Below, in pieces: positions 1 through 64,000 of a DNA stretch of 64,000 nucleotides. Under the pieces are notes generated by a model. That model did no database searches, was not told where the DNA came from, and saw only the letters and a program-made list of their open reading frames with translations. Both the position numbers and the translations under genes were made by a program. The stretch spans positions 496,001-560,000 of the forward strand of contig NZ_CP013372.1 of the NCBI RefSeq assembly GCF_001522585.2, in the 5' to 3' direction. This DNA comes from Burkholderia sp. NRF60-BP8. Its GTDB lineage: Bacteria; Pseudomonadota; Gammaproteobacteria; Burkholderiales; Burkholderiaceae. Numbering within the stretch: the first letter of the stretch is position 1; the number at the start of each line of letters is the position of its first letter.

Positions 1-1
1 C

Positions 2-298
2 ACCTATCCGGTGCTCGTCAATCACGCGGCGGAAACGGCATTCGCTCGCGACGTCGCGCGCGAATGGGGCGGCGACGGCGCGCTGATTCCGCAGTTGCGG
101 CCGATCGCGGCGAGCGAGGACTTCGCGTTCATGCTGAACGCGTGCCCGGGCAGCTACCTGTCGATCGGCAACGGCGACGGCAACGGCGATGGCGCGACCG
201 GATGCGGGCTGCACCACCCCGGCTACGACTTCAACGATGCATGTCTCGCGACGGGCGCGAGCTATTGGGTCGCGCTGGCGGAGCGATATCTCGCGTGA
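2..298 (+). CDS. M20-family amidohydrolase, C-terminal fragment (5' end outside window)
   Basis: The window opens inside this gene; 98 C-terminal codons remain, in frame from base 2 to TGA at 296-298. The remnant contains ASEDFAFML and HHPGYDFND, the C-terminal catalytic-domain signatures of M20 amidohydrolases (hippurate hydrolase and N-acyl-amino-acid amidohydrolase group); the His in HHPGYDFND is normally a metal ligand. A Gly-Asn-Asp run (GNGDGNGDG) makes a small low-complexity insertion just before it. Such enzymes are cytoplasmic metallohydrolases that release amino acids from N-acyl conjugates. The polar amino acid binding protein 82 bp downstream on the same strand would fit uptake of substrate or product. 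Substrate specificity cannot be read from the fragment. Confidence 0.85.
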   Translation, partial: TYPVLVNHAAETAFARDVAREWGGDGALIPQLRPIAASEDFAFMLNACPGSYLSIGNGDGNGDGATGCGLHHPGYDFNDACLATGASYWVALAERYLA

Positions 299-380
299 CG
301 CGGCGCATGCTGCGTACGCGGCGAGCCGGTGCCCGATGCGCCGGACGAATTCGATTCACGATCTACACAAGGAGACGGCA

Positions 381-1163
381 ATGAAGCAGTGGATGGCGGC
401 GCTCTCGATGGCGCTGGCGGCAGGGGCCGCACATGCGGGCGACTGGGCGGGCAAGGAGATTCGGCTCGCGGTCGATCCGACCTACCCGCCGCTCGAGTAC
501 AAGCTGCCGGACGGTACGCTGACCGGGTTCGGGATCGACATCACGAATGCGCTGTGCGCGGAACTGAAGGCGCGCTGCGTGTGGGTCGAGTCGAGTTTCG
601 ACGGGATGATCCCCGGGCTGCTCGCGCGCAAGTTCGACGTGATCGCGTCGTCGATGACGATCACGCCGAAGCGGATGCAGCAGATCGCGTTCACGAACCG
701 GATCTCGAACGCGCCTGCGCGGCTGATCGCGCGCAGGGGTTCGCCGCTGCTGCCGACGGCCGAATCGCTGAAGGGCAAGCGGATCGGCGTCGAGCAGGGC
801 TCCGCGCAGGCCGACTATGCGATCGCGAACTGGCAGCGGGCCGGCGTGCAGATCGTGTCCTACCCGAACCAGGACCAGGTCTACGCGGATCTCGTGACGG
901 GGCGGCTCGACGCGGCGTTCCAGGCGTCCATCGCGGCCAGCGACGGATTCCTGAAGAAGCCGCACGGCAAGGACTTTGCATTCGCCGGTGAAGCGATCGA
1001 CGACACGAAGTACTTCGGGCAGGGCGATGGGCTCGGTCTGCGCAAGCAGGACACCGACTTGCGCGACGCGTTCAATCGCGCGCTCGCGACGATTCTCGCG
1101 AACGGCACGTATCGGCGGATCAACCGGAAGTATTTCGATTTCGACATCTACGGCGCGAAGTGA
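381..1163 (+). CDS. ABC transporter periplasmic binding protein, polar amino acid family (Lys/Arg/Orn-binding type)
   Basis: 260 residues. Residues 1-22 form a signal peptide (MKQWMAALSMALAAGAAHA, then GDW), so the protein is periplasmic. Mature motifs fit the family 3 solute-binding fold: RLAVDPTYPPLEY, LTGFGIDITNALC, VESSFDGMIPGLLARKFDV, MTITPKR, and the C-terminal YRRINRKYFDFDIYG. The length matches ArgT/HisJ-type proteins. An AGGAGA Shine-Dalgarno at 370-375 lies 5 bases before ATG 381 and fixes the start. No permease or ATPase gene follows, so it must share a transporter encoded elsewhere or upstream of the window. Probably co-transcribed with the amidohydrolase. The ligand (lysine, arginine, ornithine or an opine) is an inference. 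Confidence 0.9.
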   Translation: MKQWMAALSMALAAGAAHAGDWAGKEIRLAVDPTYPPLEYKLPDGTLTGFGIDITNALCAELKARCVWVESSFDGMIPGLLARKFDVIASSMTITPKRMQQIAFTNRISNAPARLIARRGSPLLPTAESLKGKRIGVEQGSAQADYAIANWQRAGVQIVSYPNQDQVYADLVTGRLDAAFQASIAASDGFLKKPHGKDFAFAGEAIDDTKYFGQGDGLGLRKQDTDLRDAFNRALATILANGTYRRINRKYFDFDIYGAK

Positions 1164-1202
1164 GCCGCGTGGCGTGCTGTCGGCGCGCCGCACGTGAGGA
1201 GA

Positions 1203-1226
1203 CGGCGCGCGATCGACCGCGCGCCG
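1203..1226 (+). terminator. GC-rich hairpin, probable terminator
   Basis: A perfect 9-bp stem (CGGCGCGCG at 1203-1211, CGCGCGCCG at 1218-1226) with a 6-base loop lies 40 bases after the binding-protein stop and before the porin. It lacks a following T run, so intrinsic termination is uncertain. Confidence 0.4.
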
Positions 1227-1309
1227 GATGCGGGGAATGACCGCCTGCACGGCCTGCGAATCGCGCGGGCATTCACGTGCAGGCCCACAAAAACGTATAA
1301 GGACAACGA

Positions 1310-2495
1310 ATGAACTGGAGAATTTTTTTTCGTCGCGATTCCGGCGCTGTGCGCAGCGCCTGCATTCGCGCAGGGCAGCGTCACGCTCTACGGTCTGGTC
1401 GACGCGGGTATCGACTATACGAACGACGTCGGCGGCCACGGTGCATGGCAGATGGCGAGCGGCTTCGCGCAGGGCAGCCGCTGGGGGCTGAAAGGCGCCG
1501 AGGATCTCGGCGGCGGCTACAGCGCGCTGTTCCAGATCGAGAGCGGCTTCAACGTGAACGCCGGCACGCTCGCGCAGGGCGGGCGCATGTTCGGGCGGCA
1601 GGCTTACGTCGGGCTCGGCAGCACGCGCTACGGCACGCTGACGCTCGGCCGGCAATACGATTCGGTGGTCGACTATCTCGCGCCGACGACCGCGAACGGG
1701 AGCTGGGGCGTCTATCCGTTCTCGCATCCGCTCGATAACGACAACACGGGCAACACGTTCCGCGTCGACAACACGGTCAAGTACGCGAGCCCGGATTTCT
1801 CGGGCTTCTCGTTCGGCGGCACCTACAGCTTCAGCAACGACACGGGCTTCGCGAACAACCGGGTGTGGAGCATCGGCGCGCAGTACGAGCACGGCGGGCT
1901 GCTGGTCGGCGCTGCGTTCCTGAACGCGAACGACCCCGGCGCGACGTCCGGCGGCGCGGTCGCGGGTGCGGGTTCGGTCGGCGCCGATGCGAACTTTGCG
2001 TCGGCGCGGCTGCGAATCTTCGGGGTGGGGATCAACTACACGGCCGGGCTCGCGACGGTCGGCTTCGCGTACACGAACAGCAACGTCACGCGTCCGACCG
2101 CGAACGTCGGCTACCTGTTCGGCGACGAGACGATCGCGCCCGTGACGGGGCCGCTCGCCGGCGGCACGGTGACGGCGATCAAGTACCAGAACTTCGAGCT
2201 GAACGGCAAATACCAGTTCACGCCGGCGTGCTTCGTCGGCGCGCAGTACGTGTACACGACGGTGCGCTACGACGCGACGACGGGCAGCGCGAAGCCGAAG
2301 ATCCATTCGATCGGGCTGATGGCCGACTACAACCTGTCGAAGCGGACGGACGTGTACCTGATGGGCGCGTATCAGCGGGTTGCGGGCGACGCGACGGGTT
2401 CGTCGCTCGATCGGGCGCTCATCCCCGGCGCAGCGGACCTGTCGTCGACGTCGAAGCAACTGATGGTGCATGCGGGGATTCGTCACCGGTTCTGA
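1310..2495 (+). CDS. Gram-negative porin (OmpC/gram-neg porin family), start out of frame by one base at an 8-T run
   Basis: The body is a 16-strand-type trimeric porin: the mature start QGSVTLYGLVDAGIDY, then SRWGLKGAEDLGGGYSALFQ, GRQAYVGLGSTRYGTLTLGRQYD, and a C-terminal GIRHRF ending in the Phe typical of outer-membrane barrels. The only well-placed start is ATG 1310 with AAGGA at 1299-1303, but it is in a different frame from the body. The sequence between them has eight Ts at 1323-1330. With seven Ts the product would be one continuous 394-residue porin with a 20-residue signal peptide (MNWRIFFVAIPA..., cleaved after APAFA). As written, only an internal ATG (1452) opens the body frame, and that would lose the signal. 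It is therefore a frameshifted gene, a slippage-switched gene, or a sequencing error. Confidence 0.85.
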
Positions 2496-2511
2496 CGGCG
2501 TGCGGTCAAGC

Positions 2512-2552
2512 GGCGGCGACGGACGGCGGACGACTCGTCGCCCGTCGCCGCC
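2512..2552. terminator. bidirectional hairpin between convergent porin and oxidoreductase genes
   Basis: A perfect 11-bp inverted repeat (GGCGGCGACGG at 2512-2522, CCGTCGCCGCC at 2542-2552) sits between two convergent stop codons (2495 and 2593). It is well placed to end transcription from both sides. There is no strong T tract. Confidence 0.5.
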
Positions 2553-2592
2553 GACGTGCGTGCGCGATTGCGCATCGCGCCGCTTTCCCCCG

Positions 2593-3612
2593 TCACGCCG
2601 CGACGCGAATCACGACCTTGCCGAAATGCTGGCCCGACTGCAGGTACGCATAAGCTTCCGGCGCTTCGTCGAAGCCGAACACGCGATCGACGACGGGCCG
2701 GATCCGCTTCGCGTCGACGAGACGGACGACGTCGTCGAGCATCGCGCGGCTGCCGACCATGATCCCGTGAAGCCGCCGGATGCCGCCGATCAGCGACAGC
2801 AGCCCGAGTTCGGGGCCGCCGAAGCTGCTGAGGCCGCCGATCACCGACACGATGCCGCCCAGCTTCGTCGCGGCAACCGAGCGCGGCAGCGTGTCGCGTC
2901 CGCCGACCTCGACGACGAGATCCGCACCCGCGCCGTCGGTGAGCCGCAGCACTTCATGCTGCCATTCGGGCGTCGCGCGATAGTTGATCGTTGCATCCGC
3001 ACCGAGTGCACGCGCGCGTTCGAGCTTCGCGTCGCTCGACGACGTGACGATCGTCCGCAGCCCCGCCGCATGCGCGAGCTGCAGCGCGACGATCGATACG
3101 CCGCCAGTGCCGAGCAGCACGACGGTCGAGCCGGGGCCTGCGCCGCCGTCGGCGAACAGCGCATTCCATGCGGTCACGCCCGCGCACGACAGCGTCGCCG
3201 CCTCGTCGTAGTCGAGATGCGCGGGAATCGCGACCAGCGCGGTTTCGTCGGACACGAAGTGTTCGGCCAGCACGCCGTCGAATTGCGCGCCTGGCGAACC
3301 TGAGACTTTCGTCGGTGTGGGCGGCCCGTCGATCCAGCGCGGGAAATACGTGTTGATCACGCGATCGCCGGGCTTGAAGCGTGTGACGTCGCGGCCGGTT
3401 TCGACGACTTCGCCCGCGCCGTCGGCCACGGGAATCAGCGGCGCGTCGCCGATGCCGAGATAATCGCCGCGCGCGAACATCAGGTCGCGATAATTCAGCC
3501 CGGCCGAGTGGATCTTCACGACGACGTCGGTCGGCCCGACCGGCGGGCGGGCCGCGTCGATGCGGCGGAGCCCGGCGACGCCGTCGCCCGGTTTCAGTTG
3601 CCATGCATGCAT
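2593..3612 (-). CDS. zinc-type alcohol dehydrogenase-like / NADPH:quinone reductase (MDR superfamily)
   Basis: 339 residues. Medium-chain dehydrogenase layout: N-terminal GroES-like domain (VKIHSAGLNYRDLMFARGDY), the loop ADGAGEVVETGRDVTRFKPGDRV, then a Rossmann domain with VVLLGTGGVSIVALQLAHAAG and an ADLVVEVGG strand. The catalytic-zinc Cys and the structural four-Cys lobe are missing, so it belongs with the zinc-independent quinone-oxidoreductase-like branch: a soluble NADPH-dependent reductase of quinones or enones. The start is ATG 3612, preceded on the minus strand by AGGAGT; the longer open frame to 3648 has no ribosome site. It diverges from a LysR gene (start 3741), which probably controls it. 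Confidence 0.87.
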   Translation of the reverse strand: MHAWQLKPGDGVAGLRRIDAARPPVGPTDVVVKIHSAGLNYRDLMFARGDYLGIGDAPLIPVADGAGEVVETGRDVTRFKPGDRVINTYFPRWIDGPPTPTKVSGSPGAQFDGVLAEHFVSDETALVAIPAHLDYDEAATLSCAGVTAWNALFADGGAGPGSTVVLLGTGGVSIVALQLAHAAGLRTIVTSSSDAKLERARALGADATINYRATPEWQHEVLRLTDGAGADLVVEVGGRDTLPRSVAATKLGGIVSVIGGLSSFGGPELGLLSLIGGIRRLHGIMVGSRAMLDDVVRLVDAKRIRPVVDRVFGFDEAPEAYAYLQSGQHFGKVVIRVAA

Positions 3613-3692
3613 GTTCGACTCCTGGTTCGAGGGGGACGGGACTATCATAGTGTTGCGTATGGGGACGCATTGGCGAGAGTTTGGCCACGTAC

Positions 3693-3709
3693 TGTTTCCA
3701 TATGGGACA
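3693..3709. promoter_or_regulatory. candidate LysR operator dyad
   Basis: The 17-base imperfect dyad TGTTTCCATATGGGACA (outer TGT/ACA, inner CCATATGG) lies in the 128-bp gap between the divergent oxidoreductase and LysR genes, 32 bases upstream of the LysR start. A second related half (GTATGGGGACGC) occurs near 3657. The placement is typical of LysR autoregulation. Confidence 0.4.
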
Positions 3710-3740
3710 CAAACCTGCGAACGAACCGGAGCGGAATCAC

Positions 3741-4715
3741 ATGGACGAGCGGCTGAGAGGCGTCGCGGAATTCGTCGAGGTCGTGGAGTCGGGCAGCTTC
3801 GCGGCGGCGGCGCTGCGCGTCGGCGTCACGCGTTCGGCGGTCGCGAAGGTCGTCGCGCGGCTCGAGCACCGTCTCGGCGTGCGGCTGCTGCAGCGCACGA
3901 CCCGCCAGCTCAACCTGACCGACGAAGGGAACGTCTATTACGAGCAATGCCGGCGGTTGCTGGCCGAACTCGGCGAAACGGAGGCCGCGCTCGACGCGGG
4001 CCGGCGCGAGCCGTCCGGACGGCTGCGCATCAGCGTGCCCGTGCTGTTCGGGCGCCAATGCGTGGCCCCGGTCATGCGGCGTCTCGTCGAGCGTCATCCG
4101 CGGCTCGAAATCGACGTGTCGTTCAGCGACCGCGTGGCCGACCTGATCGACGACGGCTTCGACATCGCGGTGCGCATCGGCGAGCTGGCCGATACGAGTG
4201 CGCTCGTCGGCCGGCGGCTGGGCGTGCAGCGCATGGGCATCTGCGCATCGCCCGCGTATCTCGACCGGCATGGCCGGCCGTCGGGGCTCGACGATCTCGC
4301 GTCGCACGTCGGCATCGCGTACTCGCGCGGCGGGCAGCCGGTGCCGTGGCGGATCATCGGCGCGGACGGCCAGGTGCACGACCACCGCGTGGCCGGGCGC
4401 CTGCGGTTCGACGACCTGCAGGCGATCGCCGAGGCCGCCGCCGCCGGCGCGGGCCTCGCATGGCTGCCGTGCTGGCTGATGGCGCCGTACCTGCGCGACG
4501 GCCGGCTCGCACTGGTGATGGACAGCAACAGCGTGTCGGGCGCGGAGGTGTTCGCGGTGCGGCCGAAGTCGCGGCACGTGCCGTCGAAGGTGCGCGTCGT
4601 CGTCGACGCGCTGGTCGACGAGATCCCGCGGCTGTTGGCGTCGGATGACGCAGACGGACAGGGAGAGCTGCATCGCCGCGAGCGCGAGCCGCGCCCGTCG
4701 CGCATGGTCGGTTGA
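3741..4715 (+). CDS. LysR-family transcriptional regulator
   Basis: 324 residues from ATG 3741. The N-terminal winged helix-turn-helix (FVEVVESGSFAAAALRVGVT, then VARLEHRLGVRLLQRTTRQLNLTDEG) is followed by a substrate-binding domain (GRLRISVPVLFGRQCVAPVM, DIAVRIGELADTSALVGRRLG). Of the AaeR/DsdC-like type that often controls a divergent oxidoreductase, here the quinone-reductase-like gene. The open frame continues 20 codons upstream of 3741, but the conserved domain begins right after MDERLRG, so 3741 is chosen. The C-terminal 25 residues are Arg/Glu-rich beyond the usual fold end. The inducer is unknown. Confidence 0.9.
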   Translation: MDERLRGVAEFVEVVESGSFAAAALRVGVTRSAVAKVVARLEHRLGVRLLQRTTRQLNLTDEGNVYYEQCRRLLAELGETEAALDAGRREPSGRLRISVPVLFGRQCVAPVMRRLVERHPRLEIDVSFSDRVADLIDDGFDIAVRIGELADTSALVGRRLGVQRMGICASPAYLDRHGRPSGLDDLASHVGIAYSRGGQPVPWRIIGADGQVHDHRVAGRLRFDDLQAIAEAAAAGAGLAWLPCWLMAPYLRDGRLALVMDSNSVSGAEVFAVRPKSRHVPSKVRVVVDALVDEIPRLLASDDADGQGELHRREREPRPSRMVG

Positions 4716-5053
4716 CGCGGCACATGGCGCGTCAACGTACCTGAGCCGGACGCTCGGCAAGTTCGGCCCTCGCCGTCGCGCTCATCGCCTCGCAGCGGCC
4801 GATTCCCGTCGGGGTGCTCGCGCCGCTGCTCGTCGCGCTCGCGCTCGCATTGCCGGCAGGCGGCGTGCTCGCATCGCGGATCGCGTCGCGACGTGCGCGG
4901 CCGATGGCGACGAGGCGGGCCACGCGAGCGAAGCGGATGACGGCGACCGTACGCGTTTTTCTCACCTGACGCACAATCATGCGCAACGTGCATGCGACGC
5001 GCGGCAGCGTACGCATCGCGCCGTCTTCGATTCTTTCGTACGAGGCACGAATC
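4716..5053. other. 338-bp intergenic region with no supported gene; possible coding remnant
   Basis: A plus-strand frame is open from 4745 to TGA 4967-4969 and reads as a hydrophobic stretch (VLAPLLVALALALPAGGVLA) followed by an Arg/Thr-rich tail. It has no usable start or ribosome site. It could be the degraded end of a small membrane protein, but compositional bias could produce the same thing. No RNA gene or repeat was seen. Confidence 0.3.
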
Positions 5054-5773
5054 ATGTCATCTCGCACCTATCTCGTCACCGGCGCGTCGCGCGGCATCGG
5101 CTTCGCGGTCAGCACGATGCTCGCACGGCGCGGCCATCGCGTCATCGGCGTCGCGCGGCACGCGCAGGGCATCGATTTCCCCGGGGAACTGCATGCATGC
5201 GATCTCGCCGATATCGAGCAGACGGCCGCGACGCTCGCGCGTATCGGTGCGTCGGCCGATATCGACGGCATCGTGAACAACGCAGGCATCGCGTTGCCGC
5301 AGCCGCTCGGGCAGATCGACTTCGGCTCGCTGCAGGCCGTGTTCGATCTGAACGTGCGGGCCGCGATCCAGGTCACGCAGCATTTCGCCGACGCGATGAA
5401 GGCGCGCGGTCATGGGCGCATCGTCAACATCTGCAGCCGCGCGATCTTCGGCAGTCTCGATCGCACCGCATATTCGGCCGCGAAAAGTGCGCTCGTCGGC
5501 TGCACGCGCACGTGGGCGCTCGAGCTCGCCGAACACGGCGTGACCGTCAACGCGGTGGCGCCCGGCCCGATCGAGACCGAACTGTTCCGTCAGACGCGGC
5601 CGGTCGGCAGCGAAGCCGAGCGCAAGGTGCTCGCGACGATCCCCGCGCGTCGGCTCGGCACGGCCGACGACGTCGCGGCCGCGATCGCGTTTTTCCTGTC
5701 GGACGAAGCCGGTTTCGTCACGGGGCAGGTGCTGGCCGTGGACGGCGGCGGCAGCCTCGGCGGGCGCAGCTGA
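5054..5773 (+). CDS. short-chain dehydrogenase/reductase (SDR)
   Basis: 239 residues from ATG 5054. Classical SDR signatures in order: cofactor motif TGASRGIG (about residues 10-17), NNAG near residue 75, the catalytic Ser in CSRAIFG, YSAAK with the active-site Tyr and Lys, and VAPGPIETELF. Length and the closing DGGGSLGG strand match FabG-like NAD(P)H oxidoreductases. Likely a cytoplasmic ketoreductase or alcohol dehydrogenase; substrate not deducible. The frame is open for 25 codons upstream, but the Rossmann strand begins at SSRTYLVTG, so the short start is used. It stands alone between a LysR gene and the sulfatase operon. Confidence 0.9.
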   Translation: MSSRTYLVTGASRGIGFAVSTMLARRGHRVIGVARHAQGIDFPGELHACDLADIEQTAATLARIGASADIDGIVNNAGIALPQPLGQIDFGSLQAVFDLNVRAAIQVTQHFADAMKARGHGRIVNICSRAIFGSLDRTAYSAAKSALVGCTRTWALELAEHGVTVNAVAPGPIETELFRQTRPVGSEAERKVLATIPARRLGTADDVAAAIAFFLSDEAGFVTGQVLAVDGGGSLGGRS

Positions 5774-5850
5774 CGCACGGCGGCGCGGTGCGTGGTGGAC
5801 GGCGCGCGTCGCATATTCCCGCATCCCGTTAGCATGTGACGAATCCGACT

Positions 5851-5878
5851 TTGGGCGCCGCGTGCGCGACGCTAAGAT
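5851..5878 (+). promoter_or_regulatory. candidate sigma70 promoter of the sulfatase operon
   Basis: TTGGGC (5851-5856) and TAAGAT (5873-5878), separated by 16 bases, stand 32 bases upstream of the sulfatase start. Each box matches consensus only moderately. Confidence 0.35.
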
Positions 5879-5910
5879 CGCCGATCCCGTAGATCGAGCG
5901 TTCCGCAACA

Positions 5911-7860
5911 ATGAAAAAGTCCGCGTCGCCGTTGCATGCTTTTCGTTTCCGTGTCGTCTGCGCCGCGATTGCCGGCGCGGTGTCGCTCGCGTCGTGCGGC
6001 GGCGTCGACGGCGATCCGCCGCCGCAGGCCAGCGCGACGCCGTCGGCCAAGCGCCCGAACATCCTGTACATCATGGCCGACGATCTCGGCTATTCCGACA
6101 TCCATGCGTTCGGCGGCGAAATCGACACGCCGAACCTCGACGCGCTCGTCGCGTCCGGTCGCATCCTGTCGAACCACCACACGGGTACCGTCTGCGCGAT
6201 CACGCGCGCGATGCTGGTGTCCGGCACCGATCACCATCTCGTCGGCGAAGGCACGATGGGCGTGCCGACCGACGAACGGCGCGGGCTGCCCGGCTACGAG
6301 GGCTATCTGAACGACCGCGCGCTGTCGTTCGCGCAACTGCTGAAGGACGCCGGCTATCACACGTATATCGCGGGCAAGTGGCACATCGGCTCGGGGATCG
6401 TCGGGAGTACGACGGGTAGCGGGCAGACACCCGATCAGTGGGGTTTCGAGCGCAGTTACGTGCTGCTCGGCGGCGCGGCGACGAACCACTTCGCGCACGA
6501 GCCGGCCGGCTCGTCGAACTACGCGGAAGACGGCCGCTACGTGCAGCCTGGCCAGCCCGGGCAGCCGGGCGGCGCGGGCGGCAACCCGGCCGTGTTCTAT
6601 TCGACCGATTTCTATACGCAGAAACTGATCTCGTACATCGATGCGAACAAGCAGGACGGCAAGCCGTTCTTCGCCTACGCGGCCTACACGTCGCCGCACT
6701 GGCCGCTGCAGGTGCCCGATCCGTGGCTGCACAAGTACGCGGGCGTATACGACGCCGGCTACGATGCGATCCGCAACGCGCGGATTGCCCGACAGAAGGC
6801 GCTCGGCCTGATCCCCGCCGACTTCAGACCGTTCGACGGGCTGCCGGAGACGACGGCCGCATCGCCCGCGACCGCGAACGACGGCAAGGCCGGCGCGAAG
6901 TACGTCAGCGCCGTGCATTCGGCCGCGGACGGCTACGTCGACTACGGCCCCGGCAAGGTCGACAAGCTGTGGTCGAGCCTGTCGCCGGCCGAGCGCCGGG
7001 CGCAGGCGCGCTACATGGAAATCTACGCGGGGATGGTCGAGAACCTCGACTACAACATCGGACGCCTGATTCAGCATCTGAAGGACATCGGCGAATACGA
7101 CAACACGTTCATCATGTTCCAGTCGGACAACGGCGCGGAAGGCTGGCCGATCGATTCCGGCGCCGACCCGACCGCGACCGATACCGCGAACGCGCAGGAG
7201 CCGATCTATTCGGCGCTCGGCACCGACAACGGCAAGCAGAATGCGCAGCGCCTGCAGTACGGGCTGCGCTGGGCCGAAGTGAGCGCGGCGCCGTTCCGGC
7301 TCACGAAGGGCTATTCGGGCGAAGGCGGCGTATCGACGCCGACGATCGTGCACCTGCCGGGCCAGTCGCAGCCGTTGCCGACGCTGCGCGCGTTCACGCA
7401 CGTGACCGACAACACGGCGACGTTCCTCGCGGTCGCGGGCGTCACGCCGCCGTCGCAGCCGGCGCCGCCGCTCGTCAACACGCTGACGGGCGTCGACCAG
7501 AACAAGGGCAAGGTCGTCTACAACAACCGCTACGTGTATCCGGTCACGGGCCAGTCGCTGCTGCCGGTGCTCACGGGCTCGGCGACGGGCGAAGTGCACA
7601 CGGCGCCGTTCGGCGACGAAGCGTATGGCCGCGCCTACCTGCGCAGCGCCGACGGCCGCTGGAAGGCGCTGTGGACCGAGCCGCCGCTCGGGCCGCTCGA
7701 CGGTCACTGGCAGCTGTACGACCTCGCGTCGGATCGCGGCGAGACGACCGACGTATCCGCGCAGAACCCGTCGGTGATCGGCGCGCTCGTCGACCAGTGG
7801 AAGGCCTACATGAGCAACGTCGGTGGCGTCGAGCCGCTGCGGCCGCGCGGCTACTACTGA
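5911..7860 (+). CDS. arylsulfatase-type sulfatase, predicted lipoprotein
   Basis: 649 residues. The N-terminus has a Lys start, a hydrophobic core and a lipobox LASC with Cys29, so the mature enzyme is probably lipid-anchored facing the periplasm. The sulfatase (alkaline phosphatase superfamily) core begins at RPNILYIMADDLGYSDIHAFGG; Asp57/Asp58 are the usual calcium ligands. The modification site, normally C-X-P/A-X-R, reads CAITR (Cys95-Arg99), so Cys is kept but Ile replaces the Pro/Ala. Other family motifs are AGKWHIG, SPHWPLQVP and the metal-binding MFQSDNGAE. It removes sulfate from an organic sulfate ester of unknown nature. First gene of a run with its putative activating enzyme 16 bp downstream. 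Confidence 0.93.
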   Translation: MKKSASPLHAFRFRVVCAAIAGAVSLASCGGVDGDPPPQASATPSAKRPNILYIMADDLGYSDIHAFGGEIDTPNLDALVASGRILSNHHTGTVCAITRAMLVSGTDHHLVGEGTMGVPTDERRGLPGYEGYLNDRALSFAQLLKDAGYHTYIAGKWHIGSGIVGSTTGSGQTPDQWGFERSYVLLGGAATNHFAHEPAGSSNYAEDGRYVQPGQPGQPGGAGGNPAVFYSTDFYTQKLISYIDANKQDGKPFFAYAAYTSPHWPLQVPDPWLHKYAGVYDAGYDAIRNARIARQKALGLIPADFRPFDGLPETTAASPATANDGKAGAKYVSAVHSAADGYVDYGPGKVDKLWSSLSPAERRAQARYMEIYAGMVENLDYNIGRLIQHLKDIGEYDNTFIMFQSDNGAEGWPIDSGADPTATDTANAQEPIYSALGTDNGKQNAQRLQYGLRWAEVSAAPFRLTKGYSGEGGVSTPTIVHLPGQSQPLPTLRAFTHVTDNTATFLAVAGVTPPSQPAPPLVNTLTGVDQNKGKVVYNNRYVYPVTGQSLLPVLTGSATGEVHTAPFGDEAYGRAYLRSADGRWKALWTEPPLGPLDGHWQLYDLASDRGETTDVSAQNPSVIGALVDQWKAYMSNVGGVEPLRPRGYY

Positions 7861-7876
7861 GCGCGGGGGCGACACG

Positions 7877-8926
7877 ATGCGGTTCCGCTTCTGGACGATC
7901 GGCGCGACGCTTGCCGCCACGCTGTTCGCCGCCGCGTTCGCGGCAGGCTATGCGAATCCGGCGGCGTCGGCCGGTGGCGCGTTCGACGACCTGAATCGCG
8001 GCCGCGCGCTCGCGCCGCTCGGTTCGGAGCGTCAGTGCGAACGCTATTCGGGCTTGCCGTCGAAGTGGCGCGACGATCCGAAGGCCGGCATGGTGCATCT
8101 GCGCGGCGGCGCGTTCGTGTTCGGCAGCACGCGCGGCTATGCGGACGAGCGTCCGGTCGGCGACGGCCGCACGCGCGTCGGCGGTTTCTGGATCGACCAG
8201 ACCGACGTGACGATCGCGCAGTTCGCGGCATTCGTGCAGGCGACCGGATACGTGACCGAGGCCGAGCAGCAGGGCGGCGCGGCGGTGTTCCATGTGCCGA
8301 CGCGCGACGAGATGAACGCGCGCGATCTCGCGTGGTGGTCATGGGTGAAGGGCGCGTCGTGGCGGCATCCGCGCGGGCCCGGCAGCGACGTGGACGGGCT
8401 CGGCAACCTGCCGGTGACGCTCGTCACGCAGCGCGATGCGCTCGCGTATGCGCACTGGCTCGGCCGCGACTTGCCGACCGAAGCCGAATGGGAATACGCG
8501 GGCAAGGCCGGCCGCGACGACGCATCGCTCGATGCGGCGCCGCGCGACGCGCAGGGCAAGCCGACCGCGAACTACTGGCAGGGTGCGTTTCCGGTGCTCG
8601 ATTCGGCGGAGGACGGCCACGCGGGGTTGGCCCCCGTCGGCTGCTATGCGGCGAACGGTTTTCGTCTTTACGACATGATCGGCAACGCATGGGAATGGAC
8701 GAAGGATGCGTACACGGGCCCGCATCAATCCCACACGAACGGCGACACGGCGGCCGTCGCCCCGCTGACGCGCCGGCACGATACGCCGATGGTCATCAAG
8801 GGCGGCTCGTTCCTGTGCTCACGCGATTACTGCGTGCGCTATCGCGCATCGTCGCGCGAACGGCAGGAAGCCGATCTCGGCGCGTCGCATATCGGGTTTC
8901 GCACGATCCTGAGGGACGCGTCATGA
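7877..8926 (+). CDS. formylglycine-generating enzyme (SUMF1 family), predicted exported
   Basis: 349 residues. FGE-sulfatase fold motifs: FWIDQTDVTIAQFAAFVQATGY, LPTEAEWEYAGKAG, the calcium/structural region GFRLYDMIGNAWEWTKD, and GGSFLCSRDYCVRYR. Cys314 and Cys319 in the last motif correspond in spacing to the copper-binding catalytic cysteines of human SUMF1. The enzyme oxidises the sulfatase Cys to formylglycine using oxygen. Residues 1-25 look like a signal or anchor (RFRFWTIGATLAATLFAAAFAAGYA), unlike typical cytosolic bacterial FGEs, suggesting maturation in the periplasm beside the lipoprotein sulfatase. The start is ATG 7877; the frame is open upstream but overlaps the sulfatase. Confidence 0.93.
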   Translation: MRFRFWTIGATLAATLFAAAFAAGYANPAASAGGAFDDLNRGRALAPLGSERQCERYSGLPSKWRDDPKAGMVHLRGGAFVFGSTRGYADERPVGDGRTRVGGFWIDQTDVTIAQFAAFVQATGYVTEAEQQGGAAVFHVPTRDEMNARDLAWWSWVKGASWRHPRGPGSDVDGLGNLPVTLVTQRDALAYAHWLGRDLPTEAEWEYAGKAGRDDASLDAAPRDAQGKPTANYWQGAFPVLDSAEDGHAGLAPVGCYAANGFRLYDMIGNAWEWTKDAYTGPHQSHTNGDTAAVAPLTRRHDTPMVIKGGSFLCSRDYCVRYRASSRERQEADLGASHIGFRTILRDAS

Positions 8927-9735
8927 CGGCGGGCATCGGGCGTTTCGTTTCCGCATGGATGTTGATCGCGTGCGCGGCGATGCAGCAGGGCGCGGCGCTG
9001 GCTGCCGAAGCCGTGTGGCCGGCCGTGCGCGTCGGCGTGACGCGCGGCGTGCATGCGCAGATTCTCGACGAAGTGAAGCGGGTGGCCGCCGCGCGGGGGC
9101 TGCGCGTCGACGTCGTCGAATTCGACGATGCATCGCGCATCGATACGGCGCTGGCCGACGGGCGAATCGACGCGGCCAGCTTCGAGGATGCGCAACAGCT
9201 TGGCGAGACCCGCGCACGCAAGCGTATCGCGCTGACTGAAGTCGCGCCGACCGTCACGTTGCCGATGGCGTTCTATTCCCGCAAGCTGACGAGCCTGAAC
9301 GCACTGCAACCCGGCGCGACGGTCGCGCTTCCCGCCGATCCGCGCGGGATGGCGCGCGCGCTCGTGCTGCTGCAGAACGACACGCTGGTGACGCTGCGCG
9401 AGAAGGCCGGCCTGCATGCGACGCTGCGCGACGTGACGAGCAACCGGCTCGGGCTCAAATTCGTCGCGCTGCGCCGCGACCGGCTTTACGCGGCGCTCGA
9501 CACGGCCGCGTTCGTCGCGATCGACAGCGACGACGCGGCCCGCGCCGGGCTGCAGCCGGCGCGCGACAGCATCAGCCTCGAGGACGCCCGCTCGCCGTAT
9601 GCGAACGTGCTCACGGTGCGCGACGCCGATCGCGCGAAGCCGTGGGTCGCGCAGCTCGTCGCCGCGTACCACTCGGACGACGTCGCGCACTTCATCCTCA
9701 CGCGCTACCAGGATTCGGTGCGGCGGCCGTGGTAG
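8923..9735 (+). CDS. MetQ/NlpA-like periplasmic binding protein
   Basis: 270 residues; the start ATG overlaps the FGE stop (ATGA at 8923-8926). A signal peptide (about residues 1-28, ending AALAAEA) precedes VRVGVTRGVHAQILDEV, which aligns with the opening strand of MetQ/NlpA D-methionine-binding lipoproteins, as does VDVVEFDD...ALADGRIDAASFEDAQQL. No lipobox Cys is obvious at the cleavage site, so it may be soluble. Its position in a sulfatase operon suggests binding of a sulfur-containing solute such as methionine. The matching MetN/MetI ATPase and permease are not in the window. Confidence 0.75.
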   Translation: MTAGIGRFVSAWMLIACAAMQQGAALAAEAVWPAVRVGVTRGVHAQILDEVKRVAAARGLRVDVVEFDDASRIDTALADGRIDAASFEDAQQLGETRARKRIALTEVAPTVTLPMAFYSRKLTSLNALQPGATVALPADPRGMARALVLLQNDTLVTLREKAGLHATLRDVTSNRLGLKFVALRRDRLYAALDTAAFVAIDSDDAARAGLQPARDSISLEDARSPYANVLTVRDADRAKPWVAQLVAAYHSDDVAHFILTRYQDSVRRPW

Positions 9736-10712
9736 CCGGTTACCTGCTCGCGTGCAACGCGTGCGGACGCTGCTGCAACAGCGCGCCGACGCTGTCGTTG
9801 CGCGAACTGTTCCGGCATCGGCACCGCTTCGTCGGCGCCTTGACGATCCGCCGCGTGCCGAAGCGGCGGATCGGCGAGCGCTGGCAAGCGGGCGGCCGCG
9901 AGCATGCGCTGGATGCGGACGACGTCGCGGCGGCCGATGCGCTGGCGGACCGGCTGTTCCATCGCGGCCGCGTGCACGGCGAATGGCTCGCGCTGACGCT
10001 GCAAGGCTACGACTATCCGTCGCTGGGCCGTTGCGCGGCGCTGGCCGACGACGGCCGCTGCGGCGTGCACGCGAACAAGCCGTCGATCTGCCGCGCGGTG
10101 CCGCTCGATCCGATGCTGCCCGACCGGTTGCAGGCCCGCGTGCTCGCGGCGCGACGCGGCGAAGCGGCGTGGCTGGGCGCGAACTGCATCGTCGACGCCG
10201 CGAGCGTGCGGTCTGCCGACGAATCGGCGTTGCCGATTCCGCTGGTGACGGCCGGGCAGGTCGCGGACCGTGCGGCGCTCGACGCGCATCGCGATGCGCT
10301 CGTGTTCGAGCGCGCGGTGTGGCGCGACGCCGTGTTCGCGTCGCTGGCCGACGGCGGACCGGGCGTGAGCGATGCGCTGTCGCGGCTGGCGCCCGGCGGC
10401 TACCTGACCGTGTCGATCGTGCCGGCCCTGCTGGCCGTCGCTCAGGTATCCGCGCATTGCCGCGCGCTGTGCATCGACTTCATCGATGCCCAACTGACCT
10501 TGATCGGCGCGAACATCGAAGCGGCGCTTGCGCGCCGACATGCGGCCGACCGGCCCGCGACGCAAGAATTGCGCGGCTTCGCGCTGGCGCTGGAACGGGC
10601 GCGACGGGCGCTCGCGGCGACGCCGGCATCCGCCGCCGCCGCGCGCGACGATGCGTCACGCATCGAAGCGTGGCTCGACGATCGCGTCGACGCCGCTGCG
10701 CTCGCCACCTGA
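9729..10712 (+). CDS. YkgJ-family cysteine cluster protein (zinc/iron-chelate binding)
   Basis: 327 residues if GTG 9729 is used, overlapping the previous stop by 7 bases. The N-terminal motif CNACGRCC (Cys9, 12, 15, 16) and the later GRCGVHANKPSICRAVPLDP are the conserved metal-binding cysteines of the YkgJ (CxxCxxCC) family. The C-terminal 150 residues are mostly helical with CRALC. An alternative ATG at 9642 would overlap the preceding gene by 94 bp and adds an Arg-rich tail unlike the family. The role of these proteins is poorly known. Its translational coupling to a sulfatase/FGE operon is notable. Confidence 0.82.
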   Translation: MVAGYLLACNACGRCCNSAPTLSLRELFRHRHRFVGALTIRRVPKRRIGERWQAGGREHALDADDVAAADALADRLFHRGRVHGEWLALTLQGYDYPSLGRCAALADDGRCGVHANKPSICRAVPLDPMLPDRLQARVLAARRGEAAWLGANCIVDAASVRSADESALPIPLVTAGQVADRAALDAHRDALVFERAVWRDAVFASLADGGPGVSDALSRLAPGGYLTVSIVPALLAVAQVSAHCRALCIDFIDAQLTLIGANIEAALARRHAADRPATQELRGFALALERARRALAATPASAAAARDDASRIEAWLDDRVDAAALAT

Positions 10713-10777
10713 CGATCGCGGCACGCCGCGCGTGCCTTACACTTGGCGCTCTTTCAATCGTTACAGAGCGAGCGGGC

Positions 10778-11104
10778 ATGTACGCGTCGACTTTCATTTT
10801 TCGCGCCGGGCAGTACGACGACGAATTCCACCGGCTCGACCGGCAGATCGCCGACATGGCGCGCGCGACGCCCGGCTATCTCGGCGAGGAAACGTGGGAG
10901 AACGCGCAAGCCGGCTTGATCCAGAACGTTTACTACTGGGAATCGGAGGCGGCGCTGCGGCAGTTGATGCAGCATCCCGCGCATCTCGAGGCCAAGGCGA
11001 AGCAGGCGCGCTGGCTGGACGGATATCGTGTCGTGATTTCGCAGGTGCTTCGCGAGTATGGCGACGGCAAGCTGACGCCGCCGCATGCGGGGCCATCCGC
11101 GTAA
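10778..11104 (+). CDS. antibiotic biosynthesis monooxygenase (ABM)-domain protein
   Basis: 108 residues. A dimeric alpha-beta barrel pattern typical of ABM/heme-degrading monooxygenase-like proteins: FIFRAGQYDDEFHRLDRQI, a short loop TPGYLGEETWEN, VYYWESEAALRQLMQHPAHLEAK, then WLDGYRVVISQVLREYG. The WxS-EAL...H pattern is characteristic of small cofactor-free oxygenases or stress proteins. Preceded by a possible promoter (TTACAC at about 10737) within a 65-bp gap, so perhaps separately transcribed from the sulfatase operon. Substrate unknown. Confidence 0.8.
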   Translation: MYASTFIFRAGQYDDEFHRLDRQIADMARATPGYLGEETWENAQAGLIQNVYYWESEAALRQLMQHPAHLEAKAKQARWLDGYRVVISQVLREYGDGKLTPPHAGPSA

Positions 11105-11114
11105 GGGTTGCCGG

Positions 11115-12002
11115 TCAGGCGGCCGCCCCGGCTTTTCCCGGCGCGCCCGTCGCGCGCTCCCAGATCGGGAAGGTCGCGTTCTGGATCGACGTCTGCGCGT
11201 CGATGACCTTGCGGTGGTCGATGCCGGGCAGGTCGAGCAGCCGGTCGACGGCCGCCTTCGCGCCCTCGGCATCCTGCGGAAAGCCGCACGCGAACTGTTC
11301 GTTCGTATCGAACAGGATCCACCAGACGTCCGACACGAACGGCCCATGATCGCTGGTTTCGATCCGGATCGCGCCGAGGTCGGACAGCGCGATGTCGCGC
11401 GTCGTGCCGGTCTGGTCGGTCGACGCGATGCGCGTCTCGGTTGCGGTCACGGTCCAGCCGCTTTGCCGGGCAGCCGGTCGGGGCGACGACGGCGCAGCCG
11501 TCGGTCCGGCCGGGCTGCCGGCGCCCGTATCTGCGCCTGTGTCGTTCGGCACGAGCCCGCCCGCGGCACCGGCCGCAACACCCGGCGCACCGCCATCCTG
11601 CCGCGCGCGCCCGTCGATCCAAGGCAACGCGGCGGCGCCCGCCATCGCCGCAATCCATAAGTAGTACCCGGCCCCGAACGCGCGGATCGTTTCGTAGTTC
11701 GCGTCGGTCGGAATCGTATGCCATCCGGCCGCAAAGACCACGACCACGGCCAGCAGCGCCGACACGGTACGGCTCGGCCTGAGCAGCGCGACGACGAGCA
11801 GCGGGTTGCCGAGCCACGCGAATTGCAGGTCGAGGATCGCGAGCCCGCCGAGCGCGAGCACCGTGTAGCCGTGCCACCAGCTCACCGCGCCGGCTGCATT
11901 CGGCGGTTCGGCCGCGACGGGCAGTAGCAGCGACGCGGCATACAGCGCGACGATCACGACGCGCGCGAGGTTCCGGCGGGGCGAAGCGGAGCGAATCTGC
12001 AT
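11115..12002 (-). CDS. unrecognised integral membrane protein with a soluble C-terminal domain
   Basis: 295 residues. Residues 1-135 hold about four to five membrane segments (VVIVALYAASLLLPVAA, YTVLALGGLAILDLQFAWLG, ALLAVVVVFAAGWHTI, YYLWIAAMAGAAALPWI). Residues 135-185 are a Gly/Ala/Pro-rich linker. Residues 185-290 form a compact soluble domain (WTVTATETRIASTDQTG, ALSDLGAIRIETSDHGPF, DVWWILFDTNEQFACGFPQDAEGAKAAVDRLLDLPGID). The C-terminal part resembles small bacterial proteins of unknown function that occur on their own, so this may be a fusion. Convergent with the ABM gene, 10 bp apart. No catalytic motif was seen. Confidence 0.75.
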   Translation of the reverse strand: MQIRSASPRRNLARVVIVALYAASLLLPVAAEPPNAAGAVSWWHGYTVLALGGLAILDLQFAWLGNPLLVVALLRPSRTVSALLAVVVVFAAGWHTIPTDANYETIRAFGAGYYLWIAAMAGAAALPWIDGRARQDGGAPGVAAGAAGGLVPNDTGADTGAGSPAGPTAAPSSPRPAARQSGWTVTATETRIASTDQTGTTRDIALSDLGAIRIETSDHGPFVSDVWWILFDTNEQFACGFPQDAEGAKAAVDRLLDLPGIDHRKVIDAQTSIQNATFPIWERATGAPGKAGAAA

Positions 12003-12157
12003 GTTGCCTTCCTGTCGTGCACGGTCATGCGAGGCGGCGAATGCCGGACGGCCCGGCCTTCATTCGCGATGCGCGGCGCCGGCGTGGCGGCGCGTCGAAC
12101 GCGATTGTGGGCGATTCGCGCGGCGATGTCGAACGCGCGTCGTCCATCGCTGCACGG

Positions 12158-13090
12158 TCAAAGCGCTTCGACCAGCAACCGCGTGCTTTTCTCGCAATAC
12201 TCGTGACACGCCGCGCGCGCGGCGATCGACGCGCCGTGCACGAACCGCGGCGCGTCCGCCCGCCGCGACATCGACACGACGATCGACGGCGGCGACGGCT
12301 GCAGCGGCAGCTCGACGACTTCGCCGCTCGCGATCAGCGCATCGACGAACAGCACCGGGATCGCGGCGACGCCGAAGCCGTCGCGCACCAGTTGCACGAT
12401 CACCGAGATCGACGGCGAGCCGGTGATGCGCGTCTCCGACAGCGGTACGCCGTGCGCATGCGCGAGCGTGCGGACGATGTCTTCCAGCGCGCGATGGGGC
12501 GCGGTGCCGCGCCCGTAGGTGAGGATCGGCTGGCGCAGCACCTGCCGCGCGAGGCCCGTGCGCAGGTTCGGCAGCAGCCCCGCGCGCGCGATCCAGCGCA
12601 CCGGGTAGTTCGCGAGCGCGTCGCATACGACCGACGCCTCGTCGCTGCCTTCCACGCGGATGATCAGGTCGAGCTCGCCGGCCATCAGCCGGCGTTGCAG
12701 CACGACGCTGACGTCGACGGTCAGATCGATCTCGAGCTGCGGATAGTCGGCCGCGAGCCGCCGCATATAGTGCGGCAGCCAGCTGTGCACGACCGTCTCG
12801 ATCACGCCGAGCCGCAGCTTGCCGCGCAGCGCGCGCTCGCCGGACGCGGCGGCCTGCAGTTCCTGCGTCGCCTCGACCACGGCTTTCGCATAGCCGAGCA
12901 GGTATTCGCCGTTCGGCGTGAGCCGGAACGCGCGGCTGTCGCGATCGACGAGTACCGTGTGCAGTTCGTCCTCGAGCGCTTTCAGGCGCTGCGAGATCGC
13001 GGCCGGCGTCGCATGCAGCGCGGCCGCGGTCGTGCGGAAGTTGCGCAGCTTCGCGAGCGTGACGAAGGTTTCGAGAAAACGCGTGTTCAT
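12158..13090 (-). CDS. LysR-family transcriptional regulator
   Basis: 310 residues starting [29 protein letters not shown] standard HTH_1 domain ([22 protein letters not shown]) is followed by a LysR substrate domain ([34 protein letters not shown]). It diverges from the DUF1445/MFS/5-oxoprolinase genes across an AT-rich 206-bp gap, so it is the likely regulator of that catabolic set; the effector could be D-glutamate or 5-oxoproline (inference). Confidence 0.9.
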
Positions 13091-13296
13091 GGCGGTCGGG
13101 CGAGCAGTGGATGCGCAGCTTGCCGGCGACGAAAAATGAACGGGACCGGGGAAAACCCGCGGATCCGTTAAGAAATTCTATACAACGGACGCAAAAAAAC
13201 TCGTTGGCGACAAATTTTTTTCTTTTCTATTCTTCGCCGTATCCGATGACACGCCACCGTCATCGCCCCGTCATCCCGATTCCGCGACCGACCATC
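13091..13296. promoter_or_regulatory. AT-rich divergent promoter region
   Basis: The divergent gap between the LysR and DUF1445 genes holds an AT-rich block (about 13168-13230) with TATACA near 13179, a run of seven A and a run of seven T, in an otherwise GC-rich region. It probably carries both promoters and the LysR site, but no single dyad stands out. Confidence 0.35.
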
Positions 13297-14070
13297 ATGA
13301 CGCCTTCCGAATTCCGCCAGTCCGTGCGCCGCGGCGCGTTCCGCGGCCCGACCGCCGGCCATTGCGGCCCGTTTGCCCAGGCGAACCTGGCGATCCTGCC
13401 CGACGCGTACGCGCACGATTTCCTGCGCTTCTGCCAGGCCAACCCGAAGGCCTGTCCGCTGCTGGGCGTCGGCGAACCGGGCGCGTTCCGGATCGACGCG
13501 CTCGGCGAGGATCTCGACATCCGCACCGACGTGCCGAGCTACAACGTCTACCGCGACGGCCGCCTGACCGAGCAGGTCGAATCGCTGGAAGCGCTGTGGC
13601 GCGACGATTTCGTCGTATTTGCGATCGGCTGCTCGTTTTCGTTCGAGGACATGCTCGCCCGCGAAGGGATCGGGCTGCGCCACGTCGAGGAAGGGCGCAA
13701 CGTGCCGATGTACCGCACGTCGATCGCCAACCGCCGCGCGGGCATCTTCGGCGGTCAGCTGGTCGTGTCGATGCGGCCGCTGCGCGGCGCCGACGCGATC
13801 CGCGCGGTGCAGATCACGAGCCGGTTCCCGGGCGTGCATGGCGCGCCGATCCATATCGGCCATCCGCGGGAACTGGGCATCGAGGATTTGAACGCGCCCG
13901 AATTCGGCGACGCGGTGACGATCCGCGACGGCGAACTGCCGGTGTTCTGGGCGTGCGGCGTGACGCCGCAAACCGCGCTGATGGACGCGAAGCTGCCGAT
14001 CGCGATCGCGCATACGCCCGGCCACATGCTGATGACCGACATCACGAACGCATCGCTGGCCGTGTTCTGA
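13297..14070 (+). CDS. DUF1445 putative hydro-lyase / D-glutamate cyclase-like protein
   Basis: 257 residues from ATG 13297. The sequence is typical of the UPF0317/DUF1445 family: an N-terminal [29 protein letters not shown], a central [33 protein letters not shown] and the C-terminal [29 protein letters not shown]. Mammalian DGLUCY, which carries this domain, turns D-glutamate into 5-oxo-D-proline; bacterial members are mostly untested. Two genes downstream is a 5-oxoprolinase, which would hydrolyse that product, so a D-glutamate to 5-oxoproline to glutamate route is plausible. The frame is open upstream of 13297, but the family starts near MTPSEFRQ. Confidence 0.85.
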
Positions 14071-14149
14071 CCGGCCGCACACCCGTTACGCCACGTACCC
14101 GCGACACACCACACGCCATTCGACGGCGCATCACGACAGGAGCACCACC

Positions 14150-15448
14150 ATGGAAAGCAAGACCCTCGCGGCGCCCGCCGCCGAGCCCGCGAGCCGCGAG
14201 CGCAGCAGCCTGTTCTCGTGGTACGCGGATGCGCAGCCGCGCGAACGCCGCGCGTTCTGGAGCTGCAAGGTCGGCTACATGCTCGACGGAATGGACACGC
14301 AGATGCTGTCGTTCGTGATCCCGACGCTCGTCGCGACCTGGGGCATCTCGCTCGCCGACGCGGGCTTCATCGGCACGATCACGCTGCTCGCGTCGGCGCT
14401 CGGCGGCTGGATCGCCGGCATCCTGTCCGACCGGATCGGCCGTGTGCGCACGCTGCAGCTCACGGTGCTGTGGTTCGCGGTGTTCACCGCGCTGTGCGGA
14501 CTCGCGCAGAACTACCCGCAACTGGTCGCGGCGCGCGCGCTGATGGGCTTTGGCTTCGGCGGCGAATGGACGGCCGGCGCGGTGCTGATCGGCGAGGTGA
14601 TTCGCGCGCGCGACCGCGGCAGGGCGGTCGGCCTCGTGCAGTCGGGCTGGGCGATCGGCTGGGGGCTGTGCGCGCTGCTGTATGCGCTGCTGTTCTCGGT
14701 GCTGCCGGCCGAGCAGGCGTGGCGCGCGCTGTTTCTCGTCGGGCTCGCGCCCGCGCTGCTGGTCGTCGCGATCCGCCGTTACGTGAAGGAGCCGGACGTC
14801 TACGAGAAGGAGAAGGCCGCGCAGGCGAAAGTGGCCGATGCGCCGCGCCTCACCGAGATCTTCGCGCCGAAGCTGATCACGACGACGCTGCGCGCGGCGC
14901 TCCTGACGACCGGCGCGCAGGGCGGCTACTACGCGATCACGACGTGGCTGCCGACCTTCCTGAAGACCGAGCGGCACCTCACGGTGATGGGCACCGGCGG
15001 CTATCTCGCGATGATCATCCTCGGCTCGTGGGTCGGCTACCTGACGAGCGCGTACCTGACCGACCGCCTCGGCCGCAAGCCGAACTTCATCCTGTTCGCG
15101 GTCGGCTCGATGGTGATCGCGTTCTCGTACACGTCGCTGAACCTGACCAATGCATCGATGCTGTGGCTCGGCTTCCCGCTCGGCTTCTTCGCGTCGGGCA
15201 TCTTCTCGGGAATGGGCGCGTTCCTCACCGAGCTGTTCCCGACCCGCGTGCGCGGGTCCGGTCAGGGCTTCTGCTACAACGTGGGCCGCGCGATCGGCGC
15301 ACTGTTCCCGTTCCTGATCGGCGCGCTGTCGAAGCAATACGGGCTCGGCCCGAGCATCGGCATCTTCGCGGTCGCCGCGTACGGCGTGGTGATCGTCGCC
15401 GCGCTGACGCTGCCCGAGACCCGCGGCCGCGAACTCGACGCCGCGTAA
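14150..15448 (+). CDS. MFS transporter (aromatic acid/sialate:H+ symporter-like)
   Basis: 432 residues, 12 predicted membrane helices. Major facilitator signatures: the family motif [14 protein letters not shown] in helix 1, loop 2-3 [29 protein letters not shown] in helix 4, and the second-half repeat [11 protein letters not shown]. The RGxxGEWxAG-type helix 4 is seen in metabolite:proton symporters such as the AAHS and sialate groups. Start ATG 14150 has CAGGAG upstream. It lies between the D-glutamate cyclase-like and 5-oxoprolinase genes and likely imports their shared substrate (5-oxoproline or a related cyclic amide). Confidence 0.9.
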
Positions 15449-15572
15449 GCGGCAGCGGCCCGCGCCGCGCTTTCTCCCTTTTCCCCTTTTTACCGGTACC
15501 GCCACGCGGCGCGCGACGCGCGCCGTGCGGCGGCGCTCGTCCCTCGATTCAACGACGCATCGACCCGACATC

Positions 15573-18500
15573 ATGACCGACCGACACCTTTCCCCCGTTT
15601 CCTCCGACGCCGCGCGCTGGCAATTCTGGATCGACCGCGGCGGCACGTTCACCGACATCGTCGCGCGGCGGCCCGACGGCACGCTCGTCACGCACAAGCT
15701 GCTGTCGGAGAACCCCGAGCAGTACCGCGACGCGGCCGTGGCCGGCATCCGCCACCTGCTCGGCCTCGCGGCCGGCGAGCCGATCACGCCCGAGCGGGTC
15801 GACATGGTGAAGATGGGGACGACGGTCGCGACCAACGCGCTGCTCGAACGCAAGGGCGAACGCACCGCGCTCGCGACGACGCGCGGCTTTCGCGACGTGC
15901 TGCGCATCGCGTACCAGAACCGGCCGCGCCTGTTCGATCTCGACATCGTGCTGCCCGACGCGCTGTACGAGACGGTCGTCGAGATCGACGAGCGCGTCGG
16001 CGCGCATGGCGACGTGGTCGTGCCGCTCGATGTTCAGGGTGCCGAAGCGTCGTTGCGCCGTGTGTTCGACGGCGGCGTGCGCGCCCTCGCGATTGTGCTG
16101 ATCCACGGCTACCGCTACACCGCGCACGAACGGATGCTGGCCGAACTCGCCCGCCGCATCGGCTTCACGCAGGTGTCGGTGTCGCACGAGGTGTCGCCGC
16201 TGATGAAGATGGTGTCGCGCGGCGACACGACCGTGGTCGACGCGTACCTGTCGCCGATCCTGCGCCGCTACGTCGAACAGGTCGCGCACGAGATGCCGGG
16301 CGTGAACCTGCAGTTCATGCAGAGCAGCGGCGGGCTGACACGCGCCGATGCGTTCCAGGGCAAGGACGCGATCCTGTCCGGCCCGGCCGGCGGCATCGTC
16401 GGGATGGTGCGCGCGGCGCGCGCGGCCGGCTTCGAGCGCGTGATCGGCTTCGACATGGGCGGCACGTCGACCGACGTGTCGCACTACAACGGCGAATTCG
16501 AGCGCGCGTTCGAGACGCAGGTGGCCGGCGTGCGGATGCGCGCGCCGATGATGAGCATCCATACGGTCGCCGCGGGCGGCGGCTCGGTGCTCGGCTTCGA
16601 CGGCGCGCGGCTGCGCGTGGGGCCCGAATCGGCCGGCGCGAATCCGGGGCCGGCCGCGTACCGGCGCGGCGGCCCTCTGACGGTGACCGACTGCAACGTG
16701 ATGCTCGGCAAGATCCAGCCCGACCATTTCCCGCGGGTGTTCGGCCCGCATGCGGACCAGCCGCTCGACCGCGACGGCGTGGTCGCGAAGTTCGCGGCGC
16801 TCGCCGACGAGATTCACGCGGCGACCGGGCGGCGCGAGACGCCCGAGGCGCTCGCCGAAGGTTTCCTGGAGATCGCGATCGGCAGCATGGCGAACGCGAT
16901 CAAGAAGATTTCCGTGCAGCGCGGCCACGACGTGTCGCGCTACGTGCTGACGACGTTCGGCGGCGCGGGCGGCCAGCACGCGTGCGGCGTGGCCGACGCG
17001 CTCGGGATGACGCAGGTGTTCGCGCATCCGCTCGCGGGCGTGCTGTCCGCGTACGGGATGGGGCTGGCCGACCAGACTGCGATGCGCGAGCGTGCGGTCG
17101 AGGCCGTGCTGACCGACGCGTCGCTGCCGGCGCTGAACGCGGCGCTCGACCGGCTGGCCGACGAGGCCATCGGCGCGCTGCTCGAACAGGGCGTGCCGCC
17201 GCATCGGATCGCGACCGAGCGGCGCGTGCACCTGCGCTACCAGGGCACCGATTCGGCGCTCGACGTACCGGCCGGCAGCGTCGCCGCGATGCAGCAGGCG
17301 TTCGAGGCCGCGTACCGGCAGCGCTACGCGTTCCTGATGCCGGGCACGCCGCTCGTCGCCGAGCTCGCGTCGGTCGAGGCGATCGGCCGCTCGGACGCGC
17401 CGGTCGAGGTCGCGCCGCTCGCGCCGCGCGAGGCTGGCGCGGCGCCTCGAGCGCACGCGGCCGTGCGCTTTTATTCCGGCGGCCAGTGGCACGACGCGGC
17501 GCTGTATGTGCGCGACACGCTGCGCGCCGGCGATGCGATCGACGGCCCGGCGATCGTCGCGGAGCAGAACGGCACGACCGTCGTCGAGCCCGGCTGGCGC
17601 GCCGCGATGACCGCGCAGGGCAACCTCGTGCTGACGCGCACGACGCCGCTGCCGACGCGCCGCTCGCTCGGCACCGACGCCGATCCGGTGCGGCTCGAGA
17701 TCTTCAACAACCTGTTCATGTCGATCGCTGAGCAGATGGGGCTGCGGCTGCAGAACACCGCGTACTCGGTCAACATCAAGGAGCGGCTCGACTTCTCGTG
17801 CGCGATCTTCGACGGCGACGGCAACCTGATCGCGAACGCGCCGCATATGCCCGTGCACCTCGGCTCGATGGGCGAAAGCATCCGCACGGTGATCGAGCGC
17901 AACCGCGGCCGCATGCGCGACGGCGACGTGTTCATGCTGAACGACCCGTACCACGGCGGCACGCACCTGCCGGACGTGACGGTCATCACGCCGGTGTTCG
18001 CGGACGGCTCGGATGCGCCGCTGTTCTACGTCGGCTCGCGCGGCCACCACGCGGACATCGGCGGCACGACGCCGGGCTCGATGCCGCCCGACTCGACGCA
18101 CATCGACGAAGAGGGCGTGCTGATCGACAACTGGCAGCTCGTGTCGGCCGGCGTGCTGCGCGACGCCGAGACGCGCGCGCTGCTGGCGTCGGGCCGCTAC
18201 CCGGCGCGCAACGTCGAGCAGAACATGGCCGACCTGCGGGCACAGGTGGCCGCGAACCAGAAGGGCGTCGACGAATTGCGCCGGATGGTCGTGCAGTTCG
18301 GCCGCGACGTCGTGCTCGCGTTCATGGGGCACGTGCAGGACAACGCGGAAGAAGCCGTGCGGCGCGTGATCGGCGCGCTGCAGGACGGCGCATACCGCTA
18401 CCCGCTCGACAACGGCGCGGAGATTCGCGTCGCGATTCGCGTCGACCGCGCGGCGCGGTGCGCGGAGATCGACTTCACCGGCACGTCCGCGCAGCTCGAC

Positions 18501-19211
18501 AACAACTTCAACGCGCCGAAGGCCGTCTGCATGGCGGCGGTGCTGTACGTGTTCCGCACGCTGGTCGGCGACGACATCCCGCTGAACGCCGGCTGCCTGA
18601 AGCCGCTGACCGTGATCGTGCCGGCCCGCTCGATGCTGAACCCCGAATACCCGGCGGCCGTCGTGTCGGGCAACGTCGAGACGTCGTCGGCGATCACCAA
18701 CGCGTTGTACGGCGCGCTCGGCTGCGTCGCGTCGAGCCAGGGAACGATGAATAACTTCACATTCGGCAACGATCGGTACCAGTACTACGAGACGATCGCG
18801 GGCGGCAGCGGCGCGGGCGACGGCTTCGCGGGCGTCGCCGCGGTGCAGACGCACATGACGAACTCGCGGCTCACCGATCCGGAGGTGCTCGAATGGCGCT
18901 ATCCGGTGCGGCTCGATTCGCACCGGATCCGCGCCGGCTCGGGCGGCGCCGGGCGCTGGCGCGGCGGCGACGGCGCGGTGCGGCGGATCCGCTTCCTCGA
19001 GCCGATGACCGCGTCGATCCTGTCGAACAACCGGATCCACGCGCCGTTCGGCGCGGCGGGCGGCGAAGCCGGCGCGCTCGGCCGCAACACGATCGAGCGG
19101 GCGGACGGCACGGTCGAGGCGCTCGACCATATCGGCCGCGCGCAGATGGCGCCGGGCGACGTGTTCGTCGTCGAAACGCCGGGCGGCGGCGGCTACGGCG
19201 CGCCGGACTGA
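15573..19211 (+). CDS. ATP-dependent 5-oxoprolinase / hydantoinase, fused A and B subunits
   Basis: 1212 residues from ATG 15573. The N-terminal HyuA half opens with the ATP-binding [17 protein letters not shown], followed by [38 protein letters not shown] and [12 protein letters not shown]. The C-terminal HyuB half begins near residue 710 ([23 protein letters not shown]) with [24 protein letters not shown] and GGGGYGAPD at the end. The single long chain matches eukaryote-type 5-oxoprolinase rather than split hydantoinases. Reaction: 5-oxoproline + ATP + water to glutamate + ADP + Pi. Last gene of the three-gene run; a strong hairpin follows. N-methylhydantoin or another cyclic amide remains possible. 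Confidence 0.92.
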
Positions 19212-19216
19212 GCGAC

Positions 19217-19248
19217 GCACCCGGCGCGGGCACCCCCGCGCCGGGTGC
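19217..19248 (+). terminator. strong hairpin after the 5-oxoprolinase gene
   Basis: A perfect 14-bp stem (GCACCCGGCGCGGG at 19217-19230, its complement at 19235-19248) with a 4-base loop begins 5 bases after the stop codon. The stem is very stable, but there is no T tract. Confidence 0.6.
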
Positions 19249-19785
19249 GCGGGCGGGTGAAGCCTATTGCAAAGGACTGTGGAATAAAGCGGCGCATTCA
19301 CGCGCGAGCGGAATCAAAAAATGGCGGAAACGTGGATCGCGACATGCGATTCGACCCCTGCCGCCACGGTCTCGCCAAAGATCTGGCCCCGTCATCACGG
19401 ATCGGCCTCAAACGCCCGTCCGGCGCGGGTTCCGGCCCGGCAACCCGCTCTCGATGCGCGGCGCGTCGTCGGCCCGTTCTCGAGTGGCCGATCATGAAAA
19501 ATCCGGCTTGCCAATCGAGTGCCGGTTCCTTGACACTTTTCTCTAAATGTGAGTGCCAATCTTCATCGTCATTTGATAAGATGGCTCTCATCATTCGTAA
19601 GGCAGAACCTGCGCGCATCACGCGCGAACGCCGGCCGCATCAGCTGCAAACAAGTACGGGACGAGGCCCGCTGTCACGGCGATCACGGCTGCCTTGCCGG
19701 GCATGCGCACTGCGCGGCCCGGGAAGGCGGTCGGCCCACTCGCCTCCGTCTACACTGTGCGTTTTTTTTGGATCGGGGCGTGTCC
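19249..19785. promoter_or_regulatory. 537-bp intergenic region upstream of rpfR
   Basis: No gene is supported here. It contains an AT-richer patch (about 19490-19600) with a consensus TTGACA at 19530-19535, two GAGTGCC copies with a repeated TGCCAATC around 19509-19561, and TTTGATAAGAT near 19572. A run of eight T lies at 19762-19769 just before the start codon. This is likely the rpfR promoter region with a long untranslated leader; the exact -10 is unclear. Confidence 0.4.
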
Positions 19786-21789
19786 ATGGATGACGAAAAC
19801 GATAGCGCGGTGCTCGAGGCGCATGTCGGTACGCGCAGCCCCTGCTGGCGTCTCGGCAGCGACAGCAACGCGCTCGAACTGGCCGCGGTCCGCGGCCTGA
19901 CCAACGTCGCGATCGCGCTGACGACCGAACAGGCCGCGCGCATCCGCGCGCTGACCGGCGTCACGTCGCACCTGGTGCTGGACATCGTGCTGTTCGGCAA
20001 CCCGGTCAGCCTCCATCTCGTCGGCAGGAAGGTCAATACGGTCGACTGGGCCGGCACGGCGTCCGCCTATTCCGATACCGAGTCCGTCGCCGGCGATCTG
20101 TCGCACGGGCTCGCGTTCGCCGAGCAGGTCGTGTCCGAAGTGAATTCGCTCGTCGTGATCCTCGACCGCAACGGGATGGTGCAGCGCTTCAACCGCCTGT
20201 GCGAGGAAGTGACGGGCAAGCGCGAGGTCGACGTGATCGGCCGCAGCGCGTTCGAGCTGTTCATGAGCCCCGAGCAGGGCGCGCAGTCGCGCAGCAACAT
20301 CACGGGCTTCTTCGCGAGCAACCAGTCGTTCGCGGTCGAGCGCTACATCAACACGGTCAACGGGCCGCGCCTGTTCCAGTTCCGCAACAAGTTCGTGCAG
20401 AGCGGCAGCGGCGTCGACGAACAGTTCCTGATCTGCTCGGGCATCGACATCACCGAGGAGCGCAACGCGCAGCAGCGGCTCTCCGAGCTCGCGAACACCG
20501 ACGTGCTCACCGGGCTGCCGAACCGCCATGCGATCAGCGAGCGCATCCGGACGGCGATCGCCGAGGAGAGCGAGCTGACGCGCGGCCAGGTCGGCATCCT
20601 GTTTCTCGATCTCGACAACTTCAAGCGCGTCAACGATCACTACGGGCACATCACCGGCGACCGCCTGTTGCAGGACGTGTCGGCGATCATCAGCGGCTGC
20701 CTGCCGTCCGGCGCGACGCTCGCGCGGCTCGGCGGCGACGAATTCCTCGTGCTGTTCGAACACGGCACGCGCCCGCTGCTCGAAGCGACCGCGCAGATCA
20801 TTCTCGAGCGGCTGCGCACGCCGATCCATCTCGGGCTGATGGAGGTCTACACGAGCTGCTCGATCGGCATCGCGATGTATCCGCAGCACGGCGATTCGCT
20901 CGAGACGCTGATCCGCAGCGCCGACACCGCGATGTACGTCGCGAAGGAAGCGGGCAAGCATACGTATCGCGTGTTCTCGCTGGAGATGAACCAGAAGGTC
21001 GCGAAGTACATGTGGCTCGACACGAACCTGCGCAAGGCGCTCGAGGAAGAGCAGTTCGTGCTCCACTACCAGCCGGTCGTCGATATCGCGACGGGCGACG
21101 TGCACGGCGTCGAGGCGCTGATCCGCTGGCAGTCGCCCGATCGCGGGCTCGTCGCGCCGGTCGAGTTCATCCGTTTCGCGGAAGAGTCGGGGCTGATCGC
21201 GCCGCTCGGGCGCTGGGTGATGCGCACCGCGGCCGCGCAGGCCGCCGCATGGAAGGCGAAGGGGCTCGGTGTCCGGATCGCGGTGAACGTGTCCGCGCGG
21301 CAGTTGCAGGACATGAACATCGTCCACCAGTTCGCGTCGATTCTCGACGCCGCGGGGCTGAAGCCGGGCCTGCTCGACATCGAGCTGACCGAAAGTTGCT
21401 TCATCGAGGACGAGGAGGCGGCCATCGGGCTGATGCGGCAGTTCCGCCAACTGGGCGCGGAGATCCATCTCGACGATTTCGGCACCGGCTATTCGTCGCT
21501 GTCGCAGTTGTCGCGCCTGCCGCTCGACGTGATCAAGCTCGACCGCACCTTCATCTCGGCCATCGACCGCAATCCGCGCTCGCAGGCGCTGGTGCGCTCG
21601 GTCGTGTCGCTCGCGAAGGCGCTGAATTTCGCGGTGGTCGCCGAAGGCGTCGAAACCCATGCGGAAGCCGAATTCCTCAAGCAGCTCGACGTCGATCACG
21701 CGCAGGGCTACTACTACGCGCGGCCGATGCCGGCGCAGGCGTTCGAGGCGTGGCTCGCGGAGACGAGAAAGCTCAGGCTGATCGCCTGA
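19786..21789 (+). CDS. rpfR: RpfR-type BDSF receptor, PAS-GGDEF-EAL cyclic-di-GMP enzyme
   Basis: 667 residues, the length I expect for Burkholderia RpfR. An N-terminal domain (about 1-105, the RpfF-interacting region in characterised homologues) precedes a PAS domain (about 110-225) that binds cis-2-dodecenoic acid (BDSF). A GGDEF domain follows (TDVLTGLPNRHA, intact GGDEF at 316-320), then an EAL domain (EAL at 443-445, LDDFGTGYSSLSQL, GVETHAEAEFL). In known RpfR, BDSF binding stimulates the phosphodiesterase and lowers c-di-GMP, changing biofilm, motility and virulence through the GtrR partner. Start ATG 19786 is chosen because the domain begins there; the frame is open upstream without a ribosome site. 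Convergent with rpfF. Confidence 0.93.
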   Translation: MDDENDSAVLEAHVGTRSPCWRLGSDSNALELAAVRGLTNVAIALTTEQAARIRALTGVTSHLVLDIVLFGNPVSLHLVGRKVNTVDWAGTASAYSDTESVAGDLSHGLAFAEQVVSEVNSLVVILDRNGMVQRFNRLCEEVTGKREVDVIGRSAFELFMSPEQGAQSRSNITGFFASNQSFAVERYINTVNGPRLFQFRNKFVQSGSGVDEQFLICSGIDITEERNAQQRLSELANTDVLTGLPNRHAISERIRTAIAEESELTRGQVGILFLDLDNFKRVNDHYGHITGDRLLQDVSAIISGCLPSGATLARLGGDEFLVLFEHGTRPLLEATAQIILERLRTPIHLGLMEVYTSCSIGIAMYPQHGDSLETLIRSADTAMYVAKEAGKHTYRVFSLEMNQKVAKYMWLDTNLRKALEEEQFVLHYQPVVDIATGDVHGVEALIRWQSPDRGLVAPVEFIRFAEESGLIAPLGRWVMRTAAAQAAAWKAKGLGVRIAVNVSARQLQDMNIVHQFASILDAAGLKPGLLDIELTESCFIEDEEAAIGLMRQFRQLGAEIHLDDFGTGYSSLSQLSRLPLDVIKLDRTFISAIDRNPRSQALVRSVVSLAKALNFAVVAEGVETHAEAEFLKQLDVDHAQGYYYARPMPAQAFEAWLAETRKLRLIA

Positions 21790-21803
21790 GCGTCGTTCCG
21801 GAA

Positions 21804-21834
21804 ACGGGCGCCGCCGGCCGCCGGTGGCGCCCGT
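21804..21834. terminator. bidirectional terminator between rpfR and rpfF
   Basis: A perfect 9-bp stem (ACGGGCGCC at 21804-21812, GGCGCCCGT at 21826-21834) lies in the 49-bp gap between the convergent stops. Its symmetric placement suggests it serves both genes. Confidence 0.55.
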
Positions 21835-21838
21835 CGCA

Positions 21839-22702
21839 TTACACCGTGCGCAGTTTCGACACGCGCCGGTTCTGCAGCATCACCAGGCGTTCCATGTACG
21901 CGAGGTCCTTCGGCTCGATCGTGAACGCCGCATGCACCCATGCTTCCGTGATGTCCATCAGCTCCGAGCGCGACAACTGGAACACGCGTTCGCGGGCGCG
22001 CAGCATCGCACGGATGCCGTTCAGCTTGGGCTTCGTCACGTCGATGAAGGTGCGCGTCGCGAGGTACGCATCACCGGCGTCGAACGTCTCGTCGATCAGG
22101 CCGCGATCTTCGTACCATTCGGCCGCATGCGCTTCGCCGGTCGCGATCAACGATTCCGCGAGGCCGCGGTTCGCCTTGCGCGCGACCAGCGAATAGCCGC
22201 CCATGCCCGGGAACAGGTTGAACGCGATCTCCGGGAAGCCGAGTTTCACGCCCCTCTGCGCGAGCACGTAGTGATGCGCGAGCGCGGCCTCGAAGCCGCC
22301 GCCGAGCGCGCTGCCCTCGACCATCGCGATCGAGATCGCACCGGTGCCGAAGCCCGTGTAGATCTCGTACACGCCGTCGATGCACGAGCGCGCGTAGGCC
22401 ATCAACTGGTCGCGCCGGCCGCTGCGGATCGCATCGACGAAGAAGCTCAGGTCGCCGCCGACGTTGAACAGCTCGGGGACGAGCGAGCCCGTCACCCAGA
22501 AGTCGAACTTGAGACCCGAGTCGCGGGCGACGCGCGCGAGATGAATGATGTCGGTGACGAGTTGTTGGTTGAAGCACGGCCGCGGCTCCGATCGCAGCAT
22601 CATCCACATGACGTTGCGGCCTTCTTCGTAGAAGGCGGACAGTTGCGAGAGTTCACCGGCTTCGTAAAACGGGCGGCATGCCGGATGGGATTGGAGTTGC
22701 AT
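21839..22702 (-). CDS. rpfF: RpfF, BDSF (cis-2-dodecenoic acid) synthase, crotonase fold
   Basis: 287 residues. Enoyl-CoA hydratase-like fold with SIAMVEGSALGGGFEAALAHHYVLA and GVKLGFPEIAFNLFPGMGGYSL. Glu138 and Glu158, 20 residues apart, correspond to the paired catalytic glutamates of Xanthomonas RpfF. The enzyme dehydrates 3-hydroxydodecanoyl-ACP and releases the cis-2 fatty acid signal BDSF, which acts on RpfR. The start ATG (22702) is preceded by GAGGA. Convergence with a PAS-GGDEF-EAL gene, rather than linkage to rpfC/rpfG, is the Burkholderia arrangement. Confident by family and neighbourhood. Confidence 0.95.
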   Translation of the reverse strand: MQLQSHPACRPFYEAGELSQLSAFYEEGRNVMWMMLRSEPRPCFNQQLVTDIIHLARVARDSGLKFDFWVTGSLVPELFNVGGDLSFFVDAIRSGRRDQLMAYARSCIDGVYEIYTGFGTGAISIAMVEGSALGGGFEAALAHHYVLAQRGVKLGFPEIAFNLFPGMGGYSLVARKANRGLAESLIATGEAHAAEWYEDRGLIDETFDAGDAYLATRTFIDVTKPKLNGIRAMLRARERVFQLSRSELMDITEAWVHAAFTIEPKDLAYMERLVMLQNRRVSKLRTV

Positions 22703-23099
22703 GGTATGTCCTCGTGAGATGTGGTTTTAAAGACCGCCGCGCCAGGCGCGAGGCATCGCCATTGTTGCGCGCGCACAAATGTCGAATTGCGGGGAAAAAC
22801 GCACGACCGGGACGCCGATGCGAATCGCGTTCGGGTGGGGCGGGGATGACGGACGGGGTGACGTCGATCGGAGCGCTGTGGCGGCTGTGCCGGACGGGGT
22901 GGTGTCGATCGGAGCGCTACGGCGGGCGCCGGCCTTGCGCGCCGCGGCTTGACGCTCGCCGGTACGTCACCCACACTGGGCCGCACGACGGCGCCGCGGC
23001 GGGTACGCGGGTGGCTTGTCATCCGCGCGTCATGCGGTACGACTTCCGCCCGCGCGCGCGACGCCGGCACCCGGCAACGAACGCGCGGAGAGCTTCGAC
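22703..23099. repeat. 397-bp intergenic region with two 27-base direct repeats
   Basis: No convincing gene lies between rpfF and the transglutaminase-domain gene. Two copies of a 27-base unit (22851-22877 and 22892-22918; core GTCGATCGGAGCGCT) differ at two positions only and start 41 bases apart. The rpfF promoter should lie at the left end. The repeats may be binding sites or a tandem duplication remnant. Confidence 0.45.
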
Positions 23100-25007
23100 G
23101 TGGTGCGGTTTCCTTCCCGATGGTCCGGCTGCCTGTTCGCGTGCGCGGTGGCGCTCGGCGCGGGTACGGCCGCGGCCGACACGCGCGGCACCGGCGATTC
23201 GCCCGACGCGGGCGATACGGCGCCCGTCACGCTCGTCAGCGACGTCCACGAATTCGTGATCCAGCACGACGGTTCGCTCGACGAGCACGACGACTCGACG
23301 CTGCGCGCGAACGACGCGAACGGCATCGACGCGGTCGCGCAGCGCTACGTCTGGTTCGACAAGAATCTCGAGAAGGTCGAGCTGCTCGCGGCCGAGACGA
23401 TCGACCGCGACGGCGTCGCGCATCCGGTCGGCGCGGACGGCATCCGCGACGTGCAGGAGCCGCGCTCGGCCGGCGCGCCGACGTTCCAGGACGGGCTGCT
23501 GCGCACCGTCGTGTTCCCCGGCGTCGAAGCCGGCTCGAGCACGCGCGTCGCGTTCCGCAAGACCCGCACGAAGCCGGTCAATCGCGGCTACTTCGGCTAC
23601 TACGTCGAGCCGTCGCGCGAGCCGGTCGATCGCCAGCGGCTGATCTTCGACGTGCCGGCCGACATGCCGCTGTATGCGGATGCGCGCGGCTACGTCGCGC
23701 TGCCGCCGGTCACGGCGAACGGCCGCACGCGTTACGAATTCGACTACCGGCACGGCACGTACGATCGCATCGAGCGCGGCGCGGTCGGTTACCCGACCTA
23801 CGGCGACCGGCTCGTCGTGTCGACGCTGCCCGACTACGCGGCGTTCGCCGCGCGCTACCGCGACGCAGCGGTCGACCCGAGCGCGAACGATCCGGCCGTC
23901 GTGCAACTGGCGCGAGCGCTCACGGCCGATGCCGCCGATCCGCGCGACAAGGCGCGCCTGCTGTACGACTGGGTGCAGGCGAACGTGCGCTACGTCGGGT
24001 TGTTTCTCGGCGAAACGGCCGCCGCGCCGCATCGCGTGACCGACATCCTGCGCAACCGCTACGGCGACTGCAAGGATCATGTCGCGCTGTTCGGCGCGTT
24101 GCTGGCGGCGGTCGGCATTCGCAGCGAACCGGTGTTGATCAATCTCGGCGCCGTGTACACGCTGCCGTCGGTGCCGGGCTACGGCGGCGGCGCGATCAAT
24201 CACGCGATCACGTGGCTGCCCGATCTCGGGCGCTACGCGGATACGACGACGGCCGGCATCGCGTTCGGCTACCTGCCGCCGATCGTGATGGATCGCCCCG
24301 CGCTGCTGGTCGATACGGGCGTGCTGTCGCGCACGCCGGCCACGCAGCCGCGCGCCCGCACCGCGCGCATCGCGATCGATGCCGCGCGGCCCGGCGCCGC
24401 GCGTTTTCAGGCGTATGTCGAGGACGACGGCTGGACGGCCGAACTCGAACGCAACCTGTTTCGCCGCGCGTCGCGCGACCGCATCGCGCAACTCGCGAAC
24501 GAGCGCCTGGCGCAAAGCGGCCTGCGCGGCCGCGTGCAACTGTCGACCGGCGACCGGCGCGCGACCGACGGGCCGTTCGACGTGACCGTGACCGGCACGC
24601 TCGATCATTTCGTATGGCCGGACGGCACGACCGCGTTGCCCGCGCTGTCGAGCCTGACGGGCGGCATCGCGACGCAGGTCGAGACCTGGCTGGCCGAGCC
24701 CGTGCGCACGCAGCCGTGGGGCTGCCTCGGCGGCACGTTCGACGAGACGGGCCAGATCGCGTTGCCGGCGGGCGTCGCCGTGACCGACCTGCCGGCCGAT
24801 ACGGCCGTGCACGACCGTTTCGTCGACTTCACGTCGCATTACGTGTTCGATGCGGTCGCGCGGGTCGTGCAGGTCACGCGGCGGATGAAGGCGGATTTCG
24901 GCCGTCAGGTGTGCACGCCGGACGAGTTCGCCGCGCTGCGCGCGTCGCTCGAGCGCATCGAGCGCGACACGCAGGCGCAGATCGTCGTGCGGGCGACGCG
25001 CCGTTGA
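23100..25007 (+). CDS. exported DUF3857 / transglutaminase-like domain protein
   Basis: 635 residues from GTG 23100 (GGAGAG lies 7-12 bases upstream; GTG 23103 is equally possible). The signal peptide ends near AGTAAADT. Residues of about 40-250 are the beta-rich DUF3857 domain (YVWFDKNLEKVELLAAETIDRDG). A transglutaminase-like core follows: the nucleophile region RNRYGDCKDHVALFGALLAAVG (Cys in GDCKDH) and NHAITWLPD (His, Asp). The remainder is a beta domain. Such proteins are periplasmic or surface peptidase/transglutaminase-fold enzymes of unknown substrate. A 54-codon gene follows 68 bp later, possibly in the same transcript. Confidence 0.85.
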   Translation: MVRFPSRWSGCLFACAVALGAGTAAADTRGTGDSPDAGDTAPVTLVSDVHEFVIQHDGSLDEHDDSTLRANDANGIDAVAQRYVWFDKNLEKVELLAAETIDRDGVAHPVGADGIRDVQEPRSAGAPTFQDGLLRTVVFPGVEAGSSTRVAFRKTRTKPVNRGYFGYYVEPSREPVDRQRLIFDVPADMPLYADARGYVALPPVTANGRTRYEFDYRHGTYDRIERGAVGYPTYGDRLVVSTLPDYAAFAARYRDAAVDPSANDPAVVQLARALTADAADPRDKARLLYDWVQANVRYVGLFLGETAAAPHRVTDILRNRYGDCKDHVALFGALLAAVGIRSEPVLINLGAVYTLPSVPGYGGGAINHAITWLPDLGRYADTTTAGIAFGYLPPIVMDRPALLVDTGVLSRTPATQPRARTARIAIDAARPGAARFQAYVEDDGWTAELERNLFRRASRDRIAQLANERLAQSGLRGRVQLSTGDRRATDGPFDVTVTGTLDHFVWPDGTTALPALSSLTGGIATQVETWLAEPVRTQPWGCLGGTFDETGQIALPAGVAVTDLPADTAVHDRFVDFTSHYVFDAVARVVQVTRRMKADFGRQVCTPDEFAALRASLERIERDTQAQIVVRATRR

Positions 25008-25075
25008 GCGGCGCGGGCACGGCGTTCGCTCCGAACGGGCGGACGACGCAATCGCCGACGCGCAGGAGGGACATC

Positions 25076-25240
25076 ATGACGGAGCGGGACCGCGAGATCG
25101 CCGAGCTCGCGAAGGAATTGCTGGGGCGGATCGTGCAGGGTACGGTCGCGGCCGGCGCGGCAGTCGATGCGCAGCAGTGTGCGGCGCTCGCCGTGCAGTG
25201 CGCGACAGCGCTGATCGACCGGCTCGACGCGCTGAAGTGA
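25076..25240 (+). CDS. 54-residue helical protein, unknown function
   Basis: Starts at ATG 25076, 6 bases after a full AGGAGG Shine-Dalgarno (25064-25069). The sequence (MTERDREIAELAKELLGRIVQ, then two Cys in AQQCAALAVQCATALIDRL) predicts two amphipathic helices with alanine heptads and no signal peptide. Strong initiation signals and GC-rich third positions support a real gene. Probably cotranscribed with the upstream transglutaminase-domain gene. I do not recognise the family. Confidence 0.65.
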   Translation: MTERDREIAELAKELLGRIVQGTVAAGAAVDAQQCAALAVQCATALIDRLDALK

Positions 25241-25283
25241 CGCCCGGCGGGCCGCCGCCCGCGCCGGCGCCGTGCGCCGCGCG

Positions 25284-26333
25284 TTACGCTCCGGCGTGCA
25301 CGTCGCCGCTCGCGCGCACGGCGCCCGGCGGCTTGCCGACCACGCGCTTGAACGCACGGCTGAACGCCGCGAGCGAACCGTAGCCGAGCCGGTACGCGAC
25401 GGCTTCGATCGCCTCGCGGTCGCGTGCGATCCACTGCGCGGCGAGCCGCATCCGCAGCTCGGTCAGGTAACGCACGGGCGTCATCCCGGTGGCCGCGAGG
25501 AAGCGCTCGGCGAACACCGACCGCGACACGCCCGCTTCGGTCGCGAGTTCCGCGACGCTCCAGTTGCGGCCCGGGTCGCGATGCAGCGCGACGATCGCGC
25601 GGCCGAGCTTCGGCTCGCGCAGCGCCTGCACCCAGCCCGTCGCGTCGCCGCATCCGCACTCGACCCAGCCGCGCACGATGAACGCCGCGACCACGTCCGC
25701 GAGCCGCGCGAGGATGCCCGCGAAGCCCGCGCGCGCAGTGCACGCTTCGCGCTCCATCGCATCGAGCATCGGGCGGATCTCCGGGTAGCGCGCGAGCAGC
25801 GTGCCCACGTGCATGAACTTCGGCATCGTGCCGACGAGCGGCTGCATGCCGCCGAGGTCGAGCTCCATGCACGCGCTGAAGATCAGCGCGTCGCCGGCGC
25901 CGGGCTCCGTCGTCGCGCAGGTCGCGGGCGAGACGCCGGCCGACGCCACCGACGCGACCGTATCGCAGATCTTCGCGATCTCGAAGCCGTTGATCTCGCG
26001 GCACGGCACATCCGGATCGGACACCAGCGCGTGCATGCCGCCGTGCGGCAACAGGATCGCGTCGCCGGCCTCGAGCCGCATCGTGTCACCCGACGCGTCG
26101 CGCAGCAGCACGGGCCCACGCACGACGAAATGGAACTGCGCGCGGCCCGGCGCATGGCCGAAATTCATCCCGAACGGCCGCGCGACCTGGATGCGGCGGT
26201 ACTGGACGCCGCTCAGGCGCATCCCCAGCAGCAGCTCGCTGACGAGGTCGTGCACGTCGGGAATCGGGGGCAAAAGGGGCTCGGACATATCGAGATACGG
26301 ACGTTCGATCAACAAGAACGGATTGTATGTCAT
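25284..26333 (-). CDS. AraC-family transcriptional regulator (cupin_6 sensor domain)
   Basis: 349 residues. The N-terminal half is an AraC-type cupin (FHFVVRGPVLLRDASGD, LEAGDAILLPHGGMHAL); the C-terminal ~100 residues hold the double helix-turn-helix (WSVAELATEAGVSRSVFAERFLAATGMTPVRYL, then AYRLGYGSLAAFSRAFKRVVGKPPGAVR). It diverges from an MFS drug-efflux-like gene across 70 bp, the usual arrangement for control of that transporter. Start ATG 26333 has a weak CAGGAC ribosome site; a second ATG at 26288 lacks one. Confidence 0.92.
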   Translation of the reverse strand: MTYNPFLLIERPYLDMSEPLLPPIPDVHDLVSELLLGMRLSGVQYRRIQVARPFGMNFGHAPGRAQFHFVVRGPVLLRDASGDTMRLEAGDAILLPHGGMHALVSDPDVPCREINGFEIAKICDTVASVASAGVSPATCATTEPGAGDALIFSACMELDLGGMQPLVGTMPKFMHVGTLLARYPEIRPMLDAMEREACTARAGFAGILARLADVVAAFIVRGWVECGCGDATGWVQALREPKLGRAIVALHRDPGRNWSVAELATEAGVSRSVFAERFLAATGMTPVRYLTELRMRLAAQWIARDREAIEAVAYRLGYGSLAAFSRAFKRVVGKPPGAVRASGDVHAGA

Positions 26334-26403
26334 AGACCGTCCTGCCGCTGTTTCTTACGATACGCCCTCATCAGTACTTTCCCTAACCGACACGGAACCC
26401 CGC

Positions 26404-27606
26404 ATGAATCCCGGAATTTCCTCGGCCGCCTCGACGGCGGCCCCCCGCGAACCGGCCTGGCGCGCGGTATTCGCGATGGCGCTCGGCGTGTTCGGGCTCG
26501 TCACGGCCGAATTCCTGCCGGCGAGCCTGCTGACGCCGATGGCCGAGAGCCTCGGCGTGACCGAAGGTGTGGCCGGACAGGCCGTCACGGCCACTGCCAC
26601 GGTCGCGCTGGTCACGAGCCTGCTGATCTCGGCGCTCACGCGCACGATCGACCGGCGTCGCGTGCTGCTCGTGTTCTCGGTGCTGCTCGTCGCATCGAAC
26701 CTCGCCGTGGCGTTCGCGCCGAACTTGGGCATGCTGCTGTTCGGCCGCGTCGTGCTCGGCGTCGCGCTCGGCGGCTTCTGGACGATGGCGACGGCCACCG
26801 CGATGCGGCTCGTGCCGACGGCGATGGTGCCGCGCGCGCTGTCGATCATCTTCAGCGGCGTGGCGGTCGCGACCATCGCGTCGGCGCCGATGGGCAGCTA
26901 CTTCGGTCACCTGATCGGCTGGCGCAACGTGTTCCTGATCGCGGCCGTGCTGGGCGGCATCGCGTTCGTGTCGCAGATGATCACGCTGCCGTCGATGCCG
27001 CCGAGCGGCACCACGCGGCTGCGCACGCTGATCGACGTGCTGCGCCGGCCGACCGTCGGCCTCGGGATGTTCGCGACGATCCTCGTGTTCACCGGGCATT
27101 TCGCGTTCTTCACGTATCTGCGGCCGTTCCTCGAACAGGTGGCGGGCGTCGGCGTGAACGGGCTGTCGGCGATCCTGCTCGGCTACGGCATCGCGAACTT
27201 CGTCGGCACGTCGCTCGCGGGCCGCGTGCTCGAACACCGGCTGCGGCCGATGCTGATCGGCATGCCCGCGCTGATGGTCGTGCTCGGCATCGCGCTCGTC
27301 GTGCTCGGCCGCGCGCCGATGATCGACGCGGTGCTCGTCGCGTTGTGGGGGATGGCGTTCGGCGGCGTGCCGGTCGCGTGGTCGACGTGGGTGACGCGCA
27401 CCGTGCCCGACGAGGCCGAGAGCGCGGGCGGGCTGATCGTCGCGGCGGTCCAGCTCGCGATCGCGACGGGCGCGGCCGCCGGCGGCGTCGTGTTCGACGC
27501 GAACGGCGCGGCGGGCGTGTTCGTCGGCGCGGCCATCGTGCTCGCGGTGGCGGTCGCGACGATCGTGACCGGCGTGCCGAAGCGGGTTGGCGTGGTCGCG
27601 TCCTGA
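26404..27606 (+). CDS. MFS transporter, DHA1 family (purine nucleoside/drug efflux-like)
   Basis: 400 residues, about 12 helices. DHA1 hallmarks: VFGLVTAEFLPASLLTPMAESL in helix 1 (as in AraJ, YdhP and NepI-type exporters), RTIDRRRVLLVFSVLL, GRVVLGVALGGFWTMATATAMRL in helix 4, and GWRNVFLIAAVLGG after helix 6. The 12-helix length and G-rich helix 4 fit efflux of nucleosides, sugars or drugs. Start ATG 26404; divergent from the AraC regulator, its probable controller. Confidence 0.9.
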   Translation: MNPGISSAASTAAPREPAWRAVFAMALGVFGLVTAEFLPASLLTPMAESLGVTEGVAGQAVTATATVALVTSLLISALTRTIDRRRVLLVFSVLLVASNLAVAFAPNLGMLLFGRVVLGVALGGFWTMATATAMRLVPTAMVPRALSIIFSGVAVATIASAPMGSYFGHLIGWRNVFLIAAVLGGIAFVSQMITLPSMPPSGTTRLRTLIDVLRRPTVGLGMFATILVFTGHFAFFTYLRPFLEQVAGVGVNGLSAILLGYGIANFVGTSLAGRVLEHRLRPMLIGMPALMVVLGIALVVLGRAPMIDAVLVALWGMAFGGVPVAWSTWVTRTVPDEAESAGGLIVAAVQLAIATGAAAGGVVFDANGAAGVFVGAAIVLAVAVATIVTGVPKRVGVVAS

Positions 27607-27667
27607 CCGGCCGGCGATCCGGCGGCCGGCGGCCCGCGTTGCACGGGCTGCCGGGCGATCGTCCGCG

Positions 27668-28546
27668 TCAGGCGGCGTCGACGCCCGCGATGCGGTCGAG
27701 TTCCGCGAGCGCGTCTGCCGGCAGATCGACGTCGGCTGCCGCGAGATTCTCGTGCAGATGCGCGACTGACGACGTGCCGGGAATCAGCAGGACATTCGGC
27801 GCGCGGCGCAGCAGCCACGCAAGGGCGACCTGCATCGGCGTCGCGCCGGTACGGGCGGCGACGCCGGACAGCGTCGACGACTGCAGCGGCGAGAAGCCGC
27901 CGAGCGGAAAGTACGGCACGTAGACGATGCCGTCGCGGGCAAGCGCGTCGATCAGCGCATCGTCGCCGCGATGCGCGATGTTGTAGTGGTTCTGCACGCA
28001 GACGATGTCGCAGATCCGCCGGCCTTCCGTGACCTGCGCGGGCGTGACGTTGCTCAGGCCGATGTGCCGGACGAGCCCGCGCCGCTGCAGTTCGGCCAGC
28101 GTGGTCAGCGGCGCTTCGATCGATCCTTCTGCCGGCCCGTGCGTGTCGAACATGATGCGCAGGTTGACGACGTCGAGCACGTCGAGCCCGAGGTTGCGCA
28201 GGTTGTCGTGCACGGCCCGTTCGAGTTCGTCGGGCGCGAACGCGGGCAGCCACGACGCATCGTCGCCGCGTCGCGCGCCGATCTTGGTGACGATCACGAG
28301 ATCGTCGCGATACGGATGCAACGCGTCGCGAATCAGTTGGTTCGTGACGTGCGGGCCGTAGAAGTCGCTGGTGTCGAGATGGTCCACGCCGGATTCGACG
28401 GCTTCGCGCAACACGCGCAATGCGGCATCGCGATCTTTCGGCGGGCCGAATACGCCGGGGCCTGCAAGCTGCATCGCGCCGTAGCCGATTCGTTTGACGT
28501 GGCGATCGCCGAGCTTGAAGGTGGCGGTGGGGCGAATGTCGGGCAT
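27668..28546 (-). CDS. aldo/keto reductase (YdbC-like)
   Basis: 292 residues. A (beta/alpha)8 AKR with DTSDFYGPHVTN (Asp58, Tyr63), TKIG (Lys88), and the cofactor end region LLIPGTSSVAHLHENLAA. The usual catalytic His is replaced: VVNLRIM stands where most AKRs have a histidine, as I recall for the E. coli YdbC group. NADPH-dependent carbonyl reductase, cytoplasmic; substrate unknown. Divergent from a LysR gene 100 bp away and probably regulated by it. Confidence 0.9.
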   Translation of the reverse strand: MPDIRPTATFKLGDRHVKRIGYGAMQLAGPGVFGPPKDRDAALRVLREAVESGVDHLDTSDFYGPHVTNQLIRDALHPYRDDLVIVTKIGARRGDDASWLPAFAPDELERAVHDNLRNLGLDVLDVVNLRIMFDTHGPAEGSIEAPLTTLAELQRRGLVRHIGLSNVTPAQVTEGRRICDIVCVQNHYNIAHRGDDALIDALARDGIVYVPYFPLGGFSPLQSSTLSGVAARTGATPMQVALAWLLRRAPNVLLIPGTSSVAHLHENLAAADVDLPADALAELDRIAGVDAA

Positions 28547-28617
28547 GACGGGCTCCTGTCGATGGAATGAATGCGTTCAGCATAGGGATGAGTCGTCTGC
28601 GCGATAAGCCGGCATAA

Positions 28618-28636
28618 TTCGCACGGGTTGTACGAA
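28618..28636. promoter_or_regulatory. candidate LysR operator
   Basis: Imperfect 19-base dyad TTCGCACGGGTTGTACGAA (arms TTCG.AC/GT.CGAA), 11 bases upstream of the LysR start and 72 bases from the aldo/keto reductase start. Position and size fit a LysR recognition site. Confidence 0.45.
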
Positions 28637-28646
28637 AAGGCGAACG

Positions 28647-29546
28647 ATGCAAACCGATCTGGGCGATCTGAACGCGTTCATGGCCGTGGCACGCGCCGGC
28701 GGATTCCGCGACGCCGCACGCATGACGGGCCTCAGCGCGTCGGGGCTGAGCGAGGCCGTGCGCCGGCTGGAAGCGCGGCTCGGCGTGCGGCTGCTGCACC
28801 GCACGACGCGCAGCGTCGTGCCCACCGAAGCCGGCGAGCGCCTGCTTGCGCGCCTCGGGCCCGCGCTGACCGAAGTGGCGGCCGCGCTCGACGATATCGA
28901 CGAATTCCGGAACCGGCCGGCCGGCACGCTGAAGCTCAACGTGCCGGTCAGCGCATCGCGGCTCGTGTTGCCGGCGATCGTGCCGCGCTTTCTCGACGCG
29001 TATCCGGATATCCGGCTGGAAGTGATCGCCGACGAAAATTTCGTCGACGTGCTGGCGGCCGGATGCGACGCGGGTATCCGCTACGACGAACGGCTCGAAC
29101 AGGACATGATCGCGGTGCCGATCGGCCCGCGCATCCAGCGCTTCGCGACTGCGGCGGCGCCCGGCTATCTCGCCCGGCACGGCCGGCCGCGGCATCCGCG
29201 CGATCTGCTCGACCATCGGTGTCTGCGCGGGCGCTTCGCCAGCGGCGCGATGCCGCCGTGGGAGTACGAGCGCGACGGCGAGGTCGTGCGGGTCGAGCCG
29301 GCCGTCGGCCCGCTGCTGGTGCAGATCGGCGGCGCGACGGAGCTGCTGGTCGATGCGGCGATCGCCGGTACCGGCATCCTGTATCTGTTCGAAGACTGGG
29401 TGCGCCCGCATTTCGACAGCGGCGCGCTCGAACCCGTGCTCGAACCGTGGTGGCGGCCGTTCTCGGGCCCCTTTTTGTATTATCCGGGGCGGCGTCTCGT
29501 GCCGCCGGCGCTGCGCGCGTTCATCGATTTCATCAAGGCCTCCTGA
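28647..29546 (+). CDS. LysR-family transcriptional regulator
   Basis: 299 residues beginning MQTDLGDLNAFMAVARAGGFRDAARMTG, with the HTH helix ASGLSEAVRRLEARLGVRLLHRTTRSVVPTEAG and effector domain GTLKLNVPVSASRLVLPAIVPRFL...DAGIRYDERLEQDMIAVPIG. Of the GcvA/AaeR-like branch that commonly represses an adjacent oxidoreductase. Divergent from the aldo/keto reductase. Confidence 0.92.
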   Translation: MQTDLGDLNAFMAVARAGGFRDAARMTGLSASGLSEAVRRLEARLGVRLLHRTTRSVVPTEAGERLLARLGPALTEVAAALDDIDEFRNRPAGTLKLNVPVSASRLVLPAIVPRFLDAYPDIRLEVIADENFVDVLAAGCDAGIRYDERLEQDMIAVPIGPRIQRFATAAAPGYLARHGRPRHPRDLLDHRCLRGRFASGAMPPWEYERDGEVVRVEPAVGPLLVQIGGATELLVDAAIAGTGILYLFEDWVRPHFDSGALEPVLEPWWRPFSGPFLYYPGRRLVPPALRAFIDFIKAS

Positions 29547-29552
29547 GCGTCG

Positions 29553-29799
29553 TCAGCGCGCCGGCGCGTGCGCGTCGAGCCACTGCCGGTGACGCGCGTC
29601 GGTCGCATCGTCGGCGGGAAACATGCATTCCATGCGCAATTCCTGCGCGGCCGCGCTTTGCGGCGTGCCAACCGTCGTGACCGGCGAGAAGTCGCGCAGC
29701 ACGACGCCTTCGCGGATGAAGCCGATCGGGATGACCGCGAGGGCGCAGCGACTGCGCCGGCGGCGTGTTTCAGTCGCGCGGAAGCGGATACGCGCACAT
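29553..29799 (-). pseudogene. degraded small gene (stop and frameshift after a good start)
   Basis: An ATG at 29799 with an AGGAGA ribosome site is followed nine codons later by an in-frame TGA. A different frame then carries a clean coding-type segment to the stop at 29553 (IPIGFIREGVVLRDFSPVTT, AAQELRMECMFPADDATDARHRQWLDAHAP) with GC-rich third positions. The 247-base distance is not a multiple of three, so one indel would be needed. I do not recognise the family. Alternatively the C-terminal segment may start internally as an unrelated small ORF. Confidence 0.4.
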
Positions 29800-29932
29800 G
29801 ATGTCTCCTGACGACGGGCGCTGCCGGAATGGCGGCGCGACACCCGAAGCGTAGAAGCGGGCGTATCGCGCGCCAATGACATGCGATGTCATCGTTCGAC
29901 GCGCAGCGAACGCGCGCCGCTCCGTGAATCCG

Positions 29933-30694
29933 TCAGCCGCTCTGCCTGACCAGCGCCGCCAGCGCCTTCATCGCCTGCAGATACGGATACGGCCCATGGC
30001 TGATGCGCGCCACGCCGTATTCCGCGAGTTCGGCGAGCGTCGGCGTTTCCGCGACGCGCATCACGTTTACCGGCAGCGGCGACGCGGCCGTCAGTGCGCG
30101 AATGAGCGCCGGCGAACGCAGGCCCGGCACGAACAGGCCGTCGGCGCCGGCCGCCGCATACGCGCGGGCGCGCGCCAGCGTCGCGTCGAGCAATCGTTCG
30201 TCGTGCGTATCGGCGGCCGCGTTGAAGAATACGTCGGTGCGCGCGTTGATGAAGTAGTCGGCGCCCGCGCGATCGGCTGCCTGCCGGGCTGCCGCGAGAC
30301 GGGCCGCCGCGGCGTCGACGTCGCGCAGCTCGCCCGTCGACGGCACGCTGTCTTCGAGATTGCAGCCGATCGCGCCGGCCCGGATGCTCAGCGCGATCGT
30401 CTCGCCGACCTCCTCCGGCCGCTCGCCGTAGCCGCTCTCGAGATCGACGGTGACGGGCAGGTCCGTCGCGCGCACGATTCGCTCCAGCACCTCCATCATC
30501 AGTGCGCGCGGCATCTGCTCGCCGTCGACGAAACCGTTGGCGGCCGCGACGGACCAGCTGCCGGTGGCCAGCGCGACGGCGCCGGCATCGGCCACCGCGC
30601 GCGCACTGCCGGCGTCCCACACGTTGAACAGCGTCAGCGGTTGGCCCGCACGGTGAAGCGACCGGAAAGTCGCGCCTTTCTCGTTGTTGCCCAT
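29933..30694 (-). CDS. isocitrate lyase / PEP mutase superfamily protein
   Basis: 253 residues from ATG 30694 (AGGAG upstream). Motifs of the PEP mutase/carboxyvinyl-phosphonate group: NVWDAGSARAVADAGAVALATGSW, PVTVDLESGYGE, IGCNLEDSV and FINARTDVF. The Asp/Glu residues in DLESGYG and NLEDS coordinate Mg2+ in relatives. The Cys-based lyase motif of isocitrate lyase (KKCGH) is absent, so this is a C-C or C-P lyase/mutase-like enzyme of unknown substrate. A MarR gene on the same strand lies upstream. Confidence 0.85.
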   Translation of the reverse strand: MGNNEKGATFRSLHRAGQPLTLFNVWDAGSARAVADAGAVALATGSWSVAAANGFVDGEQMPRALMMEVLERIVRATDLPVTVDLESGYGERPEEVGETIALSIRAGAIGCNLEDSVPSTGELRDVDAAAARLAAARQAADRAGADYFINARTDVFFNAAADTHDERLLDATLARARAYAAAGADGLFVPGLRSPALIRALTAASPLPVNVMRVAETPTLAELAEYGVARISHGPYPYLQAMKALAALVRQSG

Positions 30695-30840
30695 GCTCGT
30701 CTCCTCGTGGATACCGGATCGGTTGTCGTGCCGAGCGATATTGCCACCGAATCGGGCGGTGCGACGGCGGCCGGCAATGTCTGCTGACAACGCGTGGCAG
30801 GAAGTGCGCGCGACCGCCGCGGCGCGCGTCGTGCGCCGGC

Positions 30841-31308
30841 TCAGCCGCGCGAACCCGGATCGATCGACAGCGTGCGCAACTGGCTGCGCAACTGGTCGAC
30901 TTCGCCGGGCGCGAACGGCCGCTCGATCTCGGCATGCGTGCGCTGCCACAGCGGAAACGCTTCGGCCAGCAGGTCGTGCCCGGCCGGGGTCAGTTCGAGC
31001 AGGCGGCTGCGCCGGTCGTCCGGATCCTGCGCGATCGTGACGAGGCCGCGCCGCTCGAGCGGCTTGAGCGCCGCGGTGAGCGTGGTGCGGTCCATCGCGA
31101 GCAGCGACGCGACCGATTTCATCGGGGCCGGTTGCGGCCGGTTCAACGACATCAGCAGCGAAAACTGGCCGTTGGTGAGATCGAGCGGGCGCAGCACATC
31201 GTCGAAGATGCGCGCCAGATTGCGTGCCGCGCGCTGCATGTGCAGGCACAGGCAGCAATCGCGCACCATCAGCGTCGTTTCGAAGGGAAGCTTTTCTTTT
31301 CGTGCCAT
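30841..31308 (-). CDS. MarR-family transcriptional regulator
   Basis: 155 residues. Winged helix of MarR type: NGQFSLLMSLNRPQPAPMKSVASLLAMDRTTLTAALKPLERRGLV, then the wing DPDDRRSRLLELTPAG. An N-terminal Cys cluster (VRDCCLCLHM) could make it thiol-responsive (inference). It diverges from a YCII/GST pair, and the promoter between them contains a perfect palindrome, pointing to autorepression and control of that pair. Confidence 0.93.
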   Translation of the reverse strand: MARKEKLPFETTLMVRDCCLCLHMQRAARNLARIFDDVLRPLDLTNGQFSLLMSLNRPQPAPMKSVASLLAMDRTTLTAALKPLERRGLVTIAQDPDDRRSRLLELTPAGHDLLAEAFPLWQRTHAEIERPFAPGEVDQLRSQLRTLSIDPGSRG

Positions 31309-31309
31309 G

Positions 31310-31338
31310 TTGCAATTGTATTGATATCAACCTATCTT
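31310..31338 (+). promoter_or_regulatory. promoter of the YCII gene with overlapping MarR palindrome
   Basis: TTGCAA (31310-31315) and TATCTT (31333-31338) are 17 bases apart. The spacer contains the perfect palindrome TTGATATCAA (31321-31330). A repressor on this site would block the + strand promoter and lie just upstream of the MarR gene. Confidence 0.6.
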
Positions 31339-31389
31339 GTCAAGGTCGAGGCGCGGCAACCCGCTGCGTCCATCATCGGAGGAGAAGGC

Positions 31390-31758
31390 ATGAGTGCGCA
31401 ACAACAGGTGTATCTCGCCGTATTTCTCGGGAGCCAGGATAGCCCGGCGATGAAGGCATGGCTCGCGCTGCCCGAGGAAGAGCGGCGCACGCGCGAGCGC
31501 GACGGCATCGCCGCATGGCATGCGTGGGTCGAGCGCCATCGCGACGCGATCGTCGAGCTGGGCGGGCCGCTCGGCAAGACCAAGACCATCGACGCGGGCG
31601 GCATCCGCGACACGGTCAATGCGCTGACCGGCTTTACCGTCGTGCGGGCGGCGTCGCACGACGCGGCCGCCGCGATGTTCGAAGGTCATCCGCATTTCAC
31701 GCTGTTCCCGGGCGTGTCGGTCGACGTGATGCCGGTGCTGGCGATTCCCGGCGCGTGA
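31390..31758 (+). CDS. YCII-related domain protein
   Basis: 122 residues. Ferredoxin-like alpha/beta protein of the YCII/DGPF group: VYLAVFLGSQDSPAMKAWLALPEEER, LGGPLGKTKTID, a central LTGFTVVRAASHDAAAAMFEGHPHF, and a C-terminal VSVDVMPVLAIP. These small cytoplasmic proteins may carry out lyase or dehydrochlorinase-like chemistry; the actual reaction is unknown. Directly behind the MarR-controlled promoter and upstream of a GST. Confidence 0.85.
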   Translation: MSAQQQVYLAVFLGSQDSPAMKAWLALPEEERRTRERDGIAAWHAWVERHRDAIVELGGPLGKTKTIDAGGIRDTVNALTGFTVVRAASHDAAAAMFEGHPHFTLFPGVSVDVMPVLAIPGA

Positions 31759-31851
31759 GCGACGCGCGATGCCGGGCGCTGCGTGTCGCCCGGTTCGCTG
31801 CGCGTGGCCCGGATACGGGCTTTTTTCCGACGTTCTGGATGGAGATTGGCG

Positions 31852-32469
31852 ATGAAGCTTTACGGATTTGCCGGCACCCGCTCGCAACGGGCGCTGTGGG
31901 GGCTGAAGGAACTGGACGCGGATTTCGAATTCGTGTCGGTCAACCTGCTCGAGGGCGAACACAAGCGGCCCGAATTCCTGCGCCTCAATCCGGCCGGCAA
32001 GGTGCCGGTGCTGGTGGACGGCGACCTCGTGATTCCCGAATCGGCCGCGATCGTGCTGTATCTCGCGGACAAATACCCGGAGAAGGCGCTGCTGCCCGTC
32101 GATCCGGTGCTGCGGGCGCAGGCCTATCGGTGGATCATGTTCGCGGTGACGGAGCTCGAGCAGCCGCTGTGGCGGATCACGCGGCATACGTTCCTCTATC
32201 CGCCGGAGAAGCGCTCGCCGGCCGATATCGAACTGGCGCGCGAGGATTTCGCCACGATGGCCGTCATTCTCGACAAGCATCTCGAAGGGCGCGAGTTCAT
32301 CGTCGGCGATGCGCTGACGGTGGTCGATTGCGTGACGGCCTACCTGATCGACTGGGCGAACGAATGCCACCTGATCGAACCGTTCCCGCAATTGCGCGCG
32401 TATCTCGAACGGCTGTATGCGCGGCCGAAGGCGCCGCAGCGGATCGCGGAGGCGAGGCAGGCGGCGTGA
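31852..32469 (+). CDS. glutathione S-transferase
   Basis: 205 residues from ATG 31852. N-terminal thioredoxin-like domain (MKLYGFAGTRSQRALWGLKELD, NPAGKVPVLVDGDLVIPESAAIVLYLADKYP, with the glutathione-binding Glu-Ser in PESAAI), then an all-helical C-terminal domain with GDALTVVDCVTAYL. A cytoplasmic detoxifying transferase or isomerase. Ninety-three bases after the YCII gene and possibly co-transcribed with it under MarR. Confidence 0.92.
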   Translation: MKLYGFAGTRSQRALWGLKELDADFEFVSVNLLEGEHKRPEFLRLNPAGKVPVLVDGDLVIPESAAIVLYLADKYPEKALLPVDPVLRAQAYRWIMFAVTELEQPLWRITRHTFLYPPEKRSPADIELAREDFATMAVILDKHLEGREFIVGDALTVVDCVTAYLIDWANECHLIEPFPQLRAYLERLYARPKAPQRIAEARQAA

Positions 32470-32477
32470 AACGGGGG

Positions 32478-32508
32478 GCGGGTCATGTGCCGTATCGGCA
32501 TGACCCGC
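32478..32508. terminator. bidirectional terminator between GST and HAD genes
   Basis: A perfect 10-bp stem (GCGGGTCATG at 32478-32487, CATGACCCGC at 32499-32508), able to extend inward (TGCCG/CGGCA), lies between two convergent genes. Confidence 0.6.
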
Positions 32509-32517
32509 CGCGTTCGC

Positions 32518-33246
32518 TTACGAGCGCGACACCGTGTCGGGCCCGCCAAGCGCACGGCACAGCATCGCCAGATCGCGCAACGTGAGATGCGGCGTCGCCG
32601 GATGTCGCGGCGCCTGTTCTCCTTCGGCCCGAGGCTCGCGCACGACCCATGCGGCCTGAAGCCCCGCATTCAACGCGCCGACGATATCGAGGTGGAAATC
32701 GTCGCCGACGTGCAGCAATTCGGCCGGCCGGACGTCGAGCGCGGCCGCCGCCGCATGGAAGATCTCGGGTGCCGGCTTGGCGAAGCCGAAGGCACGCGCG
32801 CTGAGCGTCGTGCGGAAGAATTCGCCGCCGCCGGTCAGCCGCAGATCCGCGTTGCCGTTGGTGACCGCGATCAACGGAAAGCGGGCGCTCAACCACGCCA
32901 GCGCCGGCAGCGCGTCTTCGTAGAATTCGACGCGATTGCGCGCCGCGTAGAAGACGTCGTAAGCACGGTCGGTCAGCGAGACGTCTTCGTTCGCGCGTTC
33001 CAGCGCGAGCCGGATCGATCCGATTCTCATCGCGCGATAGTCGCCGGCGAGCTCCGGGTATAAACGTTCGTATTCCTCACGTAGCGCACTGAGCGCCTGT
33101 TGCGTCGGCAGCACGCTCGCGGTATGGGGCGCGTGCTCGATCAGCCATGCGCGAAGCGTCGCCTCGGCCCGGACGACGGACGGCCCGAACGGCCACAGGG
33201 TGTCGTCGAGGTCGAACGAGAGGGCGGAAACTTTGGCGAGACGCAT
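32518..33246 (-). CDS. HAD-superfamily hydrolase (phosphatase)
   Basis: 242 residues. HAD motifs: motif I FDLDDTLWPFG, motif II in IAVTNGNAD, motif III Lys in FGFAKPAPEIF, motif IV VGDDFHLDIVGALNAG. Length and the helical cap after residue 20 fit small-molecule phosphatases of the YigB/phosphoglycolate phosphatase-like group. The likely substrate is a phosphorylated metabolite, perhaps a sugar or flavin phosphate. Upstream of it on the same strand, 24 bp away, is an ornithine cyclodeaminase-like gene. Confidence 0.9.
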   Translation of the reverse strand: MRLAKVSALSFDLDDTLWPFGPSVVRAEATLRAWLIEHAPHTASVLPTQQALSALREEYERLYPELAGDYRAMRIGSIRLALERANEDVSLTDRAYDVFYAARNRVEFYEDALPALAWLSARFPLIAVTNGNADLRLTGGGEFFRTTLSARAFGFAKPAPEIFHAAAAALDVRPAELLHVGDDFHLDIVGALNAGLQAAWVVREPRAEGEQAPRHPATPHLTLRDLAMLCRALGGPDTVSRS

Positions 33247-33270
33247 GGCGGCGGAAAGCGGGAAGTCGTT

Positions 33271-34242
33271 TTACCAGGGCCACGGAACGGAGGTTCCGGT
33301 GCCGTGGTCGAGGGCATGCCGATACAGGAAGCGCGCGACGGTCAGGTCCTGAAGCGCGAGCCCTGTCATGTCGAAGACGGTGATCTCGTGCGCGGCACGG
33401 TCGACCGATGTCGCACCCGCGAGGATGTCGCCGATTTCCGTACGCGGCAAATCGGGCGCCCACTGGCACTCGCCGATGCTGCGCGCCTGGTCGTGATCGT
33501 CCACGACGATGCGCGCGCGTTCCAGCACGCCCGCGGGAAGTTCGCGCTTGCCCGCGGTATCGGCGCCCACGCAGGTCAGGTGGGTGCCCGGCTGAACCGC
33601 ATCCGCGTCGAACAACGCGCCGCCGCCGGGCGTGGCCGTGATCACCACGTCGCTATGGGCGACCGCCTCGTTCCGGTCGCGCGCCACGCCGATCTCGCAC
33701 CGTTCGACGAAGTGCGATTCGAACGCCGGGTCCGGCTCGCCGCCGACGTTTACGTACTGCACCGTGCACCGCCGCGGCAGCAGCCTGAGCGCGTAGTCGA
33801 GCTGCACGCGCGCCTGCACGCCGGTGCCGAACACGCAGATCCGCGTGCTGTCGCGGCGCGCGAGCAGTTGCAGCCCGAGGCCGCCCGCGGCGCCGGTCCG
33901 CGCGGTGGTGATCGCGTTGCCGTCCATGATGCACAGCGGCCTGCCCGTCGCCGGATCGAACAGCGCGACGGTGGCCTGATGCGGTTCGCCGCCGCGTGCC
34001 CGATTGCCCGGCCAGAATCCGGCGGCCTTGAAGCCGAGCAGATCCTGACCGGCGACGTCGCCCGACTTGATGCCGAACACGCCGCCGGTATGCAGCTTCT
34101 CGCGTACCACCGGGAATACGCGTCCGGCCCGTTGACCGTGCAGCACGAAGGCTTCGCGGACGGCCGCCATCACTTGCCCGGCCTGCAGGGCGGGCTCGAC
34201 GGCATCGCGGTCGAGGAGAAGGAGGCGGGCGTCGGTCGGCAT
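33271..34242 (-). CDS. ornithine cyclodeaminase / mu-crystallin family protein
   Basis: 323 residues from ATG 34242. Rossmann motif ICVFGTGVQARVQLDYAL and the preceding ATVALFDPATGRPLCIMDGNAITTARTGAAGG are diagnostic of the family. VGADTAGKRELPAGVLERARIVVDD is the later catalytic region. Enzymes convert ornithine to proline or reduce cyclic imines and ketimines. The frame is open 28 codons upstream without a better ribosome site. Neighbouring D-threonine aldolase-like gene and LysR regulator suggest a small pathway for a D-amino or hydroxy-amino acid. Confidence 0.88.
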   Translation of the reverse strand: MPTDARLLLLDRDAVEPALQAGQVMAAVREAFVLHGQRAGRVFPVVREKLHTGGVFGIKSGDVAGQDLLGFKAAGFWPGNRARGGEPHQATVALFDPATGRPLCIMDGNAITTARTGAAGGLGLQLLARRDSTRICVFGTGVQARVQLDYALRLLPRRCTVQYVNVGGEPDPAFESHFVERCEIGVARDRNEAVAHSDVVITATPGGGALFDADAVQPGTHLTCVGADTAGKRELPAGVLERARIVVDDHDQARSIGECQWAPDLPRTEIGDILAGATSVDRAAHEITVFDMTGLALQDLTVARFLYRHALDHGTGTSVPWPW

Positions 34243-34347
34243 GGTCGGGGGCTGTTCGGCACGAGACGAATCGAGAATTTTTAAATTTTGTCCAGAACTG
34301 GACGAACAGTCAATGCCGGATGACACGGCACGGACGCCGGACTTCGC

Positions 34348-35478
34348 TCACCAGCCGTAGAAGCGCGGCCACGTCTGCGCGTCGCCGTCGTCGCCGATGG
34401 CCTGGTATTCGGGATGTTGCGCACCGGTGGCGCATGCGTGATTCGGCAGGATGCGCAGGCGCGTGCCGATCGGGAACCGCTGCGCGATACCCGTATCCGG
34501 CGCGCCCGTGCGCGACACGATCCCGTGTTCCTGGTTGGCGGCGCTCATCAGGTAGTCGCCGAGCACGTCGCCGGTTTCGGTGCAGATCTGCCCGTAGCCG
34601 AAATCGCGCGCCTGGCGCTGCGTGCCGCGGTCGCGGCTCATCGCCATCCAGCCCGCGTCGACGATCGCCCAGCCTTTCTCTTCCTGATGGCCGATGACGG
34701 TCGTCAGCACCGACAGCGCGATGTCGGACAGTGCGCACACGCCGATGTTGTGCATCACGAGGTCGAACATCACGTACACGCCGGCGCGCACTTCGGTCAC
34801 GCCGTCGAGCCGTTGCGCCGCCAGCGCGGTGGGCGTCGATCCGATACTCACGACCGGGCACGGCAACCCGGCGGCCCTCAGGCGCTCCGCGGCCCGCACG
34901 GTGCGGCTGCGCTCCTGTTCGGCGAGCGCGACCAGCGCCTCGGGCGTGTCGTATTCGTAGCTGGAGCCCGCGTGGGCCAGTACGCCGCCGAGCAGCATGC
35001 CGCCGTCGGTCAGCGCGCGGCCGACGTCGATCAGCCGGTCGGCTTCGGGCGGGATGCCCGAGCGGTGGCCGTCGACGTCGACCTCGATCCACACGTCGAA
35101 ACGTTCGCCGTGCTCGCGCCCGAAGGCGACGATCGCGTGCGCGGCCGGCAGGCTGTCGGCGACGATCTTCAGGTCGCAGCCCTGCCGGCGCAGCGCGAGC
35201 GCCTGGCCGAGCCTGGCGGGCACCATGCCGACCGCATAGACGATGTCGCGGATGCCGTCGGCGAAGAACTGCTCGGCCTCCTTGAGCGTCGACACCGTGA
35301 TGCCTTGCGCGCCCGCCGCGAGCTGCGCGTCGACGACGTGCCGGCATTTGGTGGTCTTGACGTGCGGCCGGAACCGGACGCCGAGTGCGTCGAGATGCGC
35401 CTGCATGCGCGCGATGTTGCGACGCATGCGGCCGACATCGATCAATGCGGCAGGGGTATTGAGCGTGTGAAGGTCCAC
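34348..35478 (-). CDS. D-threonine aldolase / D-serine dehydratase-like (alanine racemase fold type III) enzyme
   Basis: 376 residues. Fold-type III PLP barrel: TPAALIDVGRMRRNIARMQAHLDALG, then RPHVKTTKC with PLP Lys41. The C-terminal metal site PNHACATGAQHPEY provides His347 and Cys349, matching the Zn ligands of D-serine dehydratase/D-threonine aldolase enzymes. Reaction: aldol cleavage or dehydration of a D-beta-hydroxy amino acid (D-threonine, D-serine or 3-hydroxy-D-aspartate). Upstream of the cyclodeaminase-like gene with a 105-bp gap; a LysR gene lies further upstream on the same strand. Confidence 0.9.
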   Translation of the reverse strand: MDLHTLNTPAALIDVGRMRRNIARMQAHLDALGVRFRPHVKTTKCRHVVDAQLAAGAQGITVSTLKEAEQFFADGIRDIVYAVGMVPARLGQALALRRQGCDLKIVADSLPAAHAIVAFGREHGERFDVWIEVDVDGHRSGIPPEADRLIDVGRALTDGGMLLGGVLAHAGSSYEYDTPEALVALAEQERSRTVRAAERLRAAGLPCPVVSIGSTPTALAAQRLDGVTEVRAGVYVMFDLVMHNIGVCALSDIALSVLTTVIGHQEEKGWAIVDAGWMAMSRDRGTQRQARDFGYGQICTETGDVLGDYLMSAANQEHGIVSRTGAPDTGIAQRFPIGTRLRILPNHACATGAQHPEYQAIGDDGDAQTWPRFYGW

Positions 35479-35537
35479 GGTGGGTCCGATTGCGAGGTTG
35501 CCAGGCGCTCACTGTAGGGCAGTTGGCTCGCATCGTG

Positions 35538-35565
35538 CTTAATGCAGGACTAATCCGTCATTAAG
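35538..35565. promoter_or_regulatory. inverted-repeat operator upstream of the D-threonine aldolase-like gene
   Basis: Perfect 7-bp inverted repeat CTTAATG (35538-35544) and CATTAAG (35559-35565) with 14 bases between, in an AT-rich patch 60 bases upstream of the 35478 start and downstream of the LysR gene. A third copy-like TTTAATGG follows near 35571. Plausible site for the adjacent LysR protein. Confidence 0.5.
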
Positions 35566-35606
35566 CCGGATTTAATGGGCCGAATCTCGCGGATCGCGGC
35601 CCCGGC

Positions 35607-36533
35607 TCACGCCCTGCCGCGCCACGGCGGCGGATCGAGAAATCGCCGCGCGGCATCGAGAAACACGCGCTGCCGCGCGGAACGGCCGGTACGCGACGGC
35701 AACAGCGCCGTCACCGGCGCGGGCGGCAGGTGCCAGCCGGGCAGCAGCCGGACGAGCTTGCCGTTCGCGAGCAGCGGCGCGACGTCCCACTCGGAGCGTT
35801 CGACGATGCCGAGCCCGGCGAGCGCCCATTCGGTGATGACGGTGCCGTCGTTGGACGACAGCGCGCCGGTGACGCGGATGACGGCGGAGCGCCGCGATTC
35901 GCCCTTGACGCCACTGCCGGGCGAGAAGCGCCAGCGCGGGATGTCTTCGTCGTTCTCGCGCAGGCACAGGCAGTCGTATCGTGCCAGGTCGGACGGATGG
36001 TTCAGGTCCTCGATGCGGCGCGCGTACGCGGGGCTCGCACACAGGAAGCGCTCGTTGGGCGCGAGCGGATAGCCGATCCACGACGACGACTTGAGGCTGC
36101 CGACATGGACGACCACGTCGGCCCCCGCCGCGCTGGTCAACGGGCTTTCCGACAGGTGGAGCGAGATGTCGAGTTTCGGATGCGCACGGTGCAGGTCGCG
36201 CACGATCCGGGCGACGTACTTGCGGCCGAAGCCGAGCGGGGCGACGACGCGCAGCGTGCCCTGCACGTCGCCGTGGTCGCCCGCGATGCCGACCGGCAGC
36301 GCCTCCACGCGCTCGAGAATGCCGACGGCTTCCTGGTACAGCCGCTGCCCTTCGTCGGTGAGCGCGATGCCTTTCGGCTGCCGCACGGCGAGCCTGGCGG
36401 ACAGGCGCGCCTCCATCCGCTGCAGGCGGATCGTGACCGCGGGCGGCGTGAGATCGAGCAGGCGGGCGGCGGCGGCCAGCGAACGCGACGTGCCGATCGC
36501 GCGGACGAGTCGAAGGTCGTCGAGGTCGAGCAT
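35607..36533 (-). CDS. LysR-family transcriptional regulator
   Basis: 308 residues from ATG 36533 (weak AAGAG upstream; the frame runs to 36578). HTH region LDLDDLRLVRAIGTSRSLAAAARLLDLTPPAVTIRLQRMEARLSARL, effector domain TLRVVAPLGFGRKYVARIVRDLHRAHPKLDISLHL. It lies on the same strand and directly upstream of the D-threonine aldolase/cyclodeaminase genes, with a clear inverted repeat in the gap, so local control is likely. Confidence 0.9.
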   Translation of the reverse strand: MLDLDDLRLVRAIGTSRSLAAAARLLDLTPPAVTIRLQRMEARLSARLAVRQPKGIALTDEGQRLYQEAVGILERVEALPVGIAGDHGDVQGTLRVVAPLGFGRKYVARIVRDLHRAHPKLDISLHLSESPLTSAAGADVVVHVGSLKSSSWIGYPLAPNERFLCASPAYARRIEDLNHPSDLARYDCLCLRENDEDIPRWRFSPGSGVKGESRRSAVIRVTGALSSNDGTVITEWALAGLGIVERSEWDVAPLLANGKLVRLLPGWHLPPAPVTALLPSRTGRSARQRVFLDAARRFLDPPPWRGRA

Positions 36534-36704
36534 TTCATGGCTCTTGATGCGGATGATGGCAAGCATTAAACCGCACATCGCGCGGCGAAGCCATCGGCGT
36601 GGCGCCGGGCGGCGCCGACGAGGACCACCCGAACGCGTCTGTCACGTTCGTCCGATACATTGAGTTTTCCGAATCGATCGTGACGCCGCGCTTACCGCAC
36701 CCGC

Positions 36705-37619
36705 CTACGCGTCCAGCCCGAAAATCAGCGACCGGTGTGCGCCCACGCCGGCCGCCACGCCCGATGCCGACGCGAACGTCGCATTGGTCATCAGGCTCGA
36801 CGCGTCGCCGGCCGCATACACGCCGGCGACGCTCGTCTGCTTCCACGTATCGACGCGAATCGCGGGGCCGAGCGGCCCTTCGTCGAACGCGCAGCCGAGC
36901 TGCTGCGCAAGCTCGCTCGCCATGGTCGTGCGCGCGCCGATGAACAGCGCGTCGATCGGCACGACCTGACCGTCGGCGAGCCGCAGCGCGTCGATATGCG
37001 GCGCATCGCCGAGGATCTCGACGACCGGCGAGCGCTCGATGCGCACGCCGCGCGCAGCGAGCAACGCGGCTTCTTCTTCGTTCGCTTCGACCAAGCCCTG
37101 TGTGAACCATGTCGTCGGGCCCCAGTCCGGAATCAGGATCGCCTGATGGACCGACAGCGGATGCGTGGCGAGCACGCCGAGCCGCTGGCCGCCGACCTCG
37201 TACCCGTGGCAGTACGGGCAGTGCAGCACGCTGATGCCCCAGCGTTCGGCGAGCCCGGGCAGCGCCGGCAGTTCGTCGCGGATGCCGGTCGCGAGAATCA
37301 GCCGGTCGGCGCTCGCGTGGCGGCCGTCGGCCAGCGTCACGTCGAAGCGTCCGTCCGCGCCGCGTTCGGCGGTGCGGACCTCGCCGTCGACGCGCTGCAC
37401 GGTCGGATACGCGGCGAGCTGCGCGCTTGCTTCGGCGACGATCTGTGCGGGCGGCTTGCCGTCCTGCCCGAAGAAGCCATGCGCGTGTTCCGCAAAGCGG
37501 TTGCGCGGCCGGCCGGCGTCGATCACGAGCACGCGGCGGCGTGCCCGCGCCAGTTGCATCGCGGCCGACAACCCGGCAAAGCTGCCGCCGATCACGATCA
37601 CTTCATGATGGGAATGCAT
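36705..37619 (-). CDS. thioredoxin reductase-like FAD/NAD(P) oxidoreductase (CPYC active site)
   Basis: 304 residues from ATG 37619 (AAGGAGT at -6). FAD motif VIVIGGSFAGLSAAMQLARARRRVLVIDAG, redox pair CPYC (Cys134/Cys137) in VLHCPYCHGYEVGG, the NAD(P) strand GVLATHPLSVHQA, and the FAD-binding end GVYAAGDASSL. Bacterial thioredoxin reductases usually have CATC; CPYC marks a related low-molecular-weight disulfide/flavin oxidoreductase branch often found with an Rrf2 gene. Divergent from an Rrf2-like regulator across a region with a long inverted repeat, so co-regulated. Confidence 0.9.
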   Translation of the reverse strand: MHSHHEVIVIGGSFAGLSAAMQLARARRRVLVIDAGRPRNRFAEHAHGFFGQDGKPPAQIVAEASAQLAAYPTVQRVDGEVRTAERGADGRFDVTLADGRHASADRLILATGIRDELPALPGLAERWGISVLHCPYCHGYEVGGQRLGVLATHPLSVHQAILIPDWGPTTWFTQGLVEANEEEAALLAARGVRIERSPVVEILGDAPHIDALRLADGQVVPIDALFIGARTTMASELAQQLGCAFDEGPLGPAIRVDTWKQTSVAGVYAAGDASSLMTNATFASASGVAAGVGAHRSLIFGLDA

Positions 37620-37688
37620 GCATCGACTCCTTTCTGAACTTGCGTGAATGACCACGTGCTCTGCTGGCGGACAACTCATGAAACACGT

Positions 37689-37729
37689 GAAGTTGCATGA
37701 TAGGGCGATGGTATCATTCATGCAACTTC
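37689..37729. promoter_or_regulatory. Rrf2-type operator: 12-bp perfect inverted repeat
   Basis: GAAGTTGCATGA (37689-37700) is exactly mirrored by TCATGCAACTTC (37718-37729) with 17 bases between. ATGATA/TATCAT extends the similarity inward. It lies midway between the divergent thioredoxin-reductase-like (37619) and Rrf2-like (37759) starts. The half-site AAGTTGCAT resembles Rrf2/NsrR-type half-sites. Probably the autoregulatory site of the Rrf2 protein. Confidence 0.7.
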
Positions 37730-37758
37730 AGAAGTTTCGAGAAAGAGGAGTCCCGCCC

Positions 37759-38199
37759 GTGAGAACCGACAGCCGTTTGTCGCGCATGCTGCATGCGCTG
37801 ATCCACATGGACCAGGCCGACGGCCCGCTGACGTCGGAGACGATCGCGACGATGCTGTGCACGAACCCGGTCGTCGTGCGGCGCCTGCTCGGCGGGTTGC
37901 GCGATTGCGGGTACGTGCAGTCGGAGAAGGGGCACGGCGGCGGCTGGGCGCTGAGCGTCGCGCTCGACGACATCACGCTGCTCGACGTCTATCGCGCGGT
38001 GGGCGAGCCGCCGCTGTTTTCCGACCTGGTGTCCGAGGATGCGCCCGAGTGCCTGGTCGAGCAGGCCGTCAACGCGCATCTGACGGTGACGCTGAAGGAG
38101 GCCGAAGCCTCGCTGCTCGCGCGCTTCGGCGAAGTCACGCTCGGCATGCTGTCGCGCGATTTCGAAGCGAAGGCGGCCCGGCGGCGCAAGCCGCGCTGA
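37759..38199 (+). CDS. Rrf2-family transcriptional regulator
   Basis: 146 residues from GTG 37759, preceded by AGAGGAG at 37744-37750. The upstream in-frame ATG (37648) would place the operator inside the gene, so the GTG start is preferred. Winged helix: RTDSRLSRMLHALIHMDQADGPLTSETIATMLCTNPVVVRRLLGGLRDCGYVQSEKGHGGGW, then LLDVYRAVGEP as in Rrf2 proteins. The canonical three Fe-S cysteines of NsrR/IscR are not arranged here (Cys in LRDCG and PECL only), so it is likely a cluster-free redox regulator of the divergent reductase. Confidence 0.88.
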   Translation: MRTDSRLSRMLHALIHMDQADGPLTSETIATMLCTNPVVVRRLLGGLRDCGYVQSEKGHGGGWALSVALDDITLLDVYRAVGEPPLFSDLVSEDAPECLVEQAVNAHLTVTLKEAEASLLARFGEVTLGMLSRDFEAKAARRRKPR

Positions 38200-38450
38200 C
38201 GCGTCGCAGCATCGCGCTCGGGGCGCACCCGACTGGCGATTCGGCGCGGCCGAAACCGCTGCGCCGCGGTGTTCTGTCCCCCGACTTCTGCCCGGTTCGC
38301 CCGCCACAGGGCAAAATACGGGTTTTCCGCACCCGCGAGGGCGCGTTCGAATCACGCGCCGGGCGGCGGCAGTGCGCATTCCGCACGTTGCCGCCGGGCG
38401 CCCAGGCAAGATCGCTCGCCGTGCTGCGAGCCCACAGGAGTCCAGACCCC

Positions 38451-39053
38451 ATGCCCGAATCCAACCTGTCCTTCTTCGGCCGGCTGTCGCTGGCCGTCGG
38501 CACGTTCTTCTCCGTGCTCGGCAACCGCGAGTTCGCGGCCGAAGTGCTGCGCGTGCGCGACGGCGTCCCGACGGCGGCGCCGGTTGCCCCGGCCCCGGCA
38601 GCGCCGGCACCCGCTGCTGCGCCGGCACCGGCCGCGGCGCCCGTGAAGGCGCCGGCCCCCGAGCTGCGCGAAGCGAGCCCGCAAGCCGCGCTGCAACTGC
38701 TCGGCCTGCTGCAACGCGATGCACGCTTCATCGATTTCGTCGAGGAAGACATCGCCGGCTACGCGGACGCCGACATCGGCGCCGCCGCGCGCCTCGTGCA
38801 CGACGGCTGCCGCGCCGCGCTGCGCGAACACTTCACGATCGTGCCGGTGCGCGACGAGGCCGAAGGCAGCCGCGTGACGCTGCCGGCCGGCTTCGACGCG
38901 ACGGCCGTGCGCGTGACGGGTAACGTGGTCGGCGCCGCGCCGTTCACCGGCACCGTCAGCCATCGCGGCTGGCGCGTGTCCGACGTGCGCCTGCCGAAGC
39001 TGACGGGCAGCCACGACGCCTCGGTGATCGCGCCGGCGGAGGTGGAACTGTGA
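38451..39053 (+). CDS. DUF2760-domain protein, first gene of Hsp70-like operon
   Basis: 200 residues. The N-terminus (LSFFGRLSLAVGTFFSVLGNREFAAEVLRV) is weakly hydrophobic, residues 41-70 are an Ala/Pro linker, and the C-terminal domain (AALQLLGLLQRDARFIDFVEEDIAGYADADIGAAARLVHDGC, then RLPKLTGSHDASVIAPAEVEL) is the DUF2760 pattern. It always seems to accompany two Hsp70-like genes; the next gene's GTG overlaps its TGA. Function unknown; possible partner or cofactor of the chaperone-like pair. Start ATG 38451 follows CAGGAG. Confidence 0.85.
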   Translation: MPESNLSFFGRLSLAVGTFFSVLGNREFAAEVLRVRDGVPTAAPVAPAPAAPAPAAAPAPAAAPVKAPAPELREASPQAALQLLGLLQRDARFIDFVEEDIAGYADADIGAAARLVHDGCRAALREHFTIVPVRDEAEGSRVTLPAGFDATAVRVTGNVVGAAPFTGTVSHRGWRVSDVRLPKLTGSHDASVIAPAEVEL

Positions 39054-40891
39054 GCGATCCGCGCTATTCGATCGGCATCGACCTCGGGACGACCCATTGC
39101 GCGCTGTCGTACGTCGACAGCAGCACGAGCGACGGCGAAAAGATCGTGCAGCACGTGCTGCCGATCGCGCAGCTCACCGCGCCCGGCGCGCTGGAATCGC
39201 GCGACCTGCTGCCGTCGTTCCTCTATCTTCCGCATGAAAGCGAGCTGACGCAGGGCGACCTGACGCTGCCGTGGACGGCTTCGCGTGCGTTCGCGGTCGG
39301 CGAAATGGCGCGCACGCGCGGCGCCGGCACGCCGATCCGCCTCGTGTCGAGCGCGAAGAGCTGGCTGTGCCACCCGGGCGTCGACCGTCGCGCGGCGATC
39401 CTGCCGAGCGATGCACCGCCGGAAGTGGCACGCGTGTCGCCGCTGGAAAGCTCGATCCGCTACCTGACGCACCTGCGCGAGGCGTGGGACCACGCGCATC
39501 CGGACGCGCCATTCGCCGAGCAGGACGTGACGGTCACGATCCCCGCATCGTTCGATCCAGCCGCGCGCGAACTGACGGCGGAAGCCGCGCGGGCCGCCGG
39601 CTACTCGCGGATGACGCTGCTGGAAGAGCCGCAAGCGGCGCTCTACAGCTGGATCCAGAAGAGCGAAGGCGGCTGGCGCAAGCAGGTGCAGGTCGGCGAC
39701 CTGATCCTGTGCGTCGACGTCGGCGGCGGCACGACCGACCTGTCGCTGATCGCGGTGGTCGAGCGCGACGGCAACCTCGAACTGCATCGAGTGGCCGTCG
39801 GCGAGCACATCCTGCTCGGCGGCGACAACATGGACCTCGCGCTCGCGCACGTGGTCGCGCGCAAGCTCGCGCAGCAGGGCACGCAGGCCGATCCGTGGCA
39901 ACTGCGCGCGCTGACCTACGCGTGCCGCTCGGCCAAGGAAACGCTGCTGTCCGACCCGACCACCGATGCGGTGCCGCTCGTCGTGCCGAGCCGCGGCTCG
40001 AAGCTGATCGGCGGCTCGATCCGCACCGAGCTGACGCGCGCGGAACTCACGCAGACGATCCTCGAAGGCTTCTTCCCGCAAGTCGACGCCGCCGCGCGGC
40101 CGGTGAGCCGCGCGCGCGTCGGCCTGACGCAGCTCGGCCTGCCGTATGCGCAGGACGCCGGCATCACGCGCCATCTCGCGGCGTTCCTCGGCCGCCAGGT
40201 CGCGGCGCTCGACACGCTCGAAGGCGTCCAGCGCACGCTGCCGCCCGGCGCGACGTTCTTGCATCCGACCGCCGTGCTGTTCAACGGCGGCGTGTTCAAG
40301 TCGACGCTGCTCACGCAGCGCGTGCTCGACACGCTCAACGGCTGGCTCGCCGCCGAAGGCGCGCCGCCCGCGCGCCTGCTCGAAGGCGCCGATCTCGATC
40401 TCGCGGTCGCGCGCGGCGCGGCGTATTACGGCTACGTGAAGCGCGGCCGTGGCGTGCGCATTCGGGGCGGCACGGCGCGCGCGTACTACGTCGCGATCGA
40501 ATCGGCGATGCCCGCGGTGCCGGGGCTCGAACCGCCGGTGCAGGCGCTGTGCGTCGCGCCGTTCGGGATGGAGGAAGGCTCGGACGCGGCGCTGCCGCCG
40601 CAGGAGTTCGGCCTCGTCGTCGGCGAACCGGTGCAGTTCCGCTTCTTCGGTTCGTCGGTGCGCCGTCAGGATCAGGTCGGCACGTTGCTCGACTACTGGT
40701 CGCCGGACGAGCTGCAGGAACTCGAAGAAATCCAGGCGACGCTGCCCGCCGAAGGGCGTACGGTCGGCGAAGTCGTGCCGGTGAAGCTGCATGCGCGCGT
40801 GACCGAAGCCGGCACGCTCGAACTCGAGGCGATCCCGAGCGGCACGAACGAGCGCTGGAAGGTCGAGTTCGACGTGCGCGGCGCCGCCTGA
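39050..40891 (+). CDS. Hsp70/DnaK-family ATPase-like protein
   Basis: 613 residues from GTG 39050, overlapping the DUF2760 stop. Actin/Hsp70 motifs: phosphate 1 IGIDLGTTHCALSYVD, phosphate 2 CVDVGGGTTDLSLI, GGDNMDLALAHVVARKLAQQG, and the adenosine region VLFNGGVFKSTLLTQRVLD. It has the nucleotide-binding domain, but the C-terminal part is a short beta-rich region (RFFGSSVRRQDQVGTLLDYWSP) rather than a full DnaK lid, and there is no EEVD tail. Likely an ATP-dependent chaperone-like partner of the neighbouring Hsp70-DUF3731. Confidence 0.9.
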   Translation: MSDPRYSIGIDLGTTHCALSYVDSSTSDGEKIVQHVLPIAQLTAPGALESRDLLPSFLYLPHESELTQGDLTLPWTASRAFAVGEMARTRGAGTPIRLVSSAKSWLCHPGVDRRAAILPSDAPPEVARVSPLESSIRYLTHLREAWDHAHPDAPFAEQDVTVTIPASFDPAARELTAEAARAAGYSRMTLLEEPQAALYSWIQKSEGGWRKQVQVGDLILCVDVGGGTTDLSLIAVVERDGNLELHRVAVGEHILLGGDNMDLALAHVVARKLAQQGTQADPWQLRALTYACRSAKETLLSDPTTDAVPLVVPSRGSKLIGGSIRTELTRAELTQTILEGFFPQVDAAARPVSRARVGLTQLGLPYAQDAGITRHLAAFLGRQVAALDTLEGVQRTLPPGATFLHPTAVLFNGGVFKSTLLTQRVLDTLNGWLAAEGAPPARLLEGADLDLAVARGAAYYGYVKRGRGVRIRGGTARAYYVAIESAMPAVPGLEPPVQALCVAPFGMEEGSDAALPPQEFGLVVGEPVQFRFFGSSVRRQDQVGTLLDYWSPDELQELEEIQATLPAEGRTVGEVVPVKLHARVTEAGTLELEAIPSGTNERWKVEFDVRGAA

Positions 40892-40896
40892 GCACG

Positions 40897-43686
40897 ATGA
40901 AGCGTTATACGGTCGGCATCGACCTCGGTACGAGCAACACCGTCGTCGCATACGTCGAGGCCGGTTCCGACGCGATCCGCGTGTTCGACGTCGAGCAACT
41001 GGTCGGGCCGGGCGCGGTGGCCGCGCAGCCGCTGTTGCCGTCGGTGCGCTATCACCCGGCGGCGGGCGAGTTGCCGCCGGACGCGCTGCGCTTGCCGTGG
41101 CAGGCGGCCGGCGCGCGCGGCGCGCGCACCCATTCGAGCGGCGGCTCGGCCGGTCGTGACGGCGGTGCGGACGACGCGCCGCCGGCCGTGATCGGCCGTT
41201 ACGCGCGCACGCTCGGCGCGCAGGTGCCGGGCCGGCTCGTGTCGAGCGCGAAAAGCTGGCTGTCGCACGCGGCGGTCGACCGGCTCGCGGCGATCCTGCC
41301 GTGGGGCGCGGCCGACGGCGTCGACAAGGTGTCGCCGGTCGATGCGAGCGCGAGCTATCTCGCGCATGTGCGCGACGCGTGGGACGCGCACTTTCCCGAT
41401 GCGCCGCTCGCGAAGCAGGACGTGATCCTGACGGTGCCCGCGTCGTTCGACGACGGTGCGCGCGCGTTGACCGTCGAGGCCGCGCGACGCGCGAAGCTGC
41501 CGGCGCTGCGATTGCTGGAAGAGCCGCAGGCCGCGTTCTACGACTGGCTGTACGGCCAGCGCGACACGTTGCGCGACACCTTCGCCGCCGCGCGGCGCGT
41601 GCTGATCTGCGACGTCGGCGGCGGCACGACCGACCTCACGCTCGTCGACGTCGCGCCGGGCGACGACGGCGAGCCGACCTTCACGCGCGTCGGCGTCGGC
41701 AACCATCTGATGCTCGGCGGCGACAACATGGACCTCGCGCTCGCGCGCCTGATCGAGACGCGGCTGACCGAGCCCGGTACGCGGCTGTCGGCCGCGAGCC
41801 TGTCGCAACTCGTCGAGCGCTGCCGCGCGGCGAAGGAGCGGCTGCTCGGCGACGACGCGCCGGCGTCCGTCACCGTCACGCTGCTCGGCGCGGGCAGCAA
41901 GCTCGTCGGCGGCGCGCGCTCGGCCGAGCTGACACGGCAGGAAGTCGAGCGGATCGTCGTCGACGGGTTCTTTCCGCAGGTCGATGCCGGCGAACTGCCG
42001 CGCCGTGCGCGTGCCGCGATCGTCGAATTCGGCTTGCCGTATGCGAGCGACGCGGCCGTCACGCGCCACGTCGCCGCATTCCTGACACGTCATGCGGAAG
42101 GCCCGCTGCCGGACACGCTGCTGCTCAACGGCGGCGTGTTCCGCGCGGGCGCGCTCGCCGGCCGTCTCGCGCAGACGCTCGGCGCGTGGCGCGGCGCGCC
42201 GCTCGACGTACTGCACAACGCGCATCCCGACGTGGCCGTCGCGCGCGGCGCGGTGGCCTACGGGCTCGCGCGTGCCGGGCATGCGCCGCGCATCGGCGGC
42301 GGCTCCGCGCGCAGCTATTTCCTCGTGCTCGACGATGGCGCGGACGATGCGGCCGCACGCGGCGTCTGCCTGCTGCCGCGCGGTGCGGAAGAGGGCCGCG
42401 AGATCCGGCTCGACGATCGCACGTTCGCGCTGCAGCTCGGGCAGCCGGTGCGTTTTCACCTCGTGTCGACGGTGGCCGACACGCAATATCGACCCGGCGA
42501 TCTCGTCGATCTCGACGGCGGCGATTTCGTGCGGCTACCGCCGATCGCGACGGTCGTCGACGCGAAGGCGGGCAGCGACGCGCGCACGACGCCGGTGAAG
42601 CTCACCGCGTCGCTGACCGAGGTCGGCACGCTCGAAATGCATTGCATCGCGACCGACGACGCGACGCGCCGCTGGCGGCTCGAATTCCAGTTGCGCGGCG
42701 ATGCGCCGGTTCACGGCGACGATGCCGCGGCCACGCGGCATCCGCGTCTCGACCAGGCGATCGCGTTGATCGAGCGCTCGTTCGGCAGCAAGGCCGCGGG
42801 CGTGACGCCGAAGGACACGCGCCGGTTGCGCGCGCAACTCGAACAGGTGCTCGGCGCGCGCGAAGACTGGGACGTCGCGCTCGCACGCGAACTGTTCGAC
42901 GCCTTGCTTGCGCGGGCGCGGCGGCGGCGTCGCTCGGCCGATCACGAGCGCGCCTGGCTGAACCTTGCCGGGTATTGCCTGCGTCCGGGTTTCGGCCATC
43001 CGCTCGATGCGTGGCGCATCGAGCAGCTGTGGCCGCTGTTCGACGACGGCATTCAATACGTGACCGACGCCCAGGTGTGGTCCGAGTGGTGGACGCTGTG
43101 GCGGCGCGTGGCCGGCGGCCTCGACGACGCCGCGCAGACGCAGGTGCGCGACGCGATCGCGTTCCTCGAACCGTCCGACGACAAGCGGCGCAAGCTGCCG
43201 TTCGATCCGGCCAAGGTCGGTCCGGCCGACATGACGCGGCTGTCCGCGTCGCTCGAACGGCTGCCCGTCGAGCGCAAGGTCGAGCTCGCCGAGCGCCTGA
43301 TCGCGCAATTGCAGAAGCCGGCCGAACGTGCGTTGTGCGCATGGGCGCTCGGGCGGATCGGCGCGCGTCGGCCGTTCTACGGCAGCGCGCACGGCGTCGT
43401 GCCGCCGGAAATCGTCATCGGCTGGCTCGATGCGCTGTTCGCGCTCGACTGGAAGCAGGTCGAGCCCGCGGCGTTCGCGGTGGCACAGATCGCGCGGATG
43501 ACGGGCGACCGCTCGCGCGACCTGCCGGACGACACGCGTGAGGCCGTCGTCAAGCGCCTGGCGGCCGCGAATGCATCGGCGACGTGGATCGACATGGTTC
43601 GTGAAGCAATCGCGTTCGACGAAGCCGACACGGTGCGCGTATTCGGCGAGACGTTGCCGGCAGGGTTGAAGCTGCTGGCCGATTGA
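40897..43686 (+). CDS. Hsp70-family protein with C-terminal DUF3731 extension
   Basis: 929 residues from ATG 40897, 5 bases after the previous stop. Hsp70 ATPase motifs: VGIDLGTSNTVVAYVE, ICDVGGGTTDLTLVDV, GGDNMDLALARLIETRL, LLLNGGVFRAGALAGRL. The first 110 residues carry a low-complexity Gly/Ser/Asp insertion. From about residue 600 a long helical DUF3731 region follows (HPRLDQAIALIERSFGSKAAG, DTRRLRAQLEQVLG, AWLNLAGYCLRPGFGHPLDAWRI, WPLFDDGIQYVTDAQVWSEWWTLWRRVAGG). DUF3731 is a DnaK-related uncharacterised domain. No J-domain or nucleotide-exchange gene is nearby. Client and function unknown. Confidence 0.9.
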   Translation: MKRYTVGIDLGTSNTVVAYVEAGSDAIRVFDVEQLVGPGAVAAQPLLPSVRYHPAAGELPPDALRLPWQAAGARGARTHSSGGSAGRDGGADDAPPAVIGRYARTLGAQVPGRLVSSAKSWLSHAAVDRLAAILPWGAADGVDKVSPVDASASYLAHVRDAWDAHFPDAPLAKQDVILTVPASFDDGARALTVEAARRAKLPALRLLEEPQAAFYDWLYGQRDTLRDTFAAARRVLICDVGGGTTDLTLVDVAPGDDGEPTFTRVGVGNHLMLGGDNMDLALARLIETRLTEPGTRLSAASLSQLVERCRAAKERLLGDDAPASVTVTLLGAGSKLVGGARSAELTRQEVERIVVDGFFPQVDAGELPRRARAAIVEFGLPYASDAAVTRHVAAFLTRHAEGPLPDTLLLNGGVFRAGALAGRLAQTLGAWRGAPLDVLHNAHPDVAVARGAVAYGLARAGHAPRIGGGSARSYFLVLDDGADDAAARGVCLLPRGAEEGREIRLDDRTFALQLGQPVRFHLVSTVADTQYRPGDLVDLDGGDFVRLPPIATVVDAKAGSDARTTPVKLTASLTEVGTLEMHCIATDDATRRWRLEFQLRGDAPVHGDDAAATRHPRLDQAIALIERSFGSKAAGVTPKDTRRLRAQLEQVLGAREDWDVALARELFDALLARARRRRRSADHERAWLNLAGYCLRPGFGHPLDAWRIEQLWPLFDDGIQYVTDAQVWSEWWTLWRRVAGGLDDAAQTQVRDAIAFLEPSDDKRRKLPFDPAKVGPADMTRLSASLERLPVERKVELAERLIAQLQKPAERALCAWALGRIGARRPFYGSAHGVVPPEIVIGWLDALFALDWKQVEPAAFAVAQIARMTGDRSRDLPDDTREAVVKRLAAANASATWIDMVREAIAFDEADTVRVFGETLPAGLKLLAD

Positions 43687-43699
43687 AAGCGCGACAGGG

Positions 43700-43728
43700 T
43701 GCTTCGATCTTGTTCGGAGGCCGAAGCA
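43700..43728. terminator. possible hairpin between convergent genes
   Basis: TGCTTCG (43700-43706) and CGAAGCA (43722-43728) form a 7-bp stem just after the Hsp70-DUF3731 stop. Short and without a T run; weak evidence. Confidence 0.3.
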
Positions 43729-43781
43729 TCACGTCAACCGCCAACCGCCAACCGCGGCGCGATGCCGGAGCCTCGCTTCGT

Positions 43782-44786
43782 TCAGGCGTGCGGCACCGCA
43801 TCGTGCCGCTTTTCCGCCGGTTCGACTGCGACGCCGTCACGCGGCGCCGTCGAACGCCGCGCCAGATGAATCGCCGCGAGCATGCAGCGCACCGACCCGC
43901 CGGCCAGTTCGATCGTCGGCACGTCGAGCGGCAGCAATCGCGCGGAGCGCTCGATCGTCGCACGCTGCGCCGGCGCGAGGCAATCGTATGCGCGCCGCGA
44001 CAATGCGAGCACGCGGCCATCCTTCCCCGACAATTCCAGCGTATTGCCCGCGAAATTCGCGATCTGCGCGTGATCGAGTGCGATCACCGCGCGCCCCGTT
44101 TCGGTCAGGCGTTGCGCGATCTCGCCGCGGCGGCGGCTGTCGGCGATCAGGTCGAGGCCGACCATCGCGAACTCGGTGGCGATGCTCATCATCACGTTCG
44201 TGTGATAGATCGGCTTGCCGTTCGCATCGGCCGTGTCGAAGCAGATCGGCTCGAAGTTGAAATTCGTGCAGAAGCGTTCGAGCGCGACCGGATCGGCACG
44301 CCGCGAGCGCGCGGCGTACGCGATCCGCGCGACGTGGTCGAGCACCATCGCGCCGGTGCCTTCCAGGAACACGTCGTCGTATTCGAGGCCCGAGTAGTCG
44401 ATCACGTCCTGCACGCGATACTCGGCCTTCAGCATCTCGATCACGTCCGCGCGCCGCTCGCGGCGGCGGTTCGGGCAGTGCATCGGATACAGCGCGACAT
44501 GGCCGCCCGGGTGCGTCGAGAACCAGTTGTTCGGGAACACGGAGTCGGGCGTGTCGCGCTCGCCGTGGTCGTCGAACACGTGCACGCGCACACCCGCATC
44601 GGCGAGCGTGCGCGCGGCGGCCGTGACTTCGTCGCGCGCGGCGGCCGACACCGCCGGCGTGTCGCCCGCGCCGCCGCCGGCCGTGCGCTGGAACGCATTG
44701 TCGGCCGCGGTCTGCGGGTTCGGCAGGAAGCGGTGCGGCCGGATCATCACGACGGCGGACGGCGCCTGGATCGATACGAGATTCAT
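43782..44786 (-). CDS. ctlX: CtlX-like arginine-deiminase-superfamily hydrolase (citrulline utilisation)
   Basis: 334 residues. Guanidino-group-modifying (GME) superfamily motifs: FPNNWFSTHPGGHVALYPMHC, GTGAMVLDHVARIAYAARSRRAD, PIYHTNVMMSIATEFAMV, and the C-terminal nucleophile region ELAGGSVRCMLAAIHL (Cys301). Best match in memory is CtlX, a hydrolase for ureido-containing amino acids such as citrulline. Ornithine produced could enter the downstream ornithine cyclodeaminase and become proline. Cytoplasmic; on the same strand as the cyclodeaminase, 58 bp after it. Confidence 0.85.
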   Translation of the reverse strand: MNLVSIQAPSAVVMIRPHRFLPNPQTAADNAFQRTAGGGAGDTPAVSAAARDEVTAAARTLADAGVRVHVFDDHGERDTPDSVFPNNWFSTHPGGHVALYPMHCPNRRRERRADVIEMLKAEYRVQDVIDYSGLEYDDVFLEGTGAMVLDHVARIAYAARSRRADPVALERFCTNFNFEPICFDTADANGKPIYHTNVMMSIATEFAMVGLDLIADSRRRGEIAQRLTETGRAVIALDHAQIANFAGNTLELSGKDGRVLALSRRAYDCLAPAQRATIERSARLLPLDVPTIELAGGSVRCMLAAIHLARRSTAPRDGVAVEPAEKRHDAVPHA

Positions 44787-44844
44787 GAAGAGCGGGAGCG
44801 AAGGGCGGAAAACGGGCGGCGTACAGGCCGCCCGCGCGGCACGG

Positions 44845-45924
44845 TCAGCGCGCGAACGCGGCGACGGCTTCGGTCACGAACGCCGCGTGACCGTGCGCGA
44901 TCGCGGCCGGATCGTCAATCAGCGCGAACAGGTTCTTCGGATCGACGGCCGGCGGAATCAGCGCGATCTCGACGCCCGCGTTGTGCTGCTGCGCGAGCGC
45001 ATACAGGTAGCGCAGCGCCGAGTAATCCTCGAGCGCGAACCCGACCGAGTCGAACACCGTGACCTCGCTCGCGCGCTCGCGGCCGGCCGTCTCGCCTTGC
45101 AGCACGCGCCACAACTCGACGACGGGGAAGTCGCCCGGCATCTGCTGGATCTCGCCCTCGATGCGCGATTGCGGTTCGAATTCGACGAATACGCGGCCCG
45201 CGTTCAGCACGCCCGCCTCGAGCTCGGTCTTGCCCGGGCAATCGCCGCCGACGGCGTTCAGATGCATGCCGGGCTCGATCATGTCGGCCGTGACGATCGT
45301 CGCGTACGCCTTGTCGGCGGTGACGGTCGTCACGATGTCGGCGCCGCGCACGGCGTCGGCGGTCGATGCAGCGCGCACGACGCGCAACTTCGGATACGCG
45401 GCGAGGTTCTGCACGAGCTTGTCGGTCGCGCGCGGATCGACGTCGAACACGCGGATTTCGTCGATGCCGAGCAGCGTGTGGAACGCGATCGCCTGGAATT
45501 CGCTTTGCGCGCCGTTGCCGATCAGCGCCATCGTGCGCGAATCGGGCCGGGCGAGCGCCTGCGCGGCGAGGACCGACGTCGCGGCCGTGCGCAGCGCGGT
45601 GGTGAGCGTGAGTTCGGCGAGCAGCAGCGGGTAGCCGGTATCGACTTCGGCGAGCGCGCCGAACGCCATCACCGTGTGCATGCCGCGCGCCGCATTGACG
45701 GGGTGGCCGTTCACGTACTTGAACGCGAACAACGACGCGTTCGCGACGGGCATCAGTTCGATCACGCCGTCGCGCGAGTGGCACGCGACGCGCGGCGACT
45801 TGTCGAAATCGGCCCAGTGCAGGTAATCGGCGCGCAGCGTGTCGACGAGTTCGCGCAAGAACGTCGTGACGCCGGTTCGGGCGACCAGGCGGGCGGTGGC
45901 GGGAACGTCGAGGAAGCGAGTCAT
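44845..45924 (-). CDS. ornithine cyclodeaminase
   Basis: 359 residues. Ornithine cyclodeaminase features: VACHSRDGVIELMPVANASLFAFKYVNGHP, TALRTAATSVLAAQALARPDSRTMALIGNGAQSEFQAIAFH (Rossmann, NAD), NAVGGDCPGKTELE and the C-terminal VTVFDSVGFALEDYSALRYLY. It converts ornithine to proline and ammonia. Length and the VGGDCPGKTELE motif match the long OCD type. Upstream on the same strand of ctlX and divergent from an Lrp/AsnC regulator. Confidence 0.92.
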   Translation of the reverse strand: MTRFLDVPATARLVARTGVTTFLRELVDTLRADYLHWADFDKSPRVACHSRDGVIELMPVANASLFAFKYVNGHPVNAARGMHTVMAFGALAEVDTGYPLLLAELTLTTALRTAATSVLAAQALARPDSRTMALIGNGAQSEFQAIAFHTLLGIDEIRVFDVDPRATDKLVQNLAAYPKLRVVRAASTADAVRGADIVTTVTADKAYATIVTADMIEPGMHLNAVGGDCPGKTELEAGVLNAGRVFVEFEPQSRIEGEIQQMPGDFPVVELWRVLQGETAGRERASEVTVFDSVGFALEDYSALRYLYALAQQHNAGVEIALIPPAVDPKNLFALIDDPAAIAHGHAAFVTEAVAAFAR

Positions 45925-46219
45925 CGGTCTGTCTCCATATTCGGTGCCGGTACGGGTGTCCGGGCGTTCGGGTCGGCCGGGCAGGGCGTCGGCGCGAATC
46001 CGGGCTTGCCGAAAAAAGCGGCGGCGCGGCGCGTCGGCCGGTCGATGGAGTCATTATTTCCGCGAGTCGAGCCAACAAAAAGACGGCAAAAGTGGCAGAT
46101 TCCTCGGTAGACTTTGCACATTGCCAACCCATTCCGGCAGTTTGACCAGTTTGCGCGGGCCGCAACAGGCCGCCTTCGGCACGCTGGCGGCCGGTTCACG
46201 CTCAACAGGAAGGCCGTTC

Positions 46220-46651
46220 ATGATCACGCTCGACGACGTCGACCGTCAGCTCATCGCGCTGCTGCGCGACAACGCGCGACTGCCCGTCGTCGCGTTGGCG
46301 AAGGCATTGCGCGTGGCGCGCGCGACCGTGCAGAACCGGCTCACGCGGCTCGAGAAGAACGGCGTGATCGTCGGCTATACGGTGCGGCTCAAGCCGGCGG
46401 CCGAACGGCACCGGATCCGCGCGCTGATGTCGATCGCGGTGCAGGGCAATCGCGGCGCGGAAGTGGTGAAGGTGCTGCGCGGGCATCCGAACGTCGCGTC
46501 GATCCACAGCACGAACGGGCGCTGGGATCTCGTCGCCGAGTTGCATGCCGATTCGCTCGAGCACTTCGATCGCGTGCTCGGCGCGATCCGGTTGATCGAT
46601 GGGATCGCGAATACCGAGACGAGTATTTTGTTGTCGACGCACAAGGCGTGA
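46220..46651 (+). CDS. Lrp/AsnC-family transcriptional regulator
   Basis: 143 residues from ATG 46220 (AGGAAGG upstream). HTH: LDDVDRQLIALLRDNARLPVVALAKALRVARATVQNRLTRLEKNGVIVGYTVRL, then the RAM domain (MSIAVQGNRGAEVVKVLRGHPNVASIHSTNGRWDLVAELHADSLEHFDRVLGAIRLIDGI). These octameric regulators respond to amino acids. Divergent from the ornithine cyclodeaminase-ctlX genes across 295 bp; likely controls them in response to ornithine, arginine or citrulline. Confidence 0.93.
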   Translation: MITLDDVDRQLIALLRDNARLPVVALAKALRVARATVQNRLTRLEKNGVIVGYTVRLKPAAERHRIRALMSIAVQGNRGAEVVKVLRGHPNVASIHSTNGRWDLVAELHADSLEHFDRVLGAIRLIDGIANTETSILLSTHKA

Positions 46652-46686
46652 CGCGGCCCCGGCCCGCGCCACGTCCTTCCGTGCGC

Positions 46687-47280
46687 TCAGCCATTGGCCG
46701 CCGGTGCCGGGAACACCGGCTCGCCGAGCGTCAGCATCAACCGGTTCGCCCACGCGAAGATCGCGATGGCGTGCGACAGGTCGAGAATCTCCTCGTGCGT
46801 CAACCCTTCGGCTTCGAGTGCCGCGATGTCGTGCTCGTCGATCGCGTCGGGCCGCTCGGTCAACGCGATCGCATAGCGGACGATCGCGCGTTCGCGCGCC
46901 GTCGTGCCGGCCGTCGCCGGATCGTCGAACACCTGTTCGATCGCATCGGTGCGTTTCGCGAGCTGCGCGAAGCGCTGTGCATGCACCGACGCGCAGTACA
47001 CACAGCCGTTCACGCGCGATACGGCCGTGCTCGCCAGTTCGCGCTCCGCGCGCGACAACCCGCCGGGGCCGTACATGATCGCGTTGAACACGGCCGAGCG
47101 CTGCCGCAGGATCTCGGGAAGATGGACGAGCAGCAGGTAATAGTCGGACGTTTTCGCTTGCGGATGGCTCGCTTCGAGCACCGCGAGCTGATCGGGCGTC
47201 GCCGCGTCGAGCGACACCGTGTCGAGCCAGGCGCGCCAGCCGAGCGTATCGGACGTGAAGCCGTGGGCGGCAGTCGTCAT
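46687..47280 (-). CDS. alkylhydroperoxidase/CMD-domain protein (CxxC active site)
   Basis: 197 residues. AhpD-like carboxymuconolactone decarboxylase fold; the active motif CVYCASVH gives Cys93, Cys96 and His100, with a preceding RAERELASTAVSRVNG. Resembles the Avi_7169 peroxidase-related group. Likely thiol peroxidase activity against organic hydroperoxides. The start overlaps the stop of the upstream CMD gene by 4 bases (ATGA), so tightly coupled to the CMD/flavoprotein/LysR operon. Confidence 0.88.
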   Translation of the reverse strand: MTTAAHGFTSDTLGWRAWLDTVSLDAATPDQLAVLEASHPQAKTSDYYLLLVHLPEILRQRSAVFNAIMYGPGGLSRAERELASTAVSRVNGCVYCASVHAQRFAQLAKRTDAIEQVFDDPATAGTTARERAIVRYAIALTERPDAIDEHDIAALEAEGLTHEEILDLSHAIAIFAWANRLMLTLGEPVFPAPAANG

Positions 47281-47807
47281 GCGGCCTCCTTCGCGGCACG
47301 TGCCTGAAGCGCCCGCGCGGCAGCGGCGACGCGCAACTGATACGCGACGAACGCGACGAGCTGCGACAGCGCGACGATCGCGGGCGTCGTGAGTCCGGCC
47401 GACTTCAACGCGTCGAGGTCGGATGCGCGCGCGTCGGCCGGCGCGTGCGTCAGGCGTTTCGCGTGCAAGAGGATTGCGCCGAGGCGTCGAGGTAGCGCGT
47501 CGAACGCATCGGCATCCGCCTGTTCGATGTCGTCGAGCGTACCGCCTGCGTCGAGCAGCCGGGCGCGATAGATGTCGGCCAGCGCGTGCGCATTCGACTG
47601 CCGCGCGACATACCGCGCCGCATGCAGCCGTTCGATCGGCGAAAGATCGGGCAACGCGGGATCGAACAGCGCGGCTTCGCTCAGTTGCGTCGGCAACCGC
47701 ACCTTGTCGCGGGCGCGGCGCAGCGTGGCGACGGCGTCGCCTTCGCGCAGGCCGGCTGCCGCGTCGATCGTATCCGGCACGACGGCCGGCGTGATGGAGT
47801 CAGTCAT
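47277..47807 (-). CDS. CMD-domain protein lacking active-site cysteines (Avi_7170-like)
   Basis: 176 residues. Helical CMD-type core (DLSPIERLHAARYVARQSNAHALADIYRARLLDAGG, then SDLDALKSAGLTTPAIVALSQLVAFVAYQLRVAAAARALQA) but no cysteine anywhere, so it cannot carry out CxxC peroxidase chemistry alone. It sits directly upstream of an active-looking CMD protein and may form a heteromer with it. ATGA overlaps link it to both neighbours. Its family name is from recollection of paired CMD proteins found in Agrobacterium. Confidence 0.8.
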   Translation of the reverse strand: MTDSITPAVVPDTIDAAAGLREGDAVATLRRARDKVRLPTQLSEAALFDPALPDLSPIERLHAARYVARQSNAHALADIYRARLLDAGGTLDDIEQADADAFDALPRRLGAILLHAKRLTHAPADARASDLDALKSAGLTTPAIVALSQLVAFVAYQLRVAAAARALQARAAKEAA

Positions 47808-49264
47808 CGTTTCGGTTTTCCTTCGTCGTCAAAGTGATCGAGGGCATCGGCGTCGCGCCATTCGTCGCCCTGCAACTCCGCGTTCGCGTAGGCGACGAGT
47901 GCGTCGTAGTGGCGCTCGCGATCGGCATCGAACAACCGGCTCGCGATGCCGCGTGCCAGCCGCTGCGCGCCCGCGCTGATGGCCGGGATATCGCCCGACA
48001 GCTTGCCGTGGCTCAGGCTCGCCGCATGGTTGAAGCAATGGATTCGCGTGACGGCCGGGCAGGCGCCGCGCTCGCGCTCCTGGAACGCGAACGCGGGGCC
48101 CAGATCGGGCGACTCGGCCAGCTCGTCGAGCCACAGCGCCGGGTCCGGCCGATAGCGATCCTTCCAGCGCCGCACGTGTGCGCCGAACGACGCGAATTCC
48201 TCGCGCGTGGTCCAGTCCGAATGAAACCCCGTCGCGAAGATCAGGAAGTCGACCGTGCAGCGGCCGCGCGGTGTCGTCACTTCCAGCCCGTCCGCACGGT
48301 CGGCGAGCGTGTCGATCGGGCTGCCCGCATGGAAATGCGCATGGCCGTGGCGCGACACGCGCAGCACGCTGTCGCGCGGCGGGGGCGTTTGCGACGTCAG
48401 CGCGTAGTGCATGAAGCGCCACTTCGTCGCGTCGTCGAGATCCGCGTAGCCGTGCACGAGCCCCGGGCTGCCGATGCCCGTCAGCTTGTTGATGCGCGGA
48501 ATGTCCGCGCGGCGGAAGAACAGGTCGACGCGGGCGGCGCCGGCTTCGAGTGCGGTACCCGCGTTGTCGAACGCGGACGCGCCTGCGCCGACCACGCCGA
48601 CGCGCTTGCCCGCGAGCGCGGCGAAGTCGATCGGCTCGGACGAATGGGCCCAGCGCGTGCGCGGCGCGCGTTGCGCGACGGGCGGCACGTACGGACCGCC
48701 GAGCCCGTCGCGGCCGGTCGCGAGCACGACGTGCCGCGCGAGCAGCGTCTGTGCTTCGCCGTTGCCGCGCACGTCGAGCGCGAGCAACCCGTCGTCGCGC
48801 GGGCGCAGCGCGACGAGCGTCGTGTCGTTGCGCACCTGCAGGTCGAGCACGCGCCGATACCAGCGCAGGTAGTCCATCCATTGCGGGCGCGGGATCTTGT
48901 AGAGCACGTCCCATGCGTCGCGGCCGTATTGCGCTTCGAACCATGCGCGGAACGTCAGCGCGGGCAGGCCGAGCGCGGGGCCCGCAAGCTGCTTCGGAGA
49001 GCGAAGCGTCTCCATTCGCGCGAACGTGACCCACGGGCCTTCGTAGCCGGCCGGCGCGCGGTCGATCACGCACTGGTTGTCGATGCCGAGCAGGCGCAGC
49101 TCGGCGGAGGCCGCGAGCCCGGCCATGCCGCCGCCGACGATCGCGACGTCGAGCACGCGCGCGCCGTCCGCTTCGCGCGGCGGCACCCACGACGGCGCGG
49201 GCAGGTCGAGCCAGCGCAGGTCCTGCGCGAGCCGCGCTTCGAGTGCGTCGAGCGGGGTTGTCAT
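47804..49264 (-). CDS. FAD/NAD(P)-binding flavin oxidoreductase (FMO/BVMO-like)
   Basis: 486 residues from ATG 49264 (GGAGG upstream). Two dinucleotide folds: VAIVGGGMAGLAASAELRLLG (FAD) and VGVVGAGASAFDNAGTAL (NADPH), with FATGFHSDW near the end. The FxGxxxHxxxW-type fingerprint region of Baeyer-Villiger enzymes is replaced by variants. It is therefore an FMO-like flavin monooxygenase or reductase of unknown substrate, possibly acting on an organosulfur or hydrocarbon ligand. The start overlaps the LysR stop (ATGA at 49261-49264) and its stop overlaps the CMD start, so it is the second gene of a four-gene operon. Confidence 0.87.
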   Translation of the reverse strand: MTTPLDALEARLAQDLRWLDLPAPSWVPPREADGARVLDVAIVGGGMAGLAASAELRLLGIDNQCVIDRAPAGYEGPWVTFARMETLRSPKQLAGPALGLPALTFRAWFEAQYGRDAWDVLYKIPRPQWMDYLRWYRRVLDLQVRNDTTLVALRPRDDGLLALDVRGNGEAQTLLARHVVLATGRDGLGGPYVPPVAQRAPRTRWAHSSEPIDFAALAGKRVGVVGAGASAFDNAGTALEAGAARVDLFFRRADIPRINKLTGIGSPGLVHGYADLDDATKWRFMHYALTSQTPPPRDSVLRVSRHGHAHFHAGSPIDTLADRADGLEVTTPRGRCTVDFLIFATGFHSDWTTREEFASFGAHVRRWKDRYRPDPALWLDELAESPDLGPAFAFQERERGACPAVTRIHCFNHAASLSHGKLSGDIPAISAGAQRLARGIASRLFDADRERHYDALVAYANAELQGDEWRDADALDHFDDEGKPKR

Positions 49265-50274
49265 GCGGCCTCCGGGCGCGCGCGGCGAGTCCGTGCCGCG
49301 CGAGGCGGGCGCGTCGCGCGATCGGTGCGCAGCCGGTCGCCGCGCAGCAGCGCGTCGTGCGCGGCGGCGTCGTGAAAGATCACGTCGTCGAGCAGCGCGC
49401 GCGTCGTGCGATACAGCGCGTCGAGCAGCGCATCGACGGCCGCCGTGCGGGCCTTGCCGGCCGGTGTTGCGACGCCGAATGCGAACGGGATGTCGACGTC
49501 GAGCGGGCGCGCGACGACGCCGTCCACCGGCAGCGCGACGCCCGTGGCCGGATCGACGATGCCGATCCCGATGCCCGCGCGCGCGGCCATGACCGCATTC
49601 AGCGACGCGTTGGTTTCGATGAATACGCGCGCCTCCACGCGCGCGGCGGCGAACGCCGCGTCGATCCGCTGGCGCAACCGGTGCCGGTTCGCGACCGTCA
49701 CGATGCGGCGCCGCGCGAGGTCGCGCAGCGCGATGCGCGGCTTTGCCGCGAGCGGGTCGCCGGCGGGCAGCACGGCGACGCACGGGGTCTGCGCGATCCA
49801 CTGCACGTCGAGCCCGGCATGCGCCATCGGCAGCGTGAGCACGCCGACATCGGCCGTGCCGGCCAGCACCTCGTGCACGACATGCTCGGCCGATTCGCTG
49901 CGCAATTGATAGTGCGGCGCATGCGCACCGTCGGGCAGCGCGGCGAGCGCGGCCGGTACGAGCGTGGCCGCGAGCGACGGCGTGGCCGCGATGCGCACGG
50001 GTTCGGCGCTTTCGTCGCCGAGCGCGCGCGCCCGCGCCTCGATCGCGCGCAGGCCGACCAGCGAGCGTTCGACTTCCTCGTACAGCAGGAACGCGCGTCG
50101 CGTCGGCGTGACGCGCGGGCCATGCCGGTCGAACAGCGCGTAGCCGAGATCGGCTTCGAGTTCCTGGATCTGCCGCGTGACGGCCGGTTGCGAGCGGCCG
50201 AGCAGTTCGCCCGCGCCGGTCACGCTGCCGGCCGACATGACCGCGGAAAAGGCTTCGAGTTGATGCAGCTCCAT
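49261..50274 (-). CDS. LysR-family regulator heading the flavoprotein/CMD operon
   Basis: 337 residues from ATG 50274. HTH: MELHQLEAFSAVMSAGSVTGAGELLGRSQPAVTRQIQELEADLGYALFDRHGPRVTPT, then the effector domain VRIAATPSLAATLVPAALAAL...HEVLAGTADVGVLTLPM. Unusually it is the first gene of the operon it presumably regulates, and it is divergent from the branched-chain-type ABC transporter genes across 355 bp. The C-terminal 45 residues are Arg-rich. The longer open frame upstream of 50274 has no HTH context. Confidence 0.9.
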   Translation of the reverse strand: MELHQLEAFSAVMSAGSVTGAGELLGRSQPAVTRQIQELEADLGYALFDRHGPRVTPTRRAFLLYEEVERSLVGLRAIEARARALGDESAEPVRIAATPSLAATLVPAALAALPDGAHAPHYQLRSESAEHVVHEVLAGTADVGVLTLPMAHAGLDVQWIAQTPCVAVLPAGDPLAAKPRIALRDLARRRIVTVANRHRLRQRIDAAFAAARVEARVFIETNASLNAVMAARAGIGIGIVDPATGVALPVDGVVARPLDVDIPFAFGVATPAGKARTAAVDALLDALYRTTRALLDDVIFHDAAAHDALLRGDRLRTDRATRPPRAARTRRARPEAA

Positions 50275-50629
50275 GACGCGTTCCGATGATGCAATTTGCG
50301 CATTGTAGGAGTGCGAGCATGCGCGATTCATATAATGATTTTTGCTATCGACAGCGGGAAAACTGCGAAGCGCGCGGCCGTCGCGTTGGCCCGCCTTGTG
50401 CGCATGCGCGCCGGCTGCGCGGGGTGACGAGAACGAAACGTCAATCGAATCAACGCGATGCGATGGGTGTGCGCACGTCGCTCGACGTGCGACGGATGGA
50501 CGACCGTTCACGAGCGTCGCCTGCTTCGCGCCGCGTGCGATATCGATATGCGCAAAACTTCGTTGGATCGTCCTGAACCGGATGGTTACATGCCCTCAAT
50601 CTTTTCGACTGACTGACGTTGGGGGACGC
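50275..50629. promoter_or_regulatory. 355-bp divergent promoter region, LysR/ABC transporter
   Basis: A LysR-type T-N11-A box with ATGC arms, ATGCAATTTGCGCAT, lies at 50289-50303 just upstream of the LysR start. A consensus TATAAT (50331-50336) sits on the plus strand in an AT-rich patch. A minus-strand TACAAT-like -10 also falls near 50303. The rest holds no supported gene. This layout suggests one LysR protein controlling both operons. Confidence 0.5.
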
Positions 50630-51823
50630 ATGAACGTTTCGGGGAACGACGCGCGCGGCGCATGGCGACGCGTGCTGGGCACGATGGCGGCGCTCGCTGC
50701 CGCATGGGGCTTGTCGACGGGCGGCGCGCTCGCGGCCGGCGTATCGGGCGAGCCGGTGGTGATCGGCGTGAGCGGGCCGCTCACGGGCCAGGACGCGCAA
50801 TACGGCGAGCAGTGGAAGCGCGGTTTCGATCTCGCGCTCGACGAGATCAACGGCAGCGGCGGCATTCACGGCCGGCCGCTCGCGATCGACTTCCAGGACA
50901 GCCGCAGCGACCCGCGCCAGGCGGTGGCGATCGCGCAGAAGTTCGTCGCCGATCCGCGCATCGCGATCGAGCTCGGCGATTTCTCGAGCGCGACGTCGAT
51001 GGCTGCGTCGCCGATCTATCAGCGTGGCCAGCTGGTGCAGTTCGGCTTCACGAATTCGCATCCGGATTTCACGAAGGGCGGCGATTATCTGTGGAGCACC
51101 GCGCTGAGCCAGGCCGAGGAACAGCCGCTGCTCGCGCGCTACGCGGTGAAGGCGCTCGGCTTCAAGCGGATCGCGGTGCTGTACCTGAATACCGACTGGG
51201 GCCGCACCAGCAAGGACATCTTCGCGAAGGCCGTGACCGGGCTCGGCGCGCAGGTCGTGGCGGCCGAAGGCTACCAGCCGGCGGAGAAGGATTTCCGCTC
51301 GACGCTCGTGCGGATCGGCGCGTCGCAGCCCGATTCGATCGTGCTGATCTCGTACTACGCGGACGGCGCGCAGATCGTGCGCCAGGCGCGCACGTCGGGC
51401 GTCGCGCTGCCGATCGCGGCGGTGGGCTCCGTGTATTCGCCGAAGTTCCTCGAACTGGGCGGCACGGCCGTCGAAGGCGTCTATACGGAATCGAACTTCT
51501 TTCCGGCCGAACCGCGCCCCGAGGTGCAGGCGTTCGTGCAGCGCTATCGTGCGAAATTCCACGCGGATCCCGATTCGTTCGTGGCGCGTGCCTACGACGC
51601 GCTGATCCTGTCGGCGGAAGTGCTGCGCCGCTACGGCACGACGCGCCAGGCCGCGCACGACGGTTTCGCGAAGGTCGCCGACGTGCCGAGCGTGATCTTC
51701 GGCAAGGTGCGCTTCGATCCGCAGACACGCCGCGTCGCGGGCGCGCGCACCGTGTATCTGGTCGTGAAGCAGGGGCAGTGGGCGCTGTGGGACGGCGCGA
51801 AGCCGCAGCTCGCGGCGCGCTGA
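50630..51823 (+). CDS. ABC transporter periplasmic binding protein, branched-chain amino acid type
   Basis: 397 residues. A signal peptide of about 35 residues ends at GGALAAG. Type I LivK-like fold: VVIGVSGPLTGQDAQYGEQWKRGFDLALDEINGSGGIHGRPLAIDFQDSRSDPRQAVAIAQKF, FGFTNSHPDF, AVLYLNTDWGRTSKDIF, AVGSVYSPKFLELGG. It delivers a small organic solute to the permease-ATPase genes immediately downstream. First gene of a four-gene transport operon divergent from the LysR/flavoprotein operon, so the ligand may be the substrate of that flavoprotein. Confidence 0.92.
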   Translation: MNVSGNDARGAWRRVLGTMAALAAAWGLSTGGALAAGVSGEPVVIGVSGPLTGQDAQYGEQWKRGFDLALDEINGSGGIHGRPLAIDFQDSRSDPRQAVAIAQKFVADPRIAIELGDFSSATSMAASPIYQRGQLVQFGFTNSHPDFTKGGDYLWSTALSQAEEQPLLARYAVKALGFKRIAVLYLNTDWGRTSKDIFAKAVTGLGAQVVAAEGYQPAEKDFRSTLVRIGASQPDSIVLISYYADGAQIVRQARTSGVALPIAAVGSVYSPKFLELGGTAVEGVYTESNFFPAEPRPEVQAFVQRYRAKFHADPDSFVARAYDALILSAEVLRRYGTTRQAAHDGFAKVADVPSVIFGKVRFDPQTRRVAGARTVYLVVKQGQWALWDGAKPQLAAR

Positions 51824-51862
51824 ACCCGACATGAACCGCCTGCACCTGACGGACGCATCGTG

Positions 51863-53674
51863 ATGGCTTCCTGGCTCGACTACACGCTCAACGGCCTCAT
51901 CGTCGGCAACATCTACGCGCTGCTTGCGGTCGGGCTCGCGCTGATCTTCGGCGTGTCGCACCTGATCAACTTCGCGCACGGCTCGGTGTACATGGTCGGC
52001 GCATTCATCGGCTGGCTCTGCCTGACGCGCTTCGGGCTGCCGCTGCCGCTTGCGCTCGCGGCGGTGGTCGTCGGCTGCGGCGCGCTCGGCATCGCGATCG
52101 AGCGGATCGGGCTGCGGCCGCTGCGCCATGCCGCGCGCATCGCGCCGCTGCTCGCGACGATCGGTATCAGCTTCATCCTCGACCAGCTCGCGCAACTCGC
52201 GTTCGGCGCGGATCCGCGTGCGGTGCCGACGCCGCTGCCCGACTGGCACGTGCGGATCGCCGGCGCGACGCTCGGCTCGCTCGACCTGCTGATCGCGGGC
52301 ATCGGCCTCGCGGCGGCTGCGCTGCTGTACGGCTTCCTGCGCTTCACGCGGCTCGGCTGGGCCGTGCGCGCGACCGCGCAGGATCGCGACGCGGCGCTGC
52401 AGATGGGTGTCGACGTCGACCGCGTGAACCAGACCGTGTTCGCGATCGCGTGCGCGCTCGGCGGCGTGAGCGGGCTGCTGGTCGGCATGTACTACAACAG
52501 CATCGATCCGGCGATGGGCTTCCAGGCGACGCTGAAGGGCGTCGTCGCGCTGCTGATCGGCGGGCTCGGCAACGTGCCCGGCGCGATCGCCGGCAGCCTG
52601 CTGCTCGGTCTCGTCGAAAGCTACGGCGTCGCGCTGTTCGGCACCAGCTATCGCGACCTGTTCGCGTTCGGGCTGCTGATCGTGTTCCTCGTGTGGCGGC
52701 CGAACGGCTTGTTCAGCGCGAACCGCGCGCTGCCGCCGGAGCCGATGACCGGCACCTTCCTCGCCGCCGCGAAAGCCGTGCGCGTGCCGCGCCCGGTGCT
52801 CGTCGTGCTGATCGCGGCAGCGGCCGTGCTGCCGTGGCTCGGCGCATCGCCTTACGTGCTGCAGACGCTGACCAACGCGTGGCTGTACGGGTTGCTCGCG
52901 CTGAGCCTCACGCTCGTCGCGGGCACGGTCGGGCAGATCTCGCTCGGCCACGCCGCGCTGCTCGTGATCGGCGCGTATGCGTCGGCGCTGCTGTCGTCGG
53001 ATCTCGGCTGGTCGCCGGCCGTGACGATTCCGTGCGCGGGCGCGGTCACGGCCGTGCTCGGCACGCTGCTCGTCTATCCGGCATTCCGGCTGCGCGGGCA
53101 TTACGTGTCGATCGCGACGCTCGGCATCGGCGAAGTGGTGAGCCTCGTGATCCTGAACTGGGACGGCCTGACGCGCGGCCCGCTCGGCATCACCGGCATC
53201 GCGCCGCTGCCGTGGGCGACGACCGCGCGCGCCGCGTACTGGTTCACGCTCGCGGTGCTCGTCGTGTTCGCGCTCGTGCAGGTGCGGCTGCTGCGTTCGC
53301 ATCTGGGCCGCACGCTGCGCGCGGTGCGCGAGGACGACGTCGCCGCGCGTGCGCACGGCATCGCGCCGAACCGCTACAAGGCGATCGCGTTCGCGGTCGG
53401 CGGCGTCGCGGCGGGCGTGAGTGGCGGGATCGCCGCGCACCTGTACAGCTACATCAATCACCAGACCTTCGATTCGCAGGTGTCGATCCTCGCGTTGACG
53501 ATGGTGATCCTCGGCGGGCTCGGCAACGTGCTCGGCGGCATCGTCGGCGCGATCGCGCTGATCGGGCTGCCCGAGCTGTTCCGTTGGGCGGCCGACTACC
53601 GGATGCTGATCTACGGCCTCGTGCTGCTGCTGCTCGTCCGGTTCCGGCCGCAGGGCCTGCTCGGCACGGTGTGA
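51863..53674 (+). CDS. fused LivH-LivM ABC permease
   Basis: 603 residues, about 17 membrane segments. The first half is LivH-like ([41 protein letters not shown], later [28 protein letters not shown]). The second half is LivM-like ([72 protein letters not shown]). Normally these are two proteins; here one chain. ATG 51863 directly follows an in-frame GTG at 51860, so either may initiate. Cytoplasmic-membrane channel of the transporter. Confidence 0.92.
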
Positions 53675-53685
53675 GGAGGAATGCG

Positions 53686-54543
53686 ATGACGACCACTCGG
53701 CCCCTGCTCGACGTGCAGGGCCTGACACGCCGCTTCGACGGCGTGACCGCGCTCGACGGCGCGAGCCTGACGCTCGCGGACGGCGAACTGCTGAGCGTGA
53801 TCGGCCCGAACGGCGCGGGCAAGTCGACGCTGTTCAACCTGATCGCGGGCGCCGACCGGCCCGACGCCGGCCGCGTGACGTTCGACGGTCGGGACATCAC
53901 CGGCACCGCGCCCGAACGACTCGCGGCGCTCGGTATCGCGCGCACGTTCCAGCATGGCCGCGTGTTCGGCAACCTGAGCGTGCTGGACAACGTGCTGATC
54001 GGCGCGCATGCGCGGCTGCGTGCGGCGCGGCCCGGCTGGCCCGCGCTCGGCGCGGCCGCCGAAGTGCTGCGCGCGCTCGTGCGGCCGGCTTCGGTGCGGC
54101 GCGAGGAGGCCGAACTGCGCGAAGAGGCGCGCGCGATCGTCGCCGGGTTCGGCGAACGGCTCACGCCGCGCATCGATCATCCGGCACACAGCCTGTCGTA
54201 TGCGAACCGGCGGCGCGTGGAGATCGGCCGCGCGCTCGCGCTGCATCCGCGCCTGCTGCTGCTCGACGAGCCGACGGCCGGGATGAACGAGACGGAGACC
54301 GCCGAGATGCTGCAACTGATCCAGTCGCTGAAGGCGCGCGGCCTGACGATCCTGCTGATCGAGCACAAGCTCGAACTCGTGATGCGCGTGTCCGACCGCG
54401 TGATGGTGCTCGACAACGGCGTGAAGATCGCCGAAGGCGCGCCGCGCGACGTGCGGCACGATCCGCGCGTGATCGAGGCCTATCTCGGCCGCCGTCATGC
54501 GGGCGGCCCGTCGGCCGGTCGTGCCGCGCAGGCGGCTGCATGA
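53686..54543 (+). CDS. ABC transporter ATP-binding protein LivG-like
   Basis: 285 residues from ATG 53686; ATG 53681 is followed by a stop and is not used. Walker A GPNGAGKST, Q-loop ARTFQHGRVF, signature LSYANRRRVEIGRALALHP (a variant of LSYG), Walker B LLLLDEPTAGMN, switch His in IEHKLELVMRV. The long helical insertion between Q-loop and signature is LivG-like. Pairs with the LivF-like gene to power the fused permease. Confidence 0.92.
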   Translation: MTTTRPLLDVQGLTRRFDGVTALDGASLTLADGELLSVIGPNGAGKSTLFNLIAGADRPDAGRVTFDGRDITGTAPERLAALGIARTFQHGRVFGNLSVLDNVLIGAHARLRAARPGWPALGAAAEVLRALVRPASVRREEAELREEARAIVAGFGERLTPRIDHPAHSLSYANRRRVEIGRALALHPRLLLLDEPTAGMNETETAEMLQLIQSLKARGLTILLIEHKLELVMRVSDRVMVLDNGVKIAEGAPRDVRHDPRVIEAYLGRRHAGGPSAGRAAQAAA

Positions 54544-55304
54544 GCGTACTTTCTTCGAGACCCGATACGACCATGACGGACGCGCTGCTGAAACTCGAAC
54601 ACCTCGACACGTTCTATGGGCCCGTGCAGGTGCATTTCGACGTGAACGTCGAAGTCGGCCGCGGGCAGATCGTCAGCCTGCTCGGCGGCAACGCGAGCGG
54701 CAAGTCGACGACGATGAAGCTGATTCTCGGGTTGATGCGGCCGAAGCGCGGCGTCGTGCGTTTCGACGGCGACGACGTGACGGCGCTCGCGACGCCGCAG
54801 CGCGTGCGGCGCGGGATCGCGGCCGTGCCGGAGGCGCGGCGGCTGTTCGGCGACATGAGCGTGCGCGAGAACCTGCTGATGGGCGCTTACACGCGCGGCG
54901 ATCGCGCGGCGGTGACCGACGACTACGAACGCGTGCTCGATCTGTTTCCGCGCGTACGCGAGCGGCTCGCGCAGCGCGCGGGCACGCTGTCGGGTGGCGA
55001 GCAGCAGATGCTCGCGATGGCGCGCGCATTGATGGCGCGGCCGAAACTGATCTGCATGGACGAGCCGACGATGGGATTGTCGCCGCTCTACGTCGACAAG
55101 GTGCTCGAACTGATCGATTCGATCAACCGGCAGGGCGTGACGGTGTTCATGGTCGAGCAGAACGCGAGCCTCGCGCTGGAGATCGCGCACTACGGATACG
55201 TGCTGCAGACGGGCCGCGTCGTGCTGGAAGGGCCGGCGAAGGCGTTGCTCGACGACGAGCGCGTGCGCGATGCGTATCTCGGTGGGGAGGCGGTGGCGGT
55301 GTAG
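54540..55304 (+). CDS. ABC transporter ATP-binding protein LivF-like
   Basis: 254 residues; ATG 54540 overlaps the LivG stop (ATGA). The chain may instead begin at the internal ATG 54573. The Walker A is unusual but functional-looking: GGNASGKST instead of GANGAGKTT. Q-loop PEARRLFGDMSVRENLLMG, signature LSGGEQQMLAMARALM, Walker B LICMDEPTMGLSP, switch His replaced in VEQNASLAL as typical of LivF. Second ATPase of the transporter; ends 12 bp before the convergent histidine kinase gene. Confidence 0.9.
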   Translation: MSVLSSRPDTTMTDALLKLEHLDTFYGPVQVHFDVNVEVGRGQIVSLLGGNASGKSTTMKLILGLMRPKRGVVRFDGDDVTALATPQRVRRGIAAVPEARRLFGDMSVRENLLMGAYTRGDRAAVTDDYERVLDLFPRVRERLAQRAGTLSGGEQQMLAMARALMARPKLICMDEPTMGLSPLYVDKVLELIDSINRQGVTVFMVEQNASLALEIAHYGYVLQTGRVVLEGPAKALLDDERVRDAYLGGEAVAV

Positions 55305-55316
55305 GGGGCCTTCACT

Positions 55317-56738
55317 TTACGCGTGATTCGCGTGCGTCGCCGCCGCACGCGGAAACGTCAGCACCACCGCGAACCCGCCTGCCTCCGGAAACGCGAACCC
55401 GACGCGCCCGCCGTGCGCCTTCATCACTTCCTGCACGATCGCGAGACCGAGTCCCGACCCCGTGCGGCGCTCGCTGCCGTCCGGCGCTATCCGCACGAAC
55501 GGTTGCAAGGCCGCGTCCCAGTGCTCGCGCGGCATCCCGCGCCCGTTGTCGGTGACGGTCAGCGTCACCGCCCGATCCGCGTTGCCTTGGGTTGCGACCG
55601 ACACGACGATGTCGTCTGCATGGCCGTGCAGCAACGCGTTGTGCAGCACGTTCGACAGCGCTTCCTGAAGACTGATCGCATCGCCGTCGATCCATGCCTG
55701 CGGCGCGTCGCTCGCGAACGCAACGGCCACGTCGCGCTCGCCGGCGAGCGGAATCGTGCGGCCCAGCACCTCTTTCGCGAGCGCGACGAGTTCGACGGGT
55801 TGCAGCGGCACGGCCTCGGTGCGATGAATCACCATCGCATGATTGAGCAGCTGGCCGGTGAGCCGGCCGACGTCCGCACAGGTCGCGCGCAGCGCATCGA
55901 GCCGCGCCGCACGGCGCGCGGGGTCGGCCTCGCCGTCGAGCAGCTCGATCTGCGCGTCGAGCCGCGCGAGCGGCGTGCGCATCTGGTGGGCGGCGTCGGC
56001 GATGAAGCGCTGCATCGCGTTGATCCGCTCCGCGAGCCGTCGCATCAGCCCGTTGATCGACCCGATGATCGCGTCGATCTCGCTCGGCGTATCGACGGCC
56101 ACGGGCCGCAGGTCGGCCGGGTCGCGCGCGGCGATGATCGTGCCGATCCGCGCGAGCGGGCGCAGGCCGCGCCGGATCGCGAGGCCGCTCGCGCCGATCG
56201 CGAGCACGCTCATCAGCAGGATCAGCGTCCACACCTTGATGCTCATGTCGTTCGTCAGCTGCTGACGCGCATTGGTTGTCTGCGCAACCGTCACGAGCGC
56301 CCAGCCCGGCGTGCTTTCCTCGGGCATGTAGCGGGCGATCGTCGCGGTACGGATCGGGTGCCCCTGGTAGACGGCATTCGCGAACGCGGGGCCCTGCTTC
56401 GCGGCGGCGAGCGTCGCGGCGCTCGCGAGATCGTTGTAGCCGGCCACGACCACGCCGCGCGAATCGACGACCTTGTAGTAGACGAGGTCGTAGCGCGACA
56501 GTGTCGACAGCGCGGCGACCGGCGGATTCAGCGCGAGCACGCCGCCTTGTACGTAGAGGTTTTCGGCGACCTGGATCGACGCGCCCGCCAGCAACTGGTC
56601 GTATGCGCGTTCGGCCGCGACGCCCGCGTAGTAGCGCGCGATCGCCGCGAGCGCGAGCGCGCCGGTCGCGACGACGAGCGCGATGAACAGCAGCGTGCGC
56701 CCGAACAGCGTCTTCGGGAACCAGTCAATGCGCGGCAA
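55317..56738 (-). CDS. sensor histidine kinase, TctE-like
   Basis: 473 residues. A first membrane helix (LLFIALVVATGALALAAIARYY), a periplasmic sensor of about 115 residues, a second helix (TLILLMSVLAIGASGLAI), HAMP, then a HisKA domain (AMQRFIADAAHQMRTPLARLDAQ, His251) and an ATPase domain (VTDNGRGMPREHWDAALQPFVRI, GSGLGLAIVQEVMKAHGG). Overlaps the upstream response regulator by 14 bases. TctDE-type systems control uptake of carboxylates, and the SBP/MFS genes divergent from this pair fit that. Confidence 0.93.
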   Translation of the reverse strand: MPRIDWFPKTLFGRTLLFIALVVATGALALAAIARYYAGVAAERAYDQLLAGASIQVAENLYVQGGVLALNPPVAALSTLSRYDLVYYKVVDSRGVVVAGYNDLASAATLAAAKQGPAFANAVYQGHPIRTATIARYMPEESTPGWALVTVAQTTNARQQLTNDMSIKVWTLILLMSVLAIGASGLAIRRGLRPLARIGTIIAARDPADLRPVAVDTPSEIDAIIGSINGLMRRLAERINAMQRFIADAAHQMRTPLARLDAQIELLDGEADPARRAARLDALRATCADVGRLTGQLLNHAMVIHRTEAVPLQPVELVALAKEVLGRTIPLAGERDVAVAFASDAPQAWIDGDAISLQEALSNVLHNALLHGHADDIVVSVATQGNADRAVTLTVTDNGRGMPREHWDAALQPFVRIAPDGSERRTGSGLGLAIVQEVMKAHGGRVGFAFPEAGGFAVVLTFPRAAATHANHA

Positions 56739-57390
56739 TCTGATACCCCATCCCGCGCGTGGTACGGATCTCGACGGAGCTGCCCTGCAGCTTCCGGCGC
56801 ACGCGCGTCACGTATTGCTCGACCGCGTTCGCGGTCGGCTCGTTGCCGAAGCTGAACAACTGGTTCAGCAGTTCTTCCTTCGAGAAGATGCGTTGCGGGC
56901 GGCTCGCGAGGATTTCGAGCAGCGCGAATTCCTGGCGCGACAGCGACAGCGGCTGGCCGTCGAGTTCCGCGAGGCGGCTGCTGCGGTCGATCACGAGGCC
57001 GCCGAGCGTCAGCACGTCGTTCGCGTGACCGCTGTTGCGGCGCAGGAGCGCCTGCACGCGCGCGTCGAGTTCGCGATAGTCGAACGGCTTCACGAGGTAG
57101 TCGTCGGCGCCGAGGCCGAGGCCGCTCACGCGGTCGTCGATCGCCGAGCGGGCGGTGACGAGCAGCACGGGCGTCGTGCTGCCGGACGCGCGCAGGTTGC
57201 GCAGCACGGTGAAGCCATCCATGCCGGGCAGGTTCGCATCGAGCACGACGAGATCGAAGCGCTCGACGCGCAGCAGCCCGTGCGCGGTCGCGCCGTCGGT
57301 TTCGAGATCGACGGCGTGGCCGAGCCGGGCCAGGCGGCTGCGGATCGCCGCGCCGATTTCCGCATCGTCCTCCACGACGAGAATGCGCAT
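56725..57390 (-). CDS. response regulator, OmpR/TctD family
   Basis: 221 residues. Receiver domain with phospho-acceptor Asp51 (VVLDANLPGMDGF), TARSAIDDRVSGLGLGADDYLVKPFD, and an OmpR-type winged helix (PLSLSRQEFALLEILASRPQRIFSKEELLNQLF, TRVRRKLQGSSVEIRTTRGMGYQI). Partners the overlapping TctE-like kinase. Divergent from the leader/SBP/MFS genes, where a direct repeat fits OmpR-family binding. Confidence 0.94.
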   Translation of the reverse strand: MRILVVEDDAEIGAAIRSRLARLGHAVDLETDGATAHGLLRVERFDLVVLDANLPGMDGFTVLRNLRASGSTTPVLLVTARSAIDDRVSGLGLGADDYLVKPFDYRELDARVQALLRRNSGHANDVLTLGGLVIDRSSRLAELDGQPLSLSRQEFALLEILASRPQRIFSKEELLNQLFSFGNEPTANAVEQYVTRVRRKLQGSSVEIRTTRGMGYQIAAH

Positions 57391-57439
57391 GATGCCGTTT
57401 GCAGGTAGGTGGATTAGGGGTTTTCCCGGGGCCGGGATG

Positions 57440-57454
57440 TCAGCATTTTCTCAG
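57440..57454 (+). promoter_or_regulatory. OmpR-type direct repeat between the TCS and the SBP genes
   Basis: TCAG at 57440-57443 recurs at 57451-57454, starts 11 bases apart with CATTTTC between, matching the one-turn spacing of OmpR-family half-sites. It lies in the 145-bp divergent gap; short, so tentative. Confidence 0.35.
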
Positions 57455-57535
57455 ACTCGGTCGATAACCTGTGTCGAGCCGGAAGCAGGATGCAAGGACG
57501 GCATTAATACCAGAAATACTCAAGGAGACGGCAAC

Positions 57536-57631
57536 ATGCAGCATGTCACGGGCACGACGAACGCGCGCCGCGGCGCCACGCCGGCCTGCGCGTGGCCGCT
57601 GGCCGCCCGCCGCACGGCGGTGTGCGCATGA
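57536..57631 (+). CDS. 31-residue putative leader peptide overlapping the SBP gene
   Basis: ATG 57536 has an AAGGAGA ribosome site and encodes 31 residues (MQHVTGTTNARRGATPACAW, then an Arg/Ala-rich end). Its stop overlaps ATG 57628 of the binding protein (ATGA), so translation of the two is likely coupled. It may serve as a leader, or this ribosome site may simply serve an extended 5' region. No homology is recognised. Confidence 0.5.
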   Translation: MQHVTGTTNARRGATPACAWPLAARRTAVCA

Positions 57632-58644
57632 CGATGTCGCCGCGCCGCCGCGCGCTGATCGCCGCCGGGCTCGGTGTGCTCGCCGCGCCGGCGCGGGTGC
57701 GCGCGAAGCCGCGCACGGTGCGGATCTCGAAAGGCTATGGCGTGCTGTACCTGCCGTTGCTCGTGATGGAGAAGCAGCGGCTGTTCGAGCGGCATGCGGC
57801 GCGCCACGGCGTGCGCGACGTCGCGGTCGAATGGGTGCTGCTCGACGGCGGCAATTCCGTCAACGACGCGATGATGGCCGGTACGCTCGATTTCGCGGGC
57901 GCCGGCGCGCCGGGGTTCATCGAACTGTGGGCGCGGGCGCGCGGCATTCCGAACGTCGAGGTGATCGGCATCAGCGGGCTGTCGACCACGTCGCTGTCGC
58001 TGAACGCGAACCGGCCGGGCCTCGTGTCGCTGCGCGACTTCACGCCGTCCGACCGGATCGCGGTGCCGGGCATCCGCACGTCGCTGTCGGCGGTCGTGCT
58101 GCAGATGGTCGCGAGCCGGCAGCTCGGCGCCAGGCATTTCGCGCAGCTCGATTCGATCACCGTGAACCTGCCGCATCCGCAGGCGATGCAGGCGCTGATC
58201 CGCCGCGAGAACGGTGTGACCGCGCATTTCACGTCGCCGCCGTTCTCGACGCTCGAATTGCGGCAGCCGGGCATTCATCGCGTCGTGAGTTCGGTCGACG
58301 TGCTCGGCCCGCTGACGCTCGACGTCGTGTTCGCGCCGAAGCGGCTCGTCGATGCGCAGCCTGCGCTGGCCGTCGCGTTTCTCGGCGCGCTCGACGAAGC
58401 GAACCGCCTGATCGCGCAGGACCCGCGCGCGGCGGCCGCGCTCTACGCGGCGTCGTCGGGCGTCGGCGTGTCGCACGACGACGTGATGCGGATGCTCGCC
58501 GCGCCCGACACGCGTTTCTCGGTGCTGCCGAACCAGTTGATGGACTACGTCGAATTCCTGTATCTGGCCGGCACGATCAAGGCGAAGCCGCGCGCGTGGC
58601 ACGAGATGTTCGCGCCGATGCTCGACGACTACCGGTCGGGTTGA
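57628..58644 (+). CDS. NMT1/THI5-like periplasmic substrate-binding protein
   Basis: 338 residues. The N-terminus MTMSPRRRALIAAGLGVLAA has a twin-arginine-like motif and ends near RVRAKPR. NMT1/SsuA-type fold: ISKGYGVLYLPLLVMEKQRLFERHAARHG, GGNSVNDAMMAGTLDFAGAG, and later HPQAMQALIRRENGVTAHFTSPPFSTLELRQPG. Such proteins bind sulfonates, nitrate/taurine or pyrimidine-like compounds. No cognate permease or ATPase adjoins; an ACS-type MFS gene follows instead. Divergent from the TctDE-like pair. Confidence 0.88.
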   Translation: MTMSPRRRALIAAGLGVLAAPARVRAKPRTVRISKGYGVLYLPLLVMEKQRLFERHAARHGVRDVAVEWVLLDGGNSVNDAMMAGTLDFAGAGAPGFIELWARARGIPNVEVIGISGLSTTSLSLNANRPGLVSLRDFTPSDRIAVPGIRTSLSAVVLQMVASRQLGARHFAQLDSITVNLPHPQAMQALIRRENGVTAHFTSPPFSTLELRQPGIHRVVSSVDVLGPLTLDVVFAPKRLVDAQPALAVAFLGALDEANRLIAQDPRAAAALYAASSGVGVSHDDVMRMLAAPDTRFSVLPNQLMDYVEFLYLAGTIKAKPRAWHEMFAPMLDDYRSG

Positions 58645-58756
58645 GCCGCATCCGCCGCGATCCGAATCCATTCACCGAACCACCCGACGCCGGCACGTTC
58701 GTCGCGCGCGGTGCCGTTTCAACCGATATGCAACCGATTCACGCAAGGAGCCTGAA

Positions 58757-60067
58757 GTGAACGCTACCGATACCCTGGACCCCGCGTCCGCCGAAGAACG
58801 GCGCATCATGTCGAAGATGGCGCGGCGCCTGATGCCCATCCTCGTCGTGATGTTCCTGATCGCATTCATCGACCGGCAGAACGTCGGTTTCGCGAAACTG
58901 CAGATGGTGCACAGCCTCGGCATGACGGAAGCCGCGTTCGGGCTCGCGTCGTCGCTGTTCTTCATCGGCTACCTGCTGTTCGAGGTGCCGAGCACGCTCG
59001 CGCTGCATCGCTACGGCGCACGCGTGTGGCTCGCGCGGATCATGCTGACGTGGGGGCTCATCACGGTGCTGATGGGCTTCACGACGTCGATGCCCGTGTT
59101 CTGCTCGCTGCGCTTCCTGCTCGGCATCGCCGAGGCCGGCTTCTATCCGGGCGTGATCTATTACCTGACGCTGTGGTTTCCGCAGAGCTACCGCGCGAAG
59201 GTGCTCGGCATCTTCACGCTCGGCAGCGCGCTCGCGAACATGCTCGGCTCGCTGGTCGGCGGCGTGCTGCTGAGCCTGAATGGCGTGTGGGGGCTGGCGG
59301 GCTGGCAGTGGGTGTTCGTCGCGACGGGCATCCCGGCGGTGATCGTCGCGATCGTCGTGTTTCGCGTGCTGCCCGCCTCGTTCCGCGAAGCGCCGTTCCT
59401 CGACGAGCGCGAGAAGCAGATCGTCGCGGCCGCGCTGGAGCGCGAGAAGCCGGCGCAGGCCGAGCACGGCCAGCCGTGGAAGGCGCTGCTCGATCCGCGC
59501 GTGATGCTGTTCGCGGCGACCTACATGCTGATGTCGACGTCGCTGTACGGCGTCACGTACTGGCTGCCGACGCTCGTGAAATCGTTCGGCGTGTCGAGCA
59601 CGACGAACGGGTTCCTGAGCATGCTGCCGTGGGCGCTCGCGGTGGTGCTGCTGCTGTGGCTGCCGGCGAAGCTGCGTCGCGCGAAGAGCATCCTGCGTAC
59701 GATCGCGATCGTCGCGGCGCTGGGCGCGCTCGGCTTCCTGCTGAGCCTCCTGCTGCCGTCGACGCCGCTGCGCTTCGTCGCGCTCGTGCTCGGCGGCGCG
59801 TGCATTCCGCTGCTGTATCCGTGCTTCTGGTCGATGCCGCCGCGCTATTTCACCGGCGCGCGCGCGGCCGCGAGCGTCGCGGCGATCAACTCGATCGGCA
59901 ACCTCGGCGGCTTCTTCAGCCAGAACCTGATGCCGTTCGCGGGCAAGATGACGGGCACCGCGTTCGGGCCGATGATCGTGCCGATCGTGTGCCTCGCGCT
60001 GCTCGGCATCGGCGCGCTGGTCGCGTGGACGCGCTCGGAGCGGGGGATGGTGGCGGCGCGGGCGTGA
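58757..60067 (+). CDS. MFS transporter, anion:cation symporter (ACS) family
   Basis: 436 residues, 12 helices. N-terminal RLMPILVVMFLIAFIDRQNVGFAKLQM is the ACS helix 1 (as in phthalate, tartrate and hexuronate permeases), with the FLLGIAEAGFYPGVIYYLTLWFP helix 4 motif and YTSLYGVTYWLPT-type second half. Imports an organic acid anion with protons. Start ATG 58757; 112 bp after the SBP gene and probably one unit with it. Ligand unknown. Confidence 0.92.
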   Translation: MNATDTLDPASAEERRIMSKMARRLMPILVVMFLIAFIDRQNVGFAKLQMVHSLGMTEAAFGLASSLFFIGYLLFEVPSTLALHRYGARVWLARIMLTWGLITVLMGFTTSMPVFCSLRFLLGIAEAGFYPGVIYYLTLWFPQSYRAKVLGIFTLGSALANMLGSLVGGVLLSLNGVWGLAGWQWVFVATGIPAVIVAIVVFRVLPASFREAPFLDEREKQIVAAALEREKPAQAEHGQPWKALLDPRVMLFAATYMLMSTSLYGVTYWLPTLVKSFGVSSTTNGFLSMLPWALAVVLLLWLPAKLRRAKSILRTIAIVAALGALGFLLSLLLPSTPLRFVALVLGGACIPLLYPCFWSMPPRYFTGARAAASVAAINSIGNLGGFFSQNLMPFAGKMTGTAFGPMIVPIVCLALLGIGALVAWTRSERGMVAARA

Positions 60068-60194
60068 TGGCGTGCGTCGCTGTCGCAGCGTCGGCCGTTT
60101 CCGATAATTTTGAAACTGGACGACGCATGCCGGTTCGACGGCAAGTACGCCAGCGCGCTACCATGCGATGCACATGCGACGAATGGAGCAGGAA

Positions 60195-60386
60195 ATGAAG
60201 AAAGCGACCACGATGAACCTGTCTTGCGATGACGTTGCGCGCCCCGCGCCGCGCGAGTTCGTCGCACGTGGACTGGCATCGCGCGACGAGGCGCGGCGGA
60301 CCGGCGAATACATCGATGCGGTAAACGTCCGCGCGGAACTCGAGCGCATGCTGAAAGCGGCGCGCTCGATGAAGGCGGTCGGCTAA
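60195..60386 (+). CDS. 63-residue orphan protein, possibly antitoxin-like
   Basis: Starts at ATG 60195 with GGAGCAGGAA upstream. Sequence: MKKATTMNLSCDDVARPAP, then REFVARGLASRDEARRTGEY and a C-terminal helix (NVRAELERMLKAARSM). The Arg/Glu-rich helix after a short strand faintly resembles RHH/ParD-type antitoxins, but no toxin adjoins. GC-rich third codon positions support it being coding. Convergent with the MASE4 kinase. Function unknown. Confidence 0.55.
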   Translation: MKKATTMNLSCDDVARPAPREFVARGLASRDEARRTGEYIDAVNVRAELERMLKAARSMKAVG

Positions 60387-60420
60387 GTCACCGTCGTGCG
60401 GGGGCTTTCGCCGCCCTGAT

Positions 60421-62208
60421 CTACCGCTGCGAAGCCCCGAGCTCGCCATGCCCGACTGGCGCCGGCGACAGCGGAATCTCGACCTCGACCGTCGTGCCTT
60501 CGCCGAGCGTCGTCGCGATCCGCAGCGTGCCGCCGACCAGATACGCACGCTCGCGCAACCCCACCAGCCCGAACGAACCCGACTTGCGCGGCACCGCGGG
60601 ATCGAATCCCGCGCCGTCGTCGCGTATCGTCAGCACGATCGCTTCGCTGCCGGACACGAGTTCGACGCTCGCGTGCGACGCGGCCGCGTGCCGGGCGACG
60701 TTCGCGAGCGCTTCCTGCGCGATGCGGAACACGGCCGTCGCATACGGCTCGTCGAGTTGCAGTTCGGGCGGCTCGACGTGCAGCGAACAGGCAATCCCGT
60801 GACGGTGCCGGAAATCTTCCACGAGCCATTGCATCGCCGCCGCGAAGCCGAGATCGTCGAGCATCAGCGGACGCAGGTCCGACGCGATGCGGCGCGTCGC
60901 GGCCACCGCGCCGCGCGCGAGCGCATGCATCGCCGCGATCTTGCGCGCGAGCGACGCGTCGTCCTGCGGCACGTGGTCGATCAGCCATTCGAGATCGTTC
61001 TTCAGCGTCGCGAGCGTCTGCGCCAGTTCGTCGTGCAGTTCGCGCGCGATGCGGCGCTGCTCGGCTTCGCGCGCGCTGGCGCTGATCGCGGCGATCTCGC
61101 GCAGTTCCTCGCGCGACGCCTGCAGCGCCCGTTCCGCGCGCACGCGCTCCTCGACTTCGCGTCGCAGGTCGCGGTTCGACGCGCTCAGTTGCGCGGTGCG
61201 CGCGGCGACGCGCTGTTCGAGCCGTTCGTTCGCATCGTTCAACTGCGCGCTTTTCTGCGCGACGAGCAGATGCTGGTAGCGCGCGCCGGCGAGCGCGCGC
61301 ACCGTTTGCGCATGCAGCCGACCGTTCTCGAACAGCATCGCGAACAGCACGACGCCGGACGCGACGAGACCGTACGCGCGCCCCGCATAGAAGCCGAGGT
61401 CGAAGCGGCCGTGATTCAGCATCGACGACAGCGCGATGTCGAACAGCCACGCGACGAGCACCGTCATCACCCACAGGTCGAGCACCGAATGGCGGCGCCG
61501 CTGCCGCCACATCAGCATCAGCGCGACGAGGTTCAGCCCCCAGACGACCGTGATCGCGTTCGTCATCGTCGCGGTCATCCGGTTGCCGCTCATGATGCGC
61601 GGCAGCAGGTCGTGGCCGGCGGTCGCGAACAGCGCGAGCGCGACGGTCGCGCCGACCGCGGCCGCGATGCAGAGGACGACCGGAATCGCCGCGCGCCGCT
61701 GCGGGGCCGGGGCCGGGCGCCCGCGCGACGTCGCGCGCAGCAGCGCGTACGCGGCGACCGACAGCGGAAAGCCGCCATGCCAGAACAGGTACAGCCATGC
61801 GGTGGTCTGTTCGCCGGCGCCGAGCAGGCCGGTCGGCGCGAACAGGCCGGGGAAGGTCAGCATGTGCGTGCCGGCCATGAACGCCGTGAACAGGTAGCCG
61901 CCCGCCAGCACGAGCAGCGGCTTCTCGCGCAGGATCGCGTACTGGCCGAGAAGCAGGCCGGCCGTCACCATGTCGTTGACGACGATCGCCGACTGGTACA
62001 CGGGAATGAACGCCCCGCCCGGCGCGAGCGGCAGGGCCGCGAACGGCGCGAGCGCGGCGAAGATCGCGGCCGAGACGAGTACCGTCGCGAGCGCGAGCCG
62101 CCGCTCGCGCCGGCCCGGCGGCAGCGACGACATGAACAGGCGCGACGTGTCCGGATCGTCGTCGTCCGGCGGCGGCGGTGCGGGCGGGAGGCGGAAGGTG
62201 GCCGTCAT
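60421..62208 (-). CDS. membrane sensor histidine kinase, MASE4-type sensor, NarL-class partner
   Basis: 595 residues. Residues 35-295 form seven or eight membrane segments (ALATVLVSAAIFAALAPFAAL, TAGLLLGQYAILREKPLLVLAGGYLFTAFMAG, VVWGLNLVALMLMW, GLVASGVVLFAMLF), resembling the MASE4 sensory domain. A coiled coil (about 310-375) leads to a HisKA_3-type kinase: ARELHDELAQTLATLKNDLEWL (His392), then RIAQEALANVARHAAASHASV and the ATP lid GLVGLRERAYLVGG. Signal unknown; perhaps membrane or redox-linked. Overlaps its response regulator by 4 bases. Confidence 0.92.
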   Translation of the reverse strand: MTATFRLPPAPPPPDDDDPDTSRLFMSSLPPGRRERRLALATVLVSAAIFAALAPFAALPLAPGGAFIPVYQSAIVVNDMVTAGLLLGQYAILREKPLLVLAGGYLFTAFMAGTHMLTFPGLFAPTGLLGAGEQTTAWLYLFWHGGFPLSVAAYALLRATSRGRPAPAPQRRAAIPVVLCIAAAVGATVALALFATAGHDLLPRIMSGNRMTATMTNAITVVWGLNLVALMLMWRQRRRHSVLDLWVMTVLVAWLFDIALSSMLNHGRFDLGFYAGRAYGLVASGVVLFAMLFENGRLHAQTVRALAGARYQHLLVAQKSAQLNDANERLEQRVAARTAQLSASNRDLRREVEERVRAERALQASREELREIAAISASAREAEQRRIARELHDELAQTLATLKNDLEWLIDHVPQDDASLARKIAAMHALARGAVAATRRIASDLRPLMLDDLGFAAAMQWLVEDFRHRHGIACSLHVEPPELQLDEPYATAVFRIAQEALANVARHAAASHASVELVSGSEAIVLTIRDDGAGFDPAVPRKSGSFGLVGLRERAYLVGGTLRIATTLGEGTTVEVEIPLSPAPVGHGELGASQR

Positions 62209-62852
62209 GCGTCGTCGGCGTCGAAGTCGAGATCGTGCCGCACCGCGTAGCGGATCAGTGCGGCTTCGTGCGGCAGCGCCATCTTCTCGAGAATCCGCGT
62301 CTTGTACGTGCTGACCGTCTTCGCGCTCAGCGCGAGTTCGGACGCGATCTGCGTGACGGTCTGGCCCGCGACGATACGGTGCATCACGTCGAGCTCGCGC
62401 GCGGACAGTCGCTCGTGCGGCAGCGTCTGAGCCGGCTCGCGCAGCGTGTGAGCGAGGCTTTCGGCCGCGGACGGGCTCACGTAGACGCCGCCCGCCGCCA
62501 CCCTGCCGACGGCCTCGACGAGCTCGGTGGTCGCACTGTCTTTCGTCAGGTAGCCGGTGGCGCCGGCCTTGAACGCGCGCGCCGCGTACTGGGTTTCCGC
62601 GTGCATCGTCAACACCAGCGTGCGCAGCGACGGCGCATGACGCCTGACCAGCCGGATCAGCTCGATGCCGGTCGGTGCGGGCATCGACAGGTCGAGCAGC
62701 AGCACGTCGGCGGCGGCGCGCTCGGCCAGCGCGAGCGTGCCCGCGCCGTCGCTCGCCTCGCCGACGATCTCGAAACCGCCGGCCCGCTCCAGGATGTGAC
62801 GCAGCCCGTCCCGCATGACTGCGTGATCGTCAGCCAGAATTACCCTGATCAT
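62205..62852 (-). CDS. NarL/LuxR-family response regulator
   Basis: 215 residues. Receiver domain (VILADDHAVMRDGLRHILERAGG, Asp54 in LLLDLSMPAP, GYLTKDS) and a LuxR-type HTH (RLSARELDVMHRIVAGQTVTQIASELALSAKTVSTYKTRILEKM). Pairs with the overlapping MASE4 kinase. Its targets are not identified; a 34-base inverted repeat in the gap upstream could be its own site. Confidence 0.94.
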   Translation of the reverse strand: MIRVILADDHAVMRDGLRHILERAGGFEIVGEASDGAGTLALAERAAADVLLLDLSMPAPTGIELIRLVRRHAPSLRTLVLTMHAETQYAARAFKAGATGYLTKDSATTELVEAVGRVAAGGVYVSPSAAESLAHTLREPAQTLPHERLSARELDVMHRIVAGQTVTQIASELALSAKTVSTYKTRILEKMALPHEAALIRYAVRHDLDFDADDA

Positions 62853-63178
62853 CTTCCAGCGATCCTCTTCGGGATGACGCCGCGAATTGCTGTTCGGGTT
62901 GTCGCCGCGGCCGTTCTTCCGATCAATATATGCCCCCGAACCCGAAAACGGTACGCGTTCGCGAAATTTTCGGGATGGTTGATCGCGGACTGTGCACCGC
63001 GGCGAAATAATTCACGGGAAAGCATACCGTGTGCAGCCCATGCGAATCAGGGTATTCCCGGTGGTCGTTGCAGCCCACGCGGGCTTGCGCGGCAGCGCCG
63101 GAACCACCCCGCGAACCGTTCCGATTCGGGACTAAACTGGTGCCCGATGCCGTCTGCGCGAACCGAGGAGCCCCTGCG
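62853..63178. promoter_or_regulatory. 326-bp gap with an 8-bp inverted repeat
   Basis: CCCGAAAA (62941-62948) and TTTTCGGG (62967-62974) form a perfect 8-bp inverted repeat with 18 bases between, in an AT-richer patch (ATCAATATAT upstream). It lies between the divergent response regulator (start 62852) and the HExxH gene (63179); operator or terminator-like. No gene seen. Confidence 0.35.
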
Positions 63179-63631
63179 ATGATCGATCTTGCCGATATCC
63201 TGCCGTCCGCATTGCCCGCCGCCGTCGCGTGGGCCGAAGCGGAGGCGGTGCGCGGGCTCGCGCTGGGGGCGCCGCTGACGCTGGCGCAAGCGGACGACGC
63301 GCGCACGGTGGGCGTCGTGCAACCGGACCGGATCCGCGTGGTGGCGGTCGACCGCATGCCGTTTCCCGACACGCCGACGCTCGCGGCGATCGCCCGCGAC
63401 ACGGGGCTGCTGTCGCCCGGGACGATCGGCCTCACGCTCGGTCACGCGGTGTACGTGCTGCGCGGGCAGGACACACGCCGCCTGCTGACGCACGAATTCC
63501 GGCACGTGCATCAATACGAGGCCGCCGGCTCGATCGGCGCGTTTCTTGCGCGCTATCTGCACGAGATCGCGACGGTCGGCTACCACGACGCACCGCTCGA
63601 GGCCGACGCGCGGCAACACGAGTTCGATTGA
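63179..63631 (+). CDS. 150-residue putative zinc metalloprotease (HExxH), unknown family
   Basis: Starts at ATG 63179 after GAGGAG. Residues 105-109 are HEFRH (HExxH), the Zn-ligand/catalytic-Glu motif of gluzincin-type metalloproteases, followed about 32 residues later by EADAR (Glu141, candidate third ligand), a pattern I associate with DUF4157-like proteins. The N-terminal 80 residues contain TVGVVQPDRIRVVAV and PFPDTPTLAAIA. No signal peptide. Downstream, 106 bp on, is a DedA gene on the same strand, possibly co-transcribed. Protease activity is inferred from the motif only. Confidence 0.75.
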   Translation: MIDLADILPSALPAAVAWAEAEAVRGLALGAPLTLAQADDARTVGVVQPDRIRVVAVDRMPFPDTPTLAAIARDTGLLSPGTIGLTLGHAVYVLRGQDTRRLLTHEFRHVHQYEAAGSIGAFLARYLHEIATVGYHDAPLEADARQHEFD

Positions 63632-63737
63632 TCCCTGACCCCGCCACCGGCGAGCGTGCGCATGTCGCGATGAACGTATCCGATCCCCCTGCCGGCCCGC
63701 CGTTCGCGCACCGGGCCGCCCCGTCCGGGAGTGTGCG

Positions 63738-64000
63738 ATGAGCGACACGATCCACGCGTGGATCGGCGCGATCGGCGCGCATCCGCTGCTCGTGCTGGCG
63801 ATCGTGTTCGTGGCCGCCTGCGCCGAGGCGATCGCGCTGATCGGCACGATCGTGCCGGCCGGCGCCGTGATGTTCGCGGCCGGTGCGTTGATCGGCGCGG
63901 GCGCGCTCGACGCATGGGCGACGATCGGCGTCGCGGCCGTCGGCGCGGTGATCGGCGACGGGATCAGCTACGAACTCGGGCGGCGTTACCGCGGGATGAT
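63738..64000 (+). CDS. DedA-family membrane protein, N-terminal part (3' end outside window)
   Basis: ATG 63738 opens 87 codons of a DedA/SNARE-associated family protein: IHAWIGAIGAHPLLVLAIVFVAACAEAIALIGTIVPAG, then GALIGAGALDAWATIGVAAVGAVIGDGISYELGRRYRG. The EAIALIGTIVPAG helix and GDGISYELGR motif are family marks. Inner-membrane protein tied to undecaprenyl-phosphate or lipid flipping and membrane potential. A 23-codon frame (63670-63741) ends in an ATGA overlap with it and might couple translation. Confidence 0.85.
   Translation, partial: MSDTIHAWIGAIGAHPLLVLAIVFVAACAEAIALIGTIVPAGAVMFAAGALIGAGALDAWATIGVAAVGAVIGDGISYELGRRYRGM

Follow-up and report, generated by a model that had tools for sequence, protein, structure and literature searches.

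A conserved DUF2760-Hsp70-Hsp70/DUF3731 operon of Burkholderia suggests an undescribed chaperone machine at the cell membrane

A three-gene operon of Burkholderia sp. NRF60-BP8 suggests an undescribed chaperone machine at the cell membrane. On balance we lean towards a self-contained Hsp70 machine of the inner membrane, in which two paralogous lidless Hsp70s (B and C) would be served by a membrane-held GrpE-like exchange factor (A). The window, by which we mean the whole stretch of 64,000 nucleotides analysed (G+C of 69%), carries the genes on its plus strand. Gene A (38451..39053, ATG, 200 aa) encodes a DUF2760 protein (PF10816, E 2e-54). Gene B (39050..40891, GTG, 613 aa) overlaps A by 4 bp and encodes a lidless Hsp70 (PF00012, E 2.8e-17), and gene C (40897..43686, ATG, 929 aa), which starts 5 bp after B, encodes an Hsp70 (PF00012, E 2.8e-16) with DUF3731 (PF12531, E 1.8e-101; 42934..43674, plus strand, aa 680-926) in place of the lid; both PF00012 matches were over the Pfam cut-off. 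An earlier note on this DNA had described this layout and two divergent Hsp70s in a dedicated chaperone-like operon, and both descriptions were borne out. Its statement that no function is established also stood, in that none was found in print for DUF2760 or DUF3731 in the open-access literature searched.

The trio was conserved as one module. Among 299 evenly drawn Pseudomonadota genomes, 21 carried a single PF12531 match and 22 a single PF10816 match; all 21 lay within the 22, and in the remaining genome (G026) the contig stops where C would begin. Nineteen of the 22 genomes were examined (20 stretches), and 17 carried A-B-C on the same strand in the same order, the two exceptions being divided over two contigs (G053) or cut off (G026). 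A scan of named genomes was evaluated for the best 80 of 572 loci, all from Burkholderiales. Within these 80, A-B-C was complete in 76; in three (L084, L089, and L138) C starts but is cut short by the end of the contig, and one (L088) stops inside B. The A/B overlap measured 4 bp in 76 of the 79 loci holding both genes, and the B-C gap was 5 bp in 43/76 with starts as chosen by the script. The largest real B-C gap was 1251 bp (L125), a 350-bp gap at L118 was a product of the script's start choice, and B and C look broken in one draft (L097). Of 65 genomes in the genus to which the window belongs, 63 carried PF12531 once each, and the two others consist of about 830 and 1100 contigs; of 300 genomes drawn from the order Burkholderiales, only 14 had it. 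A and C were up to 96% and 95% identical, respectively, to Burkholderia-named proteins, the cepacia complex among them. The trio is far beyond chance, as other families and classes share the three genes in the same order.

Within the module, A and B form the tighter pair, because two Comamonas-type loci split B from C by intervening genes and the plasmid pTs485 of Candidatus Thiodictyon syntrophicum has A-B without any DUF3731 gene. In the Comamonas-type loci C is probably transcribed apart from A-B. The intervening genes include a porin, assigned by eye and on the opposite strand (L047:8553-11473, L125:12258-13510), and at L047 also a cation-antiporter-like gene.

A 20-nt conserved element lies upstream of the operon (38307..38326, plus strand; C1:534307-534326 in the genome), has no second site in the genome when up to 2 mismatches are allowed, and may be the promoter. 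It recurs in Burkholderia and in many Paraburkholderia, as alignments of 10 and 13 upstream regions showed, and its core was found in 51 of the 80 Burkholderiales loci (best 80 of 572). No heat-shock promoter was seen by eye upstream of the operon. A gene for an Rrf2-family regulator (37648-38199) on the same strand ends 251 bp before A. The wider neighbourhood is one of amino-acid metabolism and has no evident link to the trio: on the minus strand, genes for a D-serine-dehydratase-like and, assigned by eye, a second cyclodeaminase-like protein lie before the operon (33271-35478), and those for an ornithine cyclodeaminase-like and a DDAH-like protein lie after it (43782-45924). Three of four Vibrio-like loci carry a related opposite-strand gene just upstream of the trio (L040:4255-5793, L041:4073-5623, and L042:3815-5428), which at L040 is a CHASE-GGDEF diguanylate cyclase. 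When the flanks of 34 loci, the window included, were compared all against all, no family occurred in more than 4 lineage groups except the trio and its antisense shadows. The recurrent flank families identified were generic (GGDEF, ABC ATPase, aldehyde dehydrogenase); genomic context thus gives no function, and a functional link via neighbours was rejected.

B and C retain the Hsp70 ATPase domain. Its phosphate, catalytic, and adenosine motifs are present in both, and all 16 B and all 15 C sequences examined retain D8, T11, K70, E171, D194, T199, D201, K270, and G342. The earlier note's "Hsp70 ATPases" was correct as to these domains, but they are not bare: a substrate-binding beta domain was found as well, by alignment in B and in the predicted model of C, whose residues 1 to about 610 comprise both domains. 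Its claim that neither protein has a lid or EEVD tail was confirmed, as B reaches in the alignment only to around DnaK residue 505, the model of C follows DnaK as far as around residue 504 before running into the helical C-terminal DUF3731, and neither has the canonical alpha-helical lid and acidic tail of DnaK. The hydrophobic interdomain linker of canonical DnaK is replaced in both. At two positions which we take to be J-protein contacts of DnaK, N170 was E in 31/31 and T173 was Q in 28/31 B and C sequences. R167, a DnaJ contact in DnaK according to PMC8215388, was retained in 1/16 B and 8/15 C. NCBIfam gave only HscA-, DnaK-, or actin-like matches for the trio, far below cut-off; HscA was the best named family for B and C, at 75 and 92 bits against a cut-off of 709. 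Identity of C to its structural matches was at most 25% among the 50 listed, a list that barely covered DUF3731. For DUF3731, a profile search for solved structures returned two chance-level rows only, and other Pfam families matched only one or two of 17 members, the best being Neugrin (E 0.011) and HEAT_EZ (E 0.038).

In a joint tree, B and C grouped together against DnaK and HscA (100/100) and the 16 B sequences formed one clade (100/100), which argues that the duplication predates the sampled lineages; judged from these sequences, B and C are old paralogues, and the dimer-like pair suggested in the earlier note is a putative one. The tree excludes one C sequence with a wrong reading-frame start (C_L123) and, like the A/B trees, carries a long-branch warning.

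The proposed identity of A is carried by a structural ranking together with the operon context; sequence alone is insufficient. In a structural second look at 328 chains, GrpE entries came top for the predicted fold of A by a clear step. GrpE surfaced only there and was not among the 42 matches that Foldseek listed for A at E up to 10. The sequence evidence is weak. PF01025 was unmatched in the 39 and 7 sequences scanned, and profile searches of Pfam, NCBIfam, and PDB gave no A-GrpE link. With hhalign, the A family reached a P of 0.59 and 0.6 against 16 canonical GrpEs, 0.21 against 9 divergent GrpEs, and 0.077 against both sets together. In local or end-free shuffle tests, the score of A against GrpE was reached by 114/300 shuffles, in further runs by 79/400, 399/400, and 386/400, and in runs of 120 by 44, 28, 84, 72, 22, and 14. 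Global alignment of the whole A domain with the matching part of GrpE, a part picked after the fold result, did better, its score being reached by 0, 2, 0, 3, 3, and 2 of 150 shuffles (three profiles, two gap settings). Control windows were also taken from B and C, in forward and in reversed order; of these 106, 2 (both from B) exceeded the z of 3.0 for GrpE, and 4 reached a z of 2.5. Four of the five invariant columns in an alignment of 25 GrpEs (D, G, G, and V) have the same residue in DUF2760, as read from the first global alignment only. At the positions which we take to be the GrpE contact and latch sites of DnaK, B and C are mostly changed, so that a GrpE-like role of A would require co-divergence. 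Going by the predicted fold, the trio probably includes its own exchange factor in gene A. Of the two domains that the earlier note had called uncharacterised, both are still without a published function found, but the predicted fold of A ranks GrpE first.

Gene A falls into three parts. Residues ~6-36 are hydrophobic or amphipathic N-terminal helices in a low-confidence prediction, residues 38-72 are a Pro/Ala linker, and residues 77-200 are a helical and beta-wing domain with the GrpE-like predicted fold, closed by the conserved tail (I/V/L)APAEVEL. The N-terminal segment probably attaches A to the membrane, as far as the prediction goes. In the region of the coiled-coil stalk of GrpE, the model of the window's A is a disordered Pro/Ala linker (pLDDT <50); Vibrio-like members have a PVEKIVEV-type repeat in place of this linker.

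We also surveyed the chaperone set of the genome. The trio lies on contig C1 of three, and grpE, dnaK, and dnaJ lie together on C2. The claim that GrpE is missing nearby held for canonical GrpE, whose one match is the copy beside dnaK, but fails in so far as A itself has a GrpE-like predicted fold. No DnaJ is near the operon, as the note had said, nor was a dedicated membrane J-protein beside an Hsp70 (HscC-DjlC type) encountered: the closest of three J-domain matches in the genome is ~411 kb away on the same contig. HscA-like and J-domain matches stand side by side elsewhere. The seven PF00012 matches were B, C, DnaK, HscA, and three shorter ones, by eye two MreB-like and one YegD-like; the second MreB-like gene (C1:2065313-2065612, L007; usual copy L003) is on the same contig as the window.

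The review PMC4753570 describes GrpE as the single known type of bacterial Hsp70 exchange factor, of which genomes encode one, and HscA and HscC of E. coli as not dependent on GrpE. PMC9717686 concerns an Hsp70 fragment from a metagenome. Second GrpE genes were found in several of 60 genomes searched, so one GrpE per genome is not universal. Three of these second copies were stronger (G022, G037, and G041) and nine weak (52.9-72.2 bits in Pfam); among the weak ones, an Hsp70 gene directly follows in 9/9. These Hsp70s (337-397 bits) are much closer to DnaK than B and C are. The nine loci (L182-L190, e.g. L182:6182-8619) are apparently separate two-gene GrpE-Hsp70 systems, four of them in family f36 (Magnetococcales, inferred). 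With such dedicated pairs existing elsewhere, it would not be far-fetched for B and C to have a GrpE-like partner of their own.

In the mechanism that we propose, B and C would act as paralogous ATP-driven Hsp70s that kept the ATPase and substrate-binding beta domains and lost the lid, for which the helical DUF3731 would stand in within C. The N-terminal transmembrane or amphipathic helix and flexible linker would hold A at the cytoplasmic face of the membrane. After ATP hydrolysis, the beta-wing of A would open the ATPase cleft of B and/or C, releasing ADP and resetting them next to the membrane or membrane-bound clients. As the operon has no J-protein, candidate triggers of hydrolysis would be the client, DUF3731, or a J-protein whose gene lies elsewhere. 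The exchange activity of A, cooperation of B with C, independence from DnaJ, and membrane clients are what we infer. We are more tentative, at rather less than even confidence, in supposing that this is an additional class of bacterial Hsp70 machines, in which a J-protein-free, lidless paralogous pair is brought to the membrane by a tethered and highly diverged GrpE and DUF3731 takes over from the lid or a J-protein; this GrpE would form a second, dedicated, membrane-bound branch beside the single type described in PMC4753570.

Other readings deserve weighing. A might have a novel fold and serve as a scaffold at the membrane or an adaptor for clients, recruiting both Hsp70s via its conserved C-terminal tail, with exchange free of GrpE as in HscA and HscC. 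The independence of those two from GrpE (PMC4753570) favours this reading, as does the absence of a significant A-GrpE sequence link. The tail itself, (I/V/L)A(P/Q)AE(V/I)EL, ends 80/80 Burkholderiales proteins (best 80 of 572 loci) in the style of a docking peptide. Yet it falls on predicted beta strand 196-199, where GrpE also ends, and GrpE stood clearly first in the structural second look; we regard the scaffold as rather unlikely. Still less probable to us is that C stands to B as eukaryotic Hsp110 to Hsp70, with C as exchange factor and holdase, B as the working Hsp70, and A as anchor only. The predicted model of C resembles Hsp110 in structure, and both systems pair two Hsp70-type proteins of unequal length. 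In contrast to that pair, the catalytic residues checked are intact in B as well as in C, DUF3731 forms the additional C-terminal domain, and the trio has a separate GrpE-like protein.

The distribution of the trio bears on mobility. Holders of A include, by name, Vibrio, Marinomonas, and a Magnetococcales bacterium. Bradyrhizobium plasmid copies grouped with copies assigned to Magnetococcales for A (100/99), B (100/100), and C (100/97), which argues that the three genes moved together. The whole trio lies beside trb genes on the 110-kb conjugative plasmid pCC829_3 of Bradyrhizobium barranii (L140:9719-15128), and in Bradyrhizobium sp. CB82 (L139) it precedes groES-groEL. On pTs485, the DUF2760-Hsp70 pair (L141:11716-14234) sits between annotated anti-phage genes (DUF499, DUF3780, DUF1156, and phospholipase D-like) and a TIR-domain gene. 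Gene A had no match in a phage collection, and 33 pattern matches in viral contigs included no relative, so cargo of phages or viruses was rejected. That the trio is an accessory stress or defence module of mobile elements, mainly protecting against phage or plasmid conflict, seems very improbable. The conjugative plasmid and the anti-phage surroundings on pTs485 would fit it, as would a weak match of B to the PADLOC candidate PDC-M61B (E 4e-6), but this match spans just 92 residues of the ATPase core, flanks elsewhere are unrelated, PF12531 is near-constant and single-copy in the window's genus, and the phage and viral searches gave A no relative.

The membrane Hsp70 machine that we favour shares with DnaK-DnaJ-GrpE an Hsp70 ATPase domain, a substrate-binding beta domain, and a partner of GrpE-like predicted fold. 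The trio departs from that system in having two Hsp70s that lack the lid, in the absence of a J-protein gene from the locus, in changed positions at presumed J contacts (N170E), and in a membrane or amphipathic segment on A. HscA-HscB, the iron-sulphur chaperone, is likewise a dedicated Hsp70, with HscA the best named family in NCBIfam though far below cut-off, and differs by its J-protein, which the trio locus lacks. The GrpE and Hsp70 operons at L182-L190 also have a GrpE gene of their own immediately ahead of the one for Hsp70, but their GrpEs are recognised by Pfam and their Hsp70s are nearer DnaK. HscC with tail-anchored DjlB and DjlC is a specialised Hsp70 whose dedicated co-chaperones are proposed to act at the plasma membrane (PMC8215388); there a J-protein is anchored, and in the trio the predicted GrpE-like protein. 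Hsp70 machines are a known kind; the composition proposed here is, to our knowledge, new. If true, our reading would add a chaperone machine, two DUF families (DUF2760 and DUF3731) would gain a function, and the vague label "Hsp70 family protein" would give way to a question open to experiment, namely whether A makes B or C release ADP.
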